Source: Proteiniphilum acetatigenes DSM 18083
Lineage (GTDB): Bacteria > Bacteroidota > Bacteroidia > Bacteroidales > Dysgonomonadaceae
Direction of reading: 5' to 3'
NCBI RefSeq assembly: GCF_000380985.1
Contig: NZ_KB905693.1
Span: forward strand, 62,001-126,000
Length of the DNA stretch: 64,000 nt
The notes under the pieces were generated by a model. It made no database searches. It was not told where the DNA came from and worked only from the letters and a program-made list of their open reading frames with translations. Positions within the stretch are counted from its first letter, which is position 1. Each line of letters starts with the position of its first letter. Shown one piece after another: positions 1 to 64,000 of this stretch. The translations under genes were made by a program, and so were the position numbers.

Positions 1-428
1 TCCACAAGATCCAGTCCTGAAAATTTAAAGTCAATGTCAAAGTGAGCCACATCGGTGCCGGCCGGAATATGGCAGCTTTGTAACGGAAATTCATAAAAAT
101 TCTCAGGTAACTGCTTATAATACAAATCGGTCCGTTCCGTATATTTATCAATATTCAAAAAATTCAATGTATCGTTATCCACACCAATACGGACAGTATA
201 ATCGTGGTCATTGGTACGTGATCCGCTTACAATCACCGGAAGTTTAAAAGTGACCTTTTCATCATCGGGCTTATATCTCAAATAGATAACCGACACGTCG
301 TCTCTGTTGATCGGCGCCTTCAATGATATCATCCGGGTATATAGTTCACTTTCCCACTCATCATTACAACCGGAAAGAATAAAAAGTGTACCAATCAGTA
401 CAGTCAAATAAAAATATAAATGTTTCAT
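1..428 (-). CDS. DUF1735/BT_3987-like surface lipoprotein, 3' part cut off by the window edge
   Basis: The reading frame opens at the ATG complementary to 426-428 and stays open for 142 codons to the window edge, so the C-terminus is missing. The first 21 residues are a lipoprotein signal peptide with lipobox LSGC (Cys21). The following beta-rich sequence, with the segment YYKQLPENFYEFPLQSCHIPAG, resembles the N-terminal domain of DUF1735 (BT_3987-like) lipoproteins, which sit beside SusD in Bacteroidetes polysaccharide-utilisation loci and may bind glycan at the cell surface. It starts 49 bp downstream of the susD-like gene on the same strand, so it is probably the fourth gene of that operon. 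The family call is moderate; the lipoprotein and operon calls are firm. Confidence 0.75.
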   Translation of the reverse strand, partial: MKHLYFYLTVLIGTLFILSGCNDEWESELYTRMISLKAPINRDDVSVIYLRYKPDDEKVTFKLPVIVSGSRTNDHDYTVRIGVDNDTLNFLNIDKYTERTDLYYKQLPENFYEFPLQSCHIPAGTDVAHFDIDFKFSGLDLV

Positions 429-477
429 ACTATAATTCTTTATTGCTGAATTGAAATTTTGCTTTTTTATATCAGGA

Positions 478-2505
478 TTAATCAAATGAAGGCCATCCGG
501 GTGCCTGGGTCAGGCGGGCATTCCTTTTCAATTCTTCGTAAGCAACCGGCCAGAAATATTTTTTCATTGACCATGATGTTTGTACACTGGGGACCACTAC
601 TTGTTCATAGAAAAATTCCCGGTATTCTTTCGGAACAGTAGTGTTACAGCCGTAAATCATCTGGCTCTCTTCCTCCGGTGCATCTTTCCAGCGGCGAAGG
701 TCGTAGTAACGTTGGTTTTCACCCAAAAATTCAATCTGGCGTTCACGTTTGATCTCTTTTCTCAATTCATCAGGATTATTATATGGATCACCAATACCAA
801 TCTCATCGAAATTGGGTAATCCGGCCCGTAAACGTACGGGAAGAACGGCTGCCTTCATAGCCGCCACATCACGCGAGATAGCATGGGTTTCACTTCCATC
901 CCATGACGCAATCTGATAAGTAGTTGTCAACTCGTTCAATGCTTCGGCATACATCAACAGAATATCGGCATAACGGATGGCAGGATCCACTTTAGGATAT
1001 ACGGTCCCGTCCTTGTAACTCTCTTTCGGGTTAACATACTTCATCATGCCAATTCCTGTAGGAATCCAGCGATCATCGGTACTTACAATTTTCCTTCCGT
1101 CATTTTCACCATAATAATAGAACGTCTGGAAATCACGATTGTTAGCATCCCTGGCGCTTGTACATGCCCAATGGGCGCCGCTGAAAGCCACTGAAGCATA
1201 AAAACGGGGTTCCCGGTTGGCATATTCCAACCATACATCTTTTCTCAGATAAGGATACTCGCCGTCATATTGAGTAAATCCTTGTATACTGGTACTTCTG
1301 TCGAACAACTTTCCGTCATTCATTGCATAAGCATCAGCTTGTTTACCGGTGATCCCGTGACAGTTCCATCCTCCCGCTTTGTCGACAGGCATCTGATGGC
1401 GCGACATAGAGGTGATTCCATATTCATCATTCAACTGGTTATCTCCACGGGAAAAAATCAATTCCGGATTTTCCGAAACGTAAAGATCCCCATTAAACAA
1501 GGCACGATAAGAATCCAACGGGTCAATATCCTTCCATCCTCCTTCTTTCCATGTCTTCTCCGAATATACCGGGTGATAAGGCGGGTCTATAGTCTTGGGA
1601 TAGGCACCCCAAAGTCCGCCGGTGCTGCGTTTAGGAGCCACATAAATCTCGTATTTTCCTAACTTTATCACATCCAGCGCTGCCGCTGCTGCTTTGGCCC
1701 ATTTCTCCTCATCATATTCCTGGGAAATAAGTTGCCTTCCCTGATCATCCACAAAAGAGGCCATTTCCGGATTCCCGTTCATTAACGGACTTGCTCCATA
1801 AAGGTATGCCTTTGCACGCACTGCTAATGCAGCTCCTTTTGTCGGACGTGAAGCATCACGAGTACTTCGGTTACTCTCTAATAATTCAGCAGCCAACAAC
1901 ATCTGCTCGGAGATATATTCAACGCACTCGTCGTATGTATTCCTTGGATAAGCCAATTCAGAGTATGGCGCCTCATAATCAATCCCCTCATCGGGCAGGA
2001 TGGGCACAGGACCATATTTCCTCAACAACAACCAATAGAGGTAACCCCGGATGAAATAGGCTTGTCCCTTGAGATCCTTGTACATCTCCTCGGTAATTTC
2101 AGGTCCGGGATGGACATGTTGCAGAAAGATAGAAGCCTGACGGATACCTTCATAGGATTGATCCCAGGGGCGGGAAACAAGTGCGCCGGCATTACCACCG
2201 TACTGAGGGCCGTACTGACCGAATTTGTAGTTCGAGTATGATATACCGGCACCTCCTTCGGTAAAAATCATGTCATCCGAGTAATTGGTAAGCGTAAACC
2301 GTACATGCCCTATTTCAAGATTAAAGGAAAGCAACTGATAGTAGGCATTGGCCAGCCACTGCTCGGTATAATCCCTGCTGTTGAATATGCGCTCCAGATC
2401 CTGCCTGTCATTAAAATATCGTTCTACATTCAGATAGTCGGAACAGGACTGGAAAAATGCTCCCAGACTGATTATAATACTCAATAAAATATATTTTTTC
2501 TTCAT
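478..2505 (-). CDS. SusD/RagB family nutrient-binding outer-membrane lipoprotein
   Basis: SusD-like proteins are surface lipoproteins that cap the TonB-dependent SusC channel and bind the incoming oligosaccharide or peptide. The signal peptide ends in the lipobox FFQSC (Cys21). The N-terminal TPR-like helical region follows, and the C-terminal RagB/SusD domain carries the family-typical segment REIQFLGENQRYYDLRRWK-like sequence near residues 595-615. At 675 residues it is at the long end for the family. It lies 27 bp downstream of the SusC gene, the normal order for such pairs. The substrate cannot be read from the sequence because no degrading enzyme is encoded nearby. Confidence 0.95.
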   Translation of the reverse strand: MKKKYILLSIIISLGAFFQSCSDYLNVERYFNDRQDLERIFNSRDYTEQWLANAYYQLLSFNLEIGHVRFTLTNYSDDMIFTEGGAGISYSNYKFGQYGPQYGGNAGALVSRPWDQSYEGIRQASIFLQHVHPGPEITEEMYKDLKGQAYFIRGYLYWLLLRKYGPVPILPDEGIDYEAPYSELAYPRNTYDECVEYISEQMLLAAELLESNRSTRDASRPTKGAALAVRAKAYLYGASPLMNGNPEMASFVDDQGRQLISQEYDEEKWAKAAAAALDVIKLGKYEIYVAPKRSTGGLWGAYPKTIDPPYHPVYSEKTWKEGGWKDIDPLDSYRALFNGDLYVSENPELIFSRGDNQLNDEYGITSMSRHQMPVDKAGGWNCHGITGKQADAYAMNDGKLFDRSTSIQGFTQYDGEYPYLRKDVWLEYANREPRFYASVAFSGAHWACTSARDANNRDFQTFYYYGENDGRKIVSTDDRWIPTGIGMMKYVNPKESYKDGTVYPKVDPAIRYADILLMYAEALNELTTTYQIASWDGSETHAISRDVAAMKAAVLPVRLRAGLPNFDEIGIGDPYNNPDELRKEIKRERQIEFLGENQRYYDLRRWKDAPEEESQMIYGCNTTVPKEYREFFYEQVVVPSVQTSWSMKKYFWPVAYEELKRNARLTQAPGWPSFD

Positions 2506-2532
2506 CTCATTAAATTTATTTGTTTTCTGATT

Positions 2533-5500
2533 TTAAATGTTAACAGTCAATCCAAATGTCACAGTTTTCCCCAACGGATATTTCATCCCGTTGGAACTGC
2601 CCATTTCCGGATCCCATAATTTGAATTTGGAGAATGTCAATAAATTTTGACCGATAATATGCAACCGTAATTTTTCCAGGCGTAACCTGGTGGTAAGCGC
2701 CTTTGGCAATGAATAACCCATTTCCAGCGTTTTCAGACGGAGGTAGGAACCATCGCGTAACCAATAAGTGGATGGGCGGTAATTGTTGGCGTTTCCGCCA
2801 TAGCTCAATCGTGGGTATTCGGCATTCGGGTCTTCATTGACGCCCAAAATCCAGCGGTTGGCATTTGCCATCTCTTCCAGTATATTTCCCCATTCCCCGT
2901 TGACGAACGGGTATACAGTAAATCCATCGATAAAGAAATGGGATTTTCCTGCACCCTGGAAATGGAGGTTAAAATCAAATCCTTTCCAGGTAGCCGACAA
3001 ACCCAGGCCATAGATCAGATTGGGCCGTGTTGTAGCTCCAATCGGCACAATATCATCATTATTAATGATTCCATCCCCATTTATATCTTTGTATTTGATA
3101 TCACCCGGCATTACGTCCCTTTGATCACCGAAATCCTGACGGGGACTGTTCCGTATGTCTTCATAATCCTTGAAAAGACCCAATGCTACCAGACCCTTTG
3201 CCTGATCGACACGGAAACCGGTACGGCGCAGGTATGGATAACGGTTTACCATTTCATCTGCCTCGGTAATTTCATTTTTACTGTAGGTAAAGTTTCCCCG
3301 TAACTGTAAAGCAACATCTCCTACCCTTTGATCCAATTTAAAGTTACCGTCAAACCCCTTTGTTTTGACACTTCCCACATTTGCCGAAGGGTTCTGTCCC
3401 TGTATACCGACCATATCCGACAAGAAATCTCTCCGCATATAGATTCCTTCGCGCTTTTCATCGAAATAGTCCACTGTCAGACCCAATTTATCGCCCCATA
3501 GATACAGGTCTAACCCCAAATCGTGTTTCTTGGCAATTTCCCAGGTTACATTATTGGAAGAGACACGCGTATAGGTCAGCCCGTCATATCCGAATGCGCT
3601 GTTCAGGTCGCCCCAGTTATAATATACCGCCTGATCTCCCGCGCCTGTACTCCGGTCGTAATTGCCGAAATCGGCCAGATAAGGAAAACGTGAAGAAGAG
3701 TTGTCTGTCCCTACTTCCCCGTATGAATAACGGATCTTAAACATGCCCAACCAGTCAAGATTATCCTTTACAAAACTCTCTTCTGCTATGTTCCAGGCGG
3801 CTGAATAAGCGGGGAAGAAGCCAAATTGGTGTCCTTTGGCAAAGTTTTCCGAGCCGTTGTAACCAAAATTGAAGTTGAGTAAATAACGATTCATATAACC
3901 GTAAGAGAAATTTCCTGCCAATCCCTGATGGCGGCGGGCGATACCTTGCATGATATCACTACCGATGCTGGAGGTATTTACATAATTATCTTGTGTATAT
4001 TTGAGGACACTGCCAATGTTGTGATTCCCGAAAGTTTTCCCGTAGGAAAGTTCTGCTTCAAGAAATTCCTTTCTATCGCCTGATGCTGAAGAGCCCTGGG
4101 ACATTAAACGCTCCGGCACCAACCGGTTAAACACAATTTTCCCGTCCGAATTACGTTGGCGTTCGGCTCTCCACATCTCCGGATTTTTTCGGCGTTGTAT
4201 ATAATTGTAATTGTATGTATCGTAGCCGAAACGCCCTGTAAATTTCAACCCCTCGGTGATGAAATCCAGTTTTTGCTCTAAGGTGATATTGGAATTGATG
4301 GTATTTTCCCATATCTCGGAATATCCCGTTTGCGTAGCGGCTGTCCATGGATTATATATAGCTTCCCACGATGATGTTATCGTACCTTCTGTCATCATGA
4401 CAGGCACATACCCGTTCGAATACATCACCGGCATCGTAACAGGATTATAGCCGAATACCGAATACCAGATATCGTCAGTGTTGATCGCACCGGAACGATT
4501 CGCTTTTTCCAGCGCTCCGCCGATACCTACCTGGATCAGGGTCGACTCCGTTATATTCATGTCCATATTCAGACGATAGTTATATCGCTGGTAATTGGCA
4601 TTGGTATCGTATTCTTTCATCGTTTTGTCCACATGATACATTCCTCCTTCATCAAGGAAGCTTCCGGATAGATAATACCGGGCTTTCGATCCTCCCCCTT
4701 TCACACTCACGGAAGTGCGGTACGTAGGCGCACCGTCCTTTAATAAAAGATCCATCCAGTCCACATTCGGATAAATATCAGGATCCAGCTGCTCCTCGAT
4801 CATCATTAACTCCTGATCGGAATAAACAGGCCTTTGATTGCGGGTAGTACGCGCCTCGTTCGCCATGGAAGCATACCTTAAACCATCTACGAATTTAGGT
4901 GTCCGGGTACGGGTGGTCCAGGTATATTCCGATTTGGCATTCACTTCCACTTTTCCTTCACTCCCTCTTTTTGTGTTGATCAGTATAACCCCGTTCGCAC
5001 CACGTGAACCGTAGATTGCTGTGGCTGAGGCATCTTTCAGTACCGAGAAAGATTCGATATCTTCTATATTGAGTTCATCCATACTCCGTTCAAAACCGTC
5101 CACCAGGATTAAAGCGCTGGAACTGCCTCCGAATGTGGAAATTCCACGTATCCAGAATTCGGAAGTATTGTCTCCCGGCTGCCCTGAGCGCTGCATGGCC
5201 AGAACCCCGGCCACATTCCCGGCTAACGCATTGGTAATGCTGGAAACCGGAGTCCTCAAAGTCCCCACCTCCACGGTGGTGATTGCTCCTGTTACGGTCA
5301 CCTTCTTCTGCGGCCCCATGCCCGTAATGGTTACTTCATCAAGTATAGTAGATTTTGATTCCTGCATCGTGATATCAAGTATGATATCTTCGTCCTTTAT
5401 CAAATGTTCCTGGCTTTCGTAGCCAAGGTAAGAGAATACTAAATATTGAAAGGATTCAAGCCTTATTTTGTATTTTCCGTCAATATCGGAAGCCACACCC

Positions 5501-5655
5501 AATCCCGGCTTATCCTTTACGGTAACGGTTGCACCAATCATCGGAAGACCTTCTGAGTCAACAATGGTACCGGAGACTTCGACAGTCTTTTGTTGAGCAA
5601 ATACGCCCATTGCATATATAATCAAGCATAAAACGGATAGAATATATTTCTTCAT
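2533..5655 (-). CDS. SusC/RagA family TonB-linked outer-membrane transporter
   Basis: A 1040-residue TonB-dependent transporter that would import glycan fragments or peptides across the outer membrane, powered through TonB. Visible parts in order: signal peptide (residues 1-20, ending FAQ), a carboxypeptidase-regulatory-like beta-sandwich (about 24-105) typical of the SusC subgroup, the plug domain with the SusC-typical stretch DASATAIYGSRGANGVILI near residue 210, and a long beta-barrel ending in a C-terminal strand (TVTFGLTVNI). It follows the IPT/NHL lipoprotein gene by 34 bp and precedes susD by 27 bp, so the genes are almost certainly cotranscribed. Classification is certain; the ligand is unknown. 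Confidence 0.97.
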   Translation of the reverse strand: MKKYILSVLCLIIYAMGVFAQQKTVEVSGTIVDSEGLPMIGATVTVKDKPGLGVASDIDGKYKIRLESFQYLVFSYLGYESQEHLIKDEDIILDITMQESKSTILDEVTITGMGPQKKVTVTGAITTVEVGTLRTPVSSITNALAGNVAGVLAMQRSGQPGDNTSEFWIRGISTFGGSSSALILVDGFERSMDELNIEDIESFSVLKDASATAIYGSRGANGVILINTKRGSEGKVEVNAKSEYTWTTRTRTPKFVDGLRYASMANEARTTRNQRPVYSDQELMMIEEQLDPDIYPNVDWMDLLLKDGAPTYRTSVSVKGGGSKARYYLSGSFLDEGGMYHVDKTMKEYDTNANYQRYNYRLNMDMNITESTLIQVGIGGALEKANRSGAINTDDIWYSVFGYNPVTMPVMYSNGYVPVMMTEGTITSSWEAIYNPWTAATQTGYSEIWENTINSNITLEQKLDFITEGLKFTGRFGYDTYNYNYIQRRKNPEMWRAERQRNSDGKIVFNRLVPERLMSQGSSASGDRKEFLEAELSYGKTFGNHNIGSVLKYTQDNYVNTSSIGSDIMQGIARRHQGLAGNFSYGYMNRYLLNFNFGYNGSENFAKGHQFGFFPAYSAAWNIAEESFVKDNLDWLGMFKIRYSYGEVGTDNSSSRFPYLADFGNYDRSTGAGDQAVYYNWGDLNSAFGYDGLTYTRVSSNNVTWEIAKKHDLGLDLYLWGDKLGLTVDYFDEKREGIYMRRDFLSDMVGIQGQNPSANVGSVKTKGFDGNFKLDQRVGDVALQLRGNFTYSKNEITEADEMVNRYPYLRRTGFRVDQAKGLVALGLFKDYEDIRNSPRQDFGDQRDVMPGDIKYKDINGDGIINNDDIVPIGATTRPNLIYGLGLSATWKGFDFNLHFQGAGKSHFFIDGFTVYPFVNGEWGNILEEMANANRWILGVNEDPNAEYPRLSYGGNANNYRPSTYWLRDGSYLRLKTLEMGYSLPKALTTRLRLEKLRLHIIGQNLLTFSKFKLWDPEMGSSNGMKYPLGKTVTFGLTVNI

Positions 5656-5689
5656 CTTTTTGTGTTTTTATTCCTTTGATTTATTTGAT

Positions 5690-7144
5690 TTATTCTACGG
5701 AAATGGTGCGTATACGTTTGTTTTCACGGTCTGCCACATAGAAGATTTCTTCTTCCTCGTCATAACAGATACCGGTAGGTTCCCTGAAACGGGCCGTTTC
5801 ACGGGCTTCTCCGTCAATCCAACCCCATACCTGACCGTCAATGCCGACACTACCACGTCCGGCAAATGTGCTGACTTCTCCGTCAGGGGTTACTTTCCGT
5901 ATACAGTTATTATTGTGGTCACACACATAGAAGTCATATACATCCGCCTTGCCTTGCGCCACATACTCTTTATTCTTCACAAATACCCCCTGACGCGGAC
6001 GATTGAAACGGGCAGAGGTTCCCGGTGCATCAGCATATCCCGATCCTCCGCCTATATCTCCTACATGGAGTACGGATGAAACCAGTTCTTTCGTTGTTTT
6101 ATCGTAAGCACACCTGTACACGCCGTTGAATCCGGTCATATATACATACAGATCTTCCGGATGCCTGAACATAAACACATGGTCACTGGAATTGGCTTTC
6201 ACGCTAAACAGCGCTTTTCCATCCCACATCTGGGCGGTTTCATCCCACACCTGTTTGGCCTTATAGACCTCCGAGGATGTCCATGTATTGTAAAAAATCG
6301 CACCGTCATTCATCGATACTGCAGAATAAGAGCATTGGGCATAGAGGTAAGGATATACCTTTCTGAAACTTTCGTTGCGAAGAGCATAAAACATATTCGG
6401 CATCTGATGCCTGTCGTTCCAGTTTCCTCGCCCGTTGTCATCCACAAGGAAGAGGGTATCCCTCGTAGGCGTGTCGAACAACATCGATTTCACCTGATGG
6501 ACACCTGCCTGTCCTTTCATAAACACGGTAGAAACCTCTCTTGCAGTCAGGTTGATCTTCCGTAGTGCCGCCAGATTTTCGGCATCAATACAATAAATAA
6601 TCTTATTCCCTTCTTCATCTATATCGAATTCCAGCCACCAGGGATTTTGAAACTCAGCTTCCTCAAATGATCCGTTGATAATACTGGAAGCGTTGGTTTG
6701 CGGATCCACCTTACCGGTCAATGTATTTACCTGCAAAGCTGATTGAAGGGTAAAGAGTTCTTCAAACTGGTGTTCTTTTACAACTTTACCACCTTCATCC
6801 ATAATCCGCACAATAACATCCCCCCTGTTGGAACGCCTTGGAGCCATCACACATATTTTCGTACCCGAAGAACCAATAACAGGAGCTGATACGCCTCCAA
6901 TGATTACTTCTATTTTCGAAACATCTGTTCCGAAATTTGATCCTTCAATGAATACTAAAGTACGCACAGGACCCTCTTTCGGGGAAAAATCGGTAAAAGT
7001 TACCGGCTTCGAAGGATCAGTAGGTATAACAGGCTTGGCACCCTGATACCCTCCTTCCTGACTACAACTTGTAGCGGCAAGGGCTATCGCAAATAAAATT
7101 GCAATAAATCCCGCTGAGAATTTTTTTTTGATTTCTTTTAGCAT
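5690..7144 (-). CDS. IPT/TIG and NHL-repeat lipoprotein of the SusCD operon
   Basis: First gene of the minus-strand SusCD operon. The 484-residue product has a lipoprotein signal peptide (lipobox AATSC, Cys27), an IPT/TIG immunoglobulin-like domain at about residues 47-130 (FSPKEGPVRTLVFIEGSNFG at its start) and an NHL-type beta-propeller region toward the C-terminus, where DFYVCDHNNNCIRKVTPDG and FYVADRENKRIRTI are two recognisable NHL blades. Proteins with this architecture occur next to SusC/SusD pairs and are thought to act as surface glycan-binding accessories. No catalytic motif is visible. Its position upstream of susC is less usual than downstream. Confidence 0.85.
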   Translation of the reverse strand: MLKEIKKKFSAGFIAILFAIALAATSCSQEGGYQGAKPVIPTDPSKPVTFTDFSPKEGPVRTLVFIEGSNFGTDVSKIEVIIGGVSAPVIGSSGTKICVMAPRRSNRGDVIVRIMDEGGKVVKEHQFEELFTLQSALQVNTLTGKVDPQTNASSIINGSFEEAEFQNPWWLEFDIDEEGNKIIYCIDAENLAALRKINLTAREVSTVFMKGQAGVHQVKSMLFDTPTRDTLFLVDDNGRGNWNDRHQMPNMFYALRNESFRKVYPYLYAQCSYSAVSMNDGAIFYNTWTSSEVYKAKQVWDETAQMWDGKALFSVKANSSDHVFMFRHPEDLYVYMTGFNGVYRCAYDKTTKELVSSVLHVGDIGGGSGYADAPGTSARFNRPRQGVFVKNKEYVAQGKADVYDFYVCDHNNNCIRKVTPDGEVSTFAGRGSVGIDGQVWGWIDGEARETARFREPTGICYDEEEEIFYVADRENKRIRTISVE

Positions 7145-7365
7145 TTCTGGTTATAATTAGATTATTAAATATTTGAAAATAACACATCTATGTATTAATA
7201 TTTTTTTAGCAACATATTCCTCGAAGTGGAACCCAAACAAACAGGCAAAACATAAATTTGGGTTAATCAACGTTTAAAACACCGAGAGTCATCAATATAA
7301 AAATCGGTTGATTAACAATTAATTAAATGGAATTGGGATTGTATTTAAACAACGCTATATAAAAT

Positions 7366-7551
7366 CTATATATCTGAATTTTTTGTATTATTCACCTCAA
7401 TGCCTCCTCTCTGGATAGCGAGCCTCCTTATTCGCTCCGATAATTCACTCTGTGTGCGGTCTTTCAATGCATTCCGGACAGTTACCTCGCTAACATTAAG
7501 TATTTTAGCAATATCCCTCCGTTCTCCGTGTTTCATTAGTATCTCTCCCAT
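7366..7551 (-). CDS. Small helix-turn-helix DNA-binding protein
   Basis: A 61-residue protein that is essentially one helix-turn-helix: RRDIAKILNVSEVTVRNAL reads as a LacI/sigma-like HTH, followed by a basic helix (SERIRRLAIQRGG). There is no effector domain. The start at 7551 is preferred because a Bacteroidetes-type promoter is placed about 55 bp upstream on the minus strand (-7 box 7607-7614); the second Met at 7536 is an alternative. It is divergent from the XRE/S24 gene at 7666, with 114 bp between. I infer a small transcription factor, possibly regulating the shared intergenic region; targets are unknown. Confidence 0.65.
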   Translation of the reverse strand: MGEILMKHGERRDIAKILNVSEVTVRNALKDRTQSELSERIRRLAIQRGGIEVNNTKNSDI

Positions 7552-7586
7552 ATACTTTTTCTTAAAACTTTTGTATCTTTATCGTC

Positions 7587-7637
7587 GCTTTCTAAATCGA
7601 AAGCTACAAAGATAAATCATTACGATTTATTAAGCAA
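7587..7637 (-). promoter_or_regulatory. Promoter and short hairpin upstream of the small HTH gene
   Basis: Read on the minus strand, TATCTTTG (7607-7614) matches the Bacteroidetes -7 box TAnnTTTG and TTG (7635-7637) lies 20 bp upstream at the expected -33 position. Just downstream, GCTTTC and GAAAGC (7587-7604) form a 6-bp hairpin in the leader. The match is by consensus only. Confidence 0.55.
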
Positions 7638-7665
7638 GGAAAACATATCTTTTTGATTTATTTTT

Positions 7666-8403
7666 ATGTTAAATATTGCGAAAATACGAAAAGAATGGTT
7701 CATAAGGCAAATAGAAGGTCTAAAAGAGAGGGGCATTCCATACAATGAAATAGCTAATTCTTTAGGTGTTAAACCTCAATATCTAAACCTGATAAAGAAC
7801 TCGGAAAGGGGAGCCTCAGAAAAATTGACGCTTAAACTCTGCGAAACATTCAATATAAATCATAATGATTTATTAGATCATATCCGATCCTATAAAAAAC
7901 AGAATCCGGAAGGATCTTCAGCAAATGAACCGACCACGGAAATATCGCCTCAAAAAAAAATCCCACTGCAAGATAATACTACCGGGGGTAGCAGAGGTAT
8001 TACCACAAAGTGGTCCCACAACAGGGGAGATGGATGGATTGATACCGGAGAATTGTTTCCGGAAGCCACATCAGCCATCCGTCACTATGGTGACAGCATG
8101 TCCGAATATCCATCCGGTTCTATCCTCATACTCAAAACCGTAATCGATTTAGGGCTTATTGTATGGGGACGAAACTATTATGTGGAGACAAAAGAAATTG
8201 CAGTTACAAAACGATTGCAGGATGGAGGTAAAGACCATATCATCGGCTACAGTTCGAACCTGAAAACATACCCGGACGGACGGCTTATCCATGAACCCGT
8301 GAAAATCCCCAAGAAAGATATTCGCCACATCCACATTGTTCTGGGATGTGTCACCAGGGAGTTTGGCGAAGGTGTGATTCCAACCGTTACTCCGGCTATT
8401 TAA
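7666..8403 (+). CDS. XRE-family transcriptional regulator with S24 (LexA/CI-like) domain
   Basis: The 245-residue protein has an N-terminal HTH (about 10-60: YNEIANSLGVKPQYLNLIKNS), a polar linker and a C-terminal peptidase-S24-like domain (about 115-235). The catalytic Ser of the Ser/Lys dyad is probably Ser144 in YGDSM, and Lys182 in VTKRLQ lies 38 residues later, the LexA-like spacing, so self-cleavage is possible; no clear Ala-Gly cleavage bond stands out. Such proteins repress stress or prophage genes, but no phage genes are near, so it may be a stand-alone chromosomal regulator. It is divergent from the small HTH gene, which suggests they control each other or the shared region. Confidence 0.85.
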   Translation: MLNIAKIRKEWFIRQIEGLKERGIPYNEIANSLGVKPQYLNLIKNSERGASEKLTLKLCETFNINHNDLLDHIRSYKKQNPEGSSANEPTTEISPQKKIPLQDNTTGGSRGITTKWSHNRGDGWIDTGELFPEATSAIRHYGDSMSEYPSGSILILKTVIDLGLIVWGRNYYVETKEIAVTKRLQDGGKDHIIGYSSNLKTYPDGRLIHEPVKIPKKDIRHIHIVLGCVTREFGEGVIPTVTPAI

Positions 8404-8707
8404 AAAAATTTCATTCAATTATCTCACTCACTATGGTATAGACTAACGTAAGCTACGAGTGAAAATGAATGTTGTATCGATAAAAAATTTGTCATTCCCC
8501 TTGAATAATCGTACTTTTGAACTATTTCGTCAAGCGAGCGAGTGCAAAATGAATTTATTTATTCCGCCGAGCGTAGAATTGAAAATCGAGGAGCGAAAGC
8601 GACTCAATTAATCGTCGAGGAGCGAAAGCGACTCAATTAACCGTCGAGGAGTGAGGAGCAAGCGACTCAAATAGTCTAATGTAATTGAAATAGTTTAATC
8701 CCGGTAT
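8404..8707 (+). repeat. Intergenic region with dispersed repeat copy E1, including a 3 x 29 bp tandem
   Basis: No gene is seen in this 304-bp stretch. From about 8521 to 8694 it holds a copy of the composite repeat also found at 33754, 35922 and 47584 (core TCGAGGAGCGAA, then GCGACTCAA). In this copy the core is repeated three times in tandem with a 29-bp period, at 8586, 8615 and 8644; the third unit has diverged. The right end (TCTAATGTAATTGAA) stops 14 bp before the next start codon. The left part (8431-8470) may be a degraded version of the second repeat motif (TAAGCTAAATGAGCA and inverted partners). Confidence 0.75.
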
Positions 8708-9616
8708 ATGTCAATCATCACCATTACAAGTTGCCCTGTTTGCGGCAGTAACGATTTGAAAAAAACTTTTGACGGTGTCGATTACTTCTCAAGCGGAGAG
8801 GTATTTCCCGTCTGTGATTGTGCCCATTGTGGGTTTCGCTTCACGAATAATTTTCCTTCGGAAGATGCTATCGGGATATATTATGACTCACCGGACTATA
8901 TCTCCCATTCCGATTCAGACAAAGGGCTGATCAACCGGTTATACCACCACTTCCGGAAAAAGATGCTGAGAAAAAAAGTCGGCCTGGTAGCAGCTCATGC
9001 GACCAAGTCCCCCATCCGGTTACTGGATTTTGGCTGCGGCACGGGTTATTTCCTACAGGCGGCAAAGGAACGGGGATGGGTTGTTTCGGGTATCGAGAAA
9101 GATAAAAAAACCCGGGAAAGCGCAACTCTCCGTTCCGGCCTGTCGGTAAACGACGAGAATTTTTTCTGGGAGATAGAGAGTTCCTCATTCAATGTCGTAA
9201 CGCTGTGGCATGTACTGGAACATCTGGAAAAGCTAAATGAAACTATCGACAAAATAAAGGAGATCACCACCCCGGAAGGAATTATCGTACTTGCACTCCC
9301 TAACTGCCACTCTTACGATGCTGAATTTTACAAAGAGCTGTGGGCTGCCTACGATATTCCACGGCATCTCTGGCATTTCTCCCTCGGCACCGTCGATAAA
9401 CTACTTACCAAACACCATCTGAAAATAGTAAAGAGGGTACGTATGCCTTTGGATGCCTTTTATATCTCCCTGCTAAGTGAAAAATACAGAGGGAGTAACC
9501 GATTAACACGATACGCCAGGGCATTCGGAGTGGGTACAATGGGGTTTATACGCTCCTTATCTAATCCGGAGCAAGCAAGTTCTATCATTTATATTGCGAA
9601 AAAAAACGGGAGATAA
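8708..9616 (+). CDS. Class I SAM-dependent methyltransferase with N-terminal zinc ribbon
   Basis: A 302-residue protein. The N-terminus has a CPVCG...CDCAHCG pair of CxxC knuckles (residues 8-40) that should bind zinc, followed by a Rossmann methyltransferase fold of the Methyltransf_23 type. SAM-binding motif I is LLDFGCGTGYFL (about 104-115), and VVTLWHVLEHL is the later family motif. The arrangement is common in enzymes that methylate sugar nucleotides or cell-surface glycan precursors, but no such genes surround it and the substrate is unknown. The next gene, a MerR regulator, follows after 122 bp on the same strand. Confidence 0.85.
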   Translation: MSIITITSCPVCGSNDLKKTFDGVDYFSSGEVFPVCDCAHCGFRFTNNFPSEDAIGIYYDSPDYISHSDSDKGLINRLYHHFRKKMLRKKVGLVAAHATKSPIRLLDFGCGTGYFLQAAKERGWVVSGIEKDKKTRESATLRSGLSVNDENFFWEIESSSFNVVTLWHVLEHLEKLNETIDKIKEITTPEGIIVLALPNCHSYDAEFYKELWAAYDIPRHLWHFSLGTVDKLLTKHHLKIVKRVRMPLDAFYISLLSEKYRGSNRLTRYARAFGVGTMGFIRSLSNPEQASSIIYIAKKNGR

Positions 9617-9738
9617 ACAGAAATCAGGTGAATAATAGCGAAAAAACTTGCCCCTCCTGACGGAAAATATTATTTTTGAAATAGATAACATTTACACGGT
9701 CAATTATTCCAACCGACCCCATTTACAAAGAGATTATC

Positions 9739-10131
9739 ATGGGAAAAAGAAAGAAACCGATCCAATTCGACGACAAGCGCCTCTTCTATTCTATTCAGGA
9801 GGTAGCTGACCATTTTGCGGTCAATGTGTCTCTTTTACGTTTCTGGGAAAAGGAGTTCGAGAATATCAATCCAAAAAAAACGGCCGGAGGCACGCGCCAG
9901 TACACCCGGGAAGATATACAACAGGTGGAGATCGTGTATCATCTGGTAAAAGAGAAAGGGATGACGTTGGAAGGCGCCCGTCAGACACTGAAATCCAAAA
10001 AAGATGAGGAGGAGAAACGAGTGGAAATTCTTTCCAGGCTTACAGAAATAAAAAAAGAACTGCTATCGCTGGAGAGAGAATTCGACCGGCTCCATGAACA
10101 GCAGAAATACGCCAGAACAAAGACAGAATAA
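9739..10131 (+). CDS. MerR-family transcriptional regulator
   Basis: 130 residues. The N-terminal winged helix-turn-helix is clear (FYSIQEVADHFAVNVSLLRF, then WEKEF, GGTRQYTREDI), followed by a charged C-terminal helix (about 80-125) likely to form the dimerisation coiled coil. There is no Cys-rich or ligand-binding domain, so it belongs to the short MerR type widespread as a single copy in Bacteroidetes, whose signal is not known to me. It is followed by two hairpins (10144-10240) and then the NamZ-like gene. Confidence 0.9.
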   Translation: MGKRKKPIQFDDKRLFYSIQEVADHFAVNVSLLRFWEKEFENINPKKTAGGTRQYTREDIQQVEIVYHLVKEKGMTLEGARQTLKSKKDEEEKRVEILSRLTEIKKELLSLEREFDRLHEQQKYARTKTE

Positions 10132-10143
10132 CAATGAATTTTT

Positions 10144-10240
10144 GATTTGGGATTTGGAAATTATCTACATCCGACATCCCAATTCCGACATCCCAAATCT
10201 ATTTTCTAAAATGTGCTTCGCTCGATAAAGGATAGAAAAT
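10144..10240. repeat. Two adjacent inverted repeats between the MerR and NamZ-like genes
   Basis: GATTTGGGAT (10144-10153) pairs perfectly with ATCCCAAATC (10190-10199), and ATTTTCTA (10201-10208) pairs perfectly with TAGAAAAT (10233-10240). The loop of the first contains two GACATCCCAA-type units; a related GGAATTGGGATGT sequence recurs at 11455. Neither hairpin ends in a clear T-run, so this is not a standard terminator. Confidence 0.6.
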
Positions 10241-10269
10241 TCACTTTTAGTTTTTAGATCAAAATAAGT

Positions 10270-11436
10270 ATGAGAAAATATTTTTTACTACCGATTTTAC
10301 TCTTTTCTGTTCTTATTTTCGCTCAGAACGAACCGCCTGTAAAGGTTGGAGCTGAACGAACCGATGTTTATTTTCCCTTGTTGACAGGAAAACGGGTCGC
10401 CGTGATGACCAACCAGACAGGAATAGCCGGAGATGAACATTTAGTGGATATGCTGGTAAGGCATCAGTTCAATGTAGTAGGAATTTTTTCTCCTGAGCAT
10501 GGCTTTCGCGGTACAGCAGACGCCGGGGAACATGTAGCCAGTTCAATTGACGAGAAAACAGGTATTCCTATCTGGTCACTTTACGGCAGTGGAAGCGGTA
10601 AACCCTCACCGGACAAGATGAAACAGTTCGATGTACTGCTGTTCGACCTGCAGGATGTAGGACTTCGTTTCTATACCTATTACGCCAGCATGGCCCGTCT
10701 GATGGATACCTGTGCTGAACACGAAAAAAAGATGATCATACTGGACCGACCCAACCCAAACGGATTTTATGTAGATGGTCCGATTCTGGATATGAAACAT
10801 AAATCGGGTGTAGGCTGGTTGCCTATTCCTGTAGTACATGGCATGACCCTTGGCGAGTTGGCACTGATGATCAATGGGGAAAAATGGCTTCCCGGAGGCC
10901 GGGTATGTGATGTGGTAATCGTTACATGCGAAAATTATACCCATCAGACTCGTTATGAACTCCCCATCGCCCCCTCACCCAACCTCCCCAACATACACTC
11001 GATATATCTCTACCCTTCCACTTGCCTTTTCGAAGGAACGGTAATGAGTCTGGGGCGCGGTACATCATTCCCTTTTGAGGTATATGGACATCCGCAGTAT
11101 AAAGGATCTGACTTTTCATTTACTCCCCGGAGTGTACCCGGTGCCAAGAATCCGCCATTGCTCAATAAAAAATGTTACGGTGTGGATCTGCGGAATATTT
11201 CTAATGAATTGATCTGGGAAAACAGATTCGATCTCTCTTATGTGATCGACGCCTACAATAACCTGAGTATGGGAGAGAAATTCTTTACCTCTTTCTTCGA
11301 AAAACTGGTCGGAGTGGATTATATCCGCAAAGATATCATTGCCGGAAAATCAGCCGGAGAGATCAGGCAAAAATGGGCTTCAGATGTGGATACTTTCAAA
11401 CAGCAGCGAAAACCCTACCTTCTCTACCCGGAATAA
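10270..11436 (+). CDS. namZ: DUF1343 family, NamZ-type exo-beta-N-acetylmuramidase
   Basis: 388 residues with a signal peptide (residues 1-18, ending FAQ) and a full-length DUF1343 domain. This family, founded on Bacillus NamZ and now GH171, removes N-acetylmuramic acid from the non-reducing ends of peptidoglycan fragments outside the cytoplasm. Segments FSPEHGFRG, LLFDLQDVGLRFYTY and LDRPNPNGFYVDGP are family-typical conserved blocks around the proposed active site. In this organism it would act in the periplasm in cell-wall recycling or salvage. No dedicated MurNAc genes are visible nearby. Symbol is given by family similarity; activity on this exact protein is inferred. Confidence 0.85.
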   Translation: MRKYFLLPILLFSVLIFAQNEPPVKVGAERTDVYFPLLTGKRVAVMTNQTGIAGDEHLVDMLVRHQFNVVGIFSPEHGFRGTADAGEHVASSIDEKTGIPIWSLYGSGSGKPSPDKMKQFDVLLFDLQDVGLRFYTYYASMARLMDTCAEHEKKMIILDRPNPNGFYVDGPILDMKHKSGVGWLPIPVVHGMTLGELALMINGEKWLPGGRVCDVVIVTCENYTHQTRYELPIAPSPNLPNIHSIYLYPSTCLFEGTVMSLGRGTSFPFEVYGHPQYKGSDFSFTPRSVPGAKNPPLLNKKCYGVDLRNISNELIWENRFDLSYVIDAYNNLSMGEKFFTSFFEKLVGVDYIRKDIIAGKSAGEIRQKWASDVDTFKQQRKPYLLYPE

Positions 11437-11508
11437 TCCGGAATGCTAGATGTAGGAATTGGGATGTGGAATATCGGTGAATTACCGGAAACCGGTAGAA
11501 GAAAGGAC

Positions 11509-11796
11509 TTAGCGCGTAAACCTCACATCGTTATAATCTGAGGTTTTGTCGAAAACGGCCCGGGCAAACGGACATAATGGTAAAATCTTTATACCGCGTC
11601 CTCTTGCAAATTCCACTGCTTCGGCTACCAGTTGCTTTCCCAAACCCTGTCCTTCATACCGGAGATTTACTTCCGTATGGTCTATGATAAAAACATTGTC
11701 GTTCATCCAGACATACGTCATTTCCGCGGCGCGGTGTCCTTCATCCCTGATGAAAAATGCGCCTTTTTCTCCATTGTCTTTATGTTTCAATTCCAT
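11509..11796 (-). CDS. yjdJ: YjdJ-type GNAT N-acetyltransferase
   Basis: A 95-residue minimal GNAT fold. It begins LKHKDNGEKGAFFI and contains the acetyl-CoA loop YEGQGLGKQLV (about 48-58) and the late core motif ILPLCPFARAVFDK with conserved Cys and Phe residues. This is the short, one-domain YjdJ/NATD1-like class. Its 5' end overlaps the 3' end of the YjdI-type ferredoxin by 17 bp, and the same pair occurs in E. coli (yjdI-yjdJ), so the two are translationally linked. The acceptor substrate is not known. Confidence 0.85.
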   Translation of the reverse strand: MELKHKDNGEKGAFFIRDEGHRAAEMTYVWMNDNVFIIDHTEVNLRYEGQGLGKQLVAEAVEFARGRGIKILPLCPFARAVFDKTSDYNDVRFTR

Positions 11797-12022
11797 TTTC
11801 TTCCCCCTTATTATAGAAATAACTTAAAGCTCCCGACGGGCATTTTTCCACCTGTCCGACAATCTGTTCCGTAGATGCCCCGTAAGGATCGATCCAGGGA
11901 CGCACTTTAGGGTTAAATACTCCGGGGAGCCCTTTCCAACAAAACGTGGCATGCTGACACAGGTCTGGTTTCCAGACAACGGTTACCTCACCATTGGAAT
12001 ATTTTTTGATAATATTTTCCAT
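11780..12022 (-). CDS. yjdI: YjdI-type divergent 4Fe-4S mono-cluster protein
   Basis: 80 residues, all within the Fer4_19 (divergent 4Fe-4S mono-cluster) family. Visible metal-ligand candidates are the CQHATFC segment near residues 22-28 and VEKCPSGAL near residue 60, a Cys-Pro motif typical of ferredoxins. It probably binds a single iron-sulphur cluster and transfers electrons or senses redox; the partner is unknown. It is the promoter-proximal member of a two-gene operon with the overlapping YjdJ acetyltransferase gene. Confidence 0.87.
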   Translation of the reverse strand: MENIIKKYSNGEVTVVWKPDLCQHATFCWKGLPGVFNPKVRPWIDPYGASTEQIVGQVEKCPSGALSYFYNKGEENGIET

Positions 12023-12425
12023 GTTTCTGCTAAATCAGGTTGTTAATAATCAATGTATTTCTCAAATGCAAATATAGAGAATTTCTTTTTGCTCCAATCA
12101 AAATATACAGCCAGATTGTAAATTGGCTTATTGCTCATCGATCAGTCATACAATATGGTATATATTAAGACCGGAGGTATATCTGTAAGAAAGGGAAAAC
12201 AGACACGACGGCTCCTGGAGAGTTCAACATAAACAAAACCACAAGAACGGTTTGAGTTATTTTTTGTATTTTTGCATGTCATTGCGTCATTTTGACGGCG
12301 TGATCCCGGGAAAAACAGGTTCCGGGAACAAAACATCATCACAAAACAGGATAAAACCGCATGAGCGAAACAAGATGATCGCCGGTTACATGCGGTTTTC
12401 ATGTGACTAATTCAATTATGTTCGT
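12023..12425 (+). promoter_or_regulatory. Intergenic region with valS promoter and structured leader
   Basis: No gene is supported in this 403-bp gap. TATTTTTG at 12267-12274 matches the -7 promoter box for valS. Downstream the leader can form two hairpins: CCCGGGAA with TTCCGGG (12305-12326, one bulge), and an 11-bp perfect stem AAAACCGCATG (12353-12363) with CATGCGGTTTT (12389-12399), ending 27 nt before the start codon. The placement suggests attenuation or translational control of the synthetase gene, but no T-box or known leader class is recognised. An 86-codon minus-strand frame in the same region has no protein-like features. Confidence 0.55.
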
Positions 12426-15050
12426 ATGGAGATTGCAAGCAAATACAACCCCGCAGAGGTAGAAGAGAAGTGGTACAGATACTGGATGAACAATAAGTTT
12501 TTCCACTCCGAGCCGGATGACCGTGAACCATTCACCATAGTCATTCCACCACCTAACGTCACCGGCGTACTGCATATGGGACATATGCTCAACAACACGA
12601 TCCAGGATGTGCTGGTACGCAGGGCACGGATGCAGGGAAAGAATGCCTGCTGGGTGCCCGGCACAGACCATGCCTCCATCGCTACCGAAGCAAAGGTGGT
12701 GAACAGGCTGGCTGCACAGGGTATTAAAAAGAGCGATCTTACCAGGGATGAGTTCCTCAAGCATGCATGGGACTGGACACACGAGCATGGAGGGATCATC
12801 CTGGAACAGTTGAAGAAACTGGGCGCTTCATGTGACTGGGACAGGACAGCTTTCACCATGGATGAGACCCGTTCGGAGAGTGTGCTGAAAGTATTTTGCG
12901 ACCTGCACGACAAAGGGCTGATCTACCGCGGAGTACGGATGGTCAACTGGGATCCTAAAGCTCTTACTGCACTTTCGGACGAAGAGGTGATCCACAGGGA
13001 AGTGAACGGTAAACTCTATTATCTACGATATAAAATTGAGGGTGATCCCGACGGAGGATACGCAGTGGTCGCCACTACCCGCCCCGAAACTATCATGGGT
13101 GATACAGCCATGTGTATCCATCCCGATGATCCCAAAAACATTCATCTGAAAGGAAAAAAAGTGATTGTTCCTTTAGTCAGCCGGGCTATTCCTGTAATTG
13201 AAGATGATTATGTGGATATCGAATTCGGTACCGGTTGCCTGAAAGTGACCCCGGCACACGATGTGAACGATTATATGCTGGGAGAAAAATACAACCTACC
13301 CTCTATCGATATATTCAATCAGGACGGCACGCTCAACGAGAACGGTGACCGGTACGTAGGGATGGATCGTTTCGAGGTACGCAAGCTGATCGAAAAAGAT
13401 CTGGAAGAGGCTGGGTTATTGGAAAAGGTGGAACCTTACACTAACAAAGTGGGCTTTTCGGAACGTACCGATGTCCCCATCGAGCCGAAGCTCTCGATGC
13501 AGTGGTTCCTGAAAATGGACGACCTGGCACGTCCCGCTATCAAAGCGGTAGAAGATGGCACTATCCGTTTTTATCCCGAAAAATATAAGAACACCTACCG
13601 CCACTGGATGGAAAACATCAAGGACTGGTGTATCAGTCGACAGTTGTGGTGGGGACACCGGATACCGGCTTACTTCCTGCCCCAGGGAGGATACGTGGTG
13701 GCTATGAGCCGGGAGGAGGCATTCGAAAAAGCATTGGCAAAAGTGGATTATCCGCTGACTATCGACGATCTGAAGCAGGACGAGGATGTGCTTGATACCT
13801 GGTTCTCCTCCTGGTTATGGCCTATCTCGGTATTCGACGGAATCAACCACCCGGATAACAAAGAGATTGCCTACTACTATCCCACGAGTGACCTGGTGAC
13901 CGCTCCCGAAATCATTTTCTTCTGGGTGGCCCGCATGATCATGGCCGGGTATGAGTACCGTAACGAACCTTGCTTCCGGAATGTATACTTCACGGGGATC
14001 GTACGCGACAAACTGGGTCGCAAGATGTCCAAATCACTTGGTAACTCACCCGACCCTATCGAACTGATGGAGAAGTACGGGGCTGACGGCGTACGTATGG
14101 GTATGCTGCTCACTTCACCTGCCGGGAACGACCTGCCTTTCGATGAATCGGTCTGCGAACAGGGACGCAATTTCAACAACAAGATATGGAATGCTTTTCG
14201 CCTTATTAAAGGATGGGAAGTCGATGAGAACATACCCCGGCCGGAGACGGCAATAATCGCAGAGATCTGGTTCCTGAATAAACTCTCCGAAACTATCACC
14301 GAGTTAGACGACCTCTTCTCCAAATACCGTCTCTCCGAAGCCCTCATGCTGCTTTACAAACTTTTCTGGGATGAATTCTCCTCATGGTACCTTGAAATAA
14401 TCAAACCTCCCTACCAACAGCCTATTGACGCGGAGACATACAAGGTAACCCTTTATTATTTCGATGCGCTGATGCGCCTGCTGCACCCCTTTATGCCGTT
14501 TATCACTGAAGAACTGTGGCAGGCTTTGCAGGACAGGGAACCCGGCAACAGCATCATGATCACCCTTCAACCGGAACAAGGTCTGATCGACAACGTGCTG
14601 CTGGCCGATTTCGAAACAATGAAAGAGGTCGTTGCCGGAGTACGTACTATCCGTCTGGAGAAGAGTATTCCCATTAAGGATGAACTGGAGTTGCAGGTGA
14701 CCGGTAAGCATAACCACAGTTACAACAGCGTGATCTCCAAGATGTGCCGTCTCTCCTCGGTCTCATTGGTTTCCGAAAAGCAGCCGGGTGCGCCGGGCTT
14801 CCTGGTGGGCACCACAGAATACAGTATCCCTTTGGCCGACAAAATAGATGTGGAGGCCGAATTACGAAAACTGAAAGCGGAGCTCGCCTATACCGAAGGT
14901 TTTTTACAGTCGGTATTAAAAAAACTGGGTAACGAACGGTTTGTGCAGAATGCCAAACCGGAGATCGTAGAAGGCGAGCGCAAGAAACAGGCCGATGCAG
15001 AAAGTAAAATCGCTCTGCTGAAAGAGAATATTGCGATATTGGAGAAATAA
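12426..15050 (+). CDS. valS: Valyl-tRNA synthetase
   Basis: Charges tRNA-Val with valine in the cytoplasm. The 874-residue length is normal for bacterial ValRS. The class I signatures are present: HMGH at residues 50-53 (in [14 protein letters not shown]) and KMSKS at 533-537. The CP1 editing domain lies between ([12 protein letters not shown]), the anticodon-binding domain follows at about 590-740, and the last 70 residues are the usual ValRS coiled-coil arm. The start is fixed by [20 protein letters not shown], the conserved N-terminus. A structured leader precedes it. The next gene is 83 bp downstream on the same strand. Confidence 0.98.
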
Positions 15051-15081
15051 ATACAGGACAGCAGTTTGTATATTATATCCA

Positions 15082-15106
15082 GGATACCGGGCTCTGTCCG
15101 GTATTC
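15082..15106 (+). terminator. Possible hairpin terminator after valS
   Basis: GGATACCGG and CCGGTATTCC form a stem of 7 perfect pairs (15084-15090 with 15098-15104) and one or two more with a mismatch. No T-run follows, so it could be an mRNA-end or processing hairpin rather than an intrinsic terminator. Confidence 0.35.
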
Positions 15107-15133
15107 CCTAAAACTCTCAAACACGGCTGAATA

Positions 15134-16003
15134 ATGAGTGATACCTTAACACATATTCTGCCTTATATTACTTCCCGTCTGGAAGAAAGGGTAGTAAACG
15201 TCAAGTCGGTTTCCGGCGGGGATATCTCTTCGGCATACCGCGTGGATACCGCAACGGGACAATACTTCCTGAAAGTGAACAACGCTCCTTTTGCCCTGGA
15301 AATGTTCTACTCGGAACAGGAGGGATTACAAGCCATTGAAGAATCCAAAACTATCGCTGTTCCCCGTGTGCATTTTGTCGACTCCATTGACGGGCAAGCC
15401 TTTCTCCTGATGGATCTTGTGGAAAGCAAACGCCCGGCTTCCTCCGATTATCAACGCCTGGGTAGTCAATTGGCCGGATTACACCAATGTTCACAAGCAG
15501 ACTTTGGATTTTCTTCCGATAATTTTATCGGCAGTCTGCCCCAGCAAAATCATCCTCATACCAACTGGGCTGAATTCTATTGGTTCGAGCGTATTCTCCC
15601 TCAACTTCAACTGGCACTCAGGAACAGATTGATACAACCACAAATAATACCGGAAGAAGGGAAAGCCATTAGCCTATTTCGGGAGATCTTCGGCAATATA
15701 AAGCCTGCATTGCTGCATGGCGACCTCTGGGGTGGCAATTACCTGATCGCAACCGATGGGACCCCTTACCTGATTGACCCTGCTGTCTATTACGGCCACT
15801 CTGTGGTCGATATTGCCATGAGTCGCCTCTTCGGCGGTTTCGGATCGGAGTTTTACGATGCCTATCACGAAATCATCCCCCAATCGGTTTATTACGATAT
15901 CCAAATCGATCTGTATCAACTCTATTACCTGCTGGTACACCTCAACCTCTTCGGCAGTGGGTACTACTCTTCCGTCTCATCCATCCTGAAAAGATATTTT
16001 TGA
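15134..16003 (+). CDS. Fructosamine/ketosamine-3-kinase family protein
   Basis: 289 residues of the fructosamine kinase family, aminoglycoside-phosphotransferase fold. The family phosphorylates sugar adducts on protein lysines so that they fall off, a deglycation repair; bacterial members prefer ribulosamine or erythrulosamine. The N-terminal lobe has GGDISSAYRVDTATGQYFLKVN, with the ATP-binding Lys. The catalytic loop is LLHGDLWGGNYL (about 192-203), and IDPAVYYGHSVVDIAM contains the metal-binding Asp in the DPA motif. It follows valS at 83 bp and may share its transcript. Family call is firm; physiological substrate is inferred. Confidence 0.9.
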   Translation: MSDTLTHILPYITSRLEERVVNVKSVSGGDISSAYRVDTATGQYFLKVNNAPFALEMFYSEQEGLQAIEESKTIAVPRVHFVDSIDGQAFLLMDLVESKRPASSDYQRLGSQLAGLHQCSQADFGFSSDNFIGSLPQQNHPHTNWAEFYWFERILPQLQLALRNRLIQPQIIPEEGKAISLFREIFGNIKPALLHGDLWGGNYLIATDGTPYLIDPAVYYGHSVVDIAMSRLFGGFGSEFYDAYHEIIPQSVYYDIQIDLYQLYYLLVHLNLFGSGYYSSVSSILKRYF

Positions 16004-16098
16004 GATAAACGGATAAACCAACGTTAACATTCAGGGAAGCAACATCTGTAAAGCTAAATATCTACTAATCTATATATTTTTTGCAACTTTGTAGGATT

Positions 16099-16401
16099 AT
16101 GGTAAAAAAAATATGCATCTTATTCACCTTTTACCGGTATTATATCTGGGTATCTCTTCTTGTCAATCTGATTTGTACTTTTTTCTTATGGAAAAACGGG
16201 ATTGGCATGTATCCAATGCTATTCTGGTTCAAGATATTTACAATGGGAGTATCATTCTATCTTATAAATGATTACAGGAAGCAGATATACTTTTATTTCC
16301 ACAATTTTGGCCTTTCTAAAAAAGTACTCTGGATATTCTCTCTCCTGTTTGACCTGCTACTGTTCTTCGCTATGATGATTTTGGCCTATAATCTTCGATA
16401 A
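16099..16401 (+). CDS. Small polytopic membrane protein, unknown function
   Basis: About 100 residues with three to four hydrophobic segments (near residues 12-32, 40-58 and 78-98) and a basic N-terminus (MVKKICILFTFYRYYIW). The ATG at 16099 is preferred to an upstream TTG at 16081 because the upstream codons overlap a promoter-like CAACTTTG. It ends 43 bp before a lone ABC ATPase gene on the same strand, so it may be the membrane partner or part of it, although it is far smaller than a normal permease. I do not recognise the family. Confidence 0.7.
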   Translation: MVKKICILFTFYRYYIWVSLLVNLICTFFLWKNGIGMYPMLFWFKIFTMGVSFYLINDYRKQIYFYFHNFGLSKKVLWIFSLLFDLLLFFAMMILAYNLR

Positions 16402-16444
16402 ATAATTTTCGTTCCTATATCCTGATGTAAAACATAATTAAGAG

Positions 16445-17095
16445 ATGAAACATGCATTGGAAATAAGTAGTGTCCGGTTGCTATTTGGAGAAAGACTTAT
16501 TCTTTCGGACGTTTACCTGAAAATTGAAACCGGAAATATAGTGGGGCTACTCGGACAGAATGGATGTGGAAAATCTTGTCTGATGCGCGGCGTTTACGGG
16601 ACGCTCACCTGCGAGAAATCCATCAGCATTGACGATATCTATTTTTTCGATATTTACAAACAGCCCCATTTAATGCGCTATCTTCCTCAACACTATTTTA
16701 TCCCAAAATGGCTCTCCTTAAAACGGATTTTTCACGATTTCCGTGTTGATTATACTGCATTCGCTCAACTCTTTCCCGAATTCCAGGATCGCGAAAAAGC
16801 GAAGATAAAAGATCTCTCAGGCGGGATGCACCGTCTGGTGGAATTATATGTCATTTTAAAATCCGATACTCAATTTATATTACTTGATGAACCTTTTACT
16901 CATATCAGCCCCGTATATAATGATATAATAGAAAATATCATCCTTTCAGAAGCAGGCAATAAAGGTTTTTTAGTAACGGACCACATGTATCGTCGTATCC
17001 GGAAAATTTGCGATCCGGTCTATCTACTCTCAAACGGGAAAACACATTTGGTAAAAGAGGAGGAAGATTTAAGGGAATTAAGGTACGTTCCTTAG
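16445..17095 (+). CDS. ABC transporter ATP-binding protein
   Basis: 216 residues making one nucleotide-binding domain. Walker A is GQNGCGKS (37-44), the signature is LSGGMHR (about 124-130, with Met-His after the SGG instead of the usual Gln-Arg), and Walker B is FILLDEPF (about 146-153). The D- and H-loops (VTDHMYRRI) are recognisable. It follows the small membrane protein by 43 bp and no other permease is near; the unit is probably a minimal ABC system with unknown cargo. Its last 18 bp overlap the 3' end of the convergent EamA gene. Confidence 0.88.
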   Translation: MKHALEISSVRLLFGERLILSDVYLKIETGNIVGLLGQNGCGKSCLMRGVYGTLTCEKSISIDDIYFFDIYKQPHLMRYLPQHYFIPKWLSLKRIFHDFRVDYTAFAQLFPEFQDREKAKIKDLSGGMHRLVELYVILKSDTQFILLDEPFTHISPVYNDIIENIILSEAGNKGFLVTDHMYRRIRKICDPVYLLSNGKTHLVKEEEDLRELRYVP

Positions 17096-17986
17096 TGACA
17101 TCCTCGATTTCGTTTGCGTTACAATATACACACCCACAAATATCAACAGGGAGGCAATGCCTTTTACCCACCCGAATGTTCCTATCCCGATAACAACGGA
17201 CACAATTGTCCCAACAACTGGTTGCATGTAATTATACATGCTTACGATTGTTGCATGAAGCGTCTTTTGCCCCACCATAATCAGCACATAGGCGAAGAAT
17301 GTTCCGAAGAAAACAACATACCCGACTTCCAACCAGACATCGACAGGGAAAGACATAGATATCATTTCCGATAAATCATGAAATGAGAAAGGAATGAAGC
17401 ATAGAGAAGCATAGGTAAACATCCATTTCATCAACGTAAAAACATGATACCGGGAGATCAATCCTTTAAAAAATGTCAGATAACAGGCAAAACTAATCTG
17501 AGCAAACAAGCACAACATATCGCCCCAGATATTGCCGGAAATGCCGATATCATTGTAATTACTTAAAATAAGAATCAACGCACCCACGGCGCCTATAATC
17601 ACACCAAAAATTTTCATCGGAATCACTGGCTCCTTTAAAAACAGGATCCCCAGTATCAACGTAGCAATCGGTAAGGATGTAGTGATTATCGTCGCATCTA
17701 TCGGCGAGGTAAGCGATAATCCAAAGATAAACATTCCTTGATTGAAGACAATACCCAGTAATGCGGCAAAAAACAATAACAGAAGATCTCGCTTGGAGAC
17801 TTTTTCTTTGGGGGCAAAAAATGAAGCAATCCAGAAACAAAGTGCAGCGCCCATCATGCGCATCGAAGTCAATGACAGACTTGTAATACCTGCGTTCATC
17901 GCCATTTTGCCGACCGGCGACATAAGCCCCCACATACTTGCGGCTGCAAACAATGCAATATGGGCTTTGACTATTTTACTATTCAT
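17078..17986 (-). CDS. EamA/DMT-family transporter
   Basis: 302 residues with about ten hydrophobic helices in two repeated EamA halves: the first begins HIALFAAASMWGLMSPVGKM, the second ISGNIWGDMLCLFAQISFACYL. DMT transporters of this type export small metabolites or amino acids across the inner membrane; the substrate cannot be inferred. The C-terminus is basic (TQTKSRMSLRNVP), consistent with cytoplasmic placement. It converges on the ABC ATPase gene with an 18-bp overlap. A decayed partial copy of this gene lies at 19251-19612 on the same strand, beyond a toxin-antitoxin pair. Confidence 0.92.
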   Translation of the reverse strand: MNSKIVKAHIALFAAASMWGLMSPVGKMAMNAGITSLSLTSMRMMGAALCFWIASFFAPKEKVSKRDLLLLFFAALLGIVFNQGMFIFGLSLTSPIDATIITTSLPIATLILGILFLKEPVIPMKIFGVIIGAVGALILILSNYNDIGISGNIWGDMLCLFAQISFACYLTFFKGLISRYHVFTLMKWMFTYASLCFIPFSFHDLSEMISMSFPVDVWLEVGYVVFFGTFFAYVLIMVGQKTLHATIVSMYNYMQPVVGTIVSVVIGIGTFGWVKGIASLLIFVGVYIVTQTKSRMSLRNVP

Positions 17987-18406
17987 ATTTCTTTTGAAAC
18001 AAAATTAATATAAAAAAAGACCTGAAGCGTCTTTTCCCATAGACTGTTTCATTTCGTATCCCTAAACACCTTTGGCGTTACTAATAACACCTGTAAAAGC
18101 GTATCAAAAAATTTGTGAGCTACATGAGCACAAAACATTAAAATCACACAGCAACACGCAAGTTTTGTTTATGCCAATGAAGCTGATTTATTAAATGTTA
18201 TTCTTTTCGGAATAACAGCAAAAGAATGACGTGGTAACAATCCTGATAAAAACGGAAATATCAGAAACTTTCTGTACATTAATCCGCTAAGCTGCCGAAC
18301 TGTTGTCCGCAATATTCGGCAAAAATAAATACTGAAATATTCCGTACAAAAATCTGTTTGTGCGGATTTTTTACGTACATTTGTGTTGAGTTAAAAATTA
18401 GATGTT
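17987..18406 (+). promoter_or_regulatory. AT-rich gap with inverted repeats and a promoter for the toxin-antitoxin pair
   Basis: No gene is seen in these 420 bp. TACATTTG (18376-18383) matches the -7 box, with TTTG (18357-18360) upstream, and should drive the antitoxin gene at 18407. Two inverted repeats precede it: TGTTATTC/GAATAACA (18196-18203 with 18210-18217) and GCCGAA/TTCGGC (18294-18299 with 18315-18320). The second could be an operator for the ribbon-helix-helix antitoxin, which is an inference from its position. Confidence 0.5.
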
Positions 18407-18697
18407 ATGAATACAAAGGCAAAAACGCAAGCACGATTTGATGCGAGACTTTCAAAAGAGCAAAAAGATTTTTTTGAAAGAGCCGCACTTTTGGGTGGGT
18501 ATAGGAGCTTGACCGATTTTGTTGTTTTAACAGTGCAAGAAAAAGCAAAAGAAATCATAAAAGAAAAAGAACAAATAATCGCTTCTGAAAAAGACAGCGA
18601 GATTTTCTTTAATGCGATAACAAAAGTGAATAAACCAAACCAAAATTTGGTGAGTGCATTAGATGATTACAATGCTTTTATATCAAAAGGAAAATAA
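18407..18697 (+). CDS. DUF1778 (TacA-type) antitoxin
   Basis: 96 residues. The N-terminal half is a ribbon-helix-helix DNA-binding domain (ARFDARLSKEQKDFFERAAL, then GGYRSLTDFVVLTVQ) and the charged C-terminal tail (about 60-96) is the part that neutralises the toxin in TacA homologues. DUF1778 proteins repress their own operon together with the toxin. The GNAT toxin gene starts 2 bp after the stop codon, the standard arrangement. Its AT-rich composition differs from neighbours such as valS, which suggests acquisition by transfer. Confidence 0.93.
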   Translation: MNTKAKTQARFDARLSKEQKDFFERAALLGGYRSLTDFVVLTVQEKAKEIIKEKEQIIASEKDSEIFFNAITKVNKPNQNLVSALDDYNAFISKGK

Positions 18698-18699
18698 CA

Positions 18700-19191
18700 A
18701 TGATAGAACTGTTAGGGAAAAAGCATAATAAATCGGATTTCGACTGCGGAAAAGAACTTTTAAACAGTTATATTCAAAATCAGGCAGGACAGGACGTTAA
18801 ACGGAAACTTTCTGCCTGTTTTATTTTGACAGATGATACCAACGAAATTCAAGGATATTATACGTTATCAAACAACAGTATTCCATTGAACAGCTTTCCC
18901 GAAAATATCCGGAAAAAATTACCAAAATCATACACTTCTATTCCAGCAACGCTTCTCGGAAGATTAGCCATTGACATAAAATATCAAGGAAAAGGCATTG
19001 GGAAAATTCTACTCATAGACGCGTTGAAGAGGAGTTATGAAATTTCAAAAGAAATCGGCTCTTTCGCGGTTGTGGTCGATCCGATTGATGAAGATGCCGA
19101 AAAGTTTTATGAAAAATATGGTTTTATAAAACTGCCCGATAGCGGGAAAATGTTAATTGCAACTAAAACGCTGAAAGAATTATTTGAATGA
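18700..19191 (+). CDS. GNAT-family (TacT-type) toxin
   Basis: 163 residues of the GNAT toxin group paired with DUF1778 antitoxins. Known members acetylate the amino group of the amino acid on charged tRNA and so stop translation. Visible features: N-terminal DFDCGKELLNSYIQNQAGQD, the strand and acetyl-CoA loop LLGRLAIDIKYQGKGIGKIL (about 85-105) with the QGKGIG pyrophosphate loop, and the C-terminal KFYEKYGFIKLPDSGKM with the Tyr used in catalysis by the family. The frame is intact, so the toxin is probably active. The two genes are 2 bp apart. Confidence 0.93.
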   Translation: MIELLGKKHNKSDFDCGKELLNSYIQNQAGQDVKRKLSACFILTDDTNEIQGYYTLSNNSIPLNSFPENIRKKLPKSYTSIPATLLGRLAIDIKYQGKGIGKILLIDALKRSYEISKEIGSFAVVVDPIDEDAEKFYEKYGFIKLPDSGKMLIATKTLKELFE

Positions 19192-19250
19192 ACAGATTAT
19201 TACCGGGTATAAGCAGTCATTGTATTGCGACTGTGCGGATCCTGAATAAT

Positions 19251-19612
19251 TGAAAAGAAATCATTTCTGATAAATCATGAAATGAAAAAGGAATGAAGCA
19301 TATGGAAGCATACGTAAACATCCACTTCATCAGGGTGAAAACATGATAGCGCGATATCAACCCTTTAAAAATTGTCAGATAGCAGGCAAAACTAATCTGG
19401 ACGAATAAGCACAAAACATCACCCCAGATATTTCCGGAAATTCCGGAATTATTGTAGTTACTTAAAATAAGAATCAGTGCGCCAATTAGCTCCTATCATA
19501 ACACCGAGGATCTTCATTGGTATCATCAAAAACAGGACTCCCAATATCAACGTGATGATCGGTAAGGATGTAGTAATTATCGTCGCATCTATCGGTGATG
19601 TAAGGGATCTTT
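19251..19612 (-). pseudogene. Decayed partial copy of the EamA transporter gene
   Basis: This stretch aligns with 17363-17725 inside the intact EamA gene, covering roughly residues 88-212, at about 85% identity by eye. It has lost both ends of the gene, carries a deletion of about nine bases (where the intact gene reads CTGGCTCCTT) and at least one frameshift near 19480-19495, so the frame is broken into two pieces. The toxin-antitoxin pair lies between the intact gene and this fragment. It is either a remnant of an old tandem duplication or a scar of the event that brought in the island. Confidence 0.85.
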
Positions 19613-19925
19613 TTCCCCTTTTCCCTATTATAGCAAATGCATTCAATTTGTCGACAATTAAGTGGTTATAACTGTTTTACATATTTCCAGTAAATGTGCA
19701 GCGTAACTGTGACGTAATCCGATCGTCTTCGTAATAATTCGAAATAGACAACAAATATTATCTCTCAATAATCTGTCTTACATATAAATATCATTTATTT
19801 TAATTCTTGTTATAATAAGTATTTTTTTAATACTATTGCGTATATTTGTGCGTTGGAGGCAAGCGGACTACGCCGACAAAGACCTAAGACGACAGAGTGG
19901 CGGCAAGATAATAACCTAAAAATCA
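19613..19925 (+). other. AT-rich gap ending in a GC-rich leader
   Basis: About 313 bp without a gene. TATATTTG at 19841-19848 is a good -7 box for the lipoprotein gene at 19926. Immediately after it, 19851-19909 is abruptly GC-rich, begins CGTTGGAGGCAAGCGG and contains GCCG/CGGC arms. The start of this segment resembles CGTTAGGCACAAGCGG at 20563, on the other side of the lipoprotein gene. Confidence 0.55.
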
Positions 19926-20372
19926 ATGATTATGGCACATTACAATAATTTAAACAGCCTAATGGAGACTAAAAGCCATTTCAAAAGCAGGGTAATTTTT
20001 ATCATTTTATTATGCATCACATTTTTTGTTAGTTGTCAAAAAGAGAATTACCCAATGGAAGAAATAACGGGTAAATGGCAATTAGTGAAAGGGCGTGATA
20101 TGACAGGTGGCGTTTATTCTGTAAATGTCGAAAACCAACAAATAGAAGAATATACGAAAGACAATCTGAGAATACTTTATGATTATCTTGAAAATGAAAT
20201 TGCCAGATGTAATTTTCGGGTAACAAAATCAGTCATCACAATTTATGGAGAGAATATTGATGGAACCCAATGGGATAACAGGTATGAATATTGGTTCTCA
20301 AATGACACACTGAAAATTCGTCACAGCGGTGGTTTTGAATTCTATGATGAATTTTTTATTCGCATCAAATAA
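19926..20372 (+). CDS. Small lipocalin-like lipoprotein, function unknown
   Basis: 148 residues counted from the first Met; Met13 at 19962 is a likely alternative start because it leaves a normal-length signal peptide. A hydrophobic stretch ends in lipobox FFVSC. The mature part starts EEITGKWQLVKGRD, the opening strand and GxW motif seen in small lipocalin-like Bacteroidetes lipoproteins, and continues as alternating beta-strands (YEYWFSNDTLKIRHSGG). No catalytic residues are apparent. The gene is AT-rich and flanked by GC-rich islands, and reads as a mobile single-gene cassette. Confidence 0.75.
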   Translation: MIMAHYNNLNSLMETKSHFKSRVIFIILLCITFFVSCQKENYPMEEITGKWQLVKGRDMTGGVYSVNVENQQIEEYTKDNLRILYDYLENEIARCNFRVTKSVITIYGENIDGTQWDNRYEYWFSNDTLKIRHSGGFEFYDEFFIRIK

Positions 20373-20685
20373 AACAATGGAAAACACCCTACAAAAGCTA
20401 CTTATTACGACATGTTCGACAAATTACAGATTGACTCGGCTTGACGAACTTGTATCAACTAACAAAGAGCCTTCCTGCAACAACAGTTTGGCGGCATGCC
20501 TGCTGCAGCCGGTCTCCTGACACATCCTACGGATATGTCGGCACGACCGCCAAGTTATACCCCGTTAGGCACAAGCGGTAGACGGCACGCAGGGTTATTC
20601 CGGCAGACTTTGAATTGGCTTAATTTGACAGTTTTGTGCTTCGATTAGCAGTACAATAGGGATATAAACTAAATTTTTATTTTTA
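20373..20685 (+). other. Gap with a GC-rich imperfect hairpin and attC-like core
   Basis: No gene is supported here. TTGGCGG (20488-20494) pairs with CCGCCAA (20547-20553), and inside it GACACATCC pairs with GGATATGTC (20519-20527 with 20531-20539, one mismatch). Ten bases later comes GTTAGGC (20564-20570), which fits the integron R' core GTTRRRY, followed by CACAAGCGG, echoing the island at 19850. A convincing partner R'' core was not found, so an attC identity is only suggested. Confidence 0.5.
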
Positions 20686-21885
20686 ATGTCCAGAAACAAA
20701 TTTAATTTGAGGAATGTGGTTACGATGATAATCTGCCTCGCAGGAATGACTTTTTTTTCGGGTTGCGATTCCCCCAAAAACAAATTGGTGAAAATATCGT
20801 TTGAAGGCAAAAAATACGATAATTTGTATCTGTCAGCAGACACAGGAGACAGTGAAAGATTGAAAATCGATGGAACTTCAACAGACGGTCATAATTGGAC
20901 TTTTGTAATTCCTGATTCAATTTCCGAGATTACCAGATATTATGCGATTAGACATAAAAATGATAGTCTCATAAATGAAAATGAAAGCAACGTACATATG
21001 ATTGATTTTCGGACAATTATAGAAAACGATACTTTAAGAGGTGGTTATTTTAATTTTGACGAAAATAAAAATTCAATTGAGTTAAAAGGTAAATTCGACA
21101 CTACTGCATTGTTTGAAAACACATTTTATGTAGCAGAATTAGATTCTACTTTTGTAATTCAAACGATTGTAACGGATTATTTCTTGATGGAATTGCCTGA
21201 AAATAGATATTTAAGAGAATTTATGCAAACCCCAATGTTTAGTTTTTTCTATGACAGAAAAAATCCCAACAAACCTTACGAGGAATTTTTAGTAGAATAT
21301 GCAGATAAAATAAAGAAAAATCCTAACTCTCTTTATTACATTTCATTTTTTTCCACTACACCAAATTTCTACAAATCAAAAGAAGATTATAGGAATCTTT
21401 TTAATCTTTTTTCGTCGGAAATGCAAAATTCCAGATGGGGAACAATGGCAAAAATGAATTTTGCAACTGTTAAATTAGATGGAATCAATGATATTCTTCT
21501 GCCAAATCCTTTGACAAAAGAAACCGAAAAAATTATTTTAGAGCCTACAAAATACACCTTGCTTTGTTTTTCTGCCTCGTGGTGTGGTCCTTGCCACAAA
21601 AAAATACCATTGATGAAAGAAATTTATGAAAAGACAAAAGAAAATTTGAATTTGGTTTATCTTACCACAGACGAAAGTACCACCATTGATGATTGGAATA
21701 CATTAATGGAAAAAGAAAATATTAAATGGCGGAGTTTGTGGCTCACAGACAAGAAACTGAAAAGCGATTGGCAAATTTCTGCAATACCTGATTTTATTTT
21801 GGTTTACCCTGACAGAAACGCAAAAAAGATATTGTTAAATGAGGAAAAAGACATTCAAGAGTTATATTCATTGTTGAATAAATGA
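20686..21885 (+). CDS. Thioredoxin-fold (TlpA-like) lipoprotein
   Basis: 399 residues. Lipobox FFSGC (Cys27) anchors it, probably in the periplasmic or outer membrane. Residues about 30-260 are a beta-rich N-terminal region of the kind seen in Bacteroidetes TlpA-like proteins (DUF4369-type; family uncertain), and about 275-395 are a thioredoxin domain with the redox motif WCGPC (Cys300 and Cys303) and a cis-Pro segment AIPDFILVY. It would reduce or isomerise disulphides outside the cytoplasm. The gene is AT-rich like the rest of the island and ends 10 bp from the convergent PBP1C gene. Confidence 0.88.
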   Translation: MSRNKFNLRNVVTMIICLAGMTFFSGCDSPKNKLVKISFEGKKYDNLYLSADTGDSERLKIDGTSTDGHNWTFVIPDSISEITRYYAIRHKNDSLINENESNVHMIDFRTIIENDTLRGGYFNFDENKNSIELKGKFDTTALFENTFYVAELDSTFVIQTIVTDYFLMELPENRYLREFMQTPMFSFFYDRKNPNKPYEEFLVEYADKIKKNPNSLYYISFFSTTPNFYKSKEDYRNLFNLFSSEMQNSRWGTMAKMNFATVKLDGINDILLPNPLTKETEKIILEPTKYTLLCFSASWCGPCHKKIPLMKEIYEKTKENLNLVYLTTDESTTIDDWNTLMEKENIKWRSLWLTDKKLKSDWQISAIPDFILVYPDRNAKKILLNEEKDIQELYSLLNK

Positions 21886-21895
21886 AAAATCAAAA

Positions 21896-24313
21896 TCAGT
21901 CGACCTTGAACCGTATTGATAACGATATACCATTTTCATCGACTACGGTAAGGGTATGTTCACCCGGATCGGGAGAGAGCTCCATTTGGTGAATATTGGA
22001 TGTTTCTCCCAGATAATCTGTACCGAGATGCCAGAAAACACGCGTGGAGGTATTCCGGTGCGCCAGCTCGAAAACGGCTTTCCCCCGTGAACCATCCAAT
22101 TGTTTGGTTATCCTGAGTATCGCTCCCGGATAGGGATAGATAAACTGCATCACCGCGTCGGAGATATTTCCGGAAGCACATTCGGGAGAGAAAGGGGGGA
22201 GTGAACGGTAACCCGGATGCTGCTGTTTGTAGTACCATTCCCACGACGGCGGCAATTGGAACCATGAAACGGACCGGATACCCCTGTCACCCGCACATTG
22301 TTCATATACCCGGTACTGTCCGTCTTCAGACAGGTGGATTCGCCTGTGATAACTGCAGACCGCTCCCTGCAACCCTTTTGCAGGAACAAGCAGGGTGTCG
22401 ATGGAGTTTTCGGGACAATACATCCCCTTCAACTGGCCGCTCTCACGGCATACAGCCACTTCGGCCAGTTCTCCGTAAGGCGTTTCGAACCACCTGGTAG
22501 CAGGTAAAATATTAAACAGGTCGAACATCACCTGCGCCGACGTTCGTGCGCCTGTAAGCCCCGGACGACCTTCTCCACTTGCATTGCCCGTCCATACGGC
22601 GACAAGGTATTTGGGTGTAACGCCGACCGCCCAGGCATCCCGGAATCCGTAACTGGTACCTGTTTTCCATGCTACCCTCCGGAGAGATGGTACAAAATCC
22701 CAGTTCAACTCTTCCGGCCGATTCACATTGGTCAGCGCCTGTAACGTAAGCCATGCGGCACCGGCATTGAATAAAGGTGACTCATCCTGATTACGTTCTC
22801 CGAATTGATAATCATCACGCAACAGCCTGAAATTCTCCCACTCATAGTATGTCCCGTCACGGTTATAATCCGTCACGGTATGTGCCATCCGGGCATAGGC
22901 GTTGGCAATATCCCATAACGTACCCTCCGTACCGCCCAAGATCAGGGAGAGGCCATAATGGTCGGCAGGCCGGTTGAGGGTGGTCAGTCCCGATTTCTTC
23001 AAGAGATCGTAGAATTTCGGTACGCCGTACTTCCTTAATGAAACCACTGAAGGGACATTCAACGAACGCGCCAGTGCCTCATCCGCATGTACCGCACCGT
23101 CGTACCCCAGACTGAAATTCTTAGGTGCAAATCCGTTTATATTGATGGGAACATCGGGAAGCAGTTCTGTGGGCAGCAGTACACCCTCCTGCAACATGGC
23201 GCAATAGAGAAACGGTTTCAATATGCTACCCGTACTTCGGGGCGATTGAATAATATCTACCTGGCTGCCATAGGCATTGGTTCTGAATCCCACGTTACCG
23301 TTATAAGAAAGTATTTCATTCGTTTCCAGGTCGACAATCAACGCGGCAAGGTTAAAGATACCGTTTTGCGAAAATTCGGTATTCCAACGATCCAGTATCT
23401 CCTCAGCACGCATTTGCAGGTGTTTATCGACCGTGGATTGGATATGGTTTCCGGGATTTCGTAAAAAGGCCTGCGTCACCAAATGAGGTGCGATCTGCGG
23501 CAGAGGATGCGGGTGATCGGGTAATGGTTCTGACACGGCCAGTTCATAATCTGTCTGGTCAATGGTATTGTCATCGAGCAATTGACGCAAGAGACGGTTT
23601 CGCTTCTTCAACAATCCTTCCCGGTCACGACCAAAGTGCATCATCGCGGGTGAATTGGGTAATACGGCCAGCACAGCCGCCTCTCCCCATGACAGCGACT
23701 CTGCGCTATGTCCGAAATATCGCCACGACGCAGCATCAATACCCACCACATTTCCACCCATCGGCGCATGCGAAGCATACAACGCCAGAATCTTCTTTTT
23801 TGAGTATGATAATTCAAGCCGGGTAGCGAGGATGATCTCGATGAATTTTTCGAAATAGGTCCGTTTATTCCGGCGCATCAGCCGGACGGTCTGCATGGTG
23901 ATGGTGCTTCCGCCACTCACTACCCTACCCGCTTCCACGTTCTGTATCATCGCCCTGCCAAGCGCTAAAGGGTTTACGCCCGGATGATAACGAAAATGCC
24001 TGTCTTCAAACTGGATAAGGCAGATTTCATATTTACCAGGTACACTGTCTGCCGGCGGAAACCGCCATTGGCCGTCGGAAGCAATGCGTGCCCCCAATAA
24101 TTCGCCGTTCCGGTCCGACACCAGCGTACTGTATGGCGAAGGGAACAAGGTACCAGGCAGGGAAAATAAGTACCAGACCAACAGGAAAGCAAGTACCAAC
24201 AGGGCAATTTTTTTCCGTAAATGCAACACGTAAAACCACTGTAGTAGTCTACTCATGCATAGGGATATCCACTCTCCTGTTTTCTTTACAACACCTTTTA
24301 GCTTCTCACCCAT
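21896..24313 (-). CDS. pbpC: Penicillin-binding protein 1C (bifunctional transglycosylase/transpeptidase-like)
   Basis: 805 residues. After one N-terminal membrane helix (about 36-53) comes the GT51 transglycosylase domain with EDRHFRYHPGVN (Glu103) and GGSTITMQ (about 134-141). The transpeptidase domain has SxxK at Ser363-Lys366 (GSILKP), an SLN motif (ARSLNVPS) and KTGTS. The C-terminal 90 residues form the BiPBP_C beta domain of the PBP1C class. PBP1C polymerises peptidoglycan at the inner membrane. It is downstream of the alpha-2-macroglobulin gene on the same strand, the pairing known from many Gram-negatives (E. coli yfhM-pbpC). Confidence 0.96.
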   Translation of the reverse strand: MGEKLKGVVKKTGEWISLCMSRLLQWFYVLHLRKKIALLVLAFLLVWYLFSLPGTLFPSPYSTLVSDRNGELLGARIASDGQWRFPPADSVPGKYEICLIQFEDRHFRYHPGVNPLALGRAMIQNVEAGRVVSGGSTITMQTVRLMRRNKRTYFEKFIEIILATRLELSYSKKKILALYASHAPMGGNVVGIDAASWRYFGHSAESLSWGEAAVLAVLPNSPAMMHFGRDREGLLKKRNRLLRQLLDDNTIDQTDYELAVSEPLPDHPHPLPQIAPHLVTQAFLRNPGNHIQSTVDKHLQMRAEEILDRWNTEFSQNGIFNLAALIVDLETNEILSYNGNVGFRTNAYGSQVDIIQSPRSTGSILKPFLYCAMLQEGVLLPTELLPDVPININGFAPKNFSLGYDGAVHADEALARSLNVPSVVSLRKYGVPKFYDLLKKSGLTTLNRPADHYGLSLILGGTEGTLWDIANAYARMAHTVTDYNRDGTYYEWENFRLLRDDYQFGERNQDESPLFNAGAAWLTLQALTNVNRPEELNWDFVPSLRRVAWKTGTSYGFRDAWAVGVTPKYLVAVWTGNASGEGRPGLTGARTSAQVMFDLFNILPATRWFETPYGELAEVAVCRESGQLKGMYCPENSIDTLLVPAKGLQGAVCSYHRRIHLSEDGQYRVYEQCAGDRGIRSVSWFQLPPSWEWYYKQQHPGYRSLPPFSPECASGNISDAVMQFIYPYPGAILRITKQLDGSRGKAVFELAHRNTSTRVFWHLGTDYLGETSNIHQMELSPDPGEHTLTVVDENGISLSIRFKVD

Positions 24314-24347
24314 CTCCCCTCACCCATCTTTTTTCGACGGAATGTAT

Positions 24348-24504
24348 GCAACTAAAGCGAAGACCTTTAGATATTTTACGGGGCACCCATAGCTCGCAAT
24401 GAGCGTTAAAAAGAGTAGTTGTCTGAGCGAAGCGAGTTCTACTCTTTTAGCGCATGCGAGCTAATATGGGTCGCAAAGCATCTTCAGTCGCAAGATTTAG
24501 TTGC
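24348..24504. repeat. 157-bp imperfect palindrome between the A2M and pbpC genes
   Basis: Outer arms GCAACTAAA (24348-24356) and TTTAGTTGC (24496-24504) match perfectly. Inner arms ACCCAT (24385-24390) with ATGGGT (24466-24471), and 24390-24418 with 24439-24463 (TAGCTCGCA...AAGAGTAG against CTACTCTTTT...GCGAGCTA, a few bulges), make a long stem. The terminal loop (about 24419-24438) reads TTGTCTGAGCGAAGCGAGTT. It could be a MITE-like element or an mRNA hairpin that separates the two genes' expression. Confidence 0.8.
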
Positions 24505-24523
24505 AATCATACGATTTATTTCA

Positions 24524-27500
24524 TTATTCCACAACCTTTACCCACATTCCCTTGTTTCTGGCTTCCTCCTGCGGTGCATACATTGCCTGGCACGATACCG
24601 GCGGCAGATAATAATTACCCCGGTATGCTGCCTGCAAACGCACGCGGAATGTTTTCGTTTGTCCTGCACCAAGGTTGAAATAGGTCAGTACACGGTCGTC
24701 CCGAATATCGCGGTAGTTATATCCTCCGTCGGGAGCGGACGCATCCGCTTCGAGCATCCGCTCATTGAAAATCTCCCAACCTGACGCGAATACCTGTGTC
24801 AGCGCCAGATCGGTAAAGGCCTGTTCGGCGCTGTTCTGGACGGTTACCACTGCCGTAAATTCCGTTCCCTGCGGGAGTGATTCCACGTTCAGCGGGTTGC
24901 CGTTCAGATCGACATACCTTACTGACATCCTAAACCGCCCTTGTGTCAGTTCCTGGTCCGTACCGACCTGTGGAATTGTCCTGGCCGAAAGGCGTGCATA
25001 GAGCTTACCTTCTCCCTTATTGGTAAGATTTACCAAAAGACTCTTGTCCGGCTTTATGTCTACCTGATAAATCGCTTTCGGCGTATTCACATTCTCCATA
25101 TTTTTGCTATTCAATGTCCAGTCGACATCGATATTTCCCGAACCGACTTGCCCGGCAAGTTTCGCCATTGCCACCAGTCCGAATGCGGCGGTTTGGGTAG
25201 TGACATAACCGGACGACAATGATTGTGCCACTGACGGTGCCAGTAACATCGCTTTTTCCACATTATCGAGCAACAGGTATGTTTCCAGTATCATCGCCCT
25301 GTCCCGCGCCGATGTTCCATAGGTATCGTTATTGAAATTATAGTCTTCCACCTCATCCGGCAGGTTAAAGACAAGCGAATTAGCGACATCCTTTCTTCCT
25401 GCCAGGGCATAAGCAGCAGCCAACCGCCAGCGTGCCTGCAGCGACAAACCGGACAGTTCCCGCATTCGGTTCATGGCTCCGAGTTCCGTACTTCCGTTCA
25501 GCGCCAGGGTGTAGAGGCGATACGCCTGTTGCAATTCGATCATCGAAACGGAGTAATAAGTCCAGTTAGGATTAGTAGGCAGCCAGTTCTGGGCAAGTCT
25601 CCTCTGGAACTGTGTCCATCGGGACAACACGGTTTCCGGCACCTCATACCCTTTGTTTTTCGCCTCAACCAGAAAATGCCCCGCGTAGGTGGTCGCCCAT
25701 TCCGATGAGTAATTATCTCCATACCAGTACATAAAACCGCCATCGGCCAATTGCCGGGATGAAAGCATCCGGATCACCTCATTCACTTTCGCAGTTATCT
25801 GCTTCTTTTCATCTTCTTTCAATACCGTGAATTCCTCAATATAGAGCAACGGGAAAGCCTGCGAAGTGATCTGTTCGGTACATCCGTGCGGGTACTCGAG
25901 CAGGTAATTCATATTCTGACTGAAGTTCACACTCGGCAGACGCGAGAGTTCGAGGGTAGCCCAATCATCAGGCTCCACACTCTCGGTCTGAATATCAAGC
26001 GTTACCGATTCACCCGGTTCGATGAGCTTTGCCTGTGTGAGTACTATAGGCGGATTCGGATTACGGACTGCGATATCGATGGTCTCCGTGAATGACATAC
26101 CGTTACCCGTGGCTTTAATTTCCACTTGTTCTGCTCCGTTTTCCTTACCGGATGCAAGTCTGAAGAAAACGATTTTGTCGCCCGGCTTGTCAAACGACAA
26201 ACTCTTGGTTGTCCCATCGGTTGGTTTGAGCAATCCTTTTGTCTGAATGGTAACCTGTATATTTTTCACGCTATTCCCCATAGCAAAAACATTGACCGGA
26301 AGCCATACTTCTTCGTCCGGTCCCAAGATGCGCGGAAGCGTGGAAAGTGTCATCAGGTCATTTTTCACTGCGACGGTTTTCTCGGCGTTGCCATAGGCAC
26401 CGTCTCCACCGGCCACTACCATCACACGTACCGACCCGATATACTGCGGAAGCCGGATCGTATGCGATTTTATCTCACCACCTTTCAACTCGAACGGTCC
26501 GATGAACTTCACAACAGGTTTGAAGCGGTTCACGTTGTCGCGTGATGGGTTCAACGCTTCATCACCGCCAATACTCAGCAACGGCCCCATCATACCGGTG
26601 TTTGCTCCCAATACGCGGTCGAACAGGTCCCACGTGCGTACGCCAAGGGCTTCACGGGCATAAAACTCGCTCCACGCATTGGGCGTCTTGAATGCAGTCA
26701 GATCGAGTAACCCTTCATCCACAATAGCAAGCGTATAGGTCATCGGTTTTTTTGTTTTTTCCGATACCGAGATGGTGAACTCTTTTTCAGGTTGAAGTGT
26801 ATCCGGCATCCGGATAACCGGTTCGAGAGTACTGTTCCTGTTCTCCACACCCACATTCACCACACCATACATCCGGATAGGCAGGTCGTTCACGGTCTGC
26901 GCGTGCGGTTGCAGCATGGTAGCGAATACATAGAAGTTGGGTGCCATATTCTCAGTAACCTCTATCACATATTTGGTATCTTCCTCACCGGAAGTTTTCA
27001 CCCATTCCCGATGAAGGATTCCCGATCCGTTTTCGATGCTGATGAGCACGCGGCCTTCCGAACTTTTCGGGATGATAACCGTTGCCTTCTCACCGGTTTC
27101 ATACGACGGTTTGTCGGTGGAGAATGCCAGCATGGTCAGCCCTTCCGGGTCGCTCTTGGCCGAGCGTCCACGCCACAACGGCCAATCGACATAAAAGACC
27201 GTTCCGGTAGCATGCTTGCCCTCTTTATCTTTCACCAGAAGGAGGTAGCGTCCCCAATCGGGATAATTCACCTGAAAATCGATTTTACCCTTTCCGTTGG
27301 TGAGTGTTACTTCTCCGTTTGTCACAATGTTGGCGGCAGTATTGTTCACATAAGACCCCAGATCTTCCTGCGTACTGTTCCACCACCAGCTCCAGCTGAG
27401 CTTATAAACGGTGTATTCCACATTTCCCGAAACGGACTTGCCGTAAGCATCTACCGCAACCACATCGAACGGGATCGGGCTGTCGGTCTCCAGGAACTCG

Positions 27501-30097
27501 CCGGGGCGCAAGGCAGGTGCTTTTACCCCTACATAGGTTTTATAAGGCGAATAAAAGACCGTCTGGGCATAAAAACTCATATCCCCCCCGGTTTCGTACA
27601 CACGTGAAAGAATATTCCCGCGCAACATCCCCGGTGCATTTTCAGCCACAGGCACTTTGGCATTGACTCCCGCCACACCGGAAGCATTGAGTACCCCCTC
27701 GAATATTTTCGTCTTACTTGTTTCGAATTTTACTATCGGATTATTGAATGAATAGCCGACATATCCTTTGAACGGGTTATCAGATACATAGAGCGTCAGG
27801 TCTACATCTGCTTTCAGGTTCGAAGCAGGTGCGCCGTGCAGCCATTGCGATGTAAGCGTACCCGAGATAACGCCATTTGACGCATCAATAATGGAGTCGG
27901 TATCCAAACGCACCCTTAACCGGTTAGGTTTGATGGTTTCTATGCGAAGCGACTTATGGAAGGTAGTACCGCCCACTTTTACCTGTCCCTGCCAGACACC
28001 GGTCTCTGCCGCCGGATCTGTAGGCACGGTGAAAGTGTAGAACCCGTTCAGACCGTCGCTCTTCACTTGCCTTTGGTAAAATTGCCCCCGGGGCGTATAG
28101 ACCTCAAGGGTCACGGGGTGTCCTTCCGGTAGTTTTTTCTCTCTGTCTTCAAGGATAAAAGATACGAAAATGGTATCACCGGGACGCCACACGCCGCGCT
28201 CGGTATAAACATATCCTTTCAATCCTTTTTGTATCTCTTTTCCGCTTACATCGAACCGGCTGAGTGATAACGACGCCTGATCCGCCACTTCCAGATAGCC
28301 GATATCATCACCTTTGGCTGCCGTTACGACAAACGGACGACCTTTCTTATAGTCGATCTCTACGAATCCATTGTGGTCGGTCTCGCCCGAACCCATGACC
28401 TGCATCTGATAGTTGTATATAGTCACTTCGGCTCCGGAGAGAGGATCGGTGGAGAGTATATCAGTTACAACCACACTCATGATATGCCCCTGCCCTGCTT
28501 TGGCAATGATACCCACGTTCGACGCCATGACCATTGTTTGGATCCTGCGCTCCTGAAGCATATAATAGGTCGGCTTACAAGGATCATCCCGTTCTTCCCA
28601 TTTATATCCGCTCCAGTCGATCGGCTCATAATAATAAGGGTATGGTTCATCCCACACCGCTTCATCCTCTTCGGATAGCTGGTCATCGGAAAAACGTTTC
28701 ATGATCGCTTCATCGGGAGATTGCGGCCTTATCCCTTCGCAGGGATAGAGCGAATAATCGGATCGCATGGAGAGCTGTACCATATAGAGAGCACCGGGAT
28801 CTTTCTCAATCATTTGGGAAAGATCGATGGTGAAATTGTTCCATTTTGAAAGATCCAATTGTTTATCCCTGTCCAGACGGATGCGTTTCTTCATCACCAA
28901 CCGTCCGAAACGACGCAACTCACTACCCGACTGGTTGTTGTTCAGTGAAGAGGACTGCAGGTAATAAAGGAGATTGTTACGGTATATTTTCACCACCTGC
29001 ACATCTACCGCCCAAAGGTTTACAGCGCTGAACGGCAATAATAGCTGTTCTGCATCGGGCAGGATATTTCCACTCTTTTCGAATTTTATCTGCGGTTTAT
29101 CATCGTCCACTTGCAATTGATAAAGATAACTCTTGTCAAGGGTCAGTCCGGAGTTATTCTGGATACCCTGATGGATTTGCAGGTTCATTTGACCTTTCGG
29201 CAGGGTTTCGGGATATATCCTGATCACATTCTTGTCGATACGGTAAGTGAAATTCTTCACACCGGAGGGTATAATCAATCCTTCCAGATCCTGCGTCTGT
29301 GAAACCGGATCACTGAAAGTCAGCCGGATATGAGGATCGGAGGCCTGCACCATACGCACATCCGTCACTTCAAGATGTTCCTTTGAAAACGCGGGAATAT
29401 CGATCGTATGTTCGAGTTTCTTTTTTGAATTAATTGCTTTCCCGTCAATGATCAGTATATATTGTCCGGGTTTATCGTTCCGCTGCAGGCTGTCTATCAA
29501 AACGCGAAACGATGAGACGCCGGCAGGCATTACACGGACTTTCGGATGTCGTGTCCCTTTCACATTGAACATTTTGGCTACATCGTCCGCCGAAACGGGA
29601 TTGGACAGATTCATCGTCACCTCCACCGTGTTCCAGGTCAGATCGGAAACGCTCATCGGTGAAAATGGAAGTATATCGGCAGTAAAACTCTGTTCATTCA
29701 CACGGATAGAGAAGTTGAATTGCCGGAATTTTTCCTCCACATCCAGCACTTTTCCCAAATGGAAAGTGATGTTGTATTCCTTGCCCGGTTCCAACCCGCC
29801 CGCATCGGGCATAAAGCGGATGGTGTTCCCATTCACCCAGAAGGTCTGTCCTTTCAATGAGGGGGAGAATGAAAACAGTTTCTCTTTTACCTCCGCATTC
29901 AATTCCACGGCAGGGATTTCCTGCACAAGTTCTATCTGGATAAATGCATCGGAAGAGACGTTTCCATAGGTAAATGCCGAGATATAGCGGGCAAATTCGG
30001 GGTCAATCCCCTTGGTGCTTTTTGTGGTACATCCGGCTGACCATAAAAGAATAGCCGTAAATAAAGCAGAAAAAAAAGGGAGAGATGTTCGTTTCAT
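24524..30097 (-). CDS. Alpha-2-macroglobulin family lipoprotein
   Basis: About 1857 residues from the Met at 30097; an in-frame Met seven codons upstream is possible, but MKRTSLPFF begins the signal peptide, with lipobox SAGC (Cys23). Bacterial alpha-2-macroglobulins are periplasmic traps that entangle invading proteases through a reactive thioester. MG-type beta-sandwich domains fill the N-terminal two thirds, a bait-region/MG segment follows (YTLAIVDEGLLDLT), and the thioester motif is PHGCTEQ, with Cys near 1406. The C-terminal part is the TED helical toroid (TGGFMYWYGD-like repeats) and receptor-binding-like domain. Co-occurrence with pbpC suggests protection of the cell wall at breaches. 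Confidence 0.95.
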   Translation of the reverse strand: MKRTSLPFFSALFTAILLWSAGCTTKSTKGIDPEFARYISAFTYGNVSSDAFIQIELVQEIPAVELNAEVKEKLFSFSPSLKGQTFWVNGNTIRFMPDAGGLEPGKEYNITFHLGKVLDVEEKFRQFNFSIRVNEQSFTADILPFSPMSVSDLTWNTVEVTMNLSNPVSADDVAKMFNVKGTRHPKVRVMPAGVSSFRVLIDSLQRNDKPGQYILIIDGKAINSKKKLEHTIDIPAFSKEHLEVTDVRMVQASDPHIRLTFSDPVSQTQDLEGLIIPSGVKNFTYRIDKNVIRIYPETLPKGQMNLQIHQGIQNNSGLTLDKSYLYQLQVDDDKPQIKFEKSGNILPDAEQLLLPFSAVNLWAVDVQVVKIYRNNLLYYLQSSSLNNNQSGSELRRFGRLVMKKRIRLDRDKQLDLSKWNNFTIDLSQMIEKDPGALYMVQLSMRSDYSLYPCEGIRPQSPDEAIMKRFSDDQLSEEDEAVWDEPYPYYYEPIDWSGYKWEERDDPCKPTYYMLQERRIQTMVMASNVGIIAKAGQGHIMSVVVTDILSTDPLSGAEVTIYNYQMQVMGSGETDHNGFVEIDYKKGRPFVVTAAKGDDIGYLEVADQASLSLSRFDVSGKEIQKGLKGYVYTERGVWRPGDTIFVSFILEDREKKLPEGHPVTLEVYTPRGQFYQRQVKSDGLNGFYTFTVPTDPAAETGVWQGQVKVGGTTFHKSLRIETIKPNRLRVRLDTDSIIDASNGVISGTLTSQWLHGAPASNLKADVDLTLYVSDNPFKGYVGYSFNNPIVKFETSKTKIFEGVLNASGVAGVNAKVPVAENAPGMLRGNILSRVYETGGDMSFYAQTVFYSPYKTYVGVKAPALRPGEFLETDSPIPFDVVAVDAYGKSVSGNVEYTVYKLSWSWWWNSTQEDLGSYVNNTAANIVTNGEVTLTNGKGKIDFQVNYPDWGRYLLLVKDKEGKHATGTVFYVDWPLWRGRSAKSDPEGLTMLAFSTDKPSYETGEKATVIIPKSSEGRVLISIENGSGILHREWVKTSGEEDTKYVIEVTENMAPNFYVFATMLQPHAQTVNDLPIRMYGVVNVGVENRNSTLEPVIRMPDTLQPEKEFTISVSEKTKKPMTYTLAIVDEGLLDLTAFKTPNAWSEFYAREALGVRTWDLFDRVLGANTGMMGPLLSIGGDEALNPSRDNVNRFKPVVKFIGPFELKGGEIKSHTIRLPQYIGSVRVMVVAGGDGAYGNAEKTVAVKNDLMTLSTLPRILGPDEEVWLPVNVFAMGNSVKNIQVTIQTKGLLKPTDGTTKSLSFDKPGDKIVFFRLASGKENGAEQVEIKATGNGMSFTETIDIAVRNPNPPIVLTQAKLIEPGESVTLDIQTESVEPDDWATLELSRLPSVNFSQNMNYLLEYPHGCTEQITSQAFPLLYIEEFTVLKEDEKKQITAKVNEVIRMLSSRQLADGGFMYWYGDNYSSEWATTYAGHFLVEAKNKGYEVPETVLSRWTQFQRRLAQNWLPTNPNWTYYSVSMIELQQAYRLYTLALNGSTELGAMNRMRELSGLSLQARWRLAAAYALAGRKDVANSLVFNLPDEVEDYNFNNDTYGTSARDRAMILETYLLLDNVEKAMLLAPSVAQSLSSGYVTTQTAAFGLVAMAKLAGQVGSGNIDVDWTLNSKNMENVNTPKAIYQVDIKPDKSLLVNLTNKGEGKLYARLSARTIPQVGTDQELTQGRFRMSVRYVDLNGNPLNVESLPQGTEFTAVVTVQNSAEQAFTDLALTQVFASGWEIFNERMLEADASAPDGGYNYRDIRDDRVLTYFNLGAGQTKTFRVRLQAAYRGNYYLPPVSCQAMYAPQEEARNKGMWVKVVE

Positions 30098-30183
30098 ATG
30101 ATTAAAATTTAAATACAAAAGCCTAAAATCAGGACTTATCTGATTAGTCAGTTTACTGATATACTGATTAACAGAATCATTAT

Positions 30184-30978
30184 TTAAAACTCCAGATAGG
30201 GTTCAAGGCGGAGGATATCTTCGGAAATAAACTCATCGAGGATGGAGAGTTCCCGGATGGAAGTAATATCACCTTTTTTGCGACGAAGTCCCATAATTGC
30301 CTGAACCTGTTTGTAATTCAGGTAGGGATGACGCAATAATTCCTTGAAGTCCGATTGATTAACCTGGATCCTGCGGAAATTGCCATCAGGTTCAATATAA
30401 ACAGCTATACGGGAGAAAAGTTCCTGATCAATACCATATACTTCCAATAGTTGCTCAACATATACAAATCCTCCCAGCAAGTCGCGGTACTTCACAATAC
30501 GGGAGGCATACACACTACCGATACCGGGCACTTTCTTCCATTCGGACGTATCGGCTTTGTTCAGGGATATAGTTTCTCCTTCGGAGAGTTTCTCTATGGA
30601 CGGATAAGCAGCACGGAAGGATGAGATATCACTGCTTTGAGAGGAATACCCTTCTGTAGCATTCCTCTCACCTTGACGAGAGATACTCTTATTTGCAGAG
30701 CCATCCTTGTCTAACGAACGCTCTGCAGCACTTTTCCGCTCCATTGGGGCCCCTCTCTCGTTTGGAACAGTAACGGCGGAAGGTTCCCTTATCTTTGATG
30801 TATGCCGAAATTCTTCAAATTCCCGAACCAGCGAATCATTCTGCATCAGAATAACATCCGACGAGTTCCTGTAGCTGAGAAGTGCATTCAAAATAAGGGT
30901 TAACACAATAAGAACAAGCAACAGAATTACCGCCGTCTTTGAACTTCTTTGAAAATATAGAAAATCTTTCCAGCGCAT
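30184..30978 (-). CDS. Helix-hairpin-helix (ComEA-like) membrane-anchored protein
   Basis: 264 residues: one N-terminal membrane helix (about 15-36, VILLLVLIVLTLILNALL), a polar Ser/Glu-rich linker, then helix-hairpin-helix motifs. The first, LNKADTSEWKKVPGIGSVYASRIVKYR (about 140-165), is the best, with PGIG as the hairpin; two weaker ones follow (LRHPYLNYKQVQAIMGLR and LSILDEFISEDILRLEPYL). Such motifs bind DNA without sequence preference, and ComEA-like proteins take part in DNA uptake, but single-copy Bacteroidetes forms like this are not proven to do so. It is 65 bp downstream of the A2M gene start region and probably independent. Confidence 0.85.
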   Translation of the reverse strand: MRWKDFLYFQRSSKTAVILLLVLIVLTLILNALLSYRNSSDVILMQNDSLVREFEEFRHTSKIREPSAVTVPNERGAPMERKSAAERSLDKDGSANKSISRQGERNATEGYSSQSSDISSFRAAYPSIEKLSEGETISLNKADTSEWKKVPGIGSVYASRIVKYRDLLGGFVYVEQLLEVYGIDQELFSRIAVYIEPDGNFRRIQVNQSDFKELLRHPYLNYKQVQAIMGLRRKKGDITSIRELSILDEFISEDILRLEPYLEF

Positions 30979-31122
30979 GTCTTTTAGATTTTATTCTCCC
31001 CGGTCATTTTTCCTTCTTTCCACCGACCCGTAGATCGTCACACTACCCGTACTCATTCATTGGCATATTATTCTCATTGGCACATTAACTTGCCTTAAAG
31101 TTAGAAATTATATTGTTTTCTT

Positions 31123-31152
31123 TTTGATAAATAGTCATAAATTGTATCTTTG
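31123..31152 (+). promoter_or_regulatory. Promoter for the SpmA/SpmB-like gene
   Basis: TTTG (31123-31126) and TATCTTTG (31145-31152) match the -33 and -7 boxes of Bacteroidetes sigma-A promoters with 18 bp between. Because the -7 box overlaps a possible upstream TTG start at 31150, this supports the ATG at 31204 as the true start. Confidence 0.65.
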
Positions 31153-31203
31153 GTGAATCTTTGTCCGCTAATATATCCGTCTAATCAAAGATTTCCGCAA
31201 GAT

Positions 31204-32436
31204 ATGGTATTGAATTACATTTGGATTGCATTTTTTTTGATCGCTTTCGTAGTGGCTTTGGTAAAGCTCATCTTCTTTGGAGATGTAAACGTCTTTACCG
31301 AGATCATGAATTCCACCTATGAGTCTGCCAGAACCGGGTTCGAAATTTCTTTGGGATTGACGGGGGTGCTGTCGCTCTGGCTGGGCGTGATGAAGATAGG
31401 TGAACGGGGAGGGATGGTAGAACTCTTTTCTAGAGCTGTCGCTCCTCTTTTTTCCCGGCTTTTTCCCGGTATACCCAAGAATCATCCTGCTTCGGGCTCC
31501 ATCCTGATGAACCTCTCTGCCAATATGCTGGGACTTGACAATGCAGCGACACCGTTCGGGTTGAAAGCGATGCAGGAACTGCAGGAGATTAACCTGAGAA
31601 AAGAGGAAGCTTCCAATCCCATGATCATGTTCCTGATCCTGAATGCATCGGGTTTGACATTGATTCCCGTCACTATTATGGTTTATCGTGCACAGTTGGG
31701 TGCTGCCAACCCTGCCGATGTATTTATCCCTATTATGATCGCAACCTTTTCCTCTACCGTAATCGGCATGATTGCCGTCTGTCTGAAACAGCGTATCAAT
31801 ATCTTCAACAAGGCGATCATGGGTTTTGTATTGAGCATAGCAGTACTTATCATCGGCACAATAATTCTCTTCCGGTCGATGTCGCAGGAACAGATCAATA
31901 TTGTCTCCGGACTTGCCGCAAATATCTTTCTCTTCACTATTATCGTACTTTTCATTGTAAAGGCATTACGCCGCCGGATCAATATCTTCGATGCGTTTAT
32001 CGACGGAGCAAAAGAGGGCTTTAAGACTGCTGTCACCATTATTCCTTTCCTTATCGCCATACTGGTAGGGATTGGGGTCTTCCGTGCTTCAGGAGCGATG
32101 GACTTCCTGATGGAAGGGCTGCGGGATCTGGTAGCCCTGACAGGTCTCGATACCCGCTGGGTGGATGGTATGCCCACCGCATTGATGAAACCGCTGAGCG
32201 GTAGCGGTGCCAGGGGAATGATGATCGACGCCATGCAGACCTTCGGAGCCGACTCGTTCGCCGGCAGATTATCCTCCGTACTTCAGGGGGCTACCGACAC
32301 CACCTTCTATATCGTGGCTGTTTATTATGGTGCGGTGAACATCAAAAATTCCCGCTATACCGTTCCCTATGCGCTTTTGGCCGATTTGGCAGGTATTATT
32401 GCCGCCATTTTCGTGGCCTACCTCTTTTTCGGATAA
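31204..32436 (+). CDS. SpmA/SpmB fused nucleoside-recognition (Gate) domain membrane protein
   Basis: About 410 residues from the ATG at 31204, with roughly nine to ten membrane segments. The first half is SpmA-like (RTGFEISLGLTGVLSLWLGVM; PASGSILMNLSANMLGLDNAATPFGLKAM), the second SpmB-like (KALRRRINIFDAFIDGAKEG; ALMKPLSGSGARGMM). Each half has a Gate nucleoside-recognition domain. In Bacillus the separate SpmA and SpmB act in spore core dehydration; the fused form is common in non-sporing Bacteroidetes and its role there is unknown. The promoter at 31123-31152 fits this start. Confidence 0.93.
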   Translation: MVLNYIWIAFFLIAFVVALVKLIFFGDVNVFTEIMNSTYESARTGFEISLGLTGVLSLWLGVMKIGERGGMVELFSRAVAPLFSRLFPGIPKNHPASGSILMNLSANMLGLDNAATPFGLKAMQELQEINLRKEEASNPMIMFLILNASGLTLIPVTIMVYRAQLGAANPADVFIPIMIATFSSTVIGMIAVCLKQRINIFNKAIMGFVLSIAVLIIGTIILFRSMSQEQINIVSGLAANIFLFTIIVLFIVKALRRRINIFDAFIDGAKEGFKTAVTIIPFLIAILVGIGVFRASGAMDFLMEGLRDLVALTGLDTRWVDGMPTALMKPLSGSGARGMMIDAMQTFGADSFAGRLSSVLQGATDTTFYIVAVYYGAVNIKNSRYTVPYALLADLAGIIAAIFVAYLFFG

Positions 32437-32474
32437 TAAATACAGGATTCTCCAAGCAAATAAATGTTAATAAA

Positions 32475-32903
32475 ATGGCAATTACTTTCGACGCTGAAAA
32501 CATAGATTTCCCAAAGATCAAAAAACGGGAGACTGCCAACTGGATAAAAACCGTCGTAAAAAATTACGGAAAACAGACCGGTGATATTTCCTATCTTTTT
32601 TGTACCGATGAAAAAATTCTGGAAGTTAACCGGCAATACCTGCAACATGATTTTTATACCGACATCATCACATTTGATTATTCCGAAGGCGAACGTATTT
32701 CGGGAGATATCTTTATCAGCATCGATACGGTACTATCCAACTCAATTCAATATGATACCGATTTTGAAGAGGAGTTATACCGTGTCATTATCCATGGCGT
32801 GCTCCACTTATGCGGTATCGACGATAAATCGGAAGCCGAAAGCAAACAGATGAAAGAGGCCGAAGAAAGAGCCCTCAGCCTGAGAAAAGAAAGCGGGAAT
32901 TAA
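32475..32903 (+). CDS. ybeY: Endoribonuclease YbeY (rRNA maturation)
   Basis: 142 residues, the normal length for YbeY, a zinc-dependent RNase needed for maturation of the 16S rRNA 3' end and for ribosome quality control. The metal motif reads HGVLHLCGIDD: the first two His are present, but the usual third His (consensus HGxLHLxGYDH) is an Asp, a variant also typical of Bacteroidetes YbeY. The start MAITFDAENIDFP is the first ATG. It follows the Spm-like gene by 38 bp and a hairpin overlaps its stop codon. Confidence 0.93.
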   Translation: MAITFDAENIDFPKIKKRETANWIKTVVKNYGKQTGDISYLFCTDEKILEVNRQYLQHDFYTDIITFDYSEGERISGDIFISIDTVLSNSIQYDTDFEEELYRVIIHGVLHLCGIDDKSEAESKQMKEAEERALSLRKESGN

Positions 32904-32918
32904 TTCTGTAATTCCCGC
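32893..32918. terminator. Hairpin between convergent ybeY and outer-membrane protein genes
   Basis: GCGGGAATT (32893-32901) and AATTCCCGC (32910-32918) form a perfect 9-bp stem with an 8-nt loop, overlapping the ybeY stop. On the minus strand the stem is followed by TTTCTTTTCTC, so it should terminate the outer-membrane protein transcript; for ybeY it lacks a T-run. Confidence 0.6.
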
Positions 32919-32948
32919 CATATAAAGAGCCTTGGAAAAAACAAATCG

Positions 32949-33716
32949 TTAAAAAGAGAAATCAATAGCGGCTGAAAGACCTACTCTGCCGATCCTTCTG
33001 GAGAGATCCTCACCATGTGGTCCATTCTTCAAATTGGGATCGCTTATTCTGGAAAAGGGTGCATAAATACCACTGGTCTGGACAGTTATTCCTGCAAAAG
33101 GGAGAAGTTGGTAACGGATAGCTCCGGACAAAGTAAAACCTGCAGCAACTCCTTTATATGCACCACCCATTTTTCTATCCTCGGGTAATTGACTTCGATC
33201 AACGATCAAATCAGGAGAATCAATAATATAAGTAATTATCTTTTCTATTCCTGTCAATTCATTATAAAACATCACTACTCCGGCATTAGCCATGATCATC
33301 CATTTCGTTTCACCCAAAGGCCATCTTCCATAAATGGCGGGACCAAACATATGCGATTCCTCTTTAAAGGCTAATGACTTGTATTCATACACAGGATAAT
33401 CATAGGAGTGTTCTGTATATTCCAGATAAGATTCTTTATTGTATTTGGATGTATAGAAAGCATACTTTATCCCAACTCCATAATTCTTTGAGAAAAACCA
33501 AGCACCATCAAAACCGGGAGAAAATCCCCTTTTGGTTGGAGGAACGATAAGTTCATTCGATAATTCAGTACTTGAAGATCCTAAGTTGAAGTTCATACCA
33601 GCATTCAACGACAAATAAAATTTTTGGTATTGCTGTCCACTGTTATCAGATTGTCCATATACAGAAAAGGTAAAAAGTATGCAAAATGCAGCCAAGAAAA
33701 GTTGTTTCAGATTCAT
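32949..33716 (-). CDS. Outer-membrane beta-barrel protein
   Basis: About 255 residues from the Met at 33716; a longer frame to 33773 would run into the repeat copy at 33754 and lacks a sensible signal. MNLKQLFLAAFCILFTFSVYG is a signal peptide. The mature protein alternates amphipathic strands with polar loops and ends in Phe (SAAIDFSF), the pattern of outer-membrane barrels recognised by the Bam complex; GFSPGFDGAWFFSKNYGVGI and similar strands resemble the OMP_b-brl / porin-family folds. It has about eight strands. Ligand and role are unknown. It has its own promoter at 33833-33860. Confidence 0.82.
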   Translation of the reverse strand: MNLKQLFLAAFCILFTFSVYGQSDNSGQQYQKFYLSLNAGMNFNLGSSSTELSNELIVPPTKRGFSPGFDGAWFFSKNYGVGIKYAFYTSKYNKESYLEYTEHSYDYPVYEYKSLAFKEESHMFGPAIYGRWPLGETKWMIMANAGVVMFYNELTGIEKIITYIIDSPDLIVDRSQLPEDRKMGGAYKGVAAGFTLSGAIRYQLLPFAGITVQTSGIYAPFSRISDPNLKNGPHGEDLSRRIGRVGLSAAIDFSF

Positions 33717-33753
33717 TATCGCAAGTTTTAGAAATTTTTTATATAAAATATAT

Positions 33754-33814
33754 GTCGATCGCAGAATTAACAATCGAGGAGTAAAGGCGACTCAAAACGA
33801 CTAATGTAATTGAA
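33754..33814 (+). repeat. Dispersed repeat copy E2
   Basis: GTCGATCGCAGAATTAACAA, TCGAGGAGTAAAGGCGACTCAA, then CTAATGTAATTGAA repeats the core and right end of the element seen at 8521, 35922 and 47584. It lies in the 5' leader of the outer-membrane protein gene, in antisense orientation, and upstream of mnmG. Confidence 0.75.
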
Positions 33815-33832
33815 CAATTGATATTTTGGGTG

Positions 33833-33860
33833 CAAATATATAAAGATTCCGATAAACAAA
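33833..33860 (-). promoter_or_regulatory. Promoter for the outer-membrane protein gene
   Basis: On the minus strand TATATTTG (33833-33840) is a -7 box match and TTTG (33857-33860) lies 16 bp upstream. The resulting transcript would carry a leader of about 115 nt containing the antisense of repeat E2. Confidence 0.5.
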
Positions 33861-33969
33861 CGAAGGAACTTGAAGAATCATTCTCTCTGTAAACATCTGA
33901 ATTAAAAGGGATTTTATACCTCTTTCCGGTAATTAACATTACTATAACAGGTAACTTTTTCTTTTTTAG

Positions 33970-33977
33970 TATCTTTG
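33970..33977 (+). promoter_or_regulatory. -7 promoter box for mnmG
   Basis: TATCTTTG lies 20 bp before the mnmG start codon. No clear TTTG is seen at the -33 position, so the leader would be very short or the match accidental. Confidence 0.45.
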
Positions 33978-33997
33978 CTATCTCAAATCAAAAAAAA

Positions 33998-35872
33998 ATG
34001 ACTTTCAATTACGACATCATAGTGGTAGGGGCAGGCCATGCCGGATGCGAAGCGGCTGTAGCCGCTGCCAATCTGGGATCCAAGACACTCCTGATCACGA
34101 TGGACATGAACAAGGTTGCCCAGATGAGTTGCAATCCCGCCGTAGGTGGTATTGCCAAGGGACAGATTGTGCGTGAAATTGATGCATTGGGTGGGCAGAC
34201 GGGAATTGTGAGCGACAAGACTGCTATCCAGTTCCGCATGTTGAACCGTTCAAAAGGCCCTGCCATGTGGAGCCCCCGTGTACAAAGTGACCGGATGAAA
34301 TTTATCGAAACATGGCGCACAATTATAGAAAACACACCTAACCTGGATATGTGGCAGGATATGGTGACCGGACTTCTTTGTAAAGACTCTACTATTTCCG
34401 GAGTAAAAACCGGCATGGGGGTAGAGTTTTTCAGCAAAGCAGTAATCCTTACAAACGGCACTTTTTTAAATGGACTGATCCATATTGGCAAGGTACAGAT
34501 CGGTGGAGGACGTGTTTCCGAACCGGCCTCCTACGGGATGACAGAGCAATTGCGTGACCTGGGATTCTCCACTGACCGGATGAAAACAGGGACTCCAGTA
34601 CGTATTGACGGGAGAACGGTTGATTTTTCCCTGCTGGAAGAACAGAAAGGAGATGAAGATTTTCACAAATTCTCCTATCTTCCGGATGTACAACGGACAC
34701 TCAAACAAAGAAGCTGCTGGATAGCTTATACCTCTGAGGAGGTACATGAAGCCTTACGTGATGGCTTAAGTGATTCACCACTCTACAACGGACAGATCCA
34801 AAGCATAGGGCCTCGCTATTGCCCCAGCATAGAGACCAAAATCGTCACTTTTTCCGAGAAGACGAGCCATCAACTGTTTTTGGAACCTGAAGGAGAAACA
34901 ACCCATGAGTGTTATCTTAACGGCTTCTCCTCTTCCCTACCCTTGCAGACACAATTGAGCGCCTTGCAACGGATACCGGCCTTCCGGAATGCACATATTT
35001 TCCGTCCCGGTTATGCCATAGAATATGATTTCTTCGACCCCCGGCAATTGCATCCGACACTGGAAACAAAGTTGGTAAAAAACCTCTTTTTTGCAGGACA
35101 AATCAACGGCACTACGGGTTATGAAGAGGCGGCAGGACAAGGGTTGATAGCAGGCATCAACGCCCATATCAACTGTCATGGAGGAGATCCTTTTGTATTA
35201 CGCAGAGACGAAGCATACATAGGGGTATTGATCGACGACCTGATCACGAAGGGTGTTGACGAGCCCTATAGGATGTTCACCTCCCGTGCTGAATACCGTA
35301 TTCTTCTCCGTCAGGACAATGCAGACGAAAGACTCACAAAAAAGAGTTATGAGTTAGGGTTGGCGACTCAAGAGAGACTCCGGCTACTCAACCGAAAAGA
35401 AGAAAAAGTTGCACAAATCATCAATTTCGCACACAATTTCTCCATCAAGGCAGATCGTATCAACCCATTCCTCGAACACATCGGAACAGCACCTTTGAAG
35501 CACGGCGTGAAGCTACATGACCTGTTAACAAGGCCACACATCGACCTGACGCTAATGGCGCAAGAGGTGGCTCCGCTCAAAGAGCTATTAGAGACTATCG
35601 ACGAACGGGAAGAGGAGATCATTGAGTCGGCCGACATAGAGATAAAATATAACGGTTATATCAAGCGTGAACGGATGATGGCAGATAAAATAACACGTTT
35701 AGAAGATATCCGCATCAAGGACAAATTCAACTACAACGAAATACAATCGCTCTCGACAGAAGCAAGACAAAAACTGACCAGAATTAACCCGGAGACGATC
35801 GCCCAGGCGAGCAGAATTCCGGGTGTTTCACCCAATGACATATCCGTTTTGCTTGTCTTATTAGGACGTTAA
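33998..35872 (+). CDS. mnmG: tRNA uridine-5-carboxymethylaminomethyl modification enzyme MnmG (GidA)
   Basis: 624 residues, full length. MnmG with MnmE and FAD modifies uridine 34 in the wobble position of several tRNAs. The FAD Rossmann motif VVGAGHAGCEAAVAAANLG is at residues 10-28; the GidA signature GGVAKGQIVREIDALGG-type stretch (GGIAKGQIVREIDALGG) is near 50-66, and NGTTGYEEAAGQGLIAGINA is near 368. The C-terminal helical domain contains YIKREQ-like YIKRERMMADK. The gene is followed 8 bp after its stop by a parS site. In many bacteria gidA lies near the replication origin. Confidence 0.98.
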   Translation: MTFNYDIIVVGAGHAGCEAAVAAANLGSKTLLITMDMNKVAQMSCNPAVGGIAKGQIVREIDALGGQTGIVSDKTAIQFRMLNRSKGPAMWSPRVQSDRMKFIETWRTIIENTPNLDMWQDMVTGLLCKDSTISGVKTGMGVEFFSKAVILTNGTFLNGLIHIGKVQIGGGRVSEPASYGMTEQLRDLGFSTDRMKTGTPVRIDGRTVDFSLLEEQKGDEDFHKFSYLPDVQRTLKQRSCWIAYTSEEVHEALRDGLSDSPLYNGQIQSIGPRYCPSIETKIVTFSEKTSHQLFLEPEGETTHECYLNGFSSSLPLQTQLSALQRIPAFRNAHIFRPGYAIEYDFFDPRQLHPTLETKLVKNLFFAGQINGTTGYEEAAGQGLIAGINAHINCHGGDPFVLRRDEAYIGVLIDDLITKGVDEPYRMFTSRAEYRILLRQDNADERLTKKSYELGLATQERLRLLNRKEEKVAQIINFAHNFSIKADRINPFLEHIGTAPLKHGVKLHDLLTRPHIDLTLMAQEVAPLKELLETIDEREEEIIESADIEIKYNGYIKRERMMADKITRLEDIRIKDKFNYNEIQSLSTEARQKLTRINPETIAQASRIPGVSPNDISVLLVLLGR

Positions 35873-35880
35873 AACAGAAA

Positions 35881-35896
35881 TGTTTCACGTGGAACA
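35881..35896 (-). promoter_or_regulatory. parS: parS centromere site for ParB
   Basis: TGTTTCACGTGGAACA on the plus strand is the exact reverse complement of the Bacillus subtilis parS sequence and fits the conserved consensus TGTTNCACGTGNAACA. ParB loads here and spreads, guiding chromosome segregation with ParA. It is placed 8 bp after the mnmG stop, outside any coding sequence. A 16-bp exact match is not expected by chance in 64 kb. parS sites cluster near the origin, so this region is probably origin-proximal. Confidence 0.9.
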
Positions 35897-35921
35897 TTCA
35901 AAAAAGATAAATTATATAACA

Positions 35922-36098
35922 ACGTTTCGTTAAGCTAAATGAGCATAGTATAAACTCGCTTATATTATACCATCGCGGGGACTATTTCGACAAGAGAGCA
36001 TAAGCAAAACAAATTTTGCTTATGTCGAACGTAGAAATAGCCTGTAAAGAATTGAAAATCGAGGAGCGAAGGCGACTCAAATAGACTAATTTTAATAA
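35922..36098 (+). repeat. Dispersed composite repeat copy E3, the fullest copy
   Basis: Three parts in order: CGTTTCGTTAAGCTAAATGA plus flanks (35922-35975); a hairpin with perfect 11-bp arms CATAAGCAAAA (35999-36009) and TTTTGCTTATG (36014-36024), extended by TTCGAC/GTCGAA; and the core AAATCGAGGAGCGAAGGCG, ACTCAAATAGACTAATTTTAAT (about 36056-36095). It ends 8-14 bp before the apt start. Compare the copies at 8521, 33754 and 47584. Confidence 0.8.
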
Positions 36099-36105
36099 AT
36101 AAAAA

Positions 36106-36630
36106 ATGAGCATCGAAACACTTACTTCCGCTGTCAGGAGCATCCCTGACTTCCCTATTCCGGGGATTGAATTCTACGACATCACGACCCTGTTCCAATC
36201 AGCATCTCACTTGAAAGAACTTTCGGATATCCTATATGACAGATATAAGGACAAGGGTATTACCAAAGTGGTGGGGATCGAATCCAGGGGTTTTTTTATG
36301 GGGCCGGCTACCGCGATCCGGTTAGGTGTAGGATTTGTGCCTATCCGCAAACCCGGGAAACTCCCCTATAAAGTAATAGAAGAAACTTACACGAAAGAAT
36401 ATGGGGAAGACACCATCCAGATCCACCAGGATGCATTGACGAATGAGGACGTGGTGTTGCTTCACGACGACCTGCTGGCTACCGGAGGAACGATGGTGGC
36501 TGCGTATAATCTTGTAAAGAAATTGGGTGTAAAGAAGATTTATATCAACTTTCTTATAGAACTGGAAGAGCTAAAAGGGATTGATCATTTCCCGAAAGAT
36601 GTCGAAGTAAATTCGGTAATCAAATTTTAA
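36106..36630 (+). CDS. apt: Adenine phosphoribosyltransferase
   Basis: 174 residues. Makes AMP from adenine and PRPP in the cytoplasmic purine salvage pathway. The type I phosphoribosyltransferase PRPP loop is VVLLHDDLLATGGTMVAA (about 122-139), and the N-terminal IRSIPDFPIPGIEFYDITTL-like segment (SIPDFPIPGIEFYDITTLF) is the APT signature. ESRGFFMGPATAIRLGVGFV also matches the family. Start at 36106 is the first ATG, 8 bp after repeat E3. It is the first gene of the apt-uvrC-dtd run. Confidence 0.98.
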   Translation: MSIETLTSAVRSIPDFPIPGIEFYDITTLFQSASHLKELSDILYDRYKDKGITKVVGIESRGFFMGPATAIRLGVGFVPIRKPGKLPYKVIEETYTKEYGEDTIQIHQDALTNEDVVLLHDDLLATGGTMVAAYNLVKKLGVKKIYINFLIELEELKGIDHFPKDVEVNSVIKF

Positions 36631-36699
36631 GGGGGAGAGAATATCCCTGATAGTATCGGCAGATAGAATTGCTGGCCGGTCATCAGGGATTTCCACTCC
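36631..36699 (+). promoter_or_regulatory. Structured spacer between apt and uvrC
   Basis: ATCCCTGAT (36643-36651) pairs perfectly with ATCAGGGAT (36682-36690), and GGGGGAGAG/CACTCC extend the base. The 30-nt loop is unstructured to the eye. No T-run follows, so it may set relative expression or stabilise the upstream mRNA. Confidence 0.5.
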
Positions 36700-36720
36700 A
36701 ATTTAGACTAAGGCCCAGCC

Positions 36721-38526
36721 ATGACCGACGAAATTAAAAATACGCTTGCCGTTATCCCTCACCAACCGGGCTGCTATCAGTTCCTTGATGAGAATGACAC
36801 CGTTATATATGTCGGTAAAGCCAAGGATCTCAAAAAAAGAGTCTCTTCTTACTTTAACAAACACCATGATCATCCGAAAACACGCATTCTTGTAAGAAAG
36901 ATACGAAAGATAAAATACATTGTCGTCAATTCTGAAGAGGACACCTTCTTACTCGAAAATAACCTGATCAAAAAGTTAAAGCCACGATACAATGTGATGC
37001 TTAAGGATGACAAATCCTACCCCTTTATCGTGGTGAAAAATGAATATTTCCCCCGGGTCTATAAAACCCGGAATATAGTGAAAGATGGGTCCAAATATTT
37101 CGGCCCCTATACCTCGGTACAATCGGTGAATGCACTGCTGGATATTTTCAGGCGTGTATACAAAATACGTACGTGCCGGCTCAATCTGACTCCTGAAAAC
37201 ATAGCCGCCGGAAAATTCAAGGTATGCCTCGAATATCATATCAAACGATGTGAAGGGCCATGTGAGGCTTTGCAATCACTGGCAGAGTACAATAAAAATA
37301 TCGAAGAGATCATTGAGATATTGAAGGGGAATGTAGCTATTATCGAAAGACAGATTCATGAAAAGATGCAGACCCTTGCGGGACAACTGCGGTTTGAAGA
37401 GGCACACAGGTTAAAGGAAAAATTGCTGCTGATCCAGAATTTCAGAGAGAAATCACAGGTAGTAAGTAACATAAACTATAATCTGGATGTCTTCTCCATT
37501 GAAGAGGCTGAAAATTCAGCATACATTAATTACCTACACGTAGTGAATGGCGCTGTGAATCAAGCTTATACGTTCGAATATAAAAAGAAACTCGATGAAT
37601 CTCCTGAAGAACTGCTTGGAATGGGGATTGTAGAGATGCGGCAACGATTCGGCAGTGACATGAAAGAGGTAATCGTGCCTTTTATTCCCGACCTGAAACT
37701 GCCGGACGTAGAGTTCACCATTCCACAAAGGGGAGAAAAACGAAAACTGCTCAACCTGTCAGAAAAGAATGTAAAGCAATATAAGATCGACAAATTGAAA
37801 AAAGCAGAGATGCTCAATCCCGAACAACGGGCAACCAGAATCCTGAAGGGAGTACAAAATGATCTCCGGTTAAAAGAAATTCCGTGGCACATCGAGTGCT
37901 TCGACAATTCCAATATCCAGGGGACAAATCCGGTGGCAGCCTGTGTTGTTTTCAAAAAAGCAAAACCATCAAAAAAAGATTACCGCCATTACAACGTGAA
38001 AACGGTTGTAGGGCCTGATGATTTCGCATCAATGCGCGAGATTATAGAAAGACGCTATTCTCGGCTACTTAACGAAGGCGCTCCCCTGCCTCAACTCATT
38101 GTAATTGACGGAGGTAAAGGACAATTGCATGCTGCTGTGGAATCGCTTCAGAAAATCGGACTATACGGAAAAATCGCAATTATAGGTATTGCCAAGCGCC
38201 TGGAAGAAATTTATTTCCCTGAAGATCCCATTCCGCTCTATATCGACAAGAGTTCAGAAACGTTAAAACTTATCCAGCAGGCACGGGATGAAGCGCACCG
38301 GTTTGGGATCACCTTCCACCGGCAAAAAAGGAGCAAATCTCAAACAACTTCGGAATTGGACCAGGTCAAAGGTATCGGCCCCGAAACAAAAAAGAGATTG
38401 TTGATCTATTTCAAAAGTATCAGACGGATTAAAGAGGCAACCAAAGAAGAGCTCATTTCTGTGATCGGAAAAAGTAAAGGCGAGATCATCTGGAAATGGA
38501 TAACAAGGGAAAATGAGCAATTATGA
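36721..38526 (+). CDS. uvrC: Excinuclease ABC subunit C
   Basis: 601 residues, normal for UvrC, which makes both incisions around a DNA lesion handed over by UvrB. The GIY-YIG domain opens with GCYQFLDENDTVIYVGKAKDL (about 15-35); the Cys-containing middle region (CLEYHIKRCEGPCEAL) and the UVR motif follow near 205-240; the RNase H-like 5' nuclease domain has ECFDNSNIQGTNPVAACVVF with the catalytic Asp, and the last 60 residues hold two helix-hairpin-helix motifs (VKGIGPETKKRLL). Its stop overlaps the dtd start by 4 bp (ATGA). Confidence 0.98.
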   Translation: MTDEIKNTLAVIPHQPGCYQFLDENDTVIYVGKAKDLKKRVSSYFNKHHDHPKTRILVRKIRKIKYIVVNSEEDTFLLENNLIKKLKPRYNVMLKDDKSYPFIVVKNEYFPRVYKTRNIVKDGSKYFGPYTSVQSVNALLDIFRRVYKIRTCRLNLTPENIAAGKFKVCLEYHIKRCEGPCEALQSLAEYNKNIEEIIEILKGNVAIIERQIHEKMQTLAGQLRFEEAHRLKEKLLLIQNFREKSQVVSNINYNLDVFSIEEAENSAYINYLHVVNGAVNQAYTFEYKKKLDESPEELLGMGIVEMRQRFGSDMKEVIVPFIPDLKLPDVEFTIPQRGEKRKLLNLSEKNVKQYKIDKLKKAEMLNPEQRATRILKGVQNDLRLKEIPWHIECFDNSNIQGTNPVAACVVFKKAKPSKKDYRHYNVKTVVGPDDFASMREIIERRYSRLLNEGAPLPQLIVIDGGKGQLHAAVESLQKIGLYGKIAIIGIAKRLEEIYFPEDPIPLYIDKSSETLKLIQQARDEAHRFGITFHRQKRSKSQTTSELDQVKGIGPETKKRLLIYFKSIRRIKEATKEELISVIGKSKGEIIWKWITRENEQL

Positions 38527-38975
38527 GATTACTTATTCAACGCGTAAGGGAAGCAGCCGTTCATATCGACGGGCAAAAAATAAGCAGTATTGGCGAAGGG
38601 ATGCTACTATTGGTAGGAATAGAAGAAGCCGATAATGAAGAGGATATTGGCTTCCTATGTAAAAAGACGGTAAATTTACGTATATTTGACGATGGAAAAG
38701 GAGTTATGAACCGGTCGGTGCTTGAAACCGGGGGCGATATATTAGTGGTTTCACAATTTACACTGCATGCCAGCACAAAGAAAGGCAATCGACCTTCTTA
38801 TCTACGTGCTGCGAAACCGGATATCTCCATCCCTCTTTATGAGCAGTTCTGCTCTACTCTGTCGGAAATGTTATTGAAACCGGTAGCGACCGGGGAGTTC
38901 GGGGCCGACATGCAGGTCAGTCTGGTAAATGATGGACCGGTTACGATTTGGATCGATTCAAAAAACAGGGAATAG
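38523..38975 (+). CDS. dtd: D-aminoacyl-tRNA deacylase
   Basis: 150 residues. Hydrolyses D-amino acids wrongly attached to tRNA, preventing their use by ribosomes. The catalytic motif is SQFTLHASTKKGNRPSY (about 77-93), and the family GxP motif is in NDGPVTI (about 139-145). The N-terminus MRLLIQRVREAAV is typical. It is coupled to uvrC by an ATGA overlap. Confidence 0.97.
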   Translation: MRLLIQRVREAAVHIDGQKISSIGEGMLLLVGIEEADNEEDIGFLCKKTVNLRIFDDGKGVMNRSVLETGGDILVVSQFTLHASTKKGNRPSYLRAAKPDISIPLYEQFCSTLSEMLLKPVATGEFGADMQVSLVNDGPVTIWIDSKNRE

Positions 38976-39081
38976 AAACCGGAAGAAGGAGGAGACCGGG
39001 AAACTAGGAAGGCTGGGGAGAAAGTAGGTATAATCACTCCGGACGAATTCCAAAAAGTAACGAGAAACAAAACGAAACAAT

Positions 39082-39423
39082 ATGACGATACAGGAAGCCC
39101 AACAGCAAGTGGATGAATGGATCAAAACCTATGGTGTCCGCTATTTCAGCGAGCTGACCAATATGGCGATCCTCACTGAGGAGGTCGGTGAATTGGCACG
39201 GATCATGGCACGTACGTATGGTGATCAATCTTTCAAAAAATCTGACTTATCGAAAAATATGGCCGATGAAATGGCGGATGTGCTTTGGGTACTCCTTTGC
39301 CTGGCCAACCAGACCGGGGTAAACCTGGAAGAGGCATTAATCAAAAACATAAAAAAGAAAACCATGAGAGATGCCGACAGACACCTTAATAACGCAAAAT
39401 TACAGGATAACAATGATAAATAA
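39082..39423 (+). CDS. MazG-like nucleotide pyrophosphohydrolase
   Basis: 113 residues, a single MazG-fold domain. The metal-binding residues are in TEEVGELARIMAR (about 35-46) and DEMADVLWVLLCLANQ (about 66-80), the ExxE(12-28)ExxD arrangement of the superfamily. Such small all-alpha NTP pyrophosphohydrolases remove non-canonical or excess nucleoside triphosphates. It comes 106 bp after dtd and 26 bp before deoC, fitting a nucleotide-metabolism run (apt, this gene, deoC). Confidence 0.92.
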   Translation: MTIQEAQQQVDEWIKTYGVRYFSELTNMAILTEEVGELARIMARTYGDQSFKKSDLSKNMADEMADVLWVLLCLANQTGVNLEEALIKNIKKKTMRDADRHLNNAKLQDNNDK

Positions 39424-39449
39424 TTTATTAAATAAAGATAAAAAGACCG

Positions 39450-40319
39450 ATGGAAACAAACAAGTATAGCAAAGCTATCAATACACATCCGTTTATGCTG
39501 ACGGACGAAGAAGTTACTAAAAAAGTAAACGACCTTCTCGCTGAAAAATATAGTGAAAATAATAATTCCGCAGTCTATAGGAAACTGTATAGTTGTATAG
39601 ATCTTACATCTCTCAATAGCACCGACTCCAATGAAAGTATCTGGAAATTCGTCGAGAAGGTAAACAGTTTCGACGGCTCTAATCCCGAAATGGATAATGT
39701 AGCAGCCATCTGCGTCTATCCCAACTTTGCCCATACGGTGAAAGAGGCATTGACTGCAGATGTGAAAATCGCCTGTGTCGCAGGAGGATTTCCTTCATCC
39801 CAGACCTTTAACGAGATCAAGATAGCCGAAACATCGCTCGCTGTAGCAGACGGGGCAGACGAGATAGATGTGGTCATCAACGTAGGAAAATTTTTAGAGG
39901 GTGAATATGAAGAGATGTGTGAAGAACTCACCGAAATAAAAGAAGCCTGCCGTCACGCTTCACTGAAAGTAATTCTGGAGACCGGTGCACTACAAAATGT
40001 AAAGAATATTCATAATGCAGCCATCCTGGCGCTCTATTCCGGGGCTGACTTCCTGAAGACATCCACCGGAAAAGGATATCCCGGGGCTTCCCCTGAAGCG
40101 GCGTACGTAATATGTCAGGCCATCCTCTCCTATCATGCCAAAACAGGGAAGAAAATCGGCCTGAAAATGTCCGGAGGGATTGCTACTACAGAGGATGCCG
40201 TGAAATATTATACTATTGTGAAAGAGATACTTGGCGAAGAATGGTGCAACAATACCCTGTTCCGTCTCGGGGCAAGTCGACTGGCCGATGATCTTCTCTC
40301 ACAAATAGAAGTTAAATGA
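39450..40319 (+). CDS. deoC: Deoxyribose-phosphate aldolase
   Basis: 289 residues, longer than E. coli DeoC but usual for Bacteroidetes. Cleaves 2-deoxyribose-5-phosphate to glyceraldehyde-3-phosphate and acetaldehyde. The Schiff-base Lys is in ADFLKTSTGKG (about 202-212), and GLKMSGG near 233 carries the second active-site Lys. ICVYPNF and EIDVVINVGKF are family blocks. It closes the apt-uvrC-dtd-MazG-like-deoC group, a gene order I believe is conserved in Bacteroidales. Confidence 0.97.
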   Translation: METNKYSKAINTHPFMLTDEEVTKKVNDLLAEKYSENNNSAVYRKLYSCIDLTSLNSTDSNESIWKFVEKVNSFDGSNPEMDNVAAICVYPNFAHTVKEALTADVKIACVAGGFPSSQTFNEIKIAETSLAVADGADEIDVVINVGKFLEGEYEEMCEELTEIKEACRHASLKVILETGALQNVKNIHNAAILALYSGADFLKTSTGKGYPGASPEAAYVICQAILSYHAKTGKKIGLKMSGGIATTEDAVKYYTIVKEILGEEWCNNTLFRLGASRLADDLLSQIEVK

Positions 40320-40405
40320 TGTGCTAATGTGCCAATTGAAGCGCAGCGAAAATCCCGGTAAACGGGATGAAAATAATATGGTAATTGGTAATTTTTAATT
40401 GGTAA

Positions 40406-43822
<3,417 letters not shown>

Positions 43823-43862
43823 AGGGATTTAGTTGCATCAAATCGTTTCAGATCTTATTGCA

Positions 43863-43906
43863 ACGGGCAGAAGGTTGGTTTTCCGGCTTTCTGCCCGTTT
43901 TGTTTA
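43863..43906 (+). terminator. Rho-independent terminator of the beta-galactosidase gene
   Basis: ACGGGCAGAA (43863-43872) pairs perfectly with TTCTGCCCGT (43889-43898), loop of 16 nt, followed by TTTGTTTATG. The stem is GC-rich and 40 bp after the stop codon. Confidence 0.85.
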
Positions 43907-43924
43907 TGTTTTTCCTTTGTACTC

Positions 43925-44026
43925 GCTTAACAAAAAAGTTCACTAAAGTTAGACTTTTTCTCGCTATGGCATAGCTCAAACAAGTTTGGCTCTGCTCATT
44001 TAGCTTAACGAAAAAGTTCACCAAAG
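43925..44026. repeat. Direct repeat pair with the second dispersed motif, inverted
   Basis: GCTTAACAAAAAAGTTCACT (43925-43944) and GCTTAACGAAAAAGTTCACC (44003-44022) are near-identical copies 78 bp apart. The right copy, read on the minus strand, continues as CGTTAAGCTAAATGAGCA, the same motif as at 35927 and 47588. The segment between them carries TATGGCATAGCTC, which is also related to sequence at 35970. The pair lies between the terminator and the metallophosphoesterase gene. Confidence 0.7.
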
Positions 44027-44053
44027 CGAAACAGTTTGACAGGGAGAAAGATT

Positions 44054-44061
44054 TATCTTTG
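44054..44061 (+). promoter_or_regulatory. -7 promoter box for the metallophosphoesterase gene
   Basis: TATCTTTG matches TAnnTTTG; a TTTG lies 15 bp upstream (44035-44038), closer than ideal. It is 38 bp before the ATG at 44099 and lies inside the longer possible reading frame, arguing for the later start. Confidence 0.5.
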
Positions 44062-44098
44062 TAGTTCAATTAACAGCTCAATCATAAAACACACAGCA

Positions 44099-45667
44099 AT
44101 GCAAAAAAATTTACTCGTTCTTATTCTGTTATTCAGCAGCATCCTGGCCTATTCCCAACAGACTGCCAAAGGATATGTATATGAAGATACCAATAGAAAC
44201 GGGAAGAAAGACAGACGTGAAGCCGGCATTCCCAATGTGGCCGTTTCAAACGGAACAGATGTGGTGCTTACTGATAGTAAAGGATTTTATACTCTCCCTG
44301 TAAATAACGGCAATACAATCTTCGTGATCAAGCCCGGCGGATACAAAACTCCTGTGGATGAAAATTTTATTCCCCGGTTCTATTACCACCACAAACCGGA
44401 GGGTTCACCCGATTCTTTCACCTATAAAGGAATATCGCCAACGGGTAGTCTCCCTAAGTCGATAGATTTTGCGTTTCACAAACAGGATGAGCCGGAGAAC
44501 TTCACCGCCGTTATTTTCGGTGACCCACAGCCCTACTCCATTCAGGATATGGATTATTTCACGGAAAAAATAGTGAACGATGTGAAGAAGACCGACAAGA
44601 CGCTTTTCGGGATCAGCTTAGGTGACATCGCAGGCGATAATCTTGATCTGCATCCGGTCTACAAAGAACGGATGCGCCATCTACAACTGCCATGGTACAA
44701 CGTAATGGGTAATCACGATATGAATTACGACGCTCCTTCCGATGAGTTCTCGGACGAAACGTTCGAAAAGAATTTCGGCAGCGCCAATTACGCCTTCAAC
44801 TACGGCAAGGCACATTTCATCATCCTTGATAATATCCTCTATCCTGATCCACGTGACGGTAAAGGCTATTGGGGCGGCTACCGCGAAGATCAGCTTATTT
44901 TTCTGGAAAACAACCTGAAGCATGTCCCCAAAGACAAACTGGTGGTTTTGTCGCAACACATTCATATGAAAGACAATTCAGGTGGTTCGTACCGGTTGGA
45001 AGACCGCCAGCGCCTGTTCGACCTGCTGAAAGATTATGAAAATGTACTGATCATGTCGGCACACACCCATTTACAGGACCAGATCGAATACACCGAAGCA
45101 GACGGATGGAAAGGAAAAAAACCTTTGCATGAATATAATGTGGGTACTACTTCGGGCGACTGGTATTCGGGGAAACTGGATGAGAAGGGATTACCCGACG
45201 CCACTATGCGTGACGGTACGCCGCAAGGATATGCTTTTCTGAATATCAACGGGAATCAATATGATGTGGATTACAAAGTTGCCGGCAGGGAAAGCGACTA
45301 TCAAATGAATATCTTTGCTCCGAAAGTAGTCCCACATAAAGGAAGAACCACATCTCAGATCATGGTGAACTTCTTTATGGGCAGTCAAAACGATTTGGTT
45401 GAATACAGAATGGATGAAGGGGAATGGCGGAAAATGCACTATGTCTCCGCTCCCGACCTCAACTATCTCACAAAATTACTGGAGTGGGATTTCACCGAAG
45501 AACTATTGCCGGGACGACGTCCGTCGAATCCGGTGAACAGCACCCATGTATGGATCGCCCCTGTTCCGACGGATCTGCCGGCAGGCAAGCATACCATCGA
45601 AGTACGGGCTACCGACAGATATGGCAAGACTCACTCCGGCAAAAGAACATATTCGATCCTCGAATAA
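44099..45667 (+). CDS. Secreted calcineurin-like metallophosphoesterase
   Basis: About 522 residues. The ATG at 44099 is used because it starts the signal peptide MQKNLLVLILLFSSILAYSQ, whereas the open frame upstream contains a promoter box. After an N-terminal beta domain (MetallophosN-type; GYVYEDTNRNGKKDRREAGIP) comes the metallophosphoesterase core with GDPQ, GDIAGD, GNHD and SAHTH motifs that bind two metal ions, and a C-terminal beta domain (MetallophosC-type). The enzyme would hydrolyse phosphoesters outside the cytoplasm; whether the substrate is phospholipid, sugar phosphate or nucleotide is not visible. Confidence 0.92.
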   Translation: MQKNLLVLILLFSSILAYSQQTAKGYVYEDTNRNGKKDRREAGIPNVAVSNGTDVVLTDSKGFYTLPVNNGNTIFVIKPGGYKTPVDENFIPRFYYHHKPEGSPDSFTYKGISPTGSLPKSIDFAFHKQDEPENFTAVIFGDPQPYSIQDMDYFTEKIVNDVKKTDKTLFGISLGDIAGDNLDLHPVYKERMRHLQLPWYNVMGNHDMNYDAPSDEFSDETFEKNFGSANYAFNYGKAHFIILDNILYPDPRDGKGYWGGYREDQLIFLENNLKHVPKDKLVVLSQHIHMKDNSGGSYRLEDRQRLFDLLKDYENVLIMSAHTHLQDQIEYTEADGWKGKKPLHEYNVGTTSGDWYSGKLDEKGLPDATMRDGTPQGYAFLNINGNQYDVDYKVAGRESDYQMNIFAPKVVPHKGRTTSQIMVNFFMGSQNDLVEYRMDEGEWRKMHYVSAPDLNYLTKLLEWDFTEELLPGRRPSNPVNSTHVWIAPVPTDLPAGKHTIEVRATDRYGKTHSGKRTYSILE

Positions 45668-46034
45668 TTTTTTCTGCCATACAAAAACCCATCAAAAGAG
45701 GTCGTACTACACCTTTGACGCTCTGTGGCAACAAGGTTTGTCAGCTGATAAAGTATACCGAAAAGAGGCTACTCTACCCTGAATGGTCTCTTTTTTACAG
45801 CAATATCTCTTTGTGCAAGTACCGGATACTAATCTCAAAAAAACCATTTTCAATTTCAACACCCCTCTAAATGCTGTCATTTTGTCTTTATATTTTACAG
45901 TTTTAGACCATTTTTTGACCTTTTACGGCCATTTTGTCATAAATATACTTAAGAACGGGCTAAACTTCTTCCCGGCATGTATTTTGCCCTTTTAATAGTG
46001 TAACAAAAGAAAACTAAAAGAAAGGAGTAAAATT
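45668..46034 (+). other. Gap with weak terminator and repeated CATTTTGTC-like motifs
   Basis: No gene is supported in these 367 bp. A hairpin of 7 bp (AAAAGAG, 45761-45767, with CTCTTTT, near 45788-45794) followed by T's may end the metallophosphoesterase transcript. Upstream of hsp20 the motif CCATTTT or TCATTTTGTC appears four times (about 45844, 45877, 45908 and 45929). Confidence 0.45.
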
Positions 46035-46460
46035 ATGGCAATTATCAGACGTACAAACAACTGGTTACCGAGTATTTTCAATGACTTTTTCGGTAATGAA
46101 TGGATGGAAAACAGCAGCAGATCTGTTCCTGCCATCAATATCCAGCAAAATGAAAAAGGATTTACGGTGGAAGTTGCAGCTCCGGGTATGACCAAAGAAG
46201 ACTGTGTAGTGAGAATAGATGATGACAATAATCTGGTAATCTCTTTTGAGAAGAAGAATGAACAGGAAGAAAAAGATAAAAAGGGAGCTTACCTCAGACG
46301 TGAATTTTCTTATACGCAGTTCCAAAGAAGAATGGTACTGCCCCAGAATATAGAAAAGGATAAGATTTCTGCAAAAGTGGAAAACGGAGTTTTGACCGTT
46401 GAAATCCCCACTGTGGAAGAAGACAAAGTTTCTACATCCAAGCTGATTGAAATCCAATAA
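46035..46460 (+). CDS. Small heat-shock protein, Hsp20/IbpA family
   Basis: 141 residues. The alpha-crystallin domain runs from about 35 to 130 (EKGFTVEVAAPGMTKEDCVVRIDDDN, then FSYTQFQRRMVLPQNIEKDKISAKVENGVLTVEIP), and a C-terminal extension with IEIQ follows. It is an ATP-independent chaperone that holds unfolding proteins in solution. The N-terminal arm is short (MAIIRRTNNWLPSIFNDFFGN). It is preceded by several repeated motifs and closed by a strong bidirectional terminator. Confidence 0.96.
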   Translation: MAIIRRTNNWLPSIFNDFFGNEWMENSSRSVPAINIQQNEKGFTVEVAAPGMTKEDCVVRIDDDNNLVISFEKKNEQEEKDKKGAYLRREFSYTQFQRRMVLPQNIEKDKISAKVENGVLTVEIPTVEEDKVSTSKLIEIQ

Positions 46461-46480
46461 GTAACAGGAAATGAATGGAG

Positions 46481-46517
46481 AAAGGGAGTGATCCGTAACG
46501 GGTTCACTCTCTTTTTT
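46481..46517. terminator. Bidirectional terminator between hsp20 and the polyprenyl synthase gene
   Basis: AAAGGGAGTGATCC with GGGTTCACTCTCTTTTTT makes a stem of 10-12 pairs (one G-U, one mismatch) and a T-run on the plus strand; read in reverse it ends in CCCTTTCTCC. It overlaps the stop codon of the minus-strand polyprenyl synthase gene. Confidence 0.75.
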
Positions 46518-47490
46518 AATGGTCTCGATCATTCAAATAGATCAGAAGAAGACGCAAAAGAGTTTTGATCTGGTCATCGATGGCGAGCTCCGAGATGATC
46601 GTTTCGGCCTCATCCAGCAATTCCCGTATCTTTTTGTAGGCATACTCTACTCCACCATACTCTTTGGCAAAATCAAGCACCCGTTCGATATTCTCATCCG
46701 AATAATCCCGCGATTGAATGATTTTCAATATCTCGTCCGAAACCGTCTGGGGTGCATTTTGCAGAGCATATATAAGCGGAAGCGTCACTTTTCCCTCCCG
46801 GATATCGTTCCCGGTAGGTTTACCCACATCGGTTTTGTAATAATCAAAGATATCATCCCTTATCTGGAAACAGATTCCCAGAATGCCTCCCAGGCGGCTG
46901 AATCCTGAGATAGTCTGCGGGGAAGCGCCTCCGGTAATGGCTCCAATAGTAATGCTGGCACGTAATAAAGAGGCTGTCTTCTTTTCGATCACCTGAAAAT
47001 AGGATACTTCATCAATAAGGATCTCTTCGGCAAGTGCAAACTGTACTAATTCTCCTTCTGCAAGGCTTTTTCCCAACTCCGACATGATCCGTACAATGTT
47101 GAGATCTTTTGTTTTTACACTCTCAGCCAAAGCCGACGACAAAAGATAGTCGCCCACAAGCACCGCCCTGGTGTTATCATAAACAGCATTCACCGAACGT
47201 CTGCCTCTGCGCATATCGGACTTATCAATCACATCATCATGCACAAGTGTGGCTGTATGCAACAGCTCAACAGTCACAGCACCATGATATGTCTCCGGGA
47301 TAATTTGCCCGCAGGCTTTTGCAGTCAACAACACCAACATGGGTCTTAACCGTTTGCCATTCGCCTTAAAAACATAATCGATAATTCCTGAAATGCGGGG
47401 ATTGTCGTTTTTGATTGACTCTCGTAAATAAGTATCAAAAAGTTCCAGTTCTTCCTGCAAAAAATCTCTTATGACCTGACTTTGATCCAT
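46516..47490 (-). CDS. Polyprenyl (octaprenyl-type) diphosphate synthase
   Basis: 324 residues of the trans-isoprenyl diphosphate synthase family; it condenses isopentenyl diphosphate units to make the side chain of menaquinone or another polyprenyl product. The first Asp-rich motif is DDVIDKSD (Asp85, Asp86, Asp89) and the second is FQIRDDIFDYY (about 210-220). LRPMLVLLTAKA and RASITIGAITGGA are further family blocks. Chain length cannot be fixed from the residues before the first motif by eye. Transcription is opposite to polA, with a 205-bp spacer. Confidence 0.95.
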   Translation of the reverse strand: MDQSQVIRDFLQEELELFDTYLRESIKNDNPRISGIIDYVFKANGKRLRPMLVLLTAKACGQIIPETYHGAVTVELLHTATLVHDDVIDKSDMRRGRRSVNAVYDNTRAVLVGDYLLSSALAESVKTKDLNIVRIMSELGKSLAEGELVQFALAEEILIDEVSYFQVIEKKTASLLRASITIGAITGGASPQTISGFSRLGGILGICFQIRDDIFDYYKTDVGKPTGNDIREGKVTLPLIYALQNAPQTVSDEILKIIQSRDYSDENIERVLDFAKEYGGVEYAYKKIRELLDEAETIISELAIDDQIKTLLRLLLIYLNDRDH

Positions 47491-47583
47491 CGCATCCTGA
47501 ATTTTATGTCACAAATTTATAAATTATTCTCCTCCTAGCAACAAATATTCGTAACTTTACATTTCTTAATCAGATTTTGAATG

Positions 47584-47690
47584 TTTTCGTTAAGTTAAAT
47601 GAGCAAAATCAAGCAAGCTTTGTTTTGCCGAGCGCAGAATTAAAAATCGAGGAGCGAAGGCGACTCAAAACAACTAAATTTATTTGAATA
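47584..47690 (+). repeat. Dispersed composite repeat copy E4 upstream of polA
   Basis: TTTCGTTAAGTTAAATGAGC, a hairpin with arms GCAAAA/TTTTGC (about 47603-47628), then GCCGAGCGCAGAATTAAAAA, TCGAGGAGCGAAGGCGACTC and CAACTAAATTTATTTGAA repeat the three parts of copy E3 in the same order but shorter. It ends about 6 bp before the polA ATG. Confidence 0.8.
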
Positions 47691-47695
47691 TAATT

Positions 47696-50494
47696 ATGCA
47701 CAAAAATAAGCTTTTCCTTCTGGACGCCTATGCACTTATTTACCGTTCCTATTATGCCTTTATCAGGAATCCGAGAGTAAACTCAAAAGGTGAGAACACA
47801 TCTGCCATTTTCGGATTTGTGAATACACTGGAAGAAGTACTTCATAAGGAAAACCCATCACATATCGCGGTCGCTTTCGATCCTGATGGCCCTACTTTCC
47901 GTCATCAGGAATTCGAAGCCTATAAGGCGCAACGTGAAGCTACTCCAGAAGATATCAAGCGATCGGTTCCCATCATCAAACAGATCATTGCTGCTTATAA
48001 TATCCCTATACTGGAAGTACCCGGCTATGAAGCCGATGATGTGATCGGCACCATTGCCAAACGGGCGGATAAAGATCGTTTTGATGTCTACATGATGACG
48101 CCTGATAAAGATTACGGCCAGCTTACCGAATCTCATATTTTTATTTACAAACCTAAATACGGTAGCAACGATTTCGATATTCTGGACGATAAGAAAGTGA
48201 TGGAAAAGTATGACCTTTCCAGTCCTGCCCAGATGATCGACCTGCTGGGGCTGATGGGAGATATCTCCGATAATATCCCCGGATGTCCGGGAGTAGGAGA
48301 AAAGACAGCTGTGAAACTGCTCAAAGAGTTCGGTACAATTGAAAACCTACTCGCACAAAGCCATCAACTGAAAGGTGCACTGCAAAAGAAGGTGGAGGAT
48401 AATCGGGAACAGATCCTTTTCTCAAAATTCCTTGCCACTATCAGGACGGATGTCCCCATTGAGGTAAAAGAGGATAATTTTGCCCGAAAAGATAAGAACA
48501 GAGAGGCTATGAAGGCCCTTTTCGAAGTGCTGGAATTCCGTACATTTCTGAATCGTCTGTTCAACCAGACGCCTGCGGCCGTTGTACCCAAAGGTCCCGT
48601 ACAGGGCAATCTGTTTGAAACGGTCGAAGAGGAAACAGAAACAGAAATAGAAATACTGCCACCGGTCGAATTATCCACCGGCTACACCAATATCCACACA
48701 ACACCTCATCAATACATGATGATACGGTCGGAAGAAGAAATGGTGGAACTATGCAAAAAGTTAACGGCACAGCCATCGGTCTGCTTCGACACGGAAACTA
48801 CCGGTATGGATCCGTTATTAAGTGATCTGGTGGGACTCTCCTTCGCATTCAAGGAGGGGGAAGCCTACTATGTACCTATTTCTGCCGACCGCGAAGAGGC
48901 CTATCGTCAGACAGCGATATTCAAGCCTTTCTTTGAAAATGAGGCTATCGATAAGATAGGGCAAAACCTCAAATATGATATCCTGTCGCTCCGCAATTAT
49001 GATATCCATGTGAAAGGGAAACTCTTCGACACCATGATCGCCCACTATCTCCTGAACCCGGAGATCCGGCACGGAATGGATTATATGGCAGAAACCTACC
49101 TGAAATACCGGACGATACATATCGAAGAACTGATCGGTCCAAGAGGTAAAAACCAAAAAAGTATGCGTGATGTGGATCCGAAGATCGTAGTCGATTATGC
49201 CGCAGAAGATGCCGACATCACACTGAAACTGAAAAATATACTGGAACGGGAGATTCACGATAACAAACTGGAGAAGCTGTTTTACGACATTGAATGTCCT
49301 CTTATCTATGTGCTGGCTGATATGGAATGGACCGGGGTAAGGCTCGACCTGAAAGCATTGGAAGAGCTTTCTACCCAATATACCGCCGAACTCCAACGGA
49401 TTGAAAAAGAGATCACTGATATGGCCGGCATTGAGTTCAATGTCAATTCTCCCAAACAAATCGGTGAGATCCTGTTTGACAGGCTGATGATCGTGGATAA
49501 GCCCAAAAAGACCAAGACCGGACAATATAAAACCAGTGAGGAAGAACTGGAGAAGATCCGCTCGAAACATCCGATCATCGAAAAGATACTGGAACAGAGG
49601 GGACTTAAAAAACTGCTCGGTACTTATATTGATGCATTCCCGCTGCTTATCAATCCCCGTACGGGTAAGATACACACCTCATTCAACCAGACGGTAGCCG
49701 CCACAGGGCGCCTGAGCAGCACCAACCCCAATCTGCAGAATATCCCTATCCGCGATGAACGGGGTAAAGAGATGCGGAAAGTATTTATCCCGGATCAGGG
49801 ATGCCTGTTCGTTTCATCGGACTACTCACAGATCGAACTGCGCATTATGGCGCACCTGAGCGGCGACAAGAATATGACCGAAGCGTTCAGTAAAGGGCAG
49901 GATATCCATGCCGCTACAGCTGCCAGGATTTATAAGATCCCCCTCGAAGAGGTTACCGGGGATATGCGGCGTAAGGCGAAAACTGCCAACTTCGGGATTA
50001 TCTACGGCATCACACCCTTCGGATTGTCGGAACGGCTTACCATCTCCCGTACTGAGGCCAAAGAGTTGATCGACGGATATTTCGCCACCTTCCCGCAGGT
50101 GAAACAATATATGGATGAAAGTATCTCCCACGCACGTGAGAAAGGATTTGTGGAAACGATTTTGGGACGTAAACGGTATCTCGCCGATATCAACTCCCGG
50201 AATGCCATCGTACGTGGCTATGCTGAACGAAATGCCATCAACGCCCCTATTCAGGGGAGTGCGGCAGATATCATCAAAATGGCCATGATCCGTATCTTCA
50301 CCAGGCTACAAAAGGAGAAGCTTCAATCTAAAATGATCCTTCAGGTCCATGACGAATTGAATTTCAATGTATTCCCGGAGGAATTGGAAAAAGTAAAAGC
50401 AATTGTGACGGAGGAGATGGAAAATGCCTGTCAATTATCGATCCCGCTGAAGACCGACATAGGGGTAGGGGAAAACTGGCTGGCAGCGCACTAG
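47696..50494 (+). CDS. polA: DNA polymerase I
   Basis: About 932 residues from the ATG at 47696; a TTG four codons upstream lies inside repeat E4. Three activities are intact. The 5'-3' exonuclease occupies residues about 1-300 (LFLLDAYALIYRSYYAF start, HhH region GLMGDISDNIPGCPGVGEKTA). The 3'-5' exonuclease retains its first motif CFDTETTGMDP (DxE). The polymerase domain has DYSQIELRIMAHLSGD (motif A), RRKAKTANFGIIYG (motif B) and QVHDELNF (motif C). The enzyme repairs DNA and removes RNA primers. Confidence 0.98.
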   Translation: MHKNKLFLLDAYALIYRSYYAFIRNPRVNSKGENTSAIFGFVNTLEEVLHKENPSHIAVAFDPDGPTFRHQEFEAYKAQREATPEDIKRSVPIIKQIIAAYNIPILEVPGYEADDVIGTIAKRADKDRFDVYMMTPDKDYGQLTESHIFIYKPKYGSNDFDILDDKKVMEKYDLSSPAQMIDLLGLMGDISDNIPGCPGVGEKTAVKLLKEFGTIENLLAQSHQLKGALQKKVEDNREQILFSKFLATIRTDVPIEVKEDNFARKDKNREAMKALFEVLEFRTFLNRLFNQTPAAVVPKGPVQGNLFETVEEETETEIEILPPVELSTGYTNIHTTPHQYMMIRSEEEMVELCKKLTAQPSVCFDTETTGMDPLLSDLVGLSFAFKEGEAYYVPISADREEAYRQTAIFKPFFENEAIDKIGQNLKYDILSLRNYDIHVKGKLFDTMIAHYLLNPEIRHGMDYMAETYLKYRTIHIEELIGPRGKNQKSMRDVDPKIVVDYAAEDADITLKLKNILEREIHDNKLEKLFYDIECPLIYVLADMEWTGVRLDLKALEELSTQYTAELQRIEKEITDMAGIEFNVNSPKQIGEILFDRLMIVDKPKKTKTGQYKTSEEELEKIRSKHPIIEKILEQRGLKKLLGTYIDAFPLLINPRTGKIHTSFNQTVAATGRLSSTNPNLQNIPIRDERGKEMRKVFIPDQGCLFVSSDYSQIELRIMAHLSGDKNMTEAFSKGQDIHAATAARIYKIPLEEVTGDMRRKAKTANFGIIYGITPFGLSERLTISRTEAKELIDGYFATFPQVKQYMDESISHAREKGFVETILGRKRYLADINSRNAIVRGYAERNAINAPIQGSAADIIKMAMIRIFTRLQKEKLQSKMILQVHDELNFNVFPEELEKVKAIVTEEMENACQLSIPLKTDIGVGENWLAAH

Positions 50495-50537
50495 TCGATG
50501 TGATGATGTGGTGATGTGATGATTAGCAGATTATTTT

Positions 50538-50990
50538 ATGCTGGACGGATTAGCAGAATTCGGTTACTGGGGTCTACTGCTGGCTTCTTTCTTGGCAGCC
50601 ACGATTCTGCCATTGAGCTCGGAAGTGGTTTTCGCAGCGTTGATTGCCGCAGGATATGATATATGGAGTTGTATCGTCTATGCTACCATAGGAAATTCCG
50701 CAGGGGGTGCAACCTGCTATTATTTGGGACGACTGGGCAAGACTGAATGGTTGGAAAAATGGTTTAAGATAAAACCGGAGAAGGTCGACCGTATGATTCT
50801 CCGGCTGCAAAGGAAAGGGGCGGTCATGGGATTTTTCGGCTTTCTCCCCGCCATAGGCGATTTGATGCTGGTCGCACTGGGGTTTATGCGGGCTAATGCA
50901 CCTGTAGTGATGATATCAATGACTGCCGGTAAATTTCTGCGGTATCTGGTGATCGCTTTCGGCACCGACCGCATCCTTTCATGGTTTTAA
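50538..50990 (+). CDS. YqaA-like DedA-related (VTT domain) membrane protein
   Basis: 150 residues with four hydrophobic segments (about 13-35, 40-60, 98-118 and 125-145). LPLSSEVVFAALIAAG and NSAGGATCYYLGR match the conserved loops of the YqaA/SNARE-associated family, and GFLPAIGDLMLVALG is the re-entrant loop. VTT/DedA proteins are proposed lipid scramblases or flippases; YqaA itself has no known role. It begins 43 bp after polA, separated by a TGATGTG microrepeat. Confidence 0.9.
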   Translation: MLDGLAEFGYWGLLLASFLAATILPLSSEVVFAALIAAGYDIWSCIVYATIGNSAGGATCYYLGRLGKTEWLEKWFKIKPEKVDRMILRLQRKGAVMGFFGFLPAIGDLMLVALGFMRANAPVVMISMTAGKFLRYLVIAFGTDRILSWF

Positions 50991-51059
50991 TGGAACAGCC
51001 GCTCACTTTTAGTTTTTAATTTTTCATTTTTCACTATTCATTTTTCACTATTTATTCAC

Positions 51060-51839
51060 ATGTCCACCATACTTTTTCATGAGATTGTTTTTGGGCCTAT
51101 CCACAGCAGGAGGCTGGGGGTATCGCTTGGAATGAACCTGCTGCCGTATGACGGTAAGCTCTGTTCATTCGACTGTATCTATTGCGAATGCGGGTTCAAT
51201 AAGGATTTCCGTACAAAGACCAAATTACCCGACCGGGAAAATGTACGGGCGGCGCTCGAGGATAAACTGTTATCGCTCCACCGGGAAGGAATCACACCCG
51301 ATGTAATCACTTTTGCCGGTAACGGGGAACCGACGATGCATCCTGAATTCTATGGTATCATTGATGATACCATAGAGTTACGGAACCGTTATTTCCCCGA
51401 TGCCAAAATAAGTGTGCTGACAAACGGTATGCACCTCAACAAGCCCGAGGTATTCGAGGCACTCCAAAAGATAGAGAATCCCATAGTGAAACTCGACTCG
51501 GCACTCGATAAGACCGTACGTCTGCTCGACCGTCCCAACGCACCAGGATATTCAGTGGCCAAACAGGTAGAACGCTATAAGCGTTTCAAAGGTGATTTTA
51601 TCCTGCAGACTATGTTTGTGAGAGGCCGGTTTGAAGGACAGGAAGTCGACAACACTACCGAAGAGGAGATTTCAGCCTGGATAGAGCTCATCAGGGCGCT
51701 TAATCCCCGCGAGGTGATGATCTACACCATCGACCGGGAAACGCCCGCCAAAGAGCTTGAAAAGGTGCCTATCGACGATTTGCAGAAAATAGCGGCCAGA
51801 GTGGAAGAGTTAGGGATACAAACAAATGTGGCAGGATAA
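51060..51839 (+). CDS. Radical SAM protein
   Basis: 259 residues. The cluster motif is CSFDCIYCECG (about 33-43), CxxxCxxC, which binds the 4Fe-4S cluster that splits SAM. The opening GPIHSRRLGVSLGMNLLPYDGK and GNGEPTMHPEF (SAM-binding GGE-like) are typical of the COG0731-like family (Wyosine-biosynthesis relatives) whose bacterial substrate is unproven. It is followed 27 bp later by the ModF-like ATPase gene. Confidence 0.9.
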   Translation: MSTILFHEIVFGPIHSRRLGVSLGMNLLPYDGKLCSFDCIYCECGFNKDFRTKTKLPDRENVRAALEDKLLSLHREGITPDVITFAGNGEPTMHPEFYGIIDDTIELRNRYFPDAKISVLTNGMHLNKPEVFEALQKIENPIVKLDSALDKTVRLLDRPNAPGYSVAKQVERYKRFKGDFILQTMFVRGRFEGQEVDNTTEEEISAWIELIRALNPREVMIYTIDRETPAKELEKVPIDDLQKIAARVEELGIQTNVAG

Positions 51840-51866
51840 TAATCCTGTATTTTATTTTAAACCACT

Positions 51867-53312
51867 ATGACCCATTTTATTGCATTAGAAAATGTCGTTC
51901 CAGGGATGCCCGATTCTCCTTTTACCCGCCCGATCGACTGGCTAATTAACAGTGATGAGGTTTGGGGTGTTGTAGGACGGAACGGAAGCGGAAAGTCACT
52001 ACTTTCAGAACTGATATGCGGAAAGATAGCCGTTCAATCGGGAAAGATCAGGTATTATTTTTCGGATGATCCTGATAAAAATGCCGGTTCTCTGTTGCCT
52101 TCTCAACGGATCAGAAAGATCGAGTTCAATGCCGCCTATTCCCTGCTCGATTACCGTAAGTTGTTTTACCAACAACGATTCAATCACTCCGAGAATGAAG
52201 AAATACCACTAGTAAGTGAATTATTGCCATTAGACAACATATCACAAGAGAACCGTCTTATTTTCAACACTTTCCATATATCCGATCTAATGGACCGGAA
52301 ATTTATCCACCTGTCGAGTGGGGAATTACGGAAATTTCTTATTGCCAAAGTATTGCTCGACAATCCCAAGATGTTGATCTTTGATAATCCCTTTATCGGC
52401 CTGGATGAAGAGTCGCGTAAGGCACTCAACGATATGTTTATGTTTCTTCTTAACCGCTGTAATATCCGGTTGCTGTTCCTTGCCCCCTCAATGGATGATC
52501 TTCCTGCCTGCACAACGCATATTGTGGAGATGAAGCAGTGTACAATCAATTACCGTGGAGAGAAGACCGGTTTTATTCCTGAAAACCAGCCTACAGACAT
52601 CTCCCTTCCCGGAATCAACTGGGACGATTTCACGCTTGAAAACCGCAGATCCGAAAGCGATGAACTGGTATCGATGACCAAGGTGGATATTGCTTACGGG
52701 CAACGGACCATTCAGAAAGATATAAACTGGACTATCCAAAAGGATGAAAAATGGGCATTGCTGGGACCTAACGGTTCCGGTAAATCGACCCTGCTCAGCT
52801 ATATTTTTGCTGATAATCCGCAGGCATACGCAAAAAATATACGCCTTTTCGGGCGCAAAAGGGGAACGGGAGAAAGCATCTGGGATATCAAAAGGCGTAT
52901 CGGGTTCAGCTCTTCCGAATTGCATCTCTACTACAGGGAAAATGTGAGTTGCTCCGCAGTAGTCGCCTCCGGTTTTTTCGACAGTATCGGACTGTTCCGG
53001 AAATGCAACGCACAACAAGCTCTTCTGGCAGAGAAATTACTGGAAATACTCCATATATCTCATTTGAAAAACAGGCCGTTCCTGAAAGTCTCTTCAGGTG
53101 AACAGCGGCTGTTGTTCTTTGCAAGGGCCATTATCAAAAATCCGGAGTTGTTGATCCTCGACGAACCTTTTCACGGATTGGACGATTACAACAAAGAACG
53201 GTGTACCTCTATTGTCGGGTCTTTCGCACACCAGCCCGGAAAGTCGCTGATATACGTAACTCACCGGAAAGAAGAGATCCCCGATTGTATAGATCACTGT
53301 ATGCGGTTATAA
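51867..53312 (+). CDS. Double-domain ABC ATPase, ModF-like
   Basis: 481 residues with two nucleotide-binding domains and no membrane segment. First domain: Walker A GRNGSGKS (about 34-41), signature LSSGELRK, Walker B MLIFDNPF (Asn replaces the catalytic Glu, so this site may not hydrolyse ATP). Second: Walker A GPNGSGKS (about 300-307), signature VSSGEQRLL, Walker B LLILDEPF (intact). This arrangement is like ModF (PhrA) and other stand-alone ATPases whose function is unclear. No permease is adjacent. Confidence 0.88.
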   Translation: MTHFIALENVVPGMPDSPFTRPIDWLINSDEVWGVVGRNGSGKSLLSELICGKIAVQSGKIRYYFSDDPDKNAGSLLPSQRIRKIEFNAAYSLLDYRKLFYQQRFNHSENEEIPLVSELLPLDNISQENRLIFNTFHISDLMDRKFIHLSSGELRKFLIAKVLLDNPKMLIFDNPFIGLDEESRKALNDMFMFLLNRCNIRLLFLAPSMDDLPACTTHIVEMKQCTINYRGEKTGFIPENQPTDISLPGINWDDFTLENRRSESDELVSMTKVDIAYGQRTIQKDINWTIQKDEKWALLGPNGSGKSTLLSYIFADNPQAYAKNIRLFGRKRGTGESIWDIKRRIGFSSSELHLYYRENVSCSAVVASGFFDSIGLFRKCNAQQALLAEKLLEILHISHLKNRPFLKVSSGEQRLLFFARAIIKNPELLILDEPFHGLDDYNKERCTSIVGSFAHQPGKSLIYVTHRKEEIPDCIDHCMRL

Positions 53313-53381
53313 CCCTTTCAAACAAAGCGCCGTATATAACTGTTCTTTATATGTCCACTCACAATTAAATGTTTAAAGGCA

Positions 53382-55616
53382 ATGAAGACAGTATATATCG
53401 GGACGTATCCGCCGCGCAGGTGTGGGATCGGAACCTTTACCCACAACCTGCGGCAGGCTATGTCCGGCAAAAAAGACCTCAAAAGGGGCAGGAACGGGAG
53501 CTTTGTTGTCGCAATGAACGATTTTGACCAGGAATACGAATATCCTGAAGAAGTCAAGTTTACTATCCGCCAGGAATATCAACACGATTATATGGCAGCG
53601 GCGGAATATATCAACCTCAGCGGTGCCGACTGTTGCATCCTGGAACATGAATTCGGAATTTTCGGCGGCCGTAACGGCGTATATATCCTCTCTCTCCTTC
53701 ATCGCCTTAAAATGCCTCTTGTCGTAACCCTGCATACCGTATTAAAAACTCCTTCCTATGACCAGAAAGAGATACTGCAACGGATTTGCCGGACGGCTCA
53801 CCGCGTGGTGGTCATGAGCCGGCAGGCCGTGGGTTTCCTTCAAAATATTTATGATGTGCCGAAAGAAAAGATAGCTTATATAGAGCACGGCGTACCCGAC
53901 TTCAAATTTTCCCGGCAGGAAGCCAAGAAAGAGTTCAAACTCGAAAAGAATAAAGTACTCCTGACCTTCGGGTTTGTCAGCCGGAACAAAGGCATCGAGA
54001 CGGTGATAAAGGCTTTGCCCGAAGTCGTTAAAAAACATCCCGAAGTATTGTATATCGTGCTGGGCAAGACGCACCCTCATGTACTCCGTTACATGGGTGA
54101 GGAATACCGTAATTACCTTATCCAGCTGGTGGACGAATTACACCTGGAAAATAATGTGGTGTTTATTGATAAATTTGCCGACGAACGGGAATTGTTCAAA
54201 TATCTCTATGCGGCCGACATTTACATTACGCCTTATCTCAACGAAGCGCAGATTACCAGCGGTACGCTCTCGTATGCCGTGGGCGTAGGGTGCCCTGTGG
54301 TTTCCACTCCCTATTGGCATGCGGTGGAATTACTGGCTGACAACAAGGGAGTACTCTTCGATTTCAGTAACCACGGGCAGTTGGCCGGTATCCTGATCGA
54401 TTTGCTGCACCATCCCAAAAAGCGGCTCCGCCTTAGCAGGAATGCCTATAAATACGGCTGTCAGATCAGTTGGCCCAAAATCGGCGTCAAATATAACAGC
54501 CTCGTCAAAAAAGTAACAGCCGAGCAGGTAAAAATCCCCAAAAAAGAATCCATCCCCTTCGACATAAAAATGCTGCCGCCCTTTTCACTGGCGCATGTAA
54601 AACGTCTTACCGACGATACGGGGATCATACAGCACACCAAATTCGGTATTCCCAACTTAAAGGAAGGCTATTGTCTTGACGATAACGCCCGGGCACTCAT
54701 CATGGCCCTGATGGCTTATAAGGAAACCAAAAACCGCGAAGCACTGGAACTATGTCCGGTTTATCTGAGCTATATCCATTATATGCAAAACGATGACGGC
54801 ACATTTCGTAATTTCTTGAACTTCGATCGGAGTTTTCTCGAGGAAAGAGGCTCTGAAGACGCCTTCGGGCGTGCTATATGGGCTATAGGATACATGATGG
54901 ATAATGCCCCGGATGATTCTTACTATCAAATCGGAAAATTCATGCTCGACAAGGCCCTTCCCGTATTCGACAGTCTTCGTTCGGTACGCAGCATCGCCAA
55001 TGTCATCATCGGTGTTTCTTACTATTTAAGAAAAAATATGGGGGATGATGTCATGATCGAACGATTGCGCAAACTCACCACTTTTTTGGCGGAGGAATAT
55101 CGCCAAAATGCCCACGACGGCTGGAAGTGGTATGAAATACTGTTTGCCTACGACAACGGCATGCTCCCCCTCGCCATGCTACACGCTGCAGATATCCTTA
55201 AGGATGAAGAAGTCCGGAGAATTGCCTTCGAGTCGATGCAATTCCTCTCAGATATTACCCTCAGGGAGGGGTATTTGTCGATTATCGGAAACGAAAAATG
55301 GTATCGTCGGGAGGGTACCCGCTCTGATTTTGCCCAACAGCCTGTTGATGCCATGTGCATGGTATTAATGTTTCATCAGGCATACAAAATGACCGACAAC
55401 AGCGACTACCTGAAAAAGCTTTTTGCTTCCTTCAGGTGGTTTCTGGGTGAAAACGATCTCCGTCTCAGCCTCTATAATTATGAAACCGAGGGTTGCTTCG
55501 ACGGCCTGGAACGAGATGGTATCAGCCGCAATCAGGGGGCTGAGAGTACACTCGCCTACCTGATTGCTTACCTTGTCGTTCTGGAGGCACACGAAGAATA
55601 TTACAGGAAAGATTAG
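53382..55616 (+). CDS. Two-domain protein: GT4 glycosyltransferase fused to a helical-toroid domain
   Basis: 744 residues. Residues about 1-375 are a GT-B glycosyltransferase of family 4 (start TVYIGTYPPRRCGIGTFTHN; nucleotide-sugar region EAQITSGTLSYAVGVGCPVV). Residues about 390-740 are alpha-helical with repeated aromatic and acidic segments (YCLDDNARALIMAL; NDDGTFRNFLNFDRSF; RNAHDGWKWYEILFAYDNGM), the pattern of an (alpha/alpha)6 six-hairpin glycosidase-like toroid. It may make and trim or measure a glycan. It leads a three-gene set with a second GT4 11 bp downstream and a GH130 gene. The domain split is clear; the sugar is inferred. Confidence 0.85.
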   Translation: MKTVYIGTYPPRRCGIGTFTHNLRQAMSGKKDLKRGRNGSFVVAMNDFDQEYEYPEEVKFTIRQEYQHDYMAAAEYINLSGADCCILEHEFGIFGGRNGVYILSLLHRLKMPLVVTLHTVLKTPSYDQKEILQRICRTAHRVVVMSRQAVGFLQNIYDVPKEKIAYIEHGVPDFKFSRQEAKKEFKLEKNKVLLTFGFVSRNKGIETVIKALPEVVKKHPEVLYIVLGKTHPHVLRYMGEEYRNYLIQLVDELHLENNVVFIDKFADERELFKYLYAADIYITPYLNEAQITSGTLSYAVGVGCPVVSTPYWHAVELLADNKGVLFDFSNHGQLAGILIDLLHHPKKRLRLSRNAYKYGCQISWPKIGVKYNSLVKKVTAEQVKIPKKESIPFDIKMLPPFSLAHVKRLTDDTGIIQHTKFGIPNLKEGYCLDDNARALIMALMAYKETKNREALELCPVYLSYIHYMQNDDGTFRNFLNFDRSFLEERGSEDAFGRAIWAIGYMMDNAPDDSYYQIGKFMLDKALPVFDSLRSVRSIANVIIGVSYYLRKNMGDDVMIERLRKLTTFLAEEYRQNAHDGWKWYEILFAYDNGMLPLAMLHAADILKDEEVRRIAFESMQFLSDITLREGYLSIIGNEKWYRREGTRSDFAQQPVDAMCMVLMFHQAYKMTDNSDYLKKLFASFRWFLGENDLRLSLYNYETEGCFDGLERDGISRNQGAESTLAYLIAYLVVLEAHEEYYRKD

Positions 55617-55627
55617 CACCGGGATCT

Positions 55628-56644
55628 ATGAAAATCGCGATTTTATCGCCCATCGCATGGCGAACGCCACCCCGGGAATACGGCCCATGGGAACAGGTAG
55701 CGTCCAACGTGACCGAAGGATTGGTACAGGCCGGCATGGATGTTACCCTTTTCGCCACGGGTGATTCCATGACTACAGCCGCTCTCGAATCTGTCTGCGA
55801 AACAGGTTACGCCGAAGACCCTTCAGCCGACGCAAAAGTGTGGGAATGCCTGCATATCAGTCACCTGATGGAACAAGCACACCGGTTCGACATCATACAT
55901 AACCATTTCGACTTCCTGCCCCTCACCTATTCACGGTTGATGCGTACCCCTATGGTTACCACTATCCATGGGTTTTCTTCACCTGCCATCCTGCCGGTGT
56001 ACAAAAAATATAACCACAGCAACTACTACGTATCCATCAGCAATGCCGACCGCAGCCCCGAACTGCGCTATACTGCCACGGTATACAATGGCATACACAC
56101 CGGGGATTTCTCATTCAACGCCTCTCCGGACGATTATCTGCTGTTTTTCGGCAGGATCCACCCGGATAAAGGCACACGCGAAGCCATCAGGATCGCCCGG
56201 CAGGTAAAACGCCGCCTCATCATTTCGGGATTAATACAAGATGAAGCCTATTTTGACGAACATGTACGCCCTTTCGTTGACGGCGATCGTGTGATATATA
56301 CGGGCAATTCCGGACCCGGACAGCGTGACCGGTTGCTCGGCCATGCCTATGCCCTGTTGCATCCCATCTCTTTCGACGAGCCCTTCGGATTGAGCGTTGC
56401 TGAAGCCATGATGTGTGGAACGCCGGTCATAGCCTTCAATCGGGGCTCCATGCCCGAGTTGATCCAGGACGGCAAAACAGGCTTCCTCACCGCCGGGGTC
56501 GACGAGTCGGCAGAGGCCGTAAAGCATGTCTCAGTCATTGACCGGCGCTATTGCCGCTTCTGGGCCGAAAACCGTTTCAGCGATAAAGAAATGGTAAGGA
56601 ACTATATCGATATATATGAAAACGTATTACAATCACACAGCTAA
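55628..56644 (+). CDS. GT4 family glycosyltransferase
   Basis: 338 residues, GT-B fold. MKIAILSPIAWRTPPREYGP is the N-terminal glycine-poor variant of the donor/acceptor fold, HNHFDFLP a typical loop, and EPFGLSVAEAMMCGTPVIAF (about 255-274) the EX7E donor-binding motif. It probably transfers mannose or glucose from an activated donor to a soluble acceptor, as there are no membrane or signal segments. It lies 11 bp after the GT4-toroid fusion and 35 bp before GH130. Donor and acceptor are inferred from context. Confidence 0.92.
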   Translation: MKIAILSPIAWRTPPREYGPWEQVASNVTEGLVQAGMDVTLFATGDSMTTAALESVCETGYAEDPSADAKVWECLHISHLMEQAHRFDIIHNHFDFLPLTYSRLMRTPMVTTIHGFSSPAILPVYKKYNHSNYYVSISNADRSPELRYTATVYNGIHTGDFSFNASPDDYLLFFGRIHPDKGTREAIRIARQVKRRLIISGLIQDEAYFDEHVRPFVDGDRVIYTGNSGPGQRDRLLGHAYALLHPISFDEPFGLSVAEAMMCGTPVIAFNRGSMPELIQDGKTGFLTAGVDESAEAVKHVSVIDRRYCRFWAENRFSDKEMVRNYIDIYENVLQSHS

Positions 56645-56679
56645 GCCGGAACATCCGGCTTGTAAAAAGAATAACTGTT

Positions 56680-58134
56680 ATGCAAGAAATTGTAAAAAGA
56701 AAAAAAGCGAGGATAGAAAGGGATCCTTCCCGGGTGATCACCCAGCCTTATATTCCGGGAGATCTTTCCAGGGTGAACAACTTACTTTCCAAGGTATTGG
56801 GCCTATCCGATACTACTGCTAAAAAGATATTGCTGCAAATCCGCCATGATTTCTCCGACCGGCACCGGAATCTGGAGGAGTTATTATTGATAAATTTTGA
56901 CAAGGTAGCCGAATATATTCCTCATACAGCCCACATCTCCCTGGCCAAGAAAATGCTTATAGGTTCTTATTTTACCAAGGAATACTCCATCGAGTCGGCC
57001 GCCCTTTTCAATCCTTCCATCGTCCTCCATCCCGATCAAAGCAATGTCCCTGAGGGCGGCGCCCGGTTTGCCATGAGCCTGCGTGCGACAGGCGAAGGAC
57101 ATATCTCATCGATCGTGTTCCGGAGCGGAATCATCTATAGCGATTTTTCGCTTATGTTCGACAGCGTATCGGAATTCGTGGAAACGCCCGCCATGCTTCA
57201 CGATCCCTTTTACGATAATCATCTTTTCTGCCTGACCCTTCAGGAAATGGGGGCCTGGAACGATACTTCCCAACGTATCCTGAGCCGGTTGCAACCGTTT
57301 TTTACTTATCAGGATCTCAAATTCAGTATTCATGAGGTATATCAGGAAGATCCCGGCAAAAGCGACGATAACGCCATCAATGCCATCAACTGGCTGGCCA
57401 ATTCCAATTACAAGATAAAGTTCAACGATAAGACCCAACTCTCGGAACGGGTGATCTATCCGGTCTCCGAGAATGAAAGCAAAGGTATCGAGGATGCCCG
57501 TTTCGTTCAGTTTACAAAGGACGACGGCAAGACTGTCTATTATGCCACTTACACTGCCTATAACGGCCAGCACATCCTGCCGCAACTGATCAAAACAAAA
57601 GATTTCATGACTCTCAACATATCCACCCTGAACGGGAATGCCATACAAAACAAAGGCCTGGCGCTGTTTCCCCGTAAGATAAACGGTTTATATGCCATGC
57701 TGTCGCGACAGGACGGCGAGAACAACCATATCATGTTCTCCGACAACCTGCACTTCTGGCATACTTCGCAGATTATCCAGGAACCGCTCTATCCCTGGGA
57801 ATTCATACAAATCGGGAACTGTGGATCCCCTATCGAACTGGAAGAAGGCTGGCTGGTGCTGACACATGGCGTGGGTCCCATGCGTCAATATTGTATCAGC
57901 GCCGTCCTGCTCGACCTCAACGATCCTACAAAGATCGTCGCACGACTGCGAGAACCCTTACTGTCTCCCAATGAGGAAGAACGGGTTGGATATGTGCCGA
58001 ATGTGCTTTACACATGCGGGGCGATGCTCTTCAACGGGCACCTGATCATTCCTTATGCCATGTCGGATATCACTACGCGTATCGCCATGGTGGAATTAAA
58101 AAGTCTCCTCAGGAAGATGAAACCCGCCGGTTGA
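56680..58134 (+). CDS. GH130 family beta-mannosyl phosphorylase or mannosidase
   Basis: 484 residues of family GH130 (COG2152), a five-bladed beta-propeller that acts on beta-mannosides, either phosphorolytically (giving mannose-1-phosphate) or hydrolytically. The proton-donor Asp is Asp272 in KGIEDARF. About 95 N-terminal helical residues (KKARIERDPSRVITQPYIPG onward) precede the propeller. SLRATGEGHISSIVFR is the subgroup's substrate loop, like that in beta-1,2-mannosidase or mannooligosaccharide-active members. No signal peptide, so the substrate is cytoplasmic. Its stop is 1 bp from the stop of the convergent MFS gene. Confidence 0.9.
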   Translation: MQEIVKRKKARIERDPSRVITQPYIPGDLSRVNNLLSKVLGLSDTTAKKILLQIRHDFSDRHRNLEELLLINFDKVAEYIPHTAHISLAKKMLIGSYFTKEYSIESAALFNPSIVLHPDQSNVPEGGARFAMSLRATGEGHISSIVFRSGIIYSDFSLMFDSVSEFVETPAMLHDPFYDNHLFCLTLQEMGAWNDTSQRILSRLQPFFTYQDLKFSIHEVYQEDPGKSDDNAINAINWLANSNYKIKFNDKTQLSERVIYPVSENESKGIEDARFVQFTKDDGKTVYYATYTAYNGQHILPQLIKTKDFMTLNISTLNGNAIQNKGLALFPRKINGLYAMLSRQDGENNHIMFSDNLHFWHTSQIIQEPLYPWEFIQIGNCGSPIELEEGWLVLTHGVGPMRQYCISAVLLDLNDPTKIVARLREPLLSPNEEERVGYVPNVLYTCGAMLFNGHLIIPYAMSDITTRIAMVELKSLLRKMKPAG

Positions 58135-58135
58135 C

Positions 58136-59446
58136 CTATGGCTTGCTACCGACCGGGAAAGGGTCATTATTTTTTGTGATCAGCAATTCATCGGTCATAT
58201 TGATGGTTCTCGGCCTGAGCACCGTCAATTGCAGGATGATAGCCAGGACAACCGCCCCGATCATTACGACGAAGACGGTATTCATATGACCGGCATCCAG
58301 CGCTTTGCCCAACTCGTTGGTGATTACGGCACCTGCCGATATACCCGCGAGGTTCATAAACCCGTAACCGGTAGCTCGGTAGCGCGACGGTACAAACTGG
58401 CATAAGATCGGCATATTATTCACATCGAAGATCCCGAAACCCAATCCGAACAAAAGTGCTCCTGTAACGATCATAAATAATCCGCTCCCGTAACCGATCA
58501 ACACCAACGCCGGAATGGTCAGTCCCAATCCGATCACACCGGTATAGATCCTTCCTTTCAGTCGCTTCGCCACCCAACGGTCGGATATATAACCGCCGAC
58601 CAATACGCCGATCAATGATGCCATCGCCAACGTCATAGTCGATAACGGCCCCGCCTGTTCCATACCCATATTAAGCGATTCCGAAAACAGGGTCGGCAGC
58701 CAGTTTTTAGTCGCCCATCCCGGTAAACTCGGCGCGGAAAAGTAAAAGAGGATTATCCAGAATGCAATATTGGAGAAAAGCATAGTCAACCCTTTCCCCA
58801 TCGCACTTAACTCCTGTCTGACGGATCTTTTCCGGCTCGTATCGATCACATAGGTCTTCTTTTCACGGAGAAAGGCAATCAATATCAAACTATATACCAT
58901 TCCGATAAGGCCAAAAGTATGAAAAGTAAACTGCCAGGAGGTTCCGGCAGCCAGGGTCGCCCCAAATCCTCCGAAAGCCTGTCCCAGATAGATCCCCGAA
59001 GTGTGGAATCCGATTGCCAGCGACCGCGTTTTCCCCTGGTGATAGTCTGCGATCAGGGACAGCGCGGCAGGAACATAAAAGGCCTCACTGACACCCATGG
59101 CGGCCCTCAGAATATATAACTGGTCTATATTCCGGGCATACCCCATGGCAAGGGTTACTCCCGACCAGACAAAGAGGCTGACCACAATCAGCCATTTGCG
59201 GTTCAGCCGGTCGGCTATGATACCCGACAACGGGCTCATAAAAGCATATATCCACAGGAAAACCGCCATCAGCCGTCCGAAGTTGGTTGCGGTAACCAGT
59301 TCCGCAATATCTATCTCCATAAATGGTTTCATGGTAGCAAGCATCTGGCGGTCGAGGTAATTAAGCAGCGCCACGAACCACAGCATGGCTACAACCAACC
59401 ATGGGTAGGACTTTTTTGACGTCAAATTTGACATGCTGTTCTTCAT
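58136..59446 (-). CDS. Major facilitator superfamily transporter (ACS-like)
   Basis: 436 residues, twelve hydrophobic helices in two halves. WFVALLNYLDRQMLATMKPFM matches the first helix and loop of anion:cation-symporter-type MFS carriers, which take up hexuronates, sialic acid or similar sugar acids, and GIIADRLNRKWLIVVSLF is the MFS motif-A region. It is the last gene of the minus-strand run that begins beyond the right edge, after the sialidase-like gene. Substrate is not known. Confidence 0.92.
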   Translation of the reverse strand: MKNSMSNLTSKKSYPWLVVAMLWFVALLNYLDRQMLATMKPFMEIDIAELVTATNFGRLMAVFLWIYAFMSPLSGIIADRLNRKWLIVVSLFVWSGVTLAMGYARNIDQLYILRAAMGVSEAFYVPAALSLIADYHQGKTRSLAIGFHTSGIYLGQAFGGFGATLAAGTSWQFTFHTFGLIGMVYSLILIAFLREKKTYVIDTSRKRSVRQELSAMGKGLTMLFSNIAFWIILFYFSAPSLPGWATKNWLPTLFSESLNMGMEQAGPLSTMTLAMASLIGVLVGGYISDRWVAKRLKGRIYTGVIGLGLTIPALVLIGYGSGLFMIVTGALLFGLGFGIFDVNNMPILCQFVPSRYRATGYGFMNLAGISAGAVITNELGKALDAGHMNTVFVVMIGAVVLAIILQLTVLRPRTINMTDELLITKNNDPFPVGSKP

Positions 59447-59528
59447 ACGATGAATTTATCTTTTTCGTTAGACGGAATCCACATGAAACCATTTCCTTGT
59501 GCGGGAATTTTTCCCATGCCCTTTCAAT

Positions 59529-60581
59529 TCAGAACTTCACTTGTACGTATTTAATCCTTTCACGATTATAGGTATAGGTCACATGGACATTCCCTTTCTT
59601 ATCCTGGATAATAGCGGGGTAGCTGAATTCACCGGAGGGCTGGTCTTCCAGATCAATCAGTTTCTCCCATATTTTACCGTCGTATGAGCCTGCTATCGCC
59701 AGTTTATTCCTGCCGGAGGTAATCGGATTGTAAATGATTAACTGCAAGCCGCTGGATAGGGTGACGGCATCCGTACCGGAGTTGTTATTGGGTAACTCGG
59801 TCGGTGCCAGGGGTGTCCATGTCTTCCCGTTATCATACGACCAGGACTCCACCACACTTTCGTTCTTCGAACGGCAGAGGATCTGCAGGGCTCCGTTTTT
59901 GTGAAACAATACGGAAGGCTGGATAGCGTCAAAACCGTTATTGTCGATCTCTATTTTTTCCCAGTCCGTCAGATCCTGGTTAGACATTTCCATATAGACA
60001 TTCCATTTGCCTACAATTTCTATGCTGGTAGGGTAGAGTATTTTGTCTCCGGGGATGATCACCGGTTTGTTTTTGATCGGTCCGAGGCATCCACGCGGAA
60101 TAGTCTCCATGGCAGACCAGGTCTTACCCTCGTCGGTCGATATCTTATATTCCCCCCACCAGGTACTGGGACTCGGCCCCACTTTGTAATAAAGGATCAG
60201 GTCTCCGTTTTCTCGTTTGAACAAGACCGGATTCCAGCAGGGAAACCGCTGCAATTCATCCTGTATGCCATCGGCTACCATAACAGGCGCACTCCACTGG
60301 CCGTTTTTGAATCCGGAGGTATAAATACTCACGTCGGGATGCCTTTCGTAAGTACCTCCGAACCATGCCGCCAGTAAGCCATCATCTGTCTCAACAATGG
60401 TTGAGGCATGTGCCGATGGCACCGAAGCCGGTTCCGGGATTATTTCCGAATGAAGAATCACAGGTTTGATGGCGCGTAATCTTTCTCTTTCCGTTTGTCC
60501 GGAAAAGGATTCATTTGCGGATAACCGGCCTGCTGATAGTAACAGCAGGCATAACAATACTGTAATTTTACTATTTACCAT
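59529..60581 (-). CDS. Sialidase-like BNR/Asp-box beta-propeller protein, secreted
   Basis: 350 residues with a signal peptide (about 1-22). Several Asp-box (SxDxGxTW-like) repeats are seen: ISTDEGKTWSAM, WSYDNGKTWTPL and SYDGKIWEKL, the fold of sialidases. However the FRIP motif and its catalytic Arg, needed by true sialidases, are not found near the N-terminus, where the sequence reads SAHASTIVETDDG. The protein may therefore be a different exo-acting hydrolase or lyase of the same fold. It follows PhoA and precedes the MFS gene on the minus strand. Confidence 0.82.
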   Translation of the reverse strand: MVNSKITVLLCLLLLSAGRLSANESFSGQTERERLRAIKPVILHSEIIPEPASVPSAHASTIVETDDGLLAAWFGGTYERHPDVSIYTSGFKNGQWSAPVMVADGIQDELQRFPCWNPVLFKRENGDLILYYKVGPSPSTWWGEYKISTDEGKTWSAMETIPRGCLGPIKNKPVIIPGDKILYPTSIEIVGKWNVYMEMSNQDLTDWEKIEIDNNGFDAIQPSVLFHKNGALQILCRSKNESVVESWSYDNGKTWTPLAPTELPNNNSGTDAVTLSSGLQLIIYNPITSGRNKLAIAGSYDGKIWEKLIDLEDQPSGEFSYPAIIQDKKGNVHVTYTYNRERIKYVQVKF

Positions 60582-60648
60582 GCGATAATTTTATTTGTTT
60601 ACAACAATAACGGACGCCTGGATTATCATATTCCGGGATGAAAATGGT

Positions 60649-61746
60649 TTATTTTTCCGTTCCAAAACCATATAAATTCAGAATTTTAGTGAGAATATCG
60701 GTATTCTGGTATATACCGGCAAATTCAACAGCGCCAGCACCATAAGCAAATACGGGAACCATCACAGAGGTATGTCCTGTTGAGGCATAGGTCGCTTCCA
60801 CTTCTCCGGTTGACAGATCACCGCCGGTAAGCGCCATACCACCCGTCTCATGGTCTGCCGTAATAATAACCAACGTATTCGGGTCCTGATCTGCGTAATC
60901 CAAAGCCACTTTAATCGCCCGGTCAAAGTCCAGCATTTCATTCACAGTGGCGTCTTTTTCATTCGCATGGCAAGCCCAATCGATTTGTGAACCTTCTACC
61001 ATCAGGCAGAAGCCTTTATCATTGTTTTTCAGTAGATTGATCGCTGCTTGGACGCTTTCGGGAAGAAATTCTCCCCTTTCAGGATAGAGAGCCGGATGTT
61101 CGTCTGCCACAAGTCCTGCCAGTTTGCCTGTAGTCACTTTCTTAACGTCATCCATATTGAGCGCAACCTGAAAACCTTTGGCTTCCAGTTTATCCAACAG
61201 GTTTTCATTATCAGAACGGGCATCAAAGTATCTTTTTCCGCCTCCGATAAAAACCGTAATGTCGGAGTTCAAAAAATCTACGGCAATTTCTTCTTCCATT
61301 TTACGGCTGGGCTGGTGTGCCACGAATGATGCCGGCGTAGCATGAGTAACGGCACAACTTGCCACCACGCCGGTTGAGAGACCGTTTTCTGCGGCATATT
61401 CAAGGATCGATTTAACCGGCTTCCCGTCTACATCAACGCCAATGGCTCCGTTCTTTGTTTTGGTTCCGCATGCGATGGCTGTACCACCTGCCCCGGAGTC
61501 TGTTATATAATTGTTTGCAGAGTACGTTTTGGAAAATCCTACAAACTGACACTTTTCCAGATGGAGCGATCCCTTATTTGCCGTCAGTCCCGCATATACC
61601 TGGCTAACGCCCATTCCATCTCCGATCATTATGATCACGTTCTTTACCTGTGGAGTGGTCTCCTGTCCGGTTTTATCGCCGGCAGATGAGCATTGAACAA
61701 AAAATACCGATAATACAATAAGAAGCGATAAATGAATTCTTTTCAT
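60649..61746 (-). CDS. phoA: Alkaline phosphatase, lipoprotein form
   Basis: 365 residues with lipobox FFVQC (Cys19). Removes phosphate from a wide range of esters outside the cytoplasm. Conserved metal and catalytic sites: Asp43 in IGDGMG, nucleophile Ser84 in DSGAGGTA, the ITADHETGG (metal Asp and His) and STGHTSVMVPVFAYG motifs (metal His). At 365 residues it is shorter than E. coli PhoA. It sits in a run with a secreted sialidase-like protein and an exported sugar isomerase-like gene, suggesting phosphate or phosphosugar scavenging. Confidence 0.95.
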   Translation of the reverse strand: MKRIHLSLLIVLSVFFVQCSSAGDKTGQETTPQVKNVIIMIGDGMGVSQVYAGLTANKGSLHLEKCQFVGFSKTYSANNYITDSGAGGTAIACGTKTKNGAIGVDVDGKPVKSILEYAAENGLSTGVVASCAVTHATPASFVAHQPSRKMEEEIAVDFLNSDITVFIGGGKRYFDARSDNENLLDKLEAKGFQVALNMDDVKKVTTGKLAGLVADEHPALYPERGEFLPESVQAAINLLKNNDKGFCLMVEGSQIDWACHANEKDATVNEMLDFDRAIKVALDYADQDPNTLVIITADHETGGMALTGGDLSTGEVEATYASTGHTSVMVPVFAYGAGAVEFAGIYQNTDILTKILNLYGFGTEK

Positions 61747-61871
61747 AATTTAATTATATTTCGTGAGAATGATTATCCTATTAGTTTTACACATTAATTT
61801 TTTTATCAAAGAATCTAAGATATAGAGAAATAAGAATATCTATTAGTTGTTATGCAGTTAATTCCTCTGAT

Positions 61872-62720
61872 TTATAAAGAGCGAAACTGCTCCCGCATAT
61901 AAAACAAAGCCGGTTGTATTTCCTTATCCAGATCTTTCCATCTGCATTCAATAGAAACGCAACCTTTATACCCGATTTGTTTCAATGCCTTGAAATAGGG
62001 CCTGAAATCATCGCCCTTGGTGCCGGGGGAGGTGCGTTCCTCCCTCTCAGCAATATGGCAATGACGGATATACTTACCATATTTCACTATCTCCGATGCA
62101 GGTTCATCTTCCCGCATCATATGATATATATCGCACAGTAACTGTACATTGGGATGATCGACCGCTTCCACGATCCGGGCGCCTTCCTCCAGGGAATTGA
62201 TCAGGTTGGTTTCCGACCTGTTCAGGGGTTCGATAACTACCGTCACTTTATACTTCTGAGCCAATGGAGCGATCTGTTTACAAAAAGAAATAAATTGTTC
62301 CGTAGCTTCTTCCTTACTGAAATTTTCTGGTACATTGCGGGCTTTACCGCTTCCGAAAACAATGTAGGGAATATTGGCCATACCCGCCCTGCGTAAAGCA
62401 GATTCCGCCCAGACCACTGCTTCATCATGTCTGGCTTCAGGACCGATCAGAGGCAAACTGCCGGGAATAAAACTGGTACAGGAAATAATTCTGGCCTCTA
62501 ATTTCCTTATTTCATCCAGATGTTCCTGGAATTCGGCATCACTCTTGTCAGGCATCAGGTATGACACGTTCGACTCGACATACGTATACCCTGTCGCTTT
62601 GAGCAACGGGTAATTGGATACACTTGTACACACAGCAAATTCCGGCTGGTAAGGATCGGAAAAGGATGCCATTCCAAGCGTAAGGCATACCAGAAGTATA
62701 TTATAATAAAAAGGCTTCAT
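61872..62720 (-). CDS. Exported sugar phosphate isomerase/epimerase-like TIM barrel protein
   Basis: 282 residues. A signal peptide (1-18, MKPFYYNILLVCLTLGMAS) is unusual for this fold. The rest is the xylose-isomerase-like TIM barrel (AP_endonuc_2): VVIEPLNRSETNLINSLEEG carries a metal-binding Glu, LLCDIYHMMREDEP the Asp and His, RHCHIAEREERTSPG a His, and CVSIECRW the last Glu. Four metal ligands are thus present, and an isomerase or epimerase acting on a periplasmic sugar is likely. It lies between the Gfo/Idh/MocA oxidoreductase and phoA. Confidence 0.88.
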   Translation of the reverse strand: MKPFYYNILLVCLTLGMASFSDPYQPEFAVCTSVSNYPLLKATGYTYVESNVSYLMPDKSDAEFQEHLDEIRKLEARIISCTSFIPGSLPLIGPEARHDEAVVWAESALRRAGMANIPYIVFGSGKARNVPENFSKEEATEQFISFCKQIAPLAQKYKVTVVIEPLNRSETNLINSLEEGARIVEAVDHPNVQLLCDIYHMMREDEPASEIVKYGKYIRHCHIAEREERTSPGTKGDDFRPYFKALKQIGYKGCVSIECRWKDLDKEIQPALFYMREQFRSL

Positions 62721-62832
62721 AAGGCAATATTTATTTTAGAACCAAGACTTTGGATCTGGGAATTGAAATGTGAGATGTGGGAATCGAAAACTTTTCATTT
62801 TTCACTCTTCATTCTTAACTTTTAGTTCTATT

Positions 62833-64000
62833 TTAGTACTTGAATATTTTTCCTCCCGCCATAATCTGTTGTGCTGCCGGATCATATACTGCCCGCATAC
62901 CTGTCCGGTAGGCGGCGTTTGCCATAGCGCAGGCAATAGTATGGCTATGCCCTGCTTCTACCGGGCAATTGGTGGCTACATTCTTCGCTCTGACACACTC
63001 CATCCAGTTACGCATATGGGCCGATGTGAGGGGATCACCTCCCGTGTTGGCTTCCGCCTCCACGGTAACACTCGGCAGAGTGAACTTGTCGAGCCGGTTG
63101 GCCTTTAATCCCATGGCAGATGCCTCGCGTTCACTCAATCCGCCCTCGGGAGTAATTTCGTTGGTATCCAGATTCAACATTCCGCCGTTCGAATAGTACA
63201 GCTCCTTTGTCCCTCCTGCCGAATTGCTGAAACGGGACGAATAGACCACCTGAAATCCTTTGTCCTGATTGTCCAGCGGCCCGTAATCGAATACCGAAGT
63301 CAGCGTATCGGCATTGGTGCGGCCGTCTTTCCACTGGTAAATCCCTCCGTTGGATACCACACTGCGCGGATAGGGGAAGCCGGTGAACCAATGCACTGTA
63401 TCGATCTGGTGGCACATCCATTGTCCCGGTATGCCCGACGAATAAGGCCAGAACAGGCGGTATTCAAGGTATTTGCGTGGGTCCCATGCCACTTTGGGAC
63501 GGTTCATCAGATAGCGGTTCCAGTCCACATCGCTCTCCCGGATAGAGGCACATAAGTCCGGCCTTCTCCAACGCCCCGGCTGGTTCACGTTCCAGCACAT
63601 CTCGGCAATCACGATATCACCGAATTTTCCGGATTGGATATAATCATGGGCAGCATGGTAATTCGCCCCACTACGGCGCTGTGATCCTATCTGCACCACG
63701 ATGCCGCTTTCCTTGCAGGCTTTTAATGCGGCATTGGCATCATCCATGGTTTCTGCAAACGGTTTTTCGCAATAGGCATCCTTACGCGCTTTTGCCGCTT
63801 CCACCAGGTGCAACGCATGCTGGAAATCTGCGGTGCTGATAATGACCGCATCAATGTCGTTCCGGTCATACAGTTCTTCGTTATTACGGCACAAGGCGAC
63901 ATCCCATCCGGTTTTTTCCCTGATATAGGCTCTTCCCTCCTCACGACGGCGGTTCCAGATATCCGACAGTGCCACCAGTTCGAAATTCAACTCCCTGGCA
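62833..64000 (-). CDS. Gfo/Idh/MocA family oxidoreductase, N-terminus beyond the window
   Basis: The frame is open to the window edge; the residues before LNFELVALSDIWNRR, including the NAD-binding GxGxxG, lie outside, so the TTG at 63990 is not a true start. What remains (about 389 codons) has the conserved YCEKPFAETMDDANAAL motif with the catalytic Lys, and the C-terminal beta-sheet domain (SQRRSGANYHAAHDYIQSG; MCWNVNQPGRWRRP). It is an NAD-dependent sugar or cyclitol oxidoreductase, of the subgroup with MOC domain extension seen beside exported isomerases of this kind in Bacteroidetes. The gene is incomplete. Confidence 0.9.
   Translation of the reverse strand, partial: ARELNFELVALSDIWNRRREEGRAYIREKTGWDVALCRNNEELYDRNDIDAVIISTADFQHALHLVEAAKARKDAYCEKPFAETMDDANAALKACKESGIVVQIGSQRRSGANYHAAHDYIQSGKFGDIVIAEMCWNVNQPGRWRRPDLCASIRESDVDWNRYLMNRPKVAWDPRKYLEYRLFWPYSSGIPGQWMCHQIDTVHWFTGFPYPRSVVSNGGIYQWKDGRTNADTLTSVFDYGPLDNQDKGFQVVYSSRFSNSAGGTKELYYSNGGMLNLDTNEITPEGGLSEREASAMGLKANRLDKFTLPSVTVEAEANTGGDPLTSAHMRNWMECVRAKNVATNCPVEAGHSHTIACAMANAAYRTGMRAVYDPAAQQIMAGGKIFKY

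Follow-up and report, generated by a model that had tools for sequence, protein, structure and literature searches.

What kind of glycan could be handled by three adjacent genes that encode a glycosyltransferase fused to a helical toroid, a second glycosyltransferase and a GH130 protein, and is their arrangement more than a chance association? These genes (T1 to T3) lie in a stretch of 64,000 nucleotides from Proteiniphilum acetatigenes DSM 18083 (contig NZ_KB905693.1, positions 62,001 to 126,000), referred to below as the window. The reading that we prefer, with a probability of roughly 0.48, is a pathway in the cytoplasm that handles a small oligosaccharide containing mannose, whose synthesis or mobilisation probably goes with stress. 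If true, bacterial carbon storage or stress physiology would gain an intracellular mannose-based glycan. The pair of T1 and GH130 joins a GH130 branch that is uncharacterised in our tree and has an unusual phosphate-site residue to a toroid outside any Pfam family. A description of the GT4-toroid/GH130 module, or a product for the pair, was not found in the open-licence PMC literature as covered by titles and abstract beginnings.

Organization of the locus

The three genes are all on the + strand, with intergenic gaps of 11 bp (T1/T2) and 35 bp (T2/T3), and comprise the following features:

53382-55616, + strand: T1, GT4-toroid fusion of 744 aa (ORF)
53382-54536, + strand: N-terminal half of T1 (residues 1-385), GT4 (GT-B) domain (PF00534/PF13439; Foldseek matches to MshA, PimB' and PimA)
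54537-55616, + strand: C-terminal half of T1 (residues 386-744), helical toroid related to YPO2471 (7TEM) (predicted model, structure match)
55628-56644, + strand: T2, GT4 protein of 338 aa, relative of TeGSS, optional in the cluster (Pfam GT4; solved-structure match)
56680-58134, + strand: T3, GH130 protein of 484 aa (PF04041; own branch in the GH130 tree)
57430-58119, + strand: part of T3 under PF04041 (residues 251-480), with E271, D272, K325, R343, Q377, H396 and D463 (Pfam, alignments)

ORF sizes, gaps and Pfam domains agree that the tight run described in the initial annotation is real and, since other genomes carry homologues and show the T1-GH130 arrangement again, the module is more than chance. 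A hydrophobic signal-like N-terminus was not seen by eye in T1, T2 or T3, which are apparently cytoplasmic, as had been proposed. No GDP-mannose enzyme was detected among six window proteins scanned. Promoter and terminator scans of the DNA gave matches near the shuffled level (8 versus 7.9, and 8 versus 5.6 with a standard deviation of 2.3, respectively). The next gene 3' of T3, on the opposite strand, encodes an MFS transporter.

Spread and gene context of the pair

A GH130 gene lies within 8 kb at 69 of the 80 named toroid loci, none being seen at the other 11. Among the matches listed for 395 genomes of the window's phylum, a toroid protein was present in 56/56 genomes with a T3-type protein versus 33/339 others (Fisher 4e-45, with genomes counted as independent of kinship). 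In this count, T3-type meant 333 bits or more in the main stretch, and the toroid list excluded genomes whose sole toroid matches were weak or partial (G101, G236, G171, G203) as well as weak second matches (G313, G091, G445); 20 of 58 T3 copies are more than 5 kb from a toroid or on another contig. The GT4-toroid fusion is not rare, as a fusion-length T1 frame occurs in 72 of the 395 genomes sampled, and T1 homologues in many public plasmid records carry the label 'glycosyltransferase family 4 protein'. Named relatives of T1 come mostly from Bacteroidota, while the T1 and GH130 pair was found in Bacteroidota, Alphaproteobacteria and a fusobacterium, some copies being plasmid-borne beside heat-shock genes. 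T2 is present at 55/80 named toroid loci and at 13/26 in a second survey, part of the 25 named loci where it was not seen being cut by contig ends. Separation of the three genes in related genomes had been named as fatal to the storage-glycan idea; the T1-GH130 pair is retained, and the full three-gene set with T2 as a fixed member is not. Toroids without a GT4 domain also occur, beside ABC importer and GH130 genes.

Which other genes accompany the pair? At 15 plasmid loci examined, partly near-copies of one another, a T3-type GH130 was found at 13, and a mannose-metabolism or AGE-epimerase gene by T1 at 10 and not at 5, the annotated categories being mannose-1-phosphate guanylyltransferase, mannose-6-phosphate isomerase, phosphomannomutase and AGE epimerase; these mannose-gene counts cover plasmid loci. 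Chaperone genes are in the stretch at five of them (pSAMIE_2, three further plasmids and pBAR3), with none at the other ten. On pSAMIE_2, ManC reaches 392 bits against the TIGR01479 cut-off of 373, together with a partial mannose-6-phosphate isomerase match and a PGM/PMM-family mutase, and an annotated ManC adjoins T1-T3 on three more plasmids and also on pBAR3. Elsewhere in the genome of the window there is a ManC-like gene, which at 283.6 bits falls short of the cut-off of 373. This genome also encodes a glucan-phosphorylase-family protein, so T1-T3 would not be alone in a reserve role.

The GH130 protein

T3 belongs to GH130 by PF04041 (2.2e-31, 109 bits against a gathering score of 26) and by its propeller fold (Foldseek match to 9gph, E 1.4e-20). 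Asp272, already singled out in the initial annotation, falls in the column where characterised GH130 enzymes have their conserved Asp, its counterpart in Teth514_1788 being Asp92 (excerpt of PMC4264767). The protein is about 180 residues longer than the Teth514_1788 chain (303 aa) and has an additional stretch at its N-terminus as well as a helical insertion around residues 180-240. In the GH130 tree it forms a separate branch (support 100/100) that includes no characterised member of that tree, and a place inside a characterised clade was rejected. It does not group with the beta-1,4 (plant or N-glycan type) rows, a placement that had been named as fatal to the storage-glycan idea; its nearest fold neighbours are beta-1,2-mannoside phosphorylases.

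Residues were counted in 109 rows (>200 bits and <650 aa), the GH130 of locus L186, missed by ORF calling, being outside these rows and taken as T3-type from a 39% match over 99%; a smaller alignment of 34 selected rows excluded the 722-aa L209, the weak GH130 of L207, and L186. Among covered rows, the Asn/Asp/Asp of the -1 subsite is retained (N111 in 106/106, D272 in 107/107, D463 in 107/108), and K325, at the position reported as the beta-1,2 determinant (PMC4599007, in part), is Lys in 108/108. The presumed phosphate-site columns, which derive from a phosphorylase versus hydrolase contrast and not from a structure, include R343 and H396 (107/108 each) and a third column, Q377, that is Gln in 105/108 and Lys in 3/108 (L091, L093, L095), as against K/R in 6/6 PDB phosphorylase or synthase rows. 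This Gln in most T3 proteins makes phosphorolysis uncertain.

Several closer assignments were rejected. T3 stays far below the curated beta-1,2-mannobiose phosphorylase equivalogs (139.5 versus 450 bits for NF052550, 137.6 versus 550 for NF050092). BT3780-type beta-1,2-mannosidases are secreted and have lost the phosphate bases, whereas T3 has no signal-like N-terminus by eye, keeps bases at two columns and scores 27.5 bits with NF058598 (cut-off 550).

The two glycosyltransferases and the toroid

The first half of T1 is a GT4 by its GT-B fold and Pfam domains (PF00534 at 2.8e-21). In the EX7E motif, whose two Glu we take to be the GT4 signature, the first Glu aligns in 99/109 non-plasmid and 9/13 plasmid fusions, and the second position is Leu in 105/109 and 13/13, respectively, so that T1 does not carry the two-Glu motif. 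The second half (residues about 386-744) is all-helical in the predicted structure (mean pLDDT of the complete T1 model 87.2) and matches 7TEM (YPO2471, E 8e-66), the one solved sequence relative, which bears out the toroid that had been proposed as joined to the first transferase. YPO2471, which the PDB labels 'putative exported protein', shares the toroid family and is unfused, whereas the T1 toroid is joined to a GT4 and lacks a signal-like N-terminus. D433, D434, R437, D707 and E721 are identical in 130/130 aligned homologues. No Pfam family exceeded its cut-off in this half; GH88 was discarded (17.5 bits, curated cut-off 26.6), as were one neighbouring AGE epimerase and one GDE_C/GH100-like neighbour, each at a probability under 1% in profile comparisons that are weak tests, one side being a single sequence.

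T2 (Pfam GT4, 3.3e-22) has as its closest solved relative, over its full length, the glucosylsucrose synthase TeGSS (7fg9, E 9e-74), a UDP-glucose enzyme (PMC9909042, in part); the role of oligomannoside-building transferase first given to T2 is not supported. Equivalents of TeGSS Y18, R179, K184 and E256 are invariant in 19/19 aligned T2 proteins, and the stacking Trp10 becomes Ala10 in T2. These catalytic residues and the full-length match are common to T2 and the TeGSS/alr1000 synthases; TeGSS differs in that its gene is reported to adjoin that of sucrose-phosphate synthase (excerpt of PMC9909042).

A putative pathway and competing explanations

The initial annotation had the two GT4s build a glycan from which the GH130 recovers mannose-1-phosphate or mannose, as one cycle. 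GT4 enzymes are retaining, so the product of T1 or T2 should be alpha-linked, not a beta-mannoside as cleaved by GH130; T1's product is therefore not the expected substrate of T3, and the cycle does not close as written. The mannose theme is supported by the beta-1,2 lysine and the fold of T3 and by the mannose or AGE genes of plasmid loci. In the pathway that we prefer, the GT4 domain of T1 would start or extend a glycan from GDP-mannose in alpha linkage, and the toroid half, a helical barrel that would act on glycosides and whose acids are conserved, may trim or transfer it. T3 could reversibly add or remove beta-1,2-mannosyl units, in exchange with a mannose-1-phosphate pool that would feed GDP-mannose, while T2, where present, may add or cap with another sugar, likely glucose. 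Of the roles open to such a glycan (reserve, protectant or signal), we lean towards protection against stress or a reserve; that the product is a cytoplasmic protective glycan moved between bacteria on conjugative plasmids with chaperones seems to us quite improbable.

Could glucose be the main sugar instead? T2, and perhaps T1, would then build an alpha-glucoside from UDP-glucose as a compatible solute, with T3 only capping or uncapping it with mannose. The TeGSS kinship of T2 and its invariant catalytic equivalents argue for this, as do T2 relatives on a Rhizobium plasmid, close to GroEL/Hsp20 genes and to one annotated as amylo-alpha-1,6-glucosidase, and on a Sphingomonas plasmid, beside an alpha-amylase-family gene. 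Yet T2 is dispensable, its Ala10 departs from TeGSS, and some plasmid stretches with T1-T3 have a ManC, isomerase or AGE gene but no second annotated GT4, which makes such a pathway unlikely.

A salvage route in which beta-mannosides of yeast, N-glycan or plant type are imported and split by cytoplasmic phosphorolysis appears less likely still: it would suit the GT4-less toroids found with importers, the ABC transporter, GT4 and ManC genes clustered with the Thermoanaerobacter GH130 pair (excerpt of PMC4264767) and the MFS gene downstream of T3, whereas the fusion of the toroid to a glycosyltransferase is a biosynthetic sign, and no importer is annotated beside T1-T3 on pSAMIE_2, the three further ManC plasmids or pBAR3. 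A part in cell-envelope glycan, glycolipid or protein glycosylation, common for GT4 enzymes and consistent with PimB' and PimA as fold neighbours of T1, is very doubtful, as it leaves a GH130 partner without signal peptide unexplained, and no flippase or polymerase was found among the six window proteins scanned or annotated on those five plasmid stretches.

Relation to known systems

The beta-1,2-mannoside phosphorylases Teth514_1788/1789 of Thermoanaerobacter share with T3 the GH130 fold, the -1 subsite, the beta-1,2 lysine and the lack of a signal peptide, and a GT4 and a mannose-1-phosphate guanylyltransferase are near them (excerpt of PMC4264767). T3 differs by its extra N-terminal sequence, its insertion, the usual Gln at the third column and its own branch; the Teth514 cluster includes ABC transporter genes, and a fused toroid is not described in that excerpt. 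Mannogen and GT108 of Leishmania have the beta-1,2-mannose theme in common with T3 (in part after PMC8950772), and kinship with GT108 had been suggested at the outset. That tie comes down to a remote fold match, since 6q50 ranks 48th by fold and is absent from sequence matches at E<=1; T3 is a GH130, not a GT108, and the proposed beta-mannoside link is supported by the lysine and the nearest folds. In the GT84/CY/GH94 system one chain is likewise worked on by a transferase, a phosphorylase and a further glycoside-active domain, the last being a homologue of GH144 endoglucanases, as proposed for T1/T3, and phosphate shortens the chains. It is one membrane protein acting on glucose, while T1 (GT4 and toroid) and T3 (GH130) are separate proteins of other families, with mannose as the proposed sugar.

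The gene cluster in the window

The two GT4 glycosyltransferases and the GH130 protein singled out in the initial annotation do form a tight run, separated by 11 and 35 bp, and their Pfam domains are confirmed:

51867-53312, double ABC ATPase gene, preceding T1
53382-55616, + strand, T1, fusion of a GT4 half (residues 1-385; GT4 Pfam domain) and a helical toroid (about residues 386-744), 744 aa
55628-56644, + strand, T2, second GT4 (GT4 Pfam domain), 338 aa, 11 bp after T1
56680-58134, + strand, T3, GH130 protein (GH130 Pfam domain), 484 aa, 35 bp after T2
58136-59446, strand opposite to T1-T3, MFS transporter gene, following T3

Judged by eye, T1, T2 and T3 lack a signal-like N-terminal segment. 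Also by eye, the minus-strand genes at 58136-64000 (MFS transporter, BNR-repeat protein and others) look like a separate catabolic set, and a small protein at 46035-46460, about 7 kb upstream of the cluster, resembles an Hsp20-type chaperone.

Conservation of the module

The module is real and widely conserved, and no description of it was found in searches of open-licence literature. Among 61 genomes (the own genome and 60 relatives), T3 has a match at E<=0.001 in 42, ordinary GH130 included, and a T3-type protein (298 bits or more, our threshold) occurs in 28. Re-examination of 26 T3 loci (L036-L061) revealed the fusion in 22, a toroid lying 133 bp from the contig start in one, and a toroid without GT4 in two, that of L056 falling under the BLAST threshold and being recognised by alignment; the short contig L047 has neither fusion nor toroid. 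T2 is present at 13 of the 26, with one copy truncated, and at several T3 is transcribed opposite to T1.

The best 80 of at least 586 toroid loci, chosen by toroid similarity to the window and skewed to close relatives, comprise 79 fusions and one toroid at a contig edge. A GH130 above 100 bits lies in the fetched stretch at 69 of these 80 (63 with the T3-type, 14 with a 309-aa type, 8 with both) and was not seen at the other 11, some of which have cut stretches. T2 is found at 55 of these 80 loci, and T1, T2 and T3 are not kept as a whole set.

In a sample of 395 genomes of the same phylum, the toroid occurs in 89 (93 matched genomes minus 4 weak ones), with a fusion-length frame in 72. T3 is found in 56, all of which also have the toroid (46 with the fusion, 10 with short frames only), leaving 33 toroid genomes without T3 (Fisher 4e-45, kinship not corrected for). 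Thirty-eight of 58 T3 copies have a toroid no more than 5 kb away (fused in 25 cases, unfused in 13), and the other 20 have none so close. At least eight genomes with T3 far from the fusion have a different GH130 directly adjoining the fusion. What is fixed is therefore that the fusion is accompanied by a GH130, which may be any of at least three kinds (T3, the 309-aa type or the 343-aa type).

The own genome has a second, divergent pair on contig C3 (L064, 8439-11773), made of a 343-aa GH130 and a 745-aa GT4-toroid fusion, and similar pairs occur in L200-L202. In L196 (7881-14412), L055 and L056, a toroid without GT4 adjoins GH130 genes and ABC importer genes, an arrangement that may be a variant of the module for uptake; L196 also has a gene annotated DUF1861 beside it, and the toroids of L055 and L056 resemble lipoproteins by eye. 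L070 (12570-15672) and a further 6 to 8 of the loci L067-L146 share a recurrent set near T1, in which a GDE_C/GH100-like protein is joined by an additional GT4 and a protein of the PIG-L family (clusters c11, c14, c17; Pfam). Proteins of 186 aa (cluster c3, 15/80 loci) and 116 aa (cluster c5, 13/80) also lie near T1, mostly upstream (L068-L108), and in L209 (7703-9871) a predicted 722-aa frame with a GH130-like domain and extra sequence adjoins a 329-aa GH130 and T2.

T3 and the GH130 partners

The T3 model (AlphaFold2, 31 sequences; mean pLDDT 89.9, pTM 0.86) matches best the 1,2-beta-oligomannan phosphorylase Teth514_1788 (Foldseek, E 1.4e-20), followed by beta-1,2-mannobiose phosphorylases, Uhgb_MS, beta-1,4 enzymes and hydrolases, GT108 appearing only at rank 48. 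NCBIfam equivalogs score far under cut-off on T3. The characterised rows of the GH130 tree are eight partly incomplete chains, which limits outgroup sampling; in this tree a branch of length 1.18 with support 100/100 sets the 34 T3 rows apart from all others.

According to PMC4599007, GH130 phosphorylases bind phosphate through three basic residues that are lost in hydrolases, and beta-1,2 specificity is marked by a lysine (199 in BT3780). In a 64-row alignment, the columns of T3 R343, Q377 and H396 hold bases in six phosphorylase or synthase PDB rows, and Gly, Leu and Asn in two hydrolase rows; we infer that they are these three phosphate columns. Among 109 T3-type rows, counted where they cover the column, K325 is Lys in 108/108, R343 and H396 are each conserved in 107/108, and column 377 is Gln in 105/108 and Lys in 3/108. 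With Gln at this position, T3 may be a hydrolase, may act in synthesis or may use a different nucleophile, and the three natural Lys variants at the presumed phosphate site (L091, L093, L095) suggest that the change is not fixed. The 309-aa type has a base at 377 in 13/13 and Arg instead of Lys at 325 in 9/13; some GH130 partners therefore lack the beta-1,2 lysine. The 343-aa type keeps K325 in 5/5, with Tyr (3), Lys (1) or His (1) at 377.

The glycosyltransferases and the toroid

The T1 model (AlphaFold2, 44 sequences; mean pLDDT 87.2, pTM 0.72) has a GT-B first half and a second half made of helices only. The first half resembles GT4 enzymes, and the best 50 of 1443 Foldseek matches include both GDP-mannose users (PimB' with GDP-Man at rank 2, PimA at rank 17) and the UDP-sugar users MshA and BshA, so that the donor is not fixed by the fold. 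Of the two Glu residues of the EX7E motif, the second is missing from the GT4 half in the toroid-protein alignment.

The toroid profile has one strong solved sequence relative, YPO2471 (7TEM; E 8e-66), which stands at rank 11 among the same best 50 of 1443 fold matches; the L056 toroid without GT4 has no Pfam family at E<=0.001. Twelve residues (D433, D434, R437, N477, R497, W583, W686, N691, D707, N717, E721, S722) are identical in all 130 aligned toroid proteins, namely 109 non-plasmid fusions (mostly from Bacteroidota), 13 plasmid fusions and 8 short proteins, of which L055, L191, L196 and L207 are toroids without GT4, and L058, L074, L089 and L092, at or near contig ends, may be cut fusions. 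That the acids are kept in fused and unfused forms favours an active role in glycoside processing over that of a scaffold.

The closest solved protein to T2 is the Thermosynechococcus glucosylsucrose synthase TeGSS (7fg9, E 9e-74; by profile 6e-97), which is reported to use UDP-glucose and sucrose (PMC9909042). A 19-row alignment shows no variation at T2 residues Y18, R176, K181, E251 and E259, the first four of which align with TeGSS Y18, R179, K184 and E256. TeGSS Trp10 corresponds to Ala10 in T2. T2 relatives at E<=1e-60 occur in 79 of the 395 genomes, most at a weaker 200-310 bits or so.

A possible pathway

The glycan would be made in the cytoplasm from GDP-mannose and would exchange with mannose-1-phosphate via GH130. 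The main problem of this pathway is stereochemistry. GT4 enzymes are retaining. GH130 enzymes, in contrast, act on beta-mannosides with inversion (PMC4599007). T1 therefore probably supplies an alpha-linked primer or backbone, T3 acting on beta-1,2-mannosyl ends that would be made by GH130-type synthesis, unless T1 is unusual. The initial theme of a cytoplasmic mannan-type glycan, with storage as a putative role, stands, but the closed cycle, with oligomannoside built by the GT4s and recovered by GH130, conflicts with this stereochemistry. The nearest described genetic context found is that of Thermoanaerobacter, where a GH130 pair is clustered with a GT4 and ManC (PMC4264767).

Plasmid loci

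The toroid is also carried by 27 plasmid records. Of the 15 studied, 13 have a T3-type GH130 in the stretch, including L186, where T1 is annotated in pieces and the GH130 is found some 6 kb away from it; the stretches of a Deinococcus plasmid (T1 and a second GT4) and a Croceicoccus plasmid (toroid without GT4) have none. Ten of the 15 loci have an annotated mannose-1-P guanylyltransferase, mannose-6-P isomerase or AGE epimerase immediately alongside or nearby. ManC of pSAMIE_2 exceeds the TIGR01479 cut-off (392 vs 373 bits). Matches of four isomerases to TIGR00218 stay under cut-off, the mutase belongs to the PGM/PMM family with no decisive subfamily, and the AGE protein matches PF07221 but exceeds the cut-off of no NCBIfam equivalog. 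Five of the 15 stretches also contain chaperone genes, either GroES/GroEL or GrpE/DnaK accompanied by J-domain or Hsp20 genes; all five come from sphingomonads, are partly near-copies and show two arrangements. On a Rhizobium sp. Pop5 plasmid (L197, 510-11017), a T2-like GT4 and an annotated amylo-alpha-1,6-glucosidase lie amid GroES/GroEL, Hsp20 and Do-protease genes.
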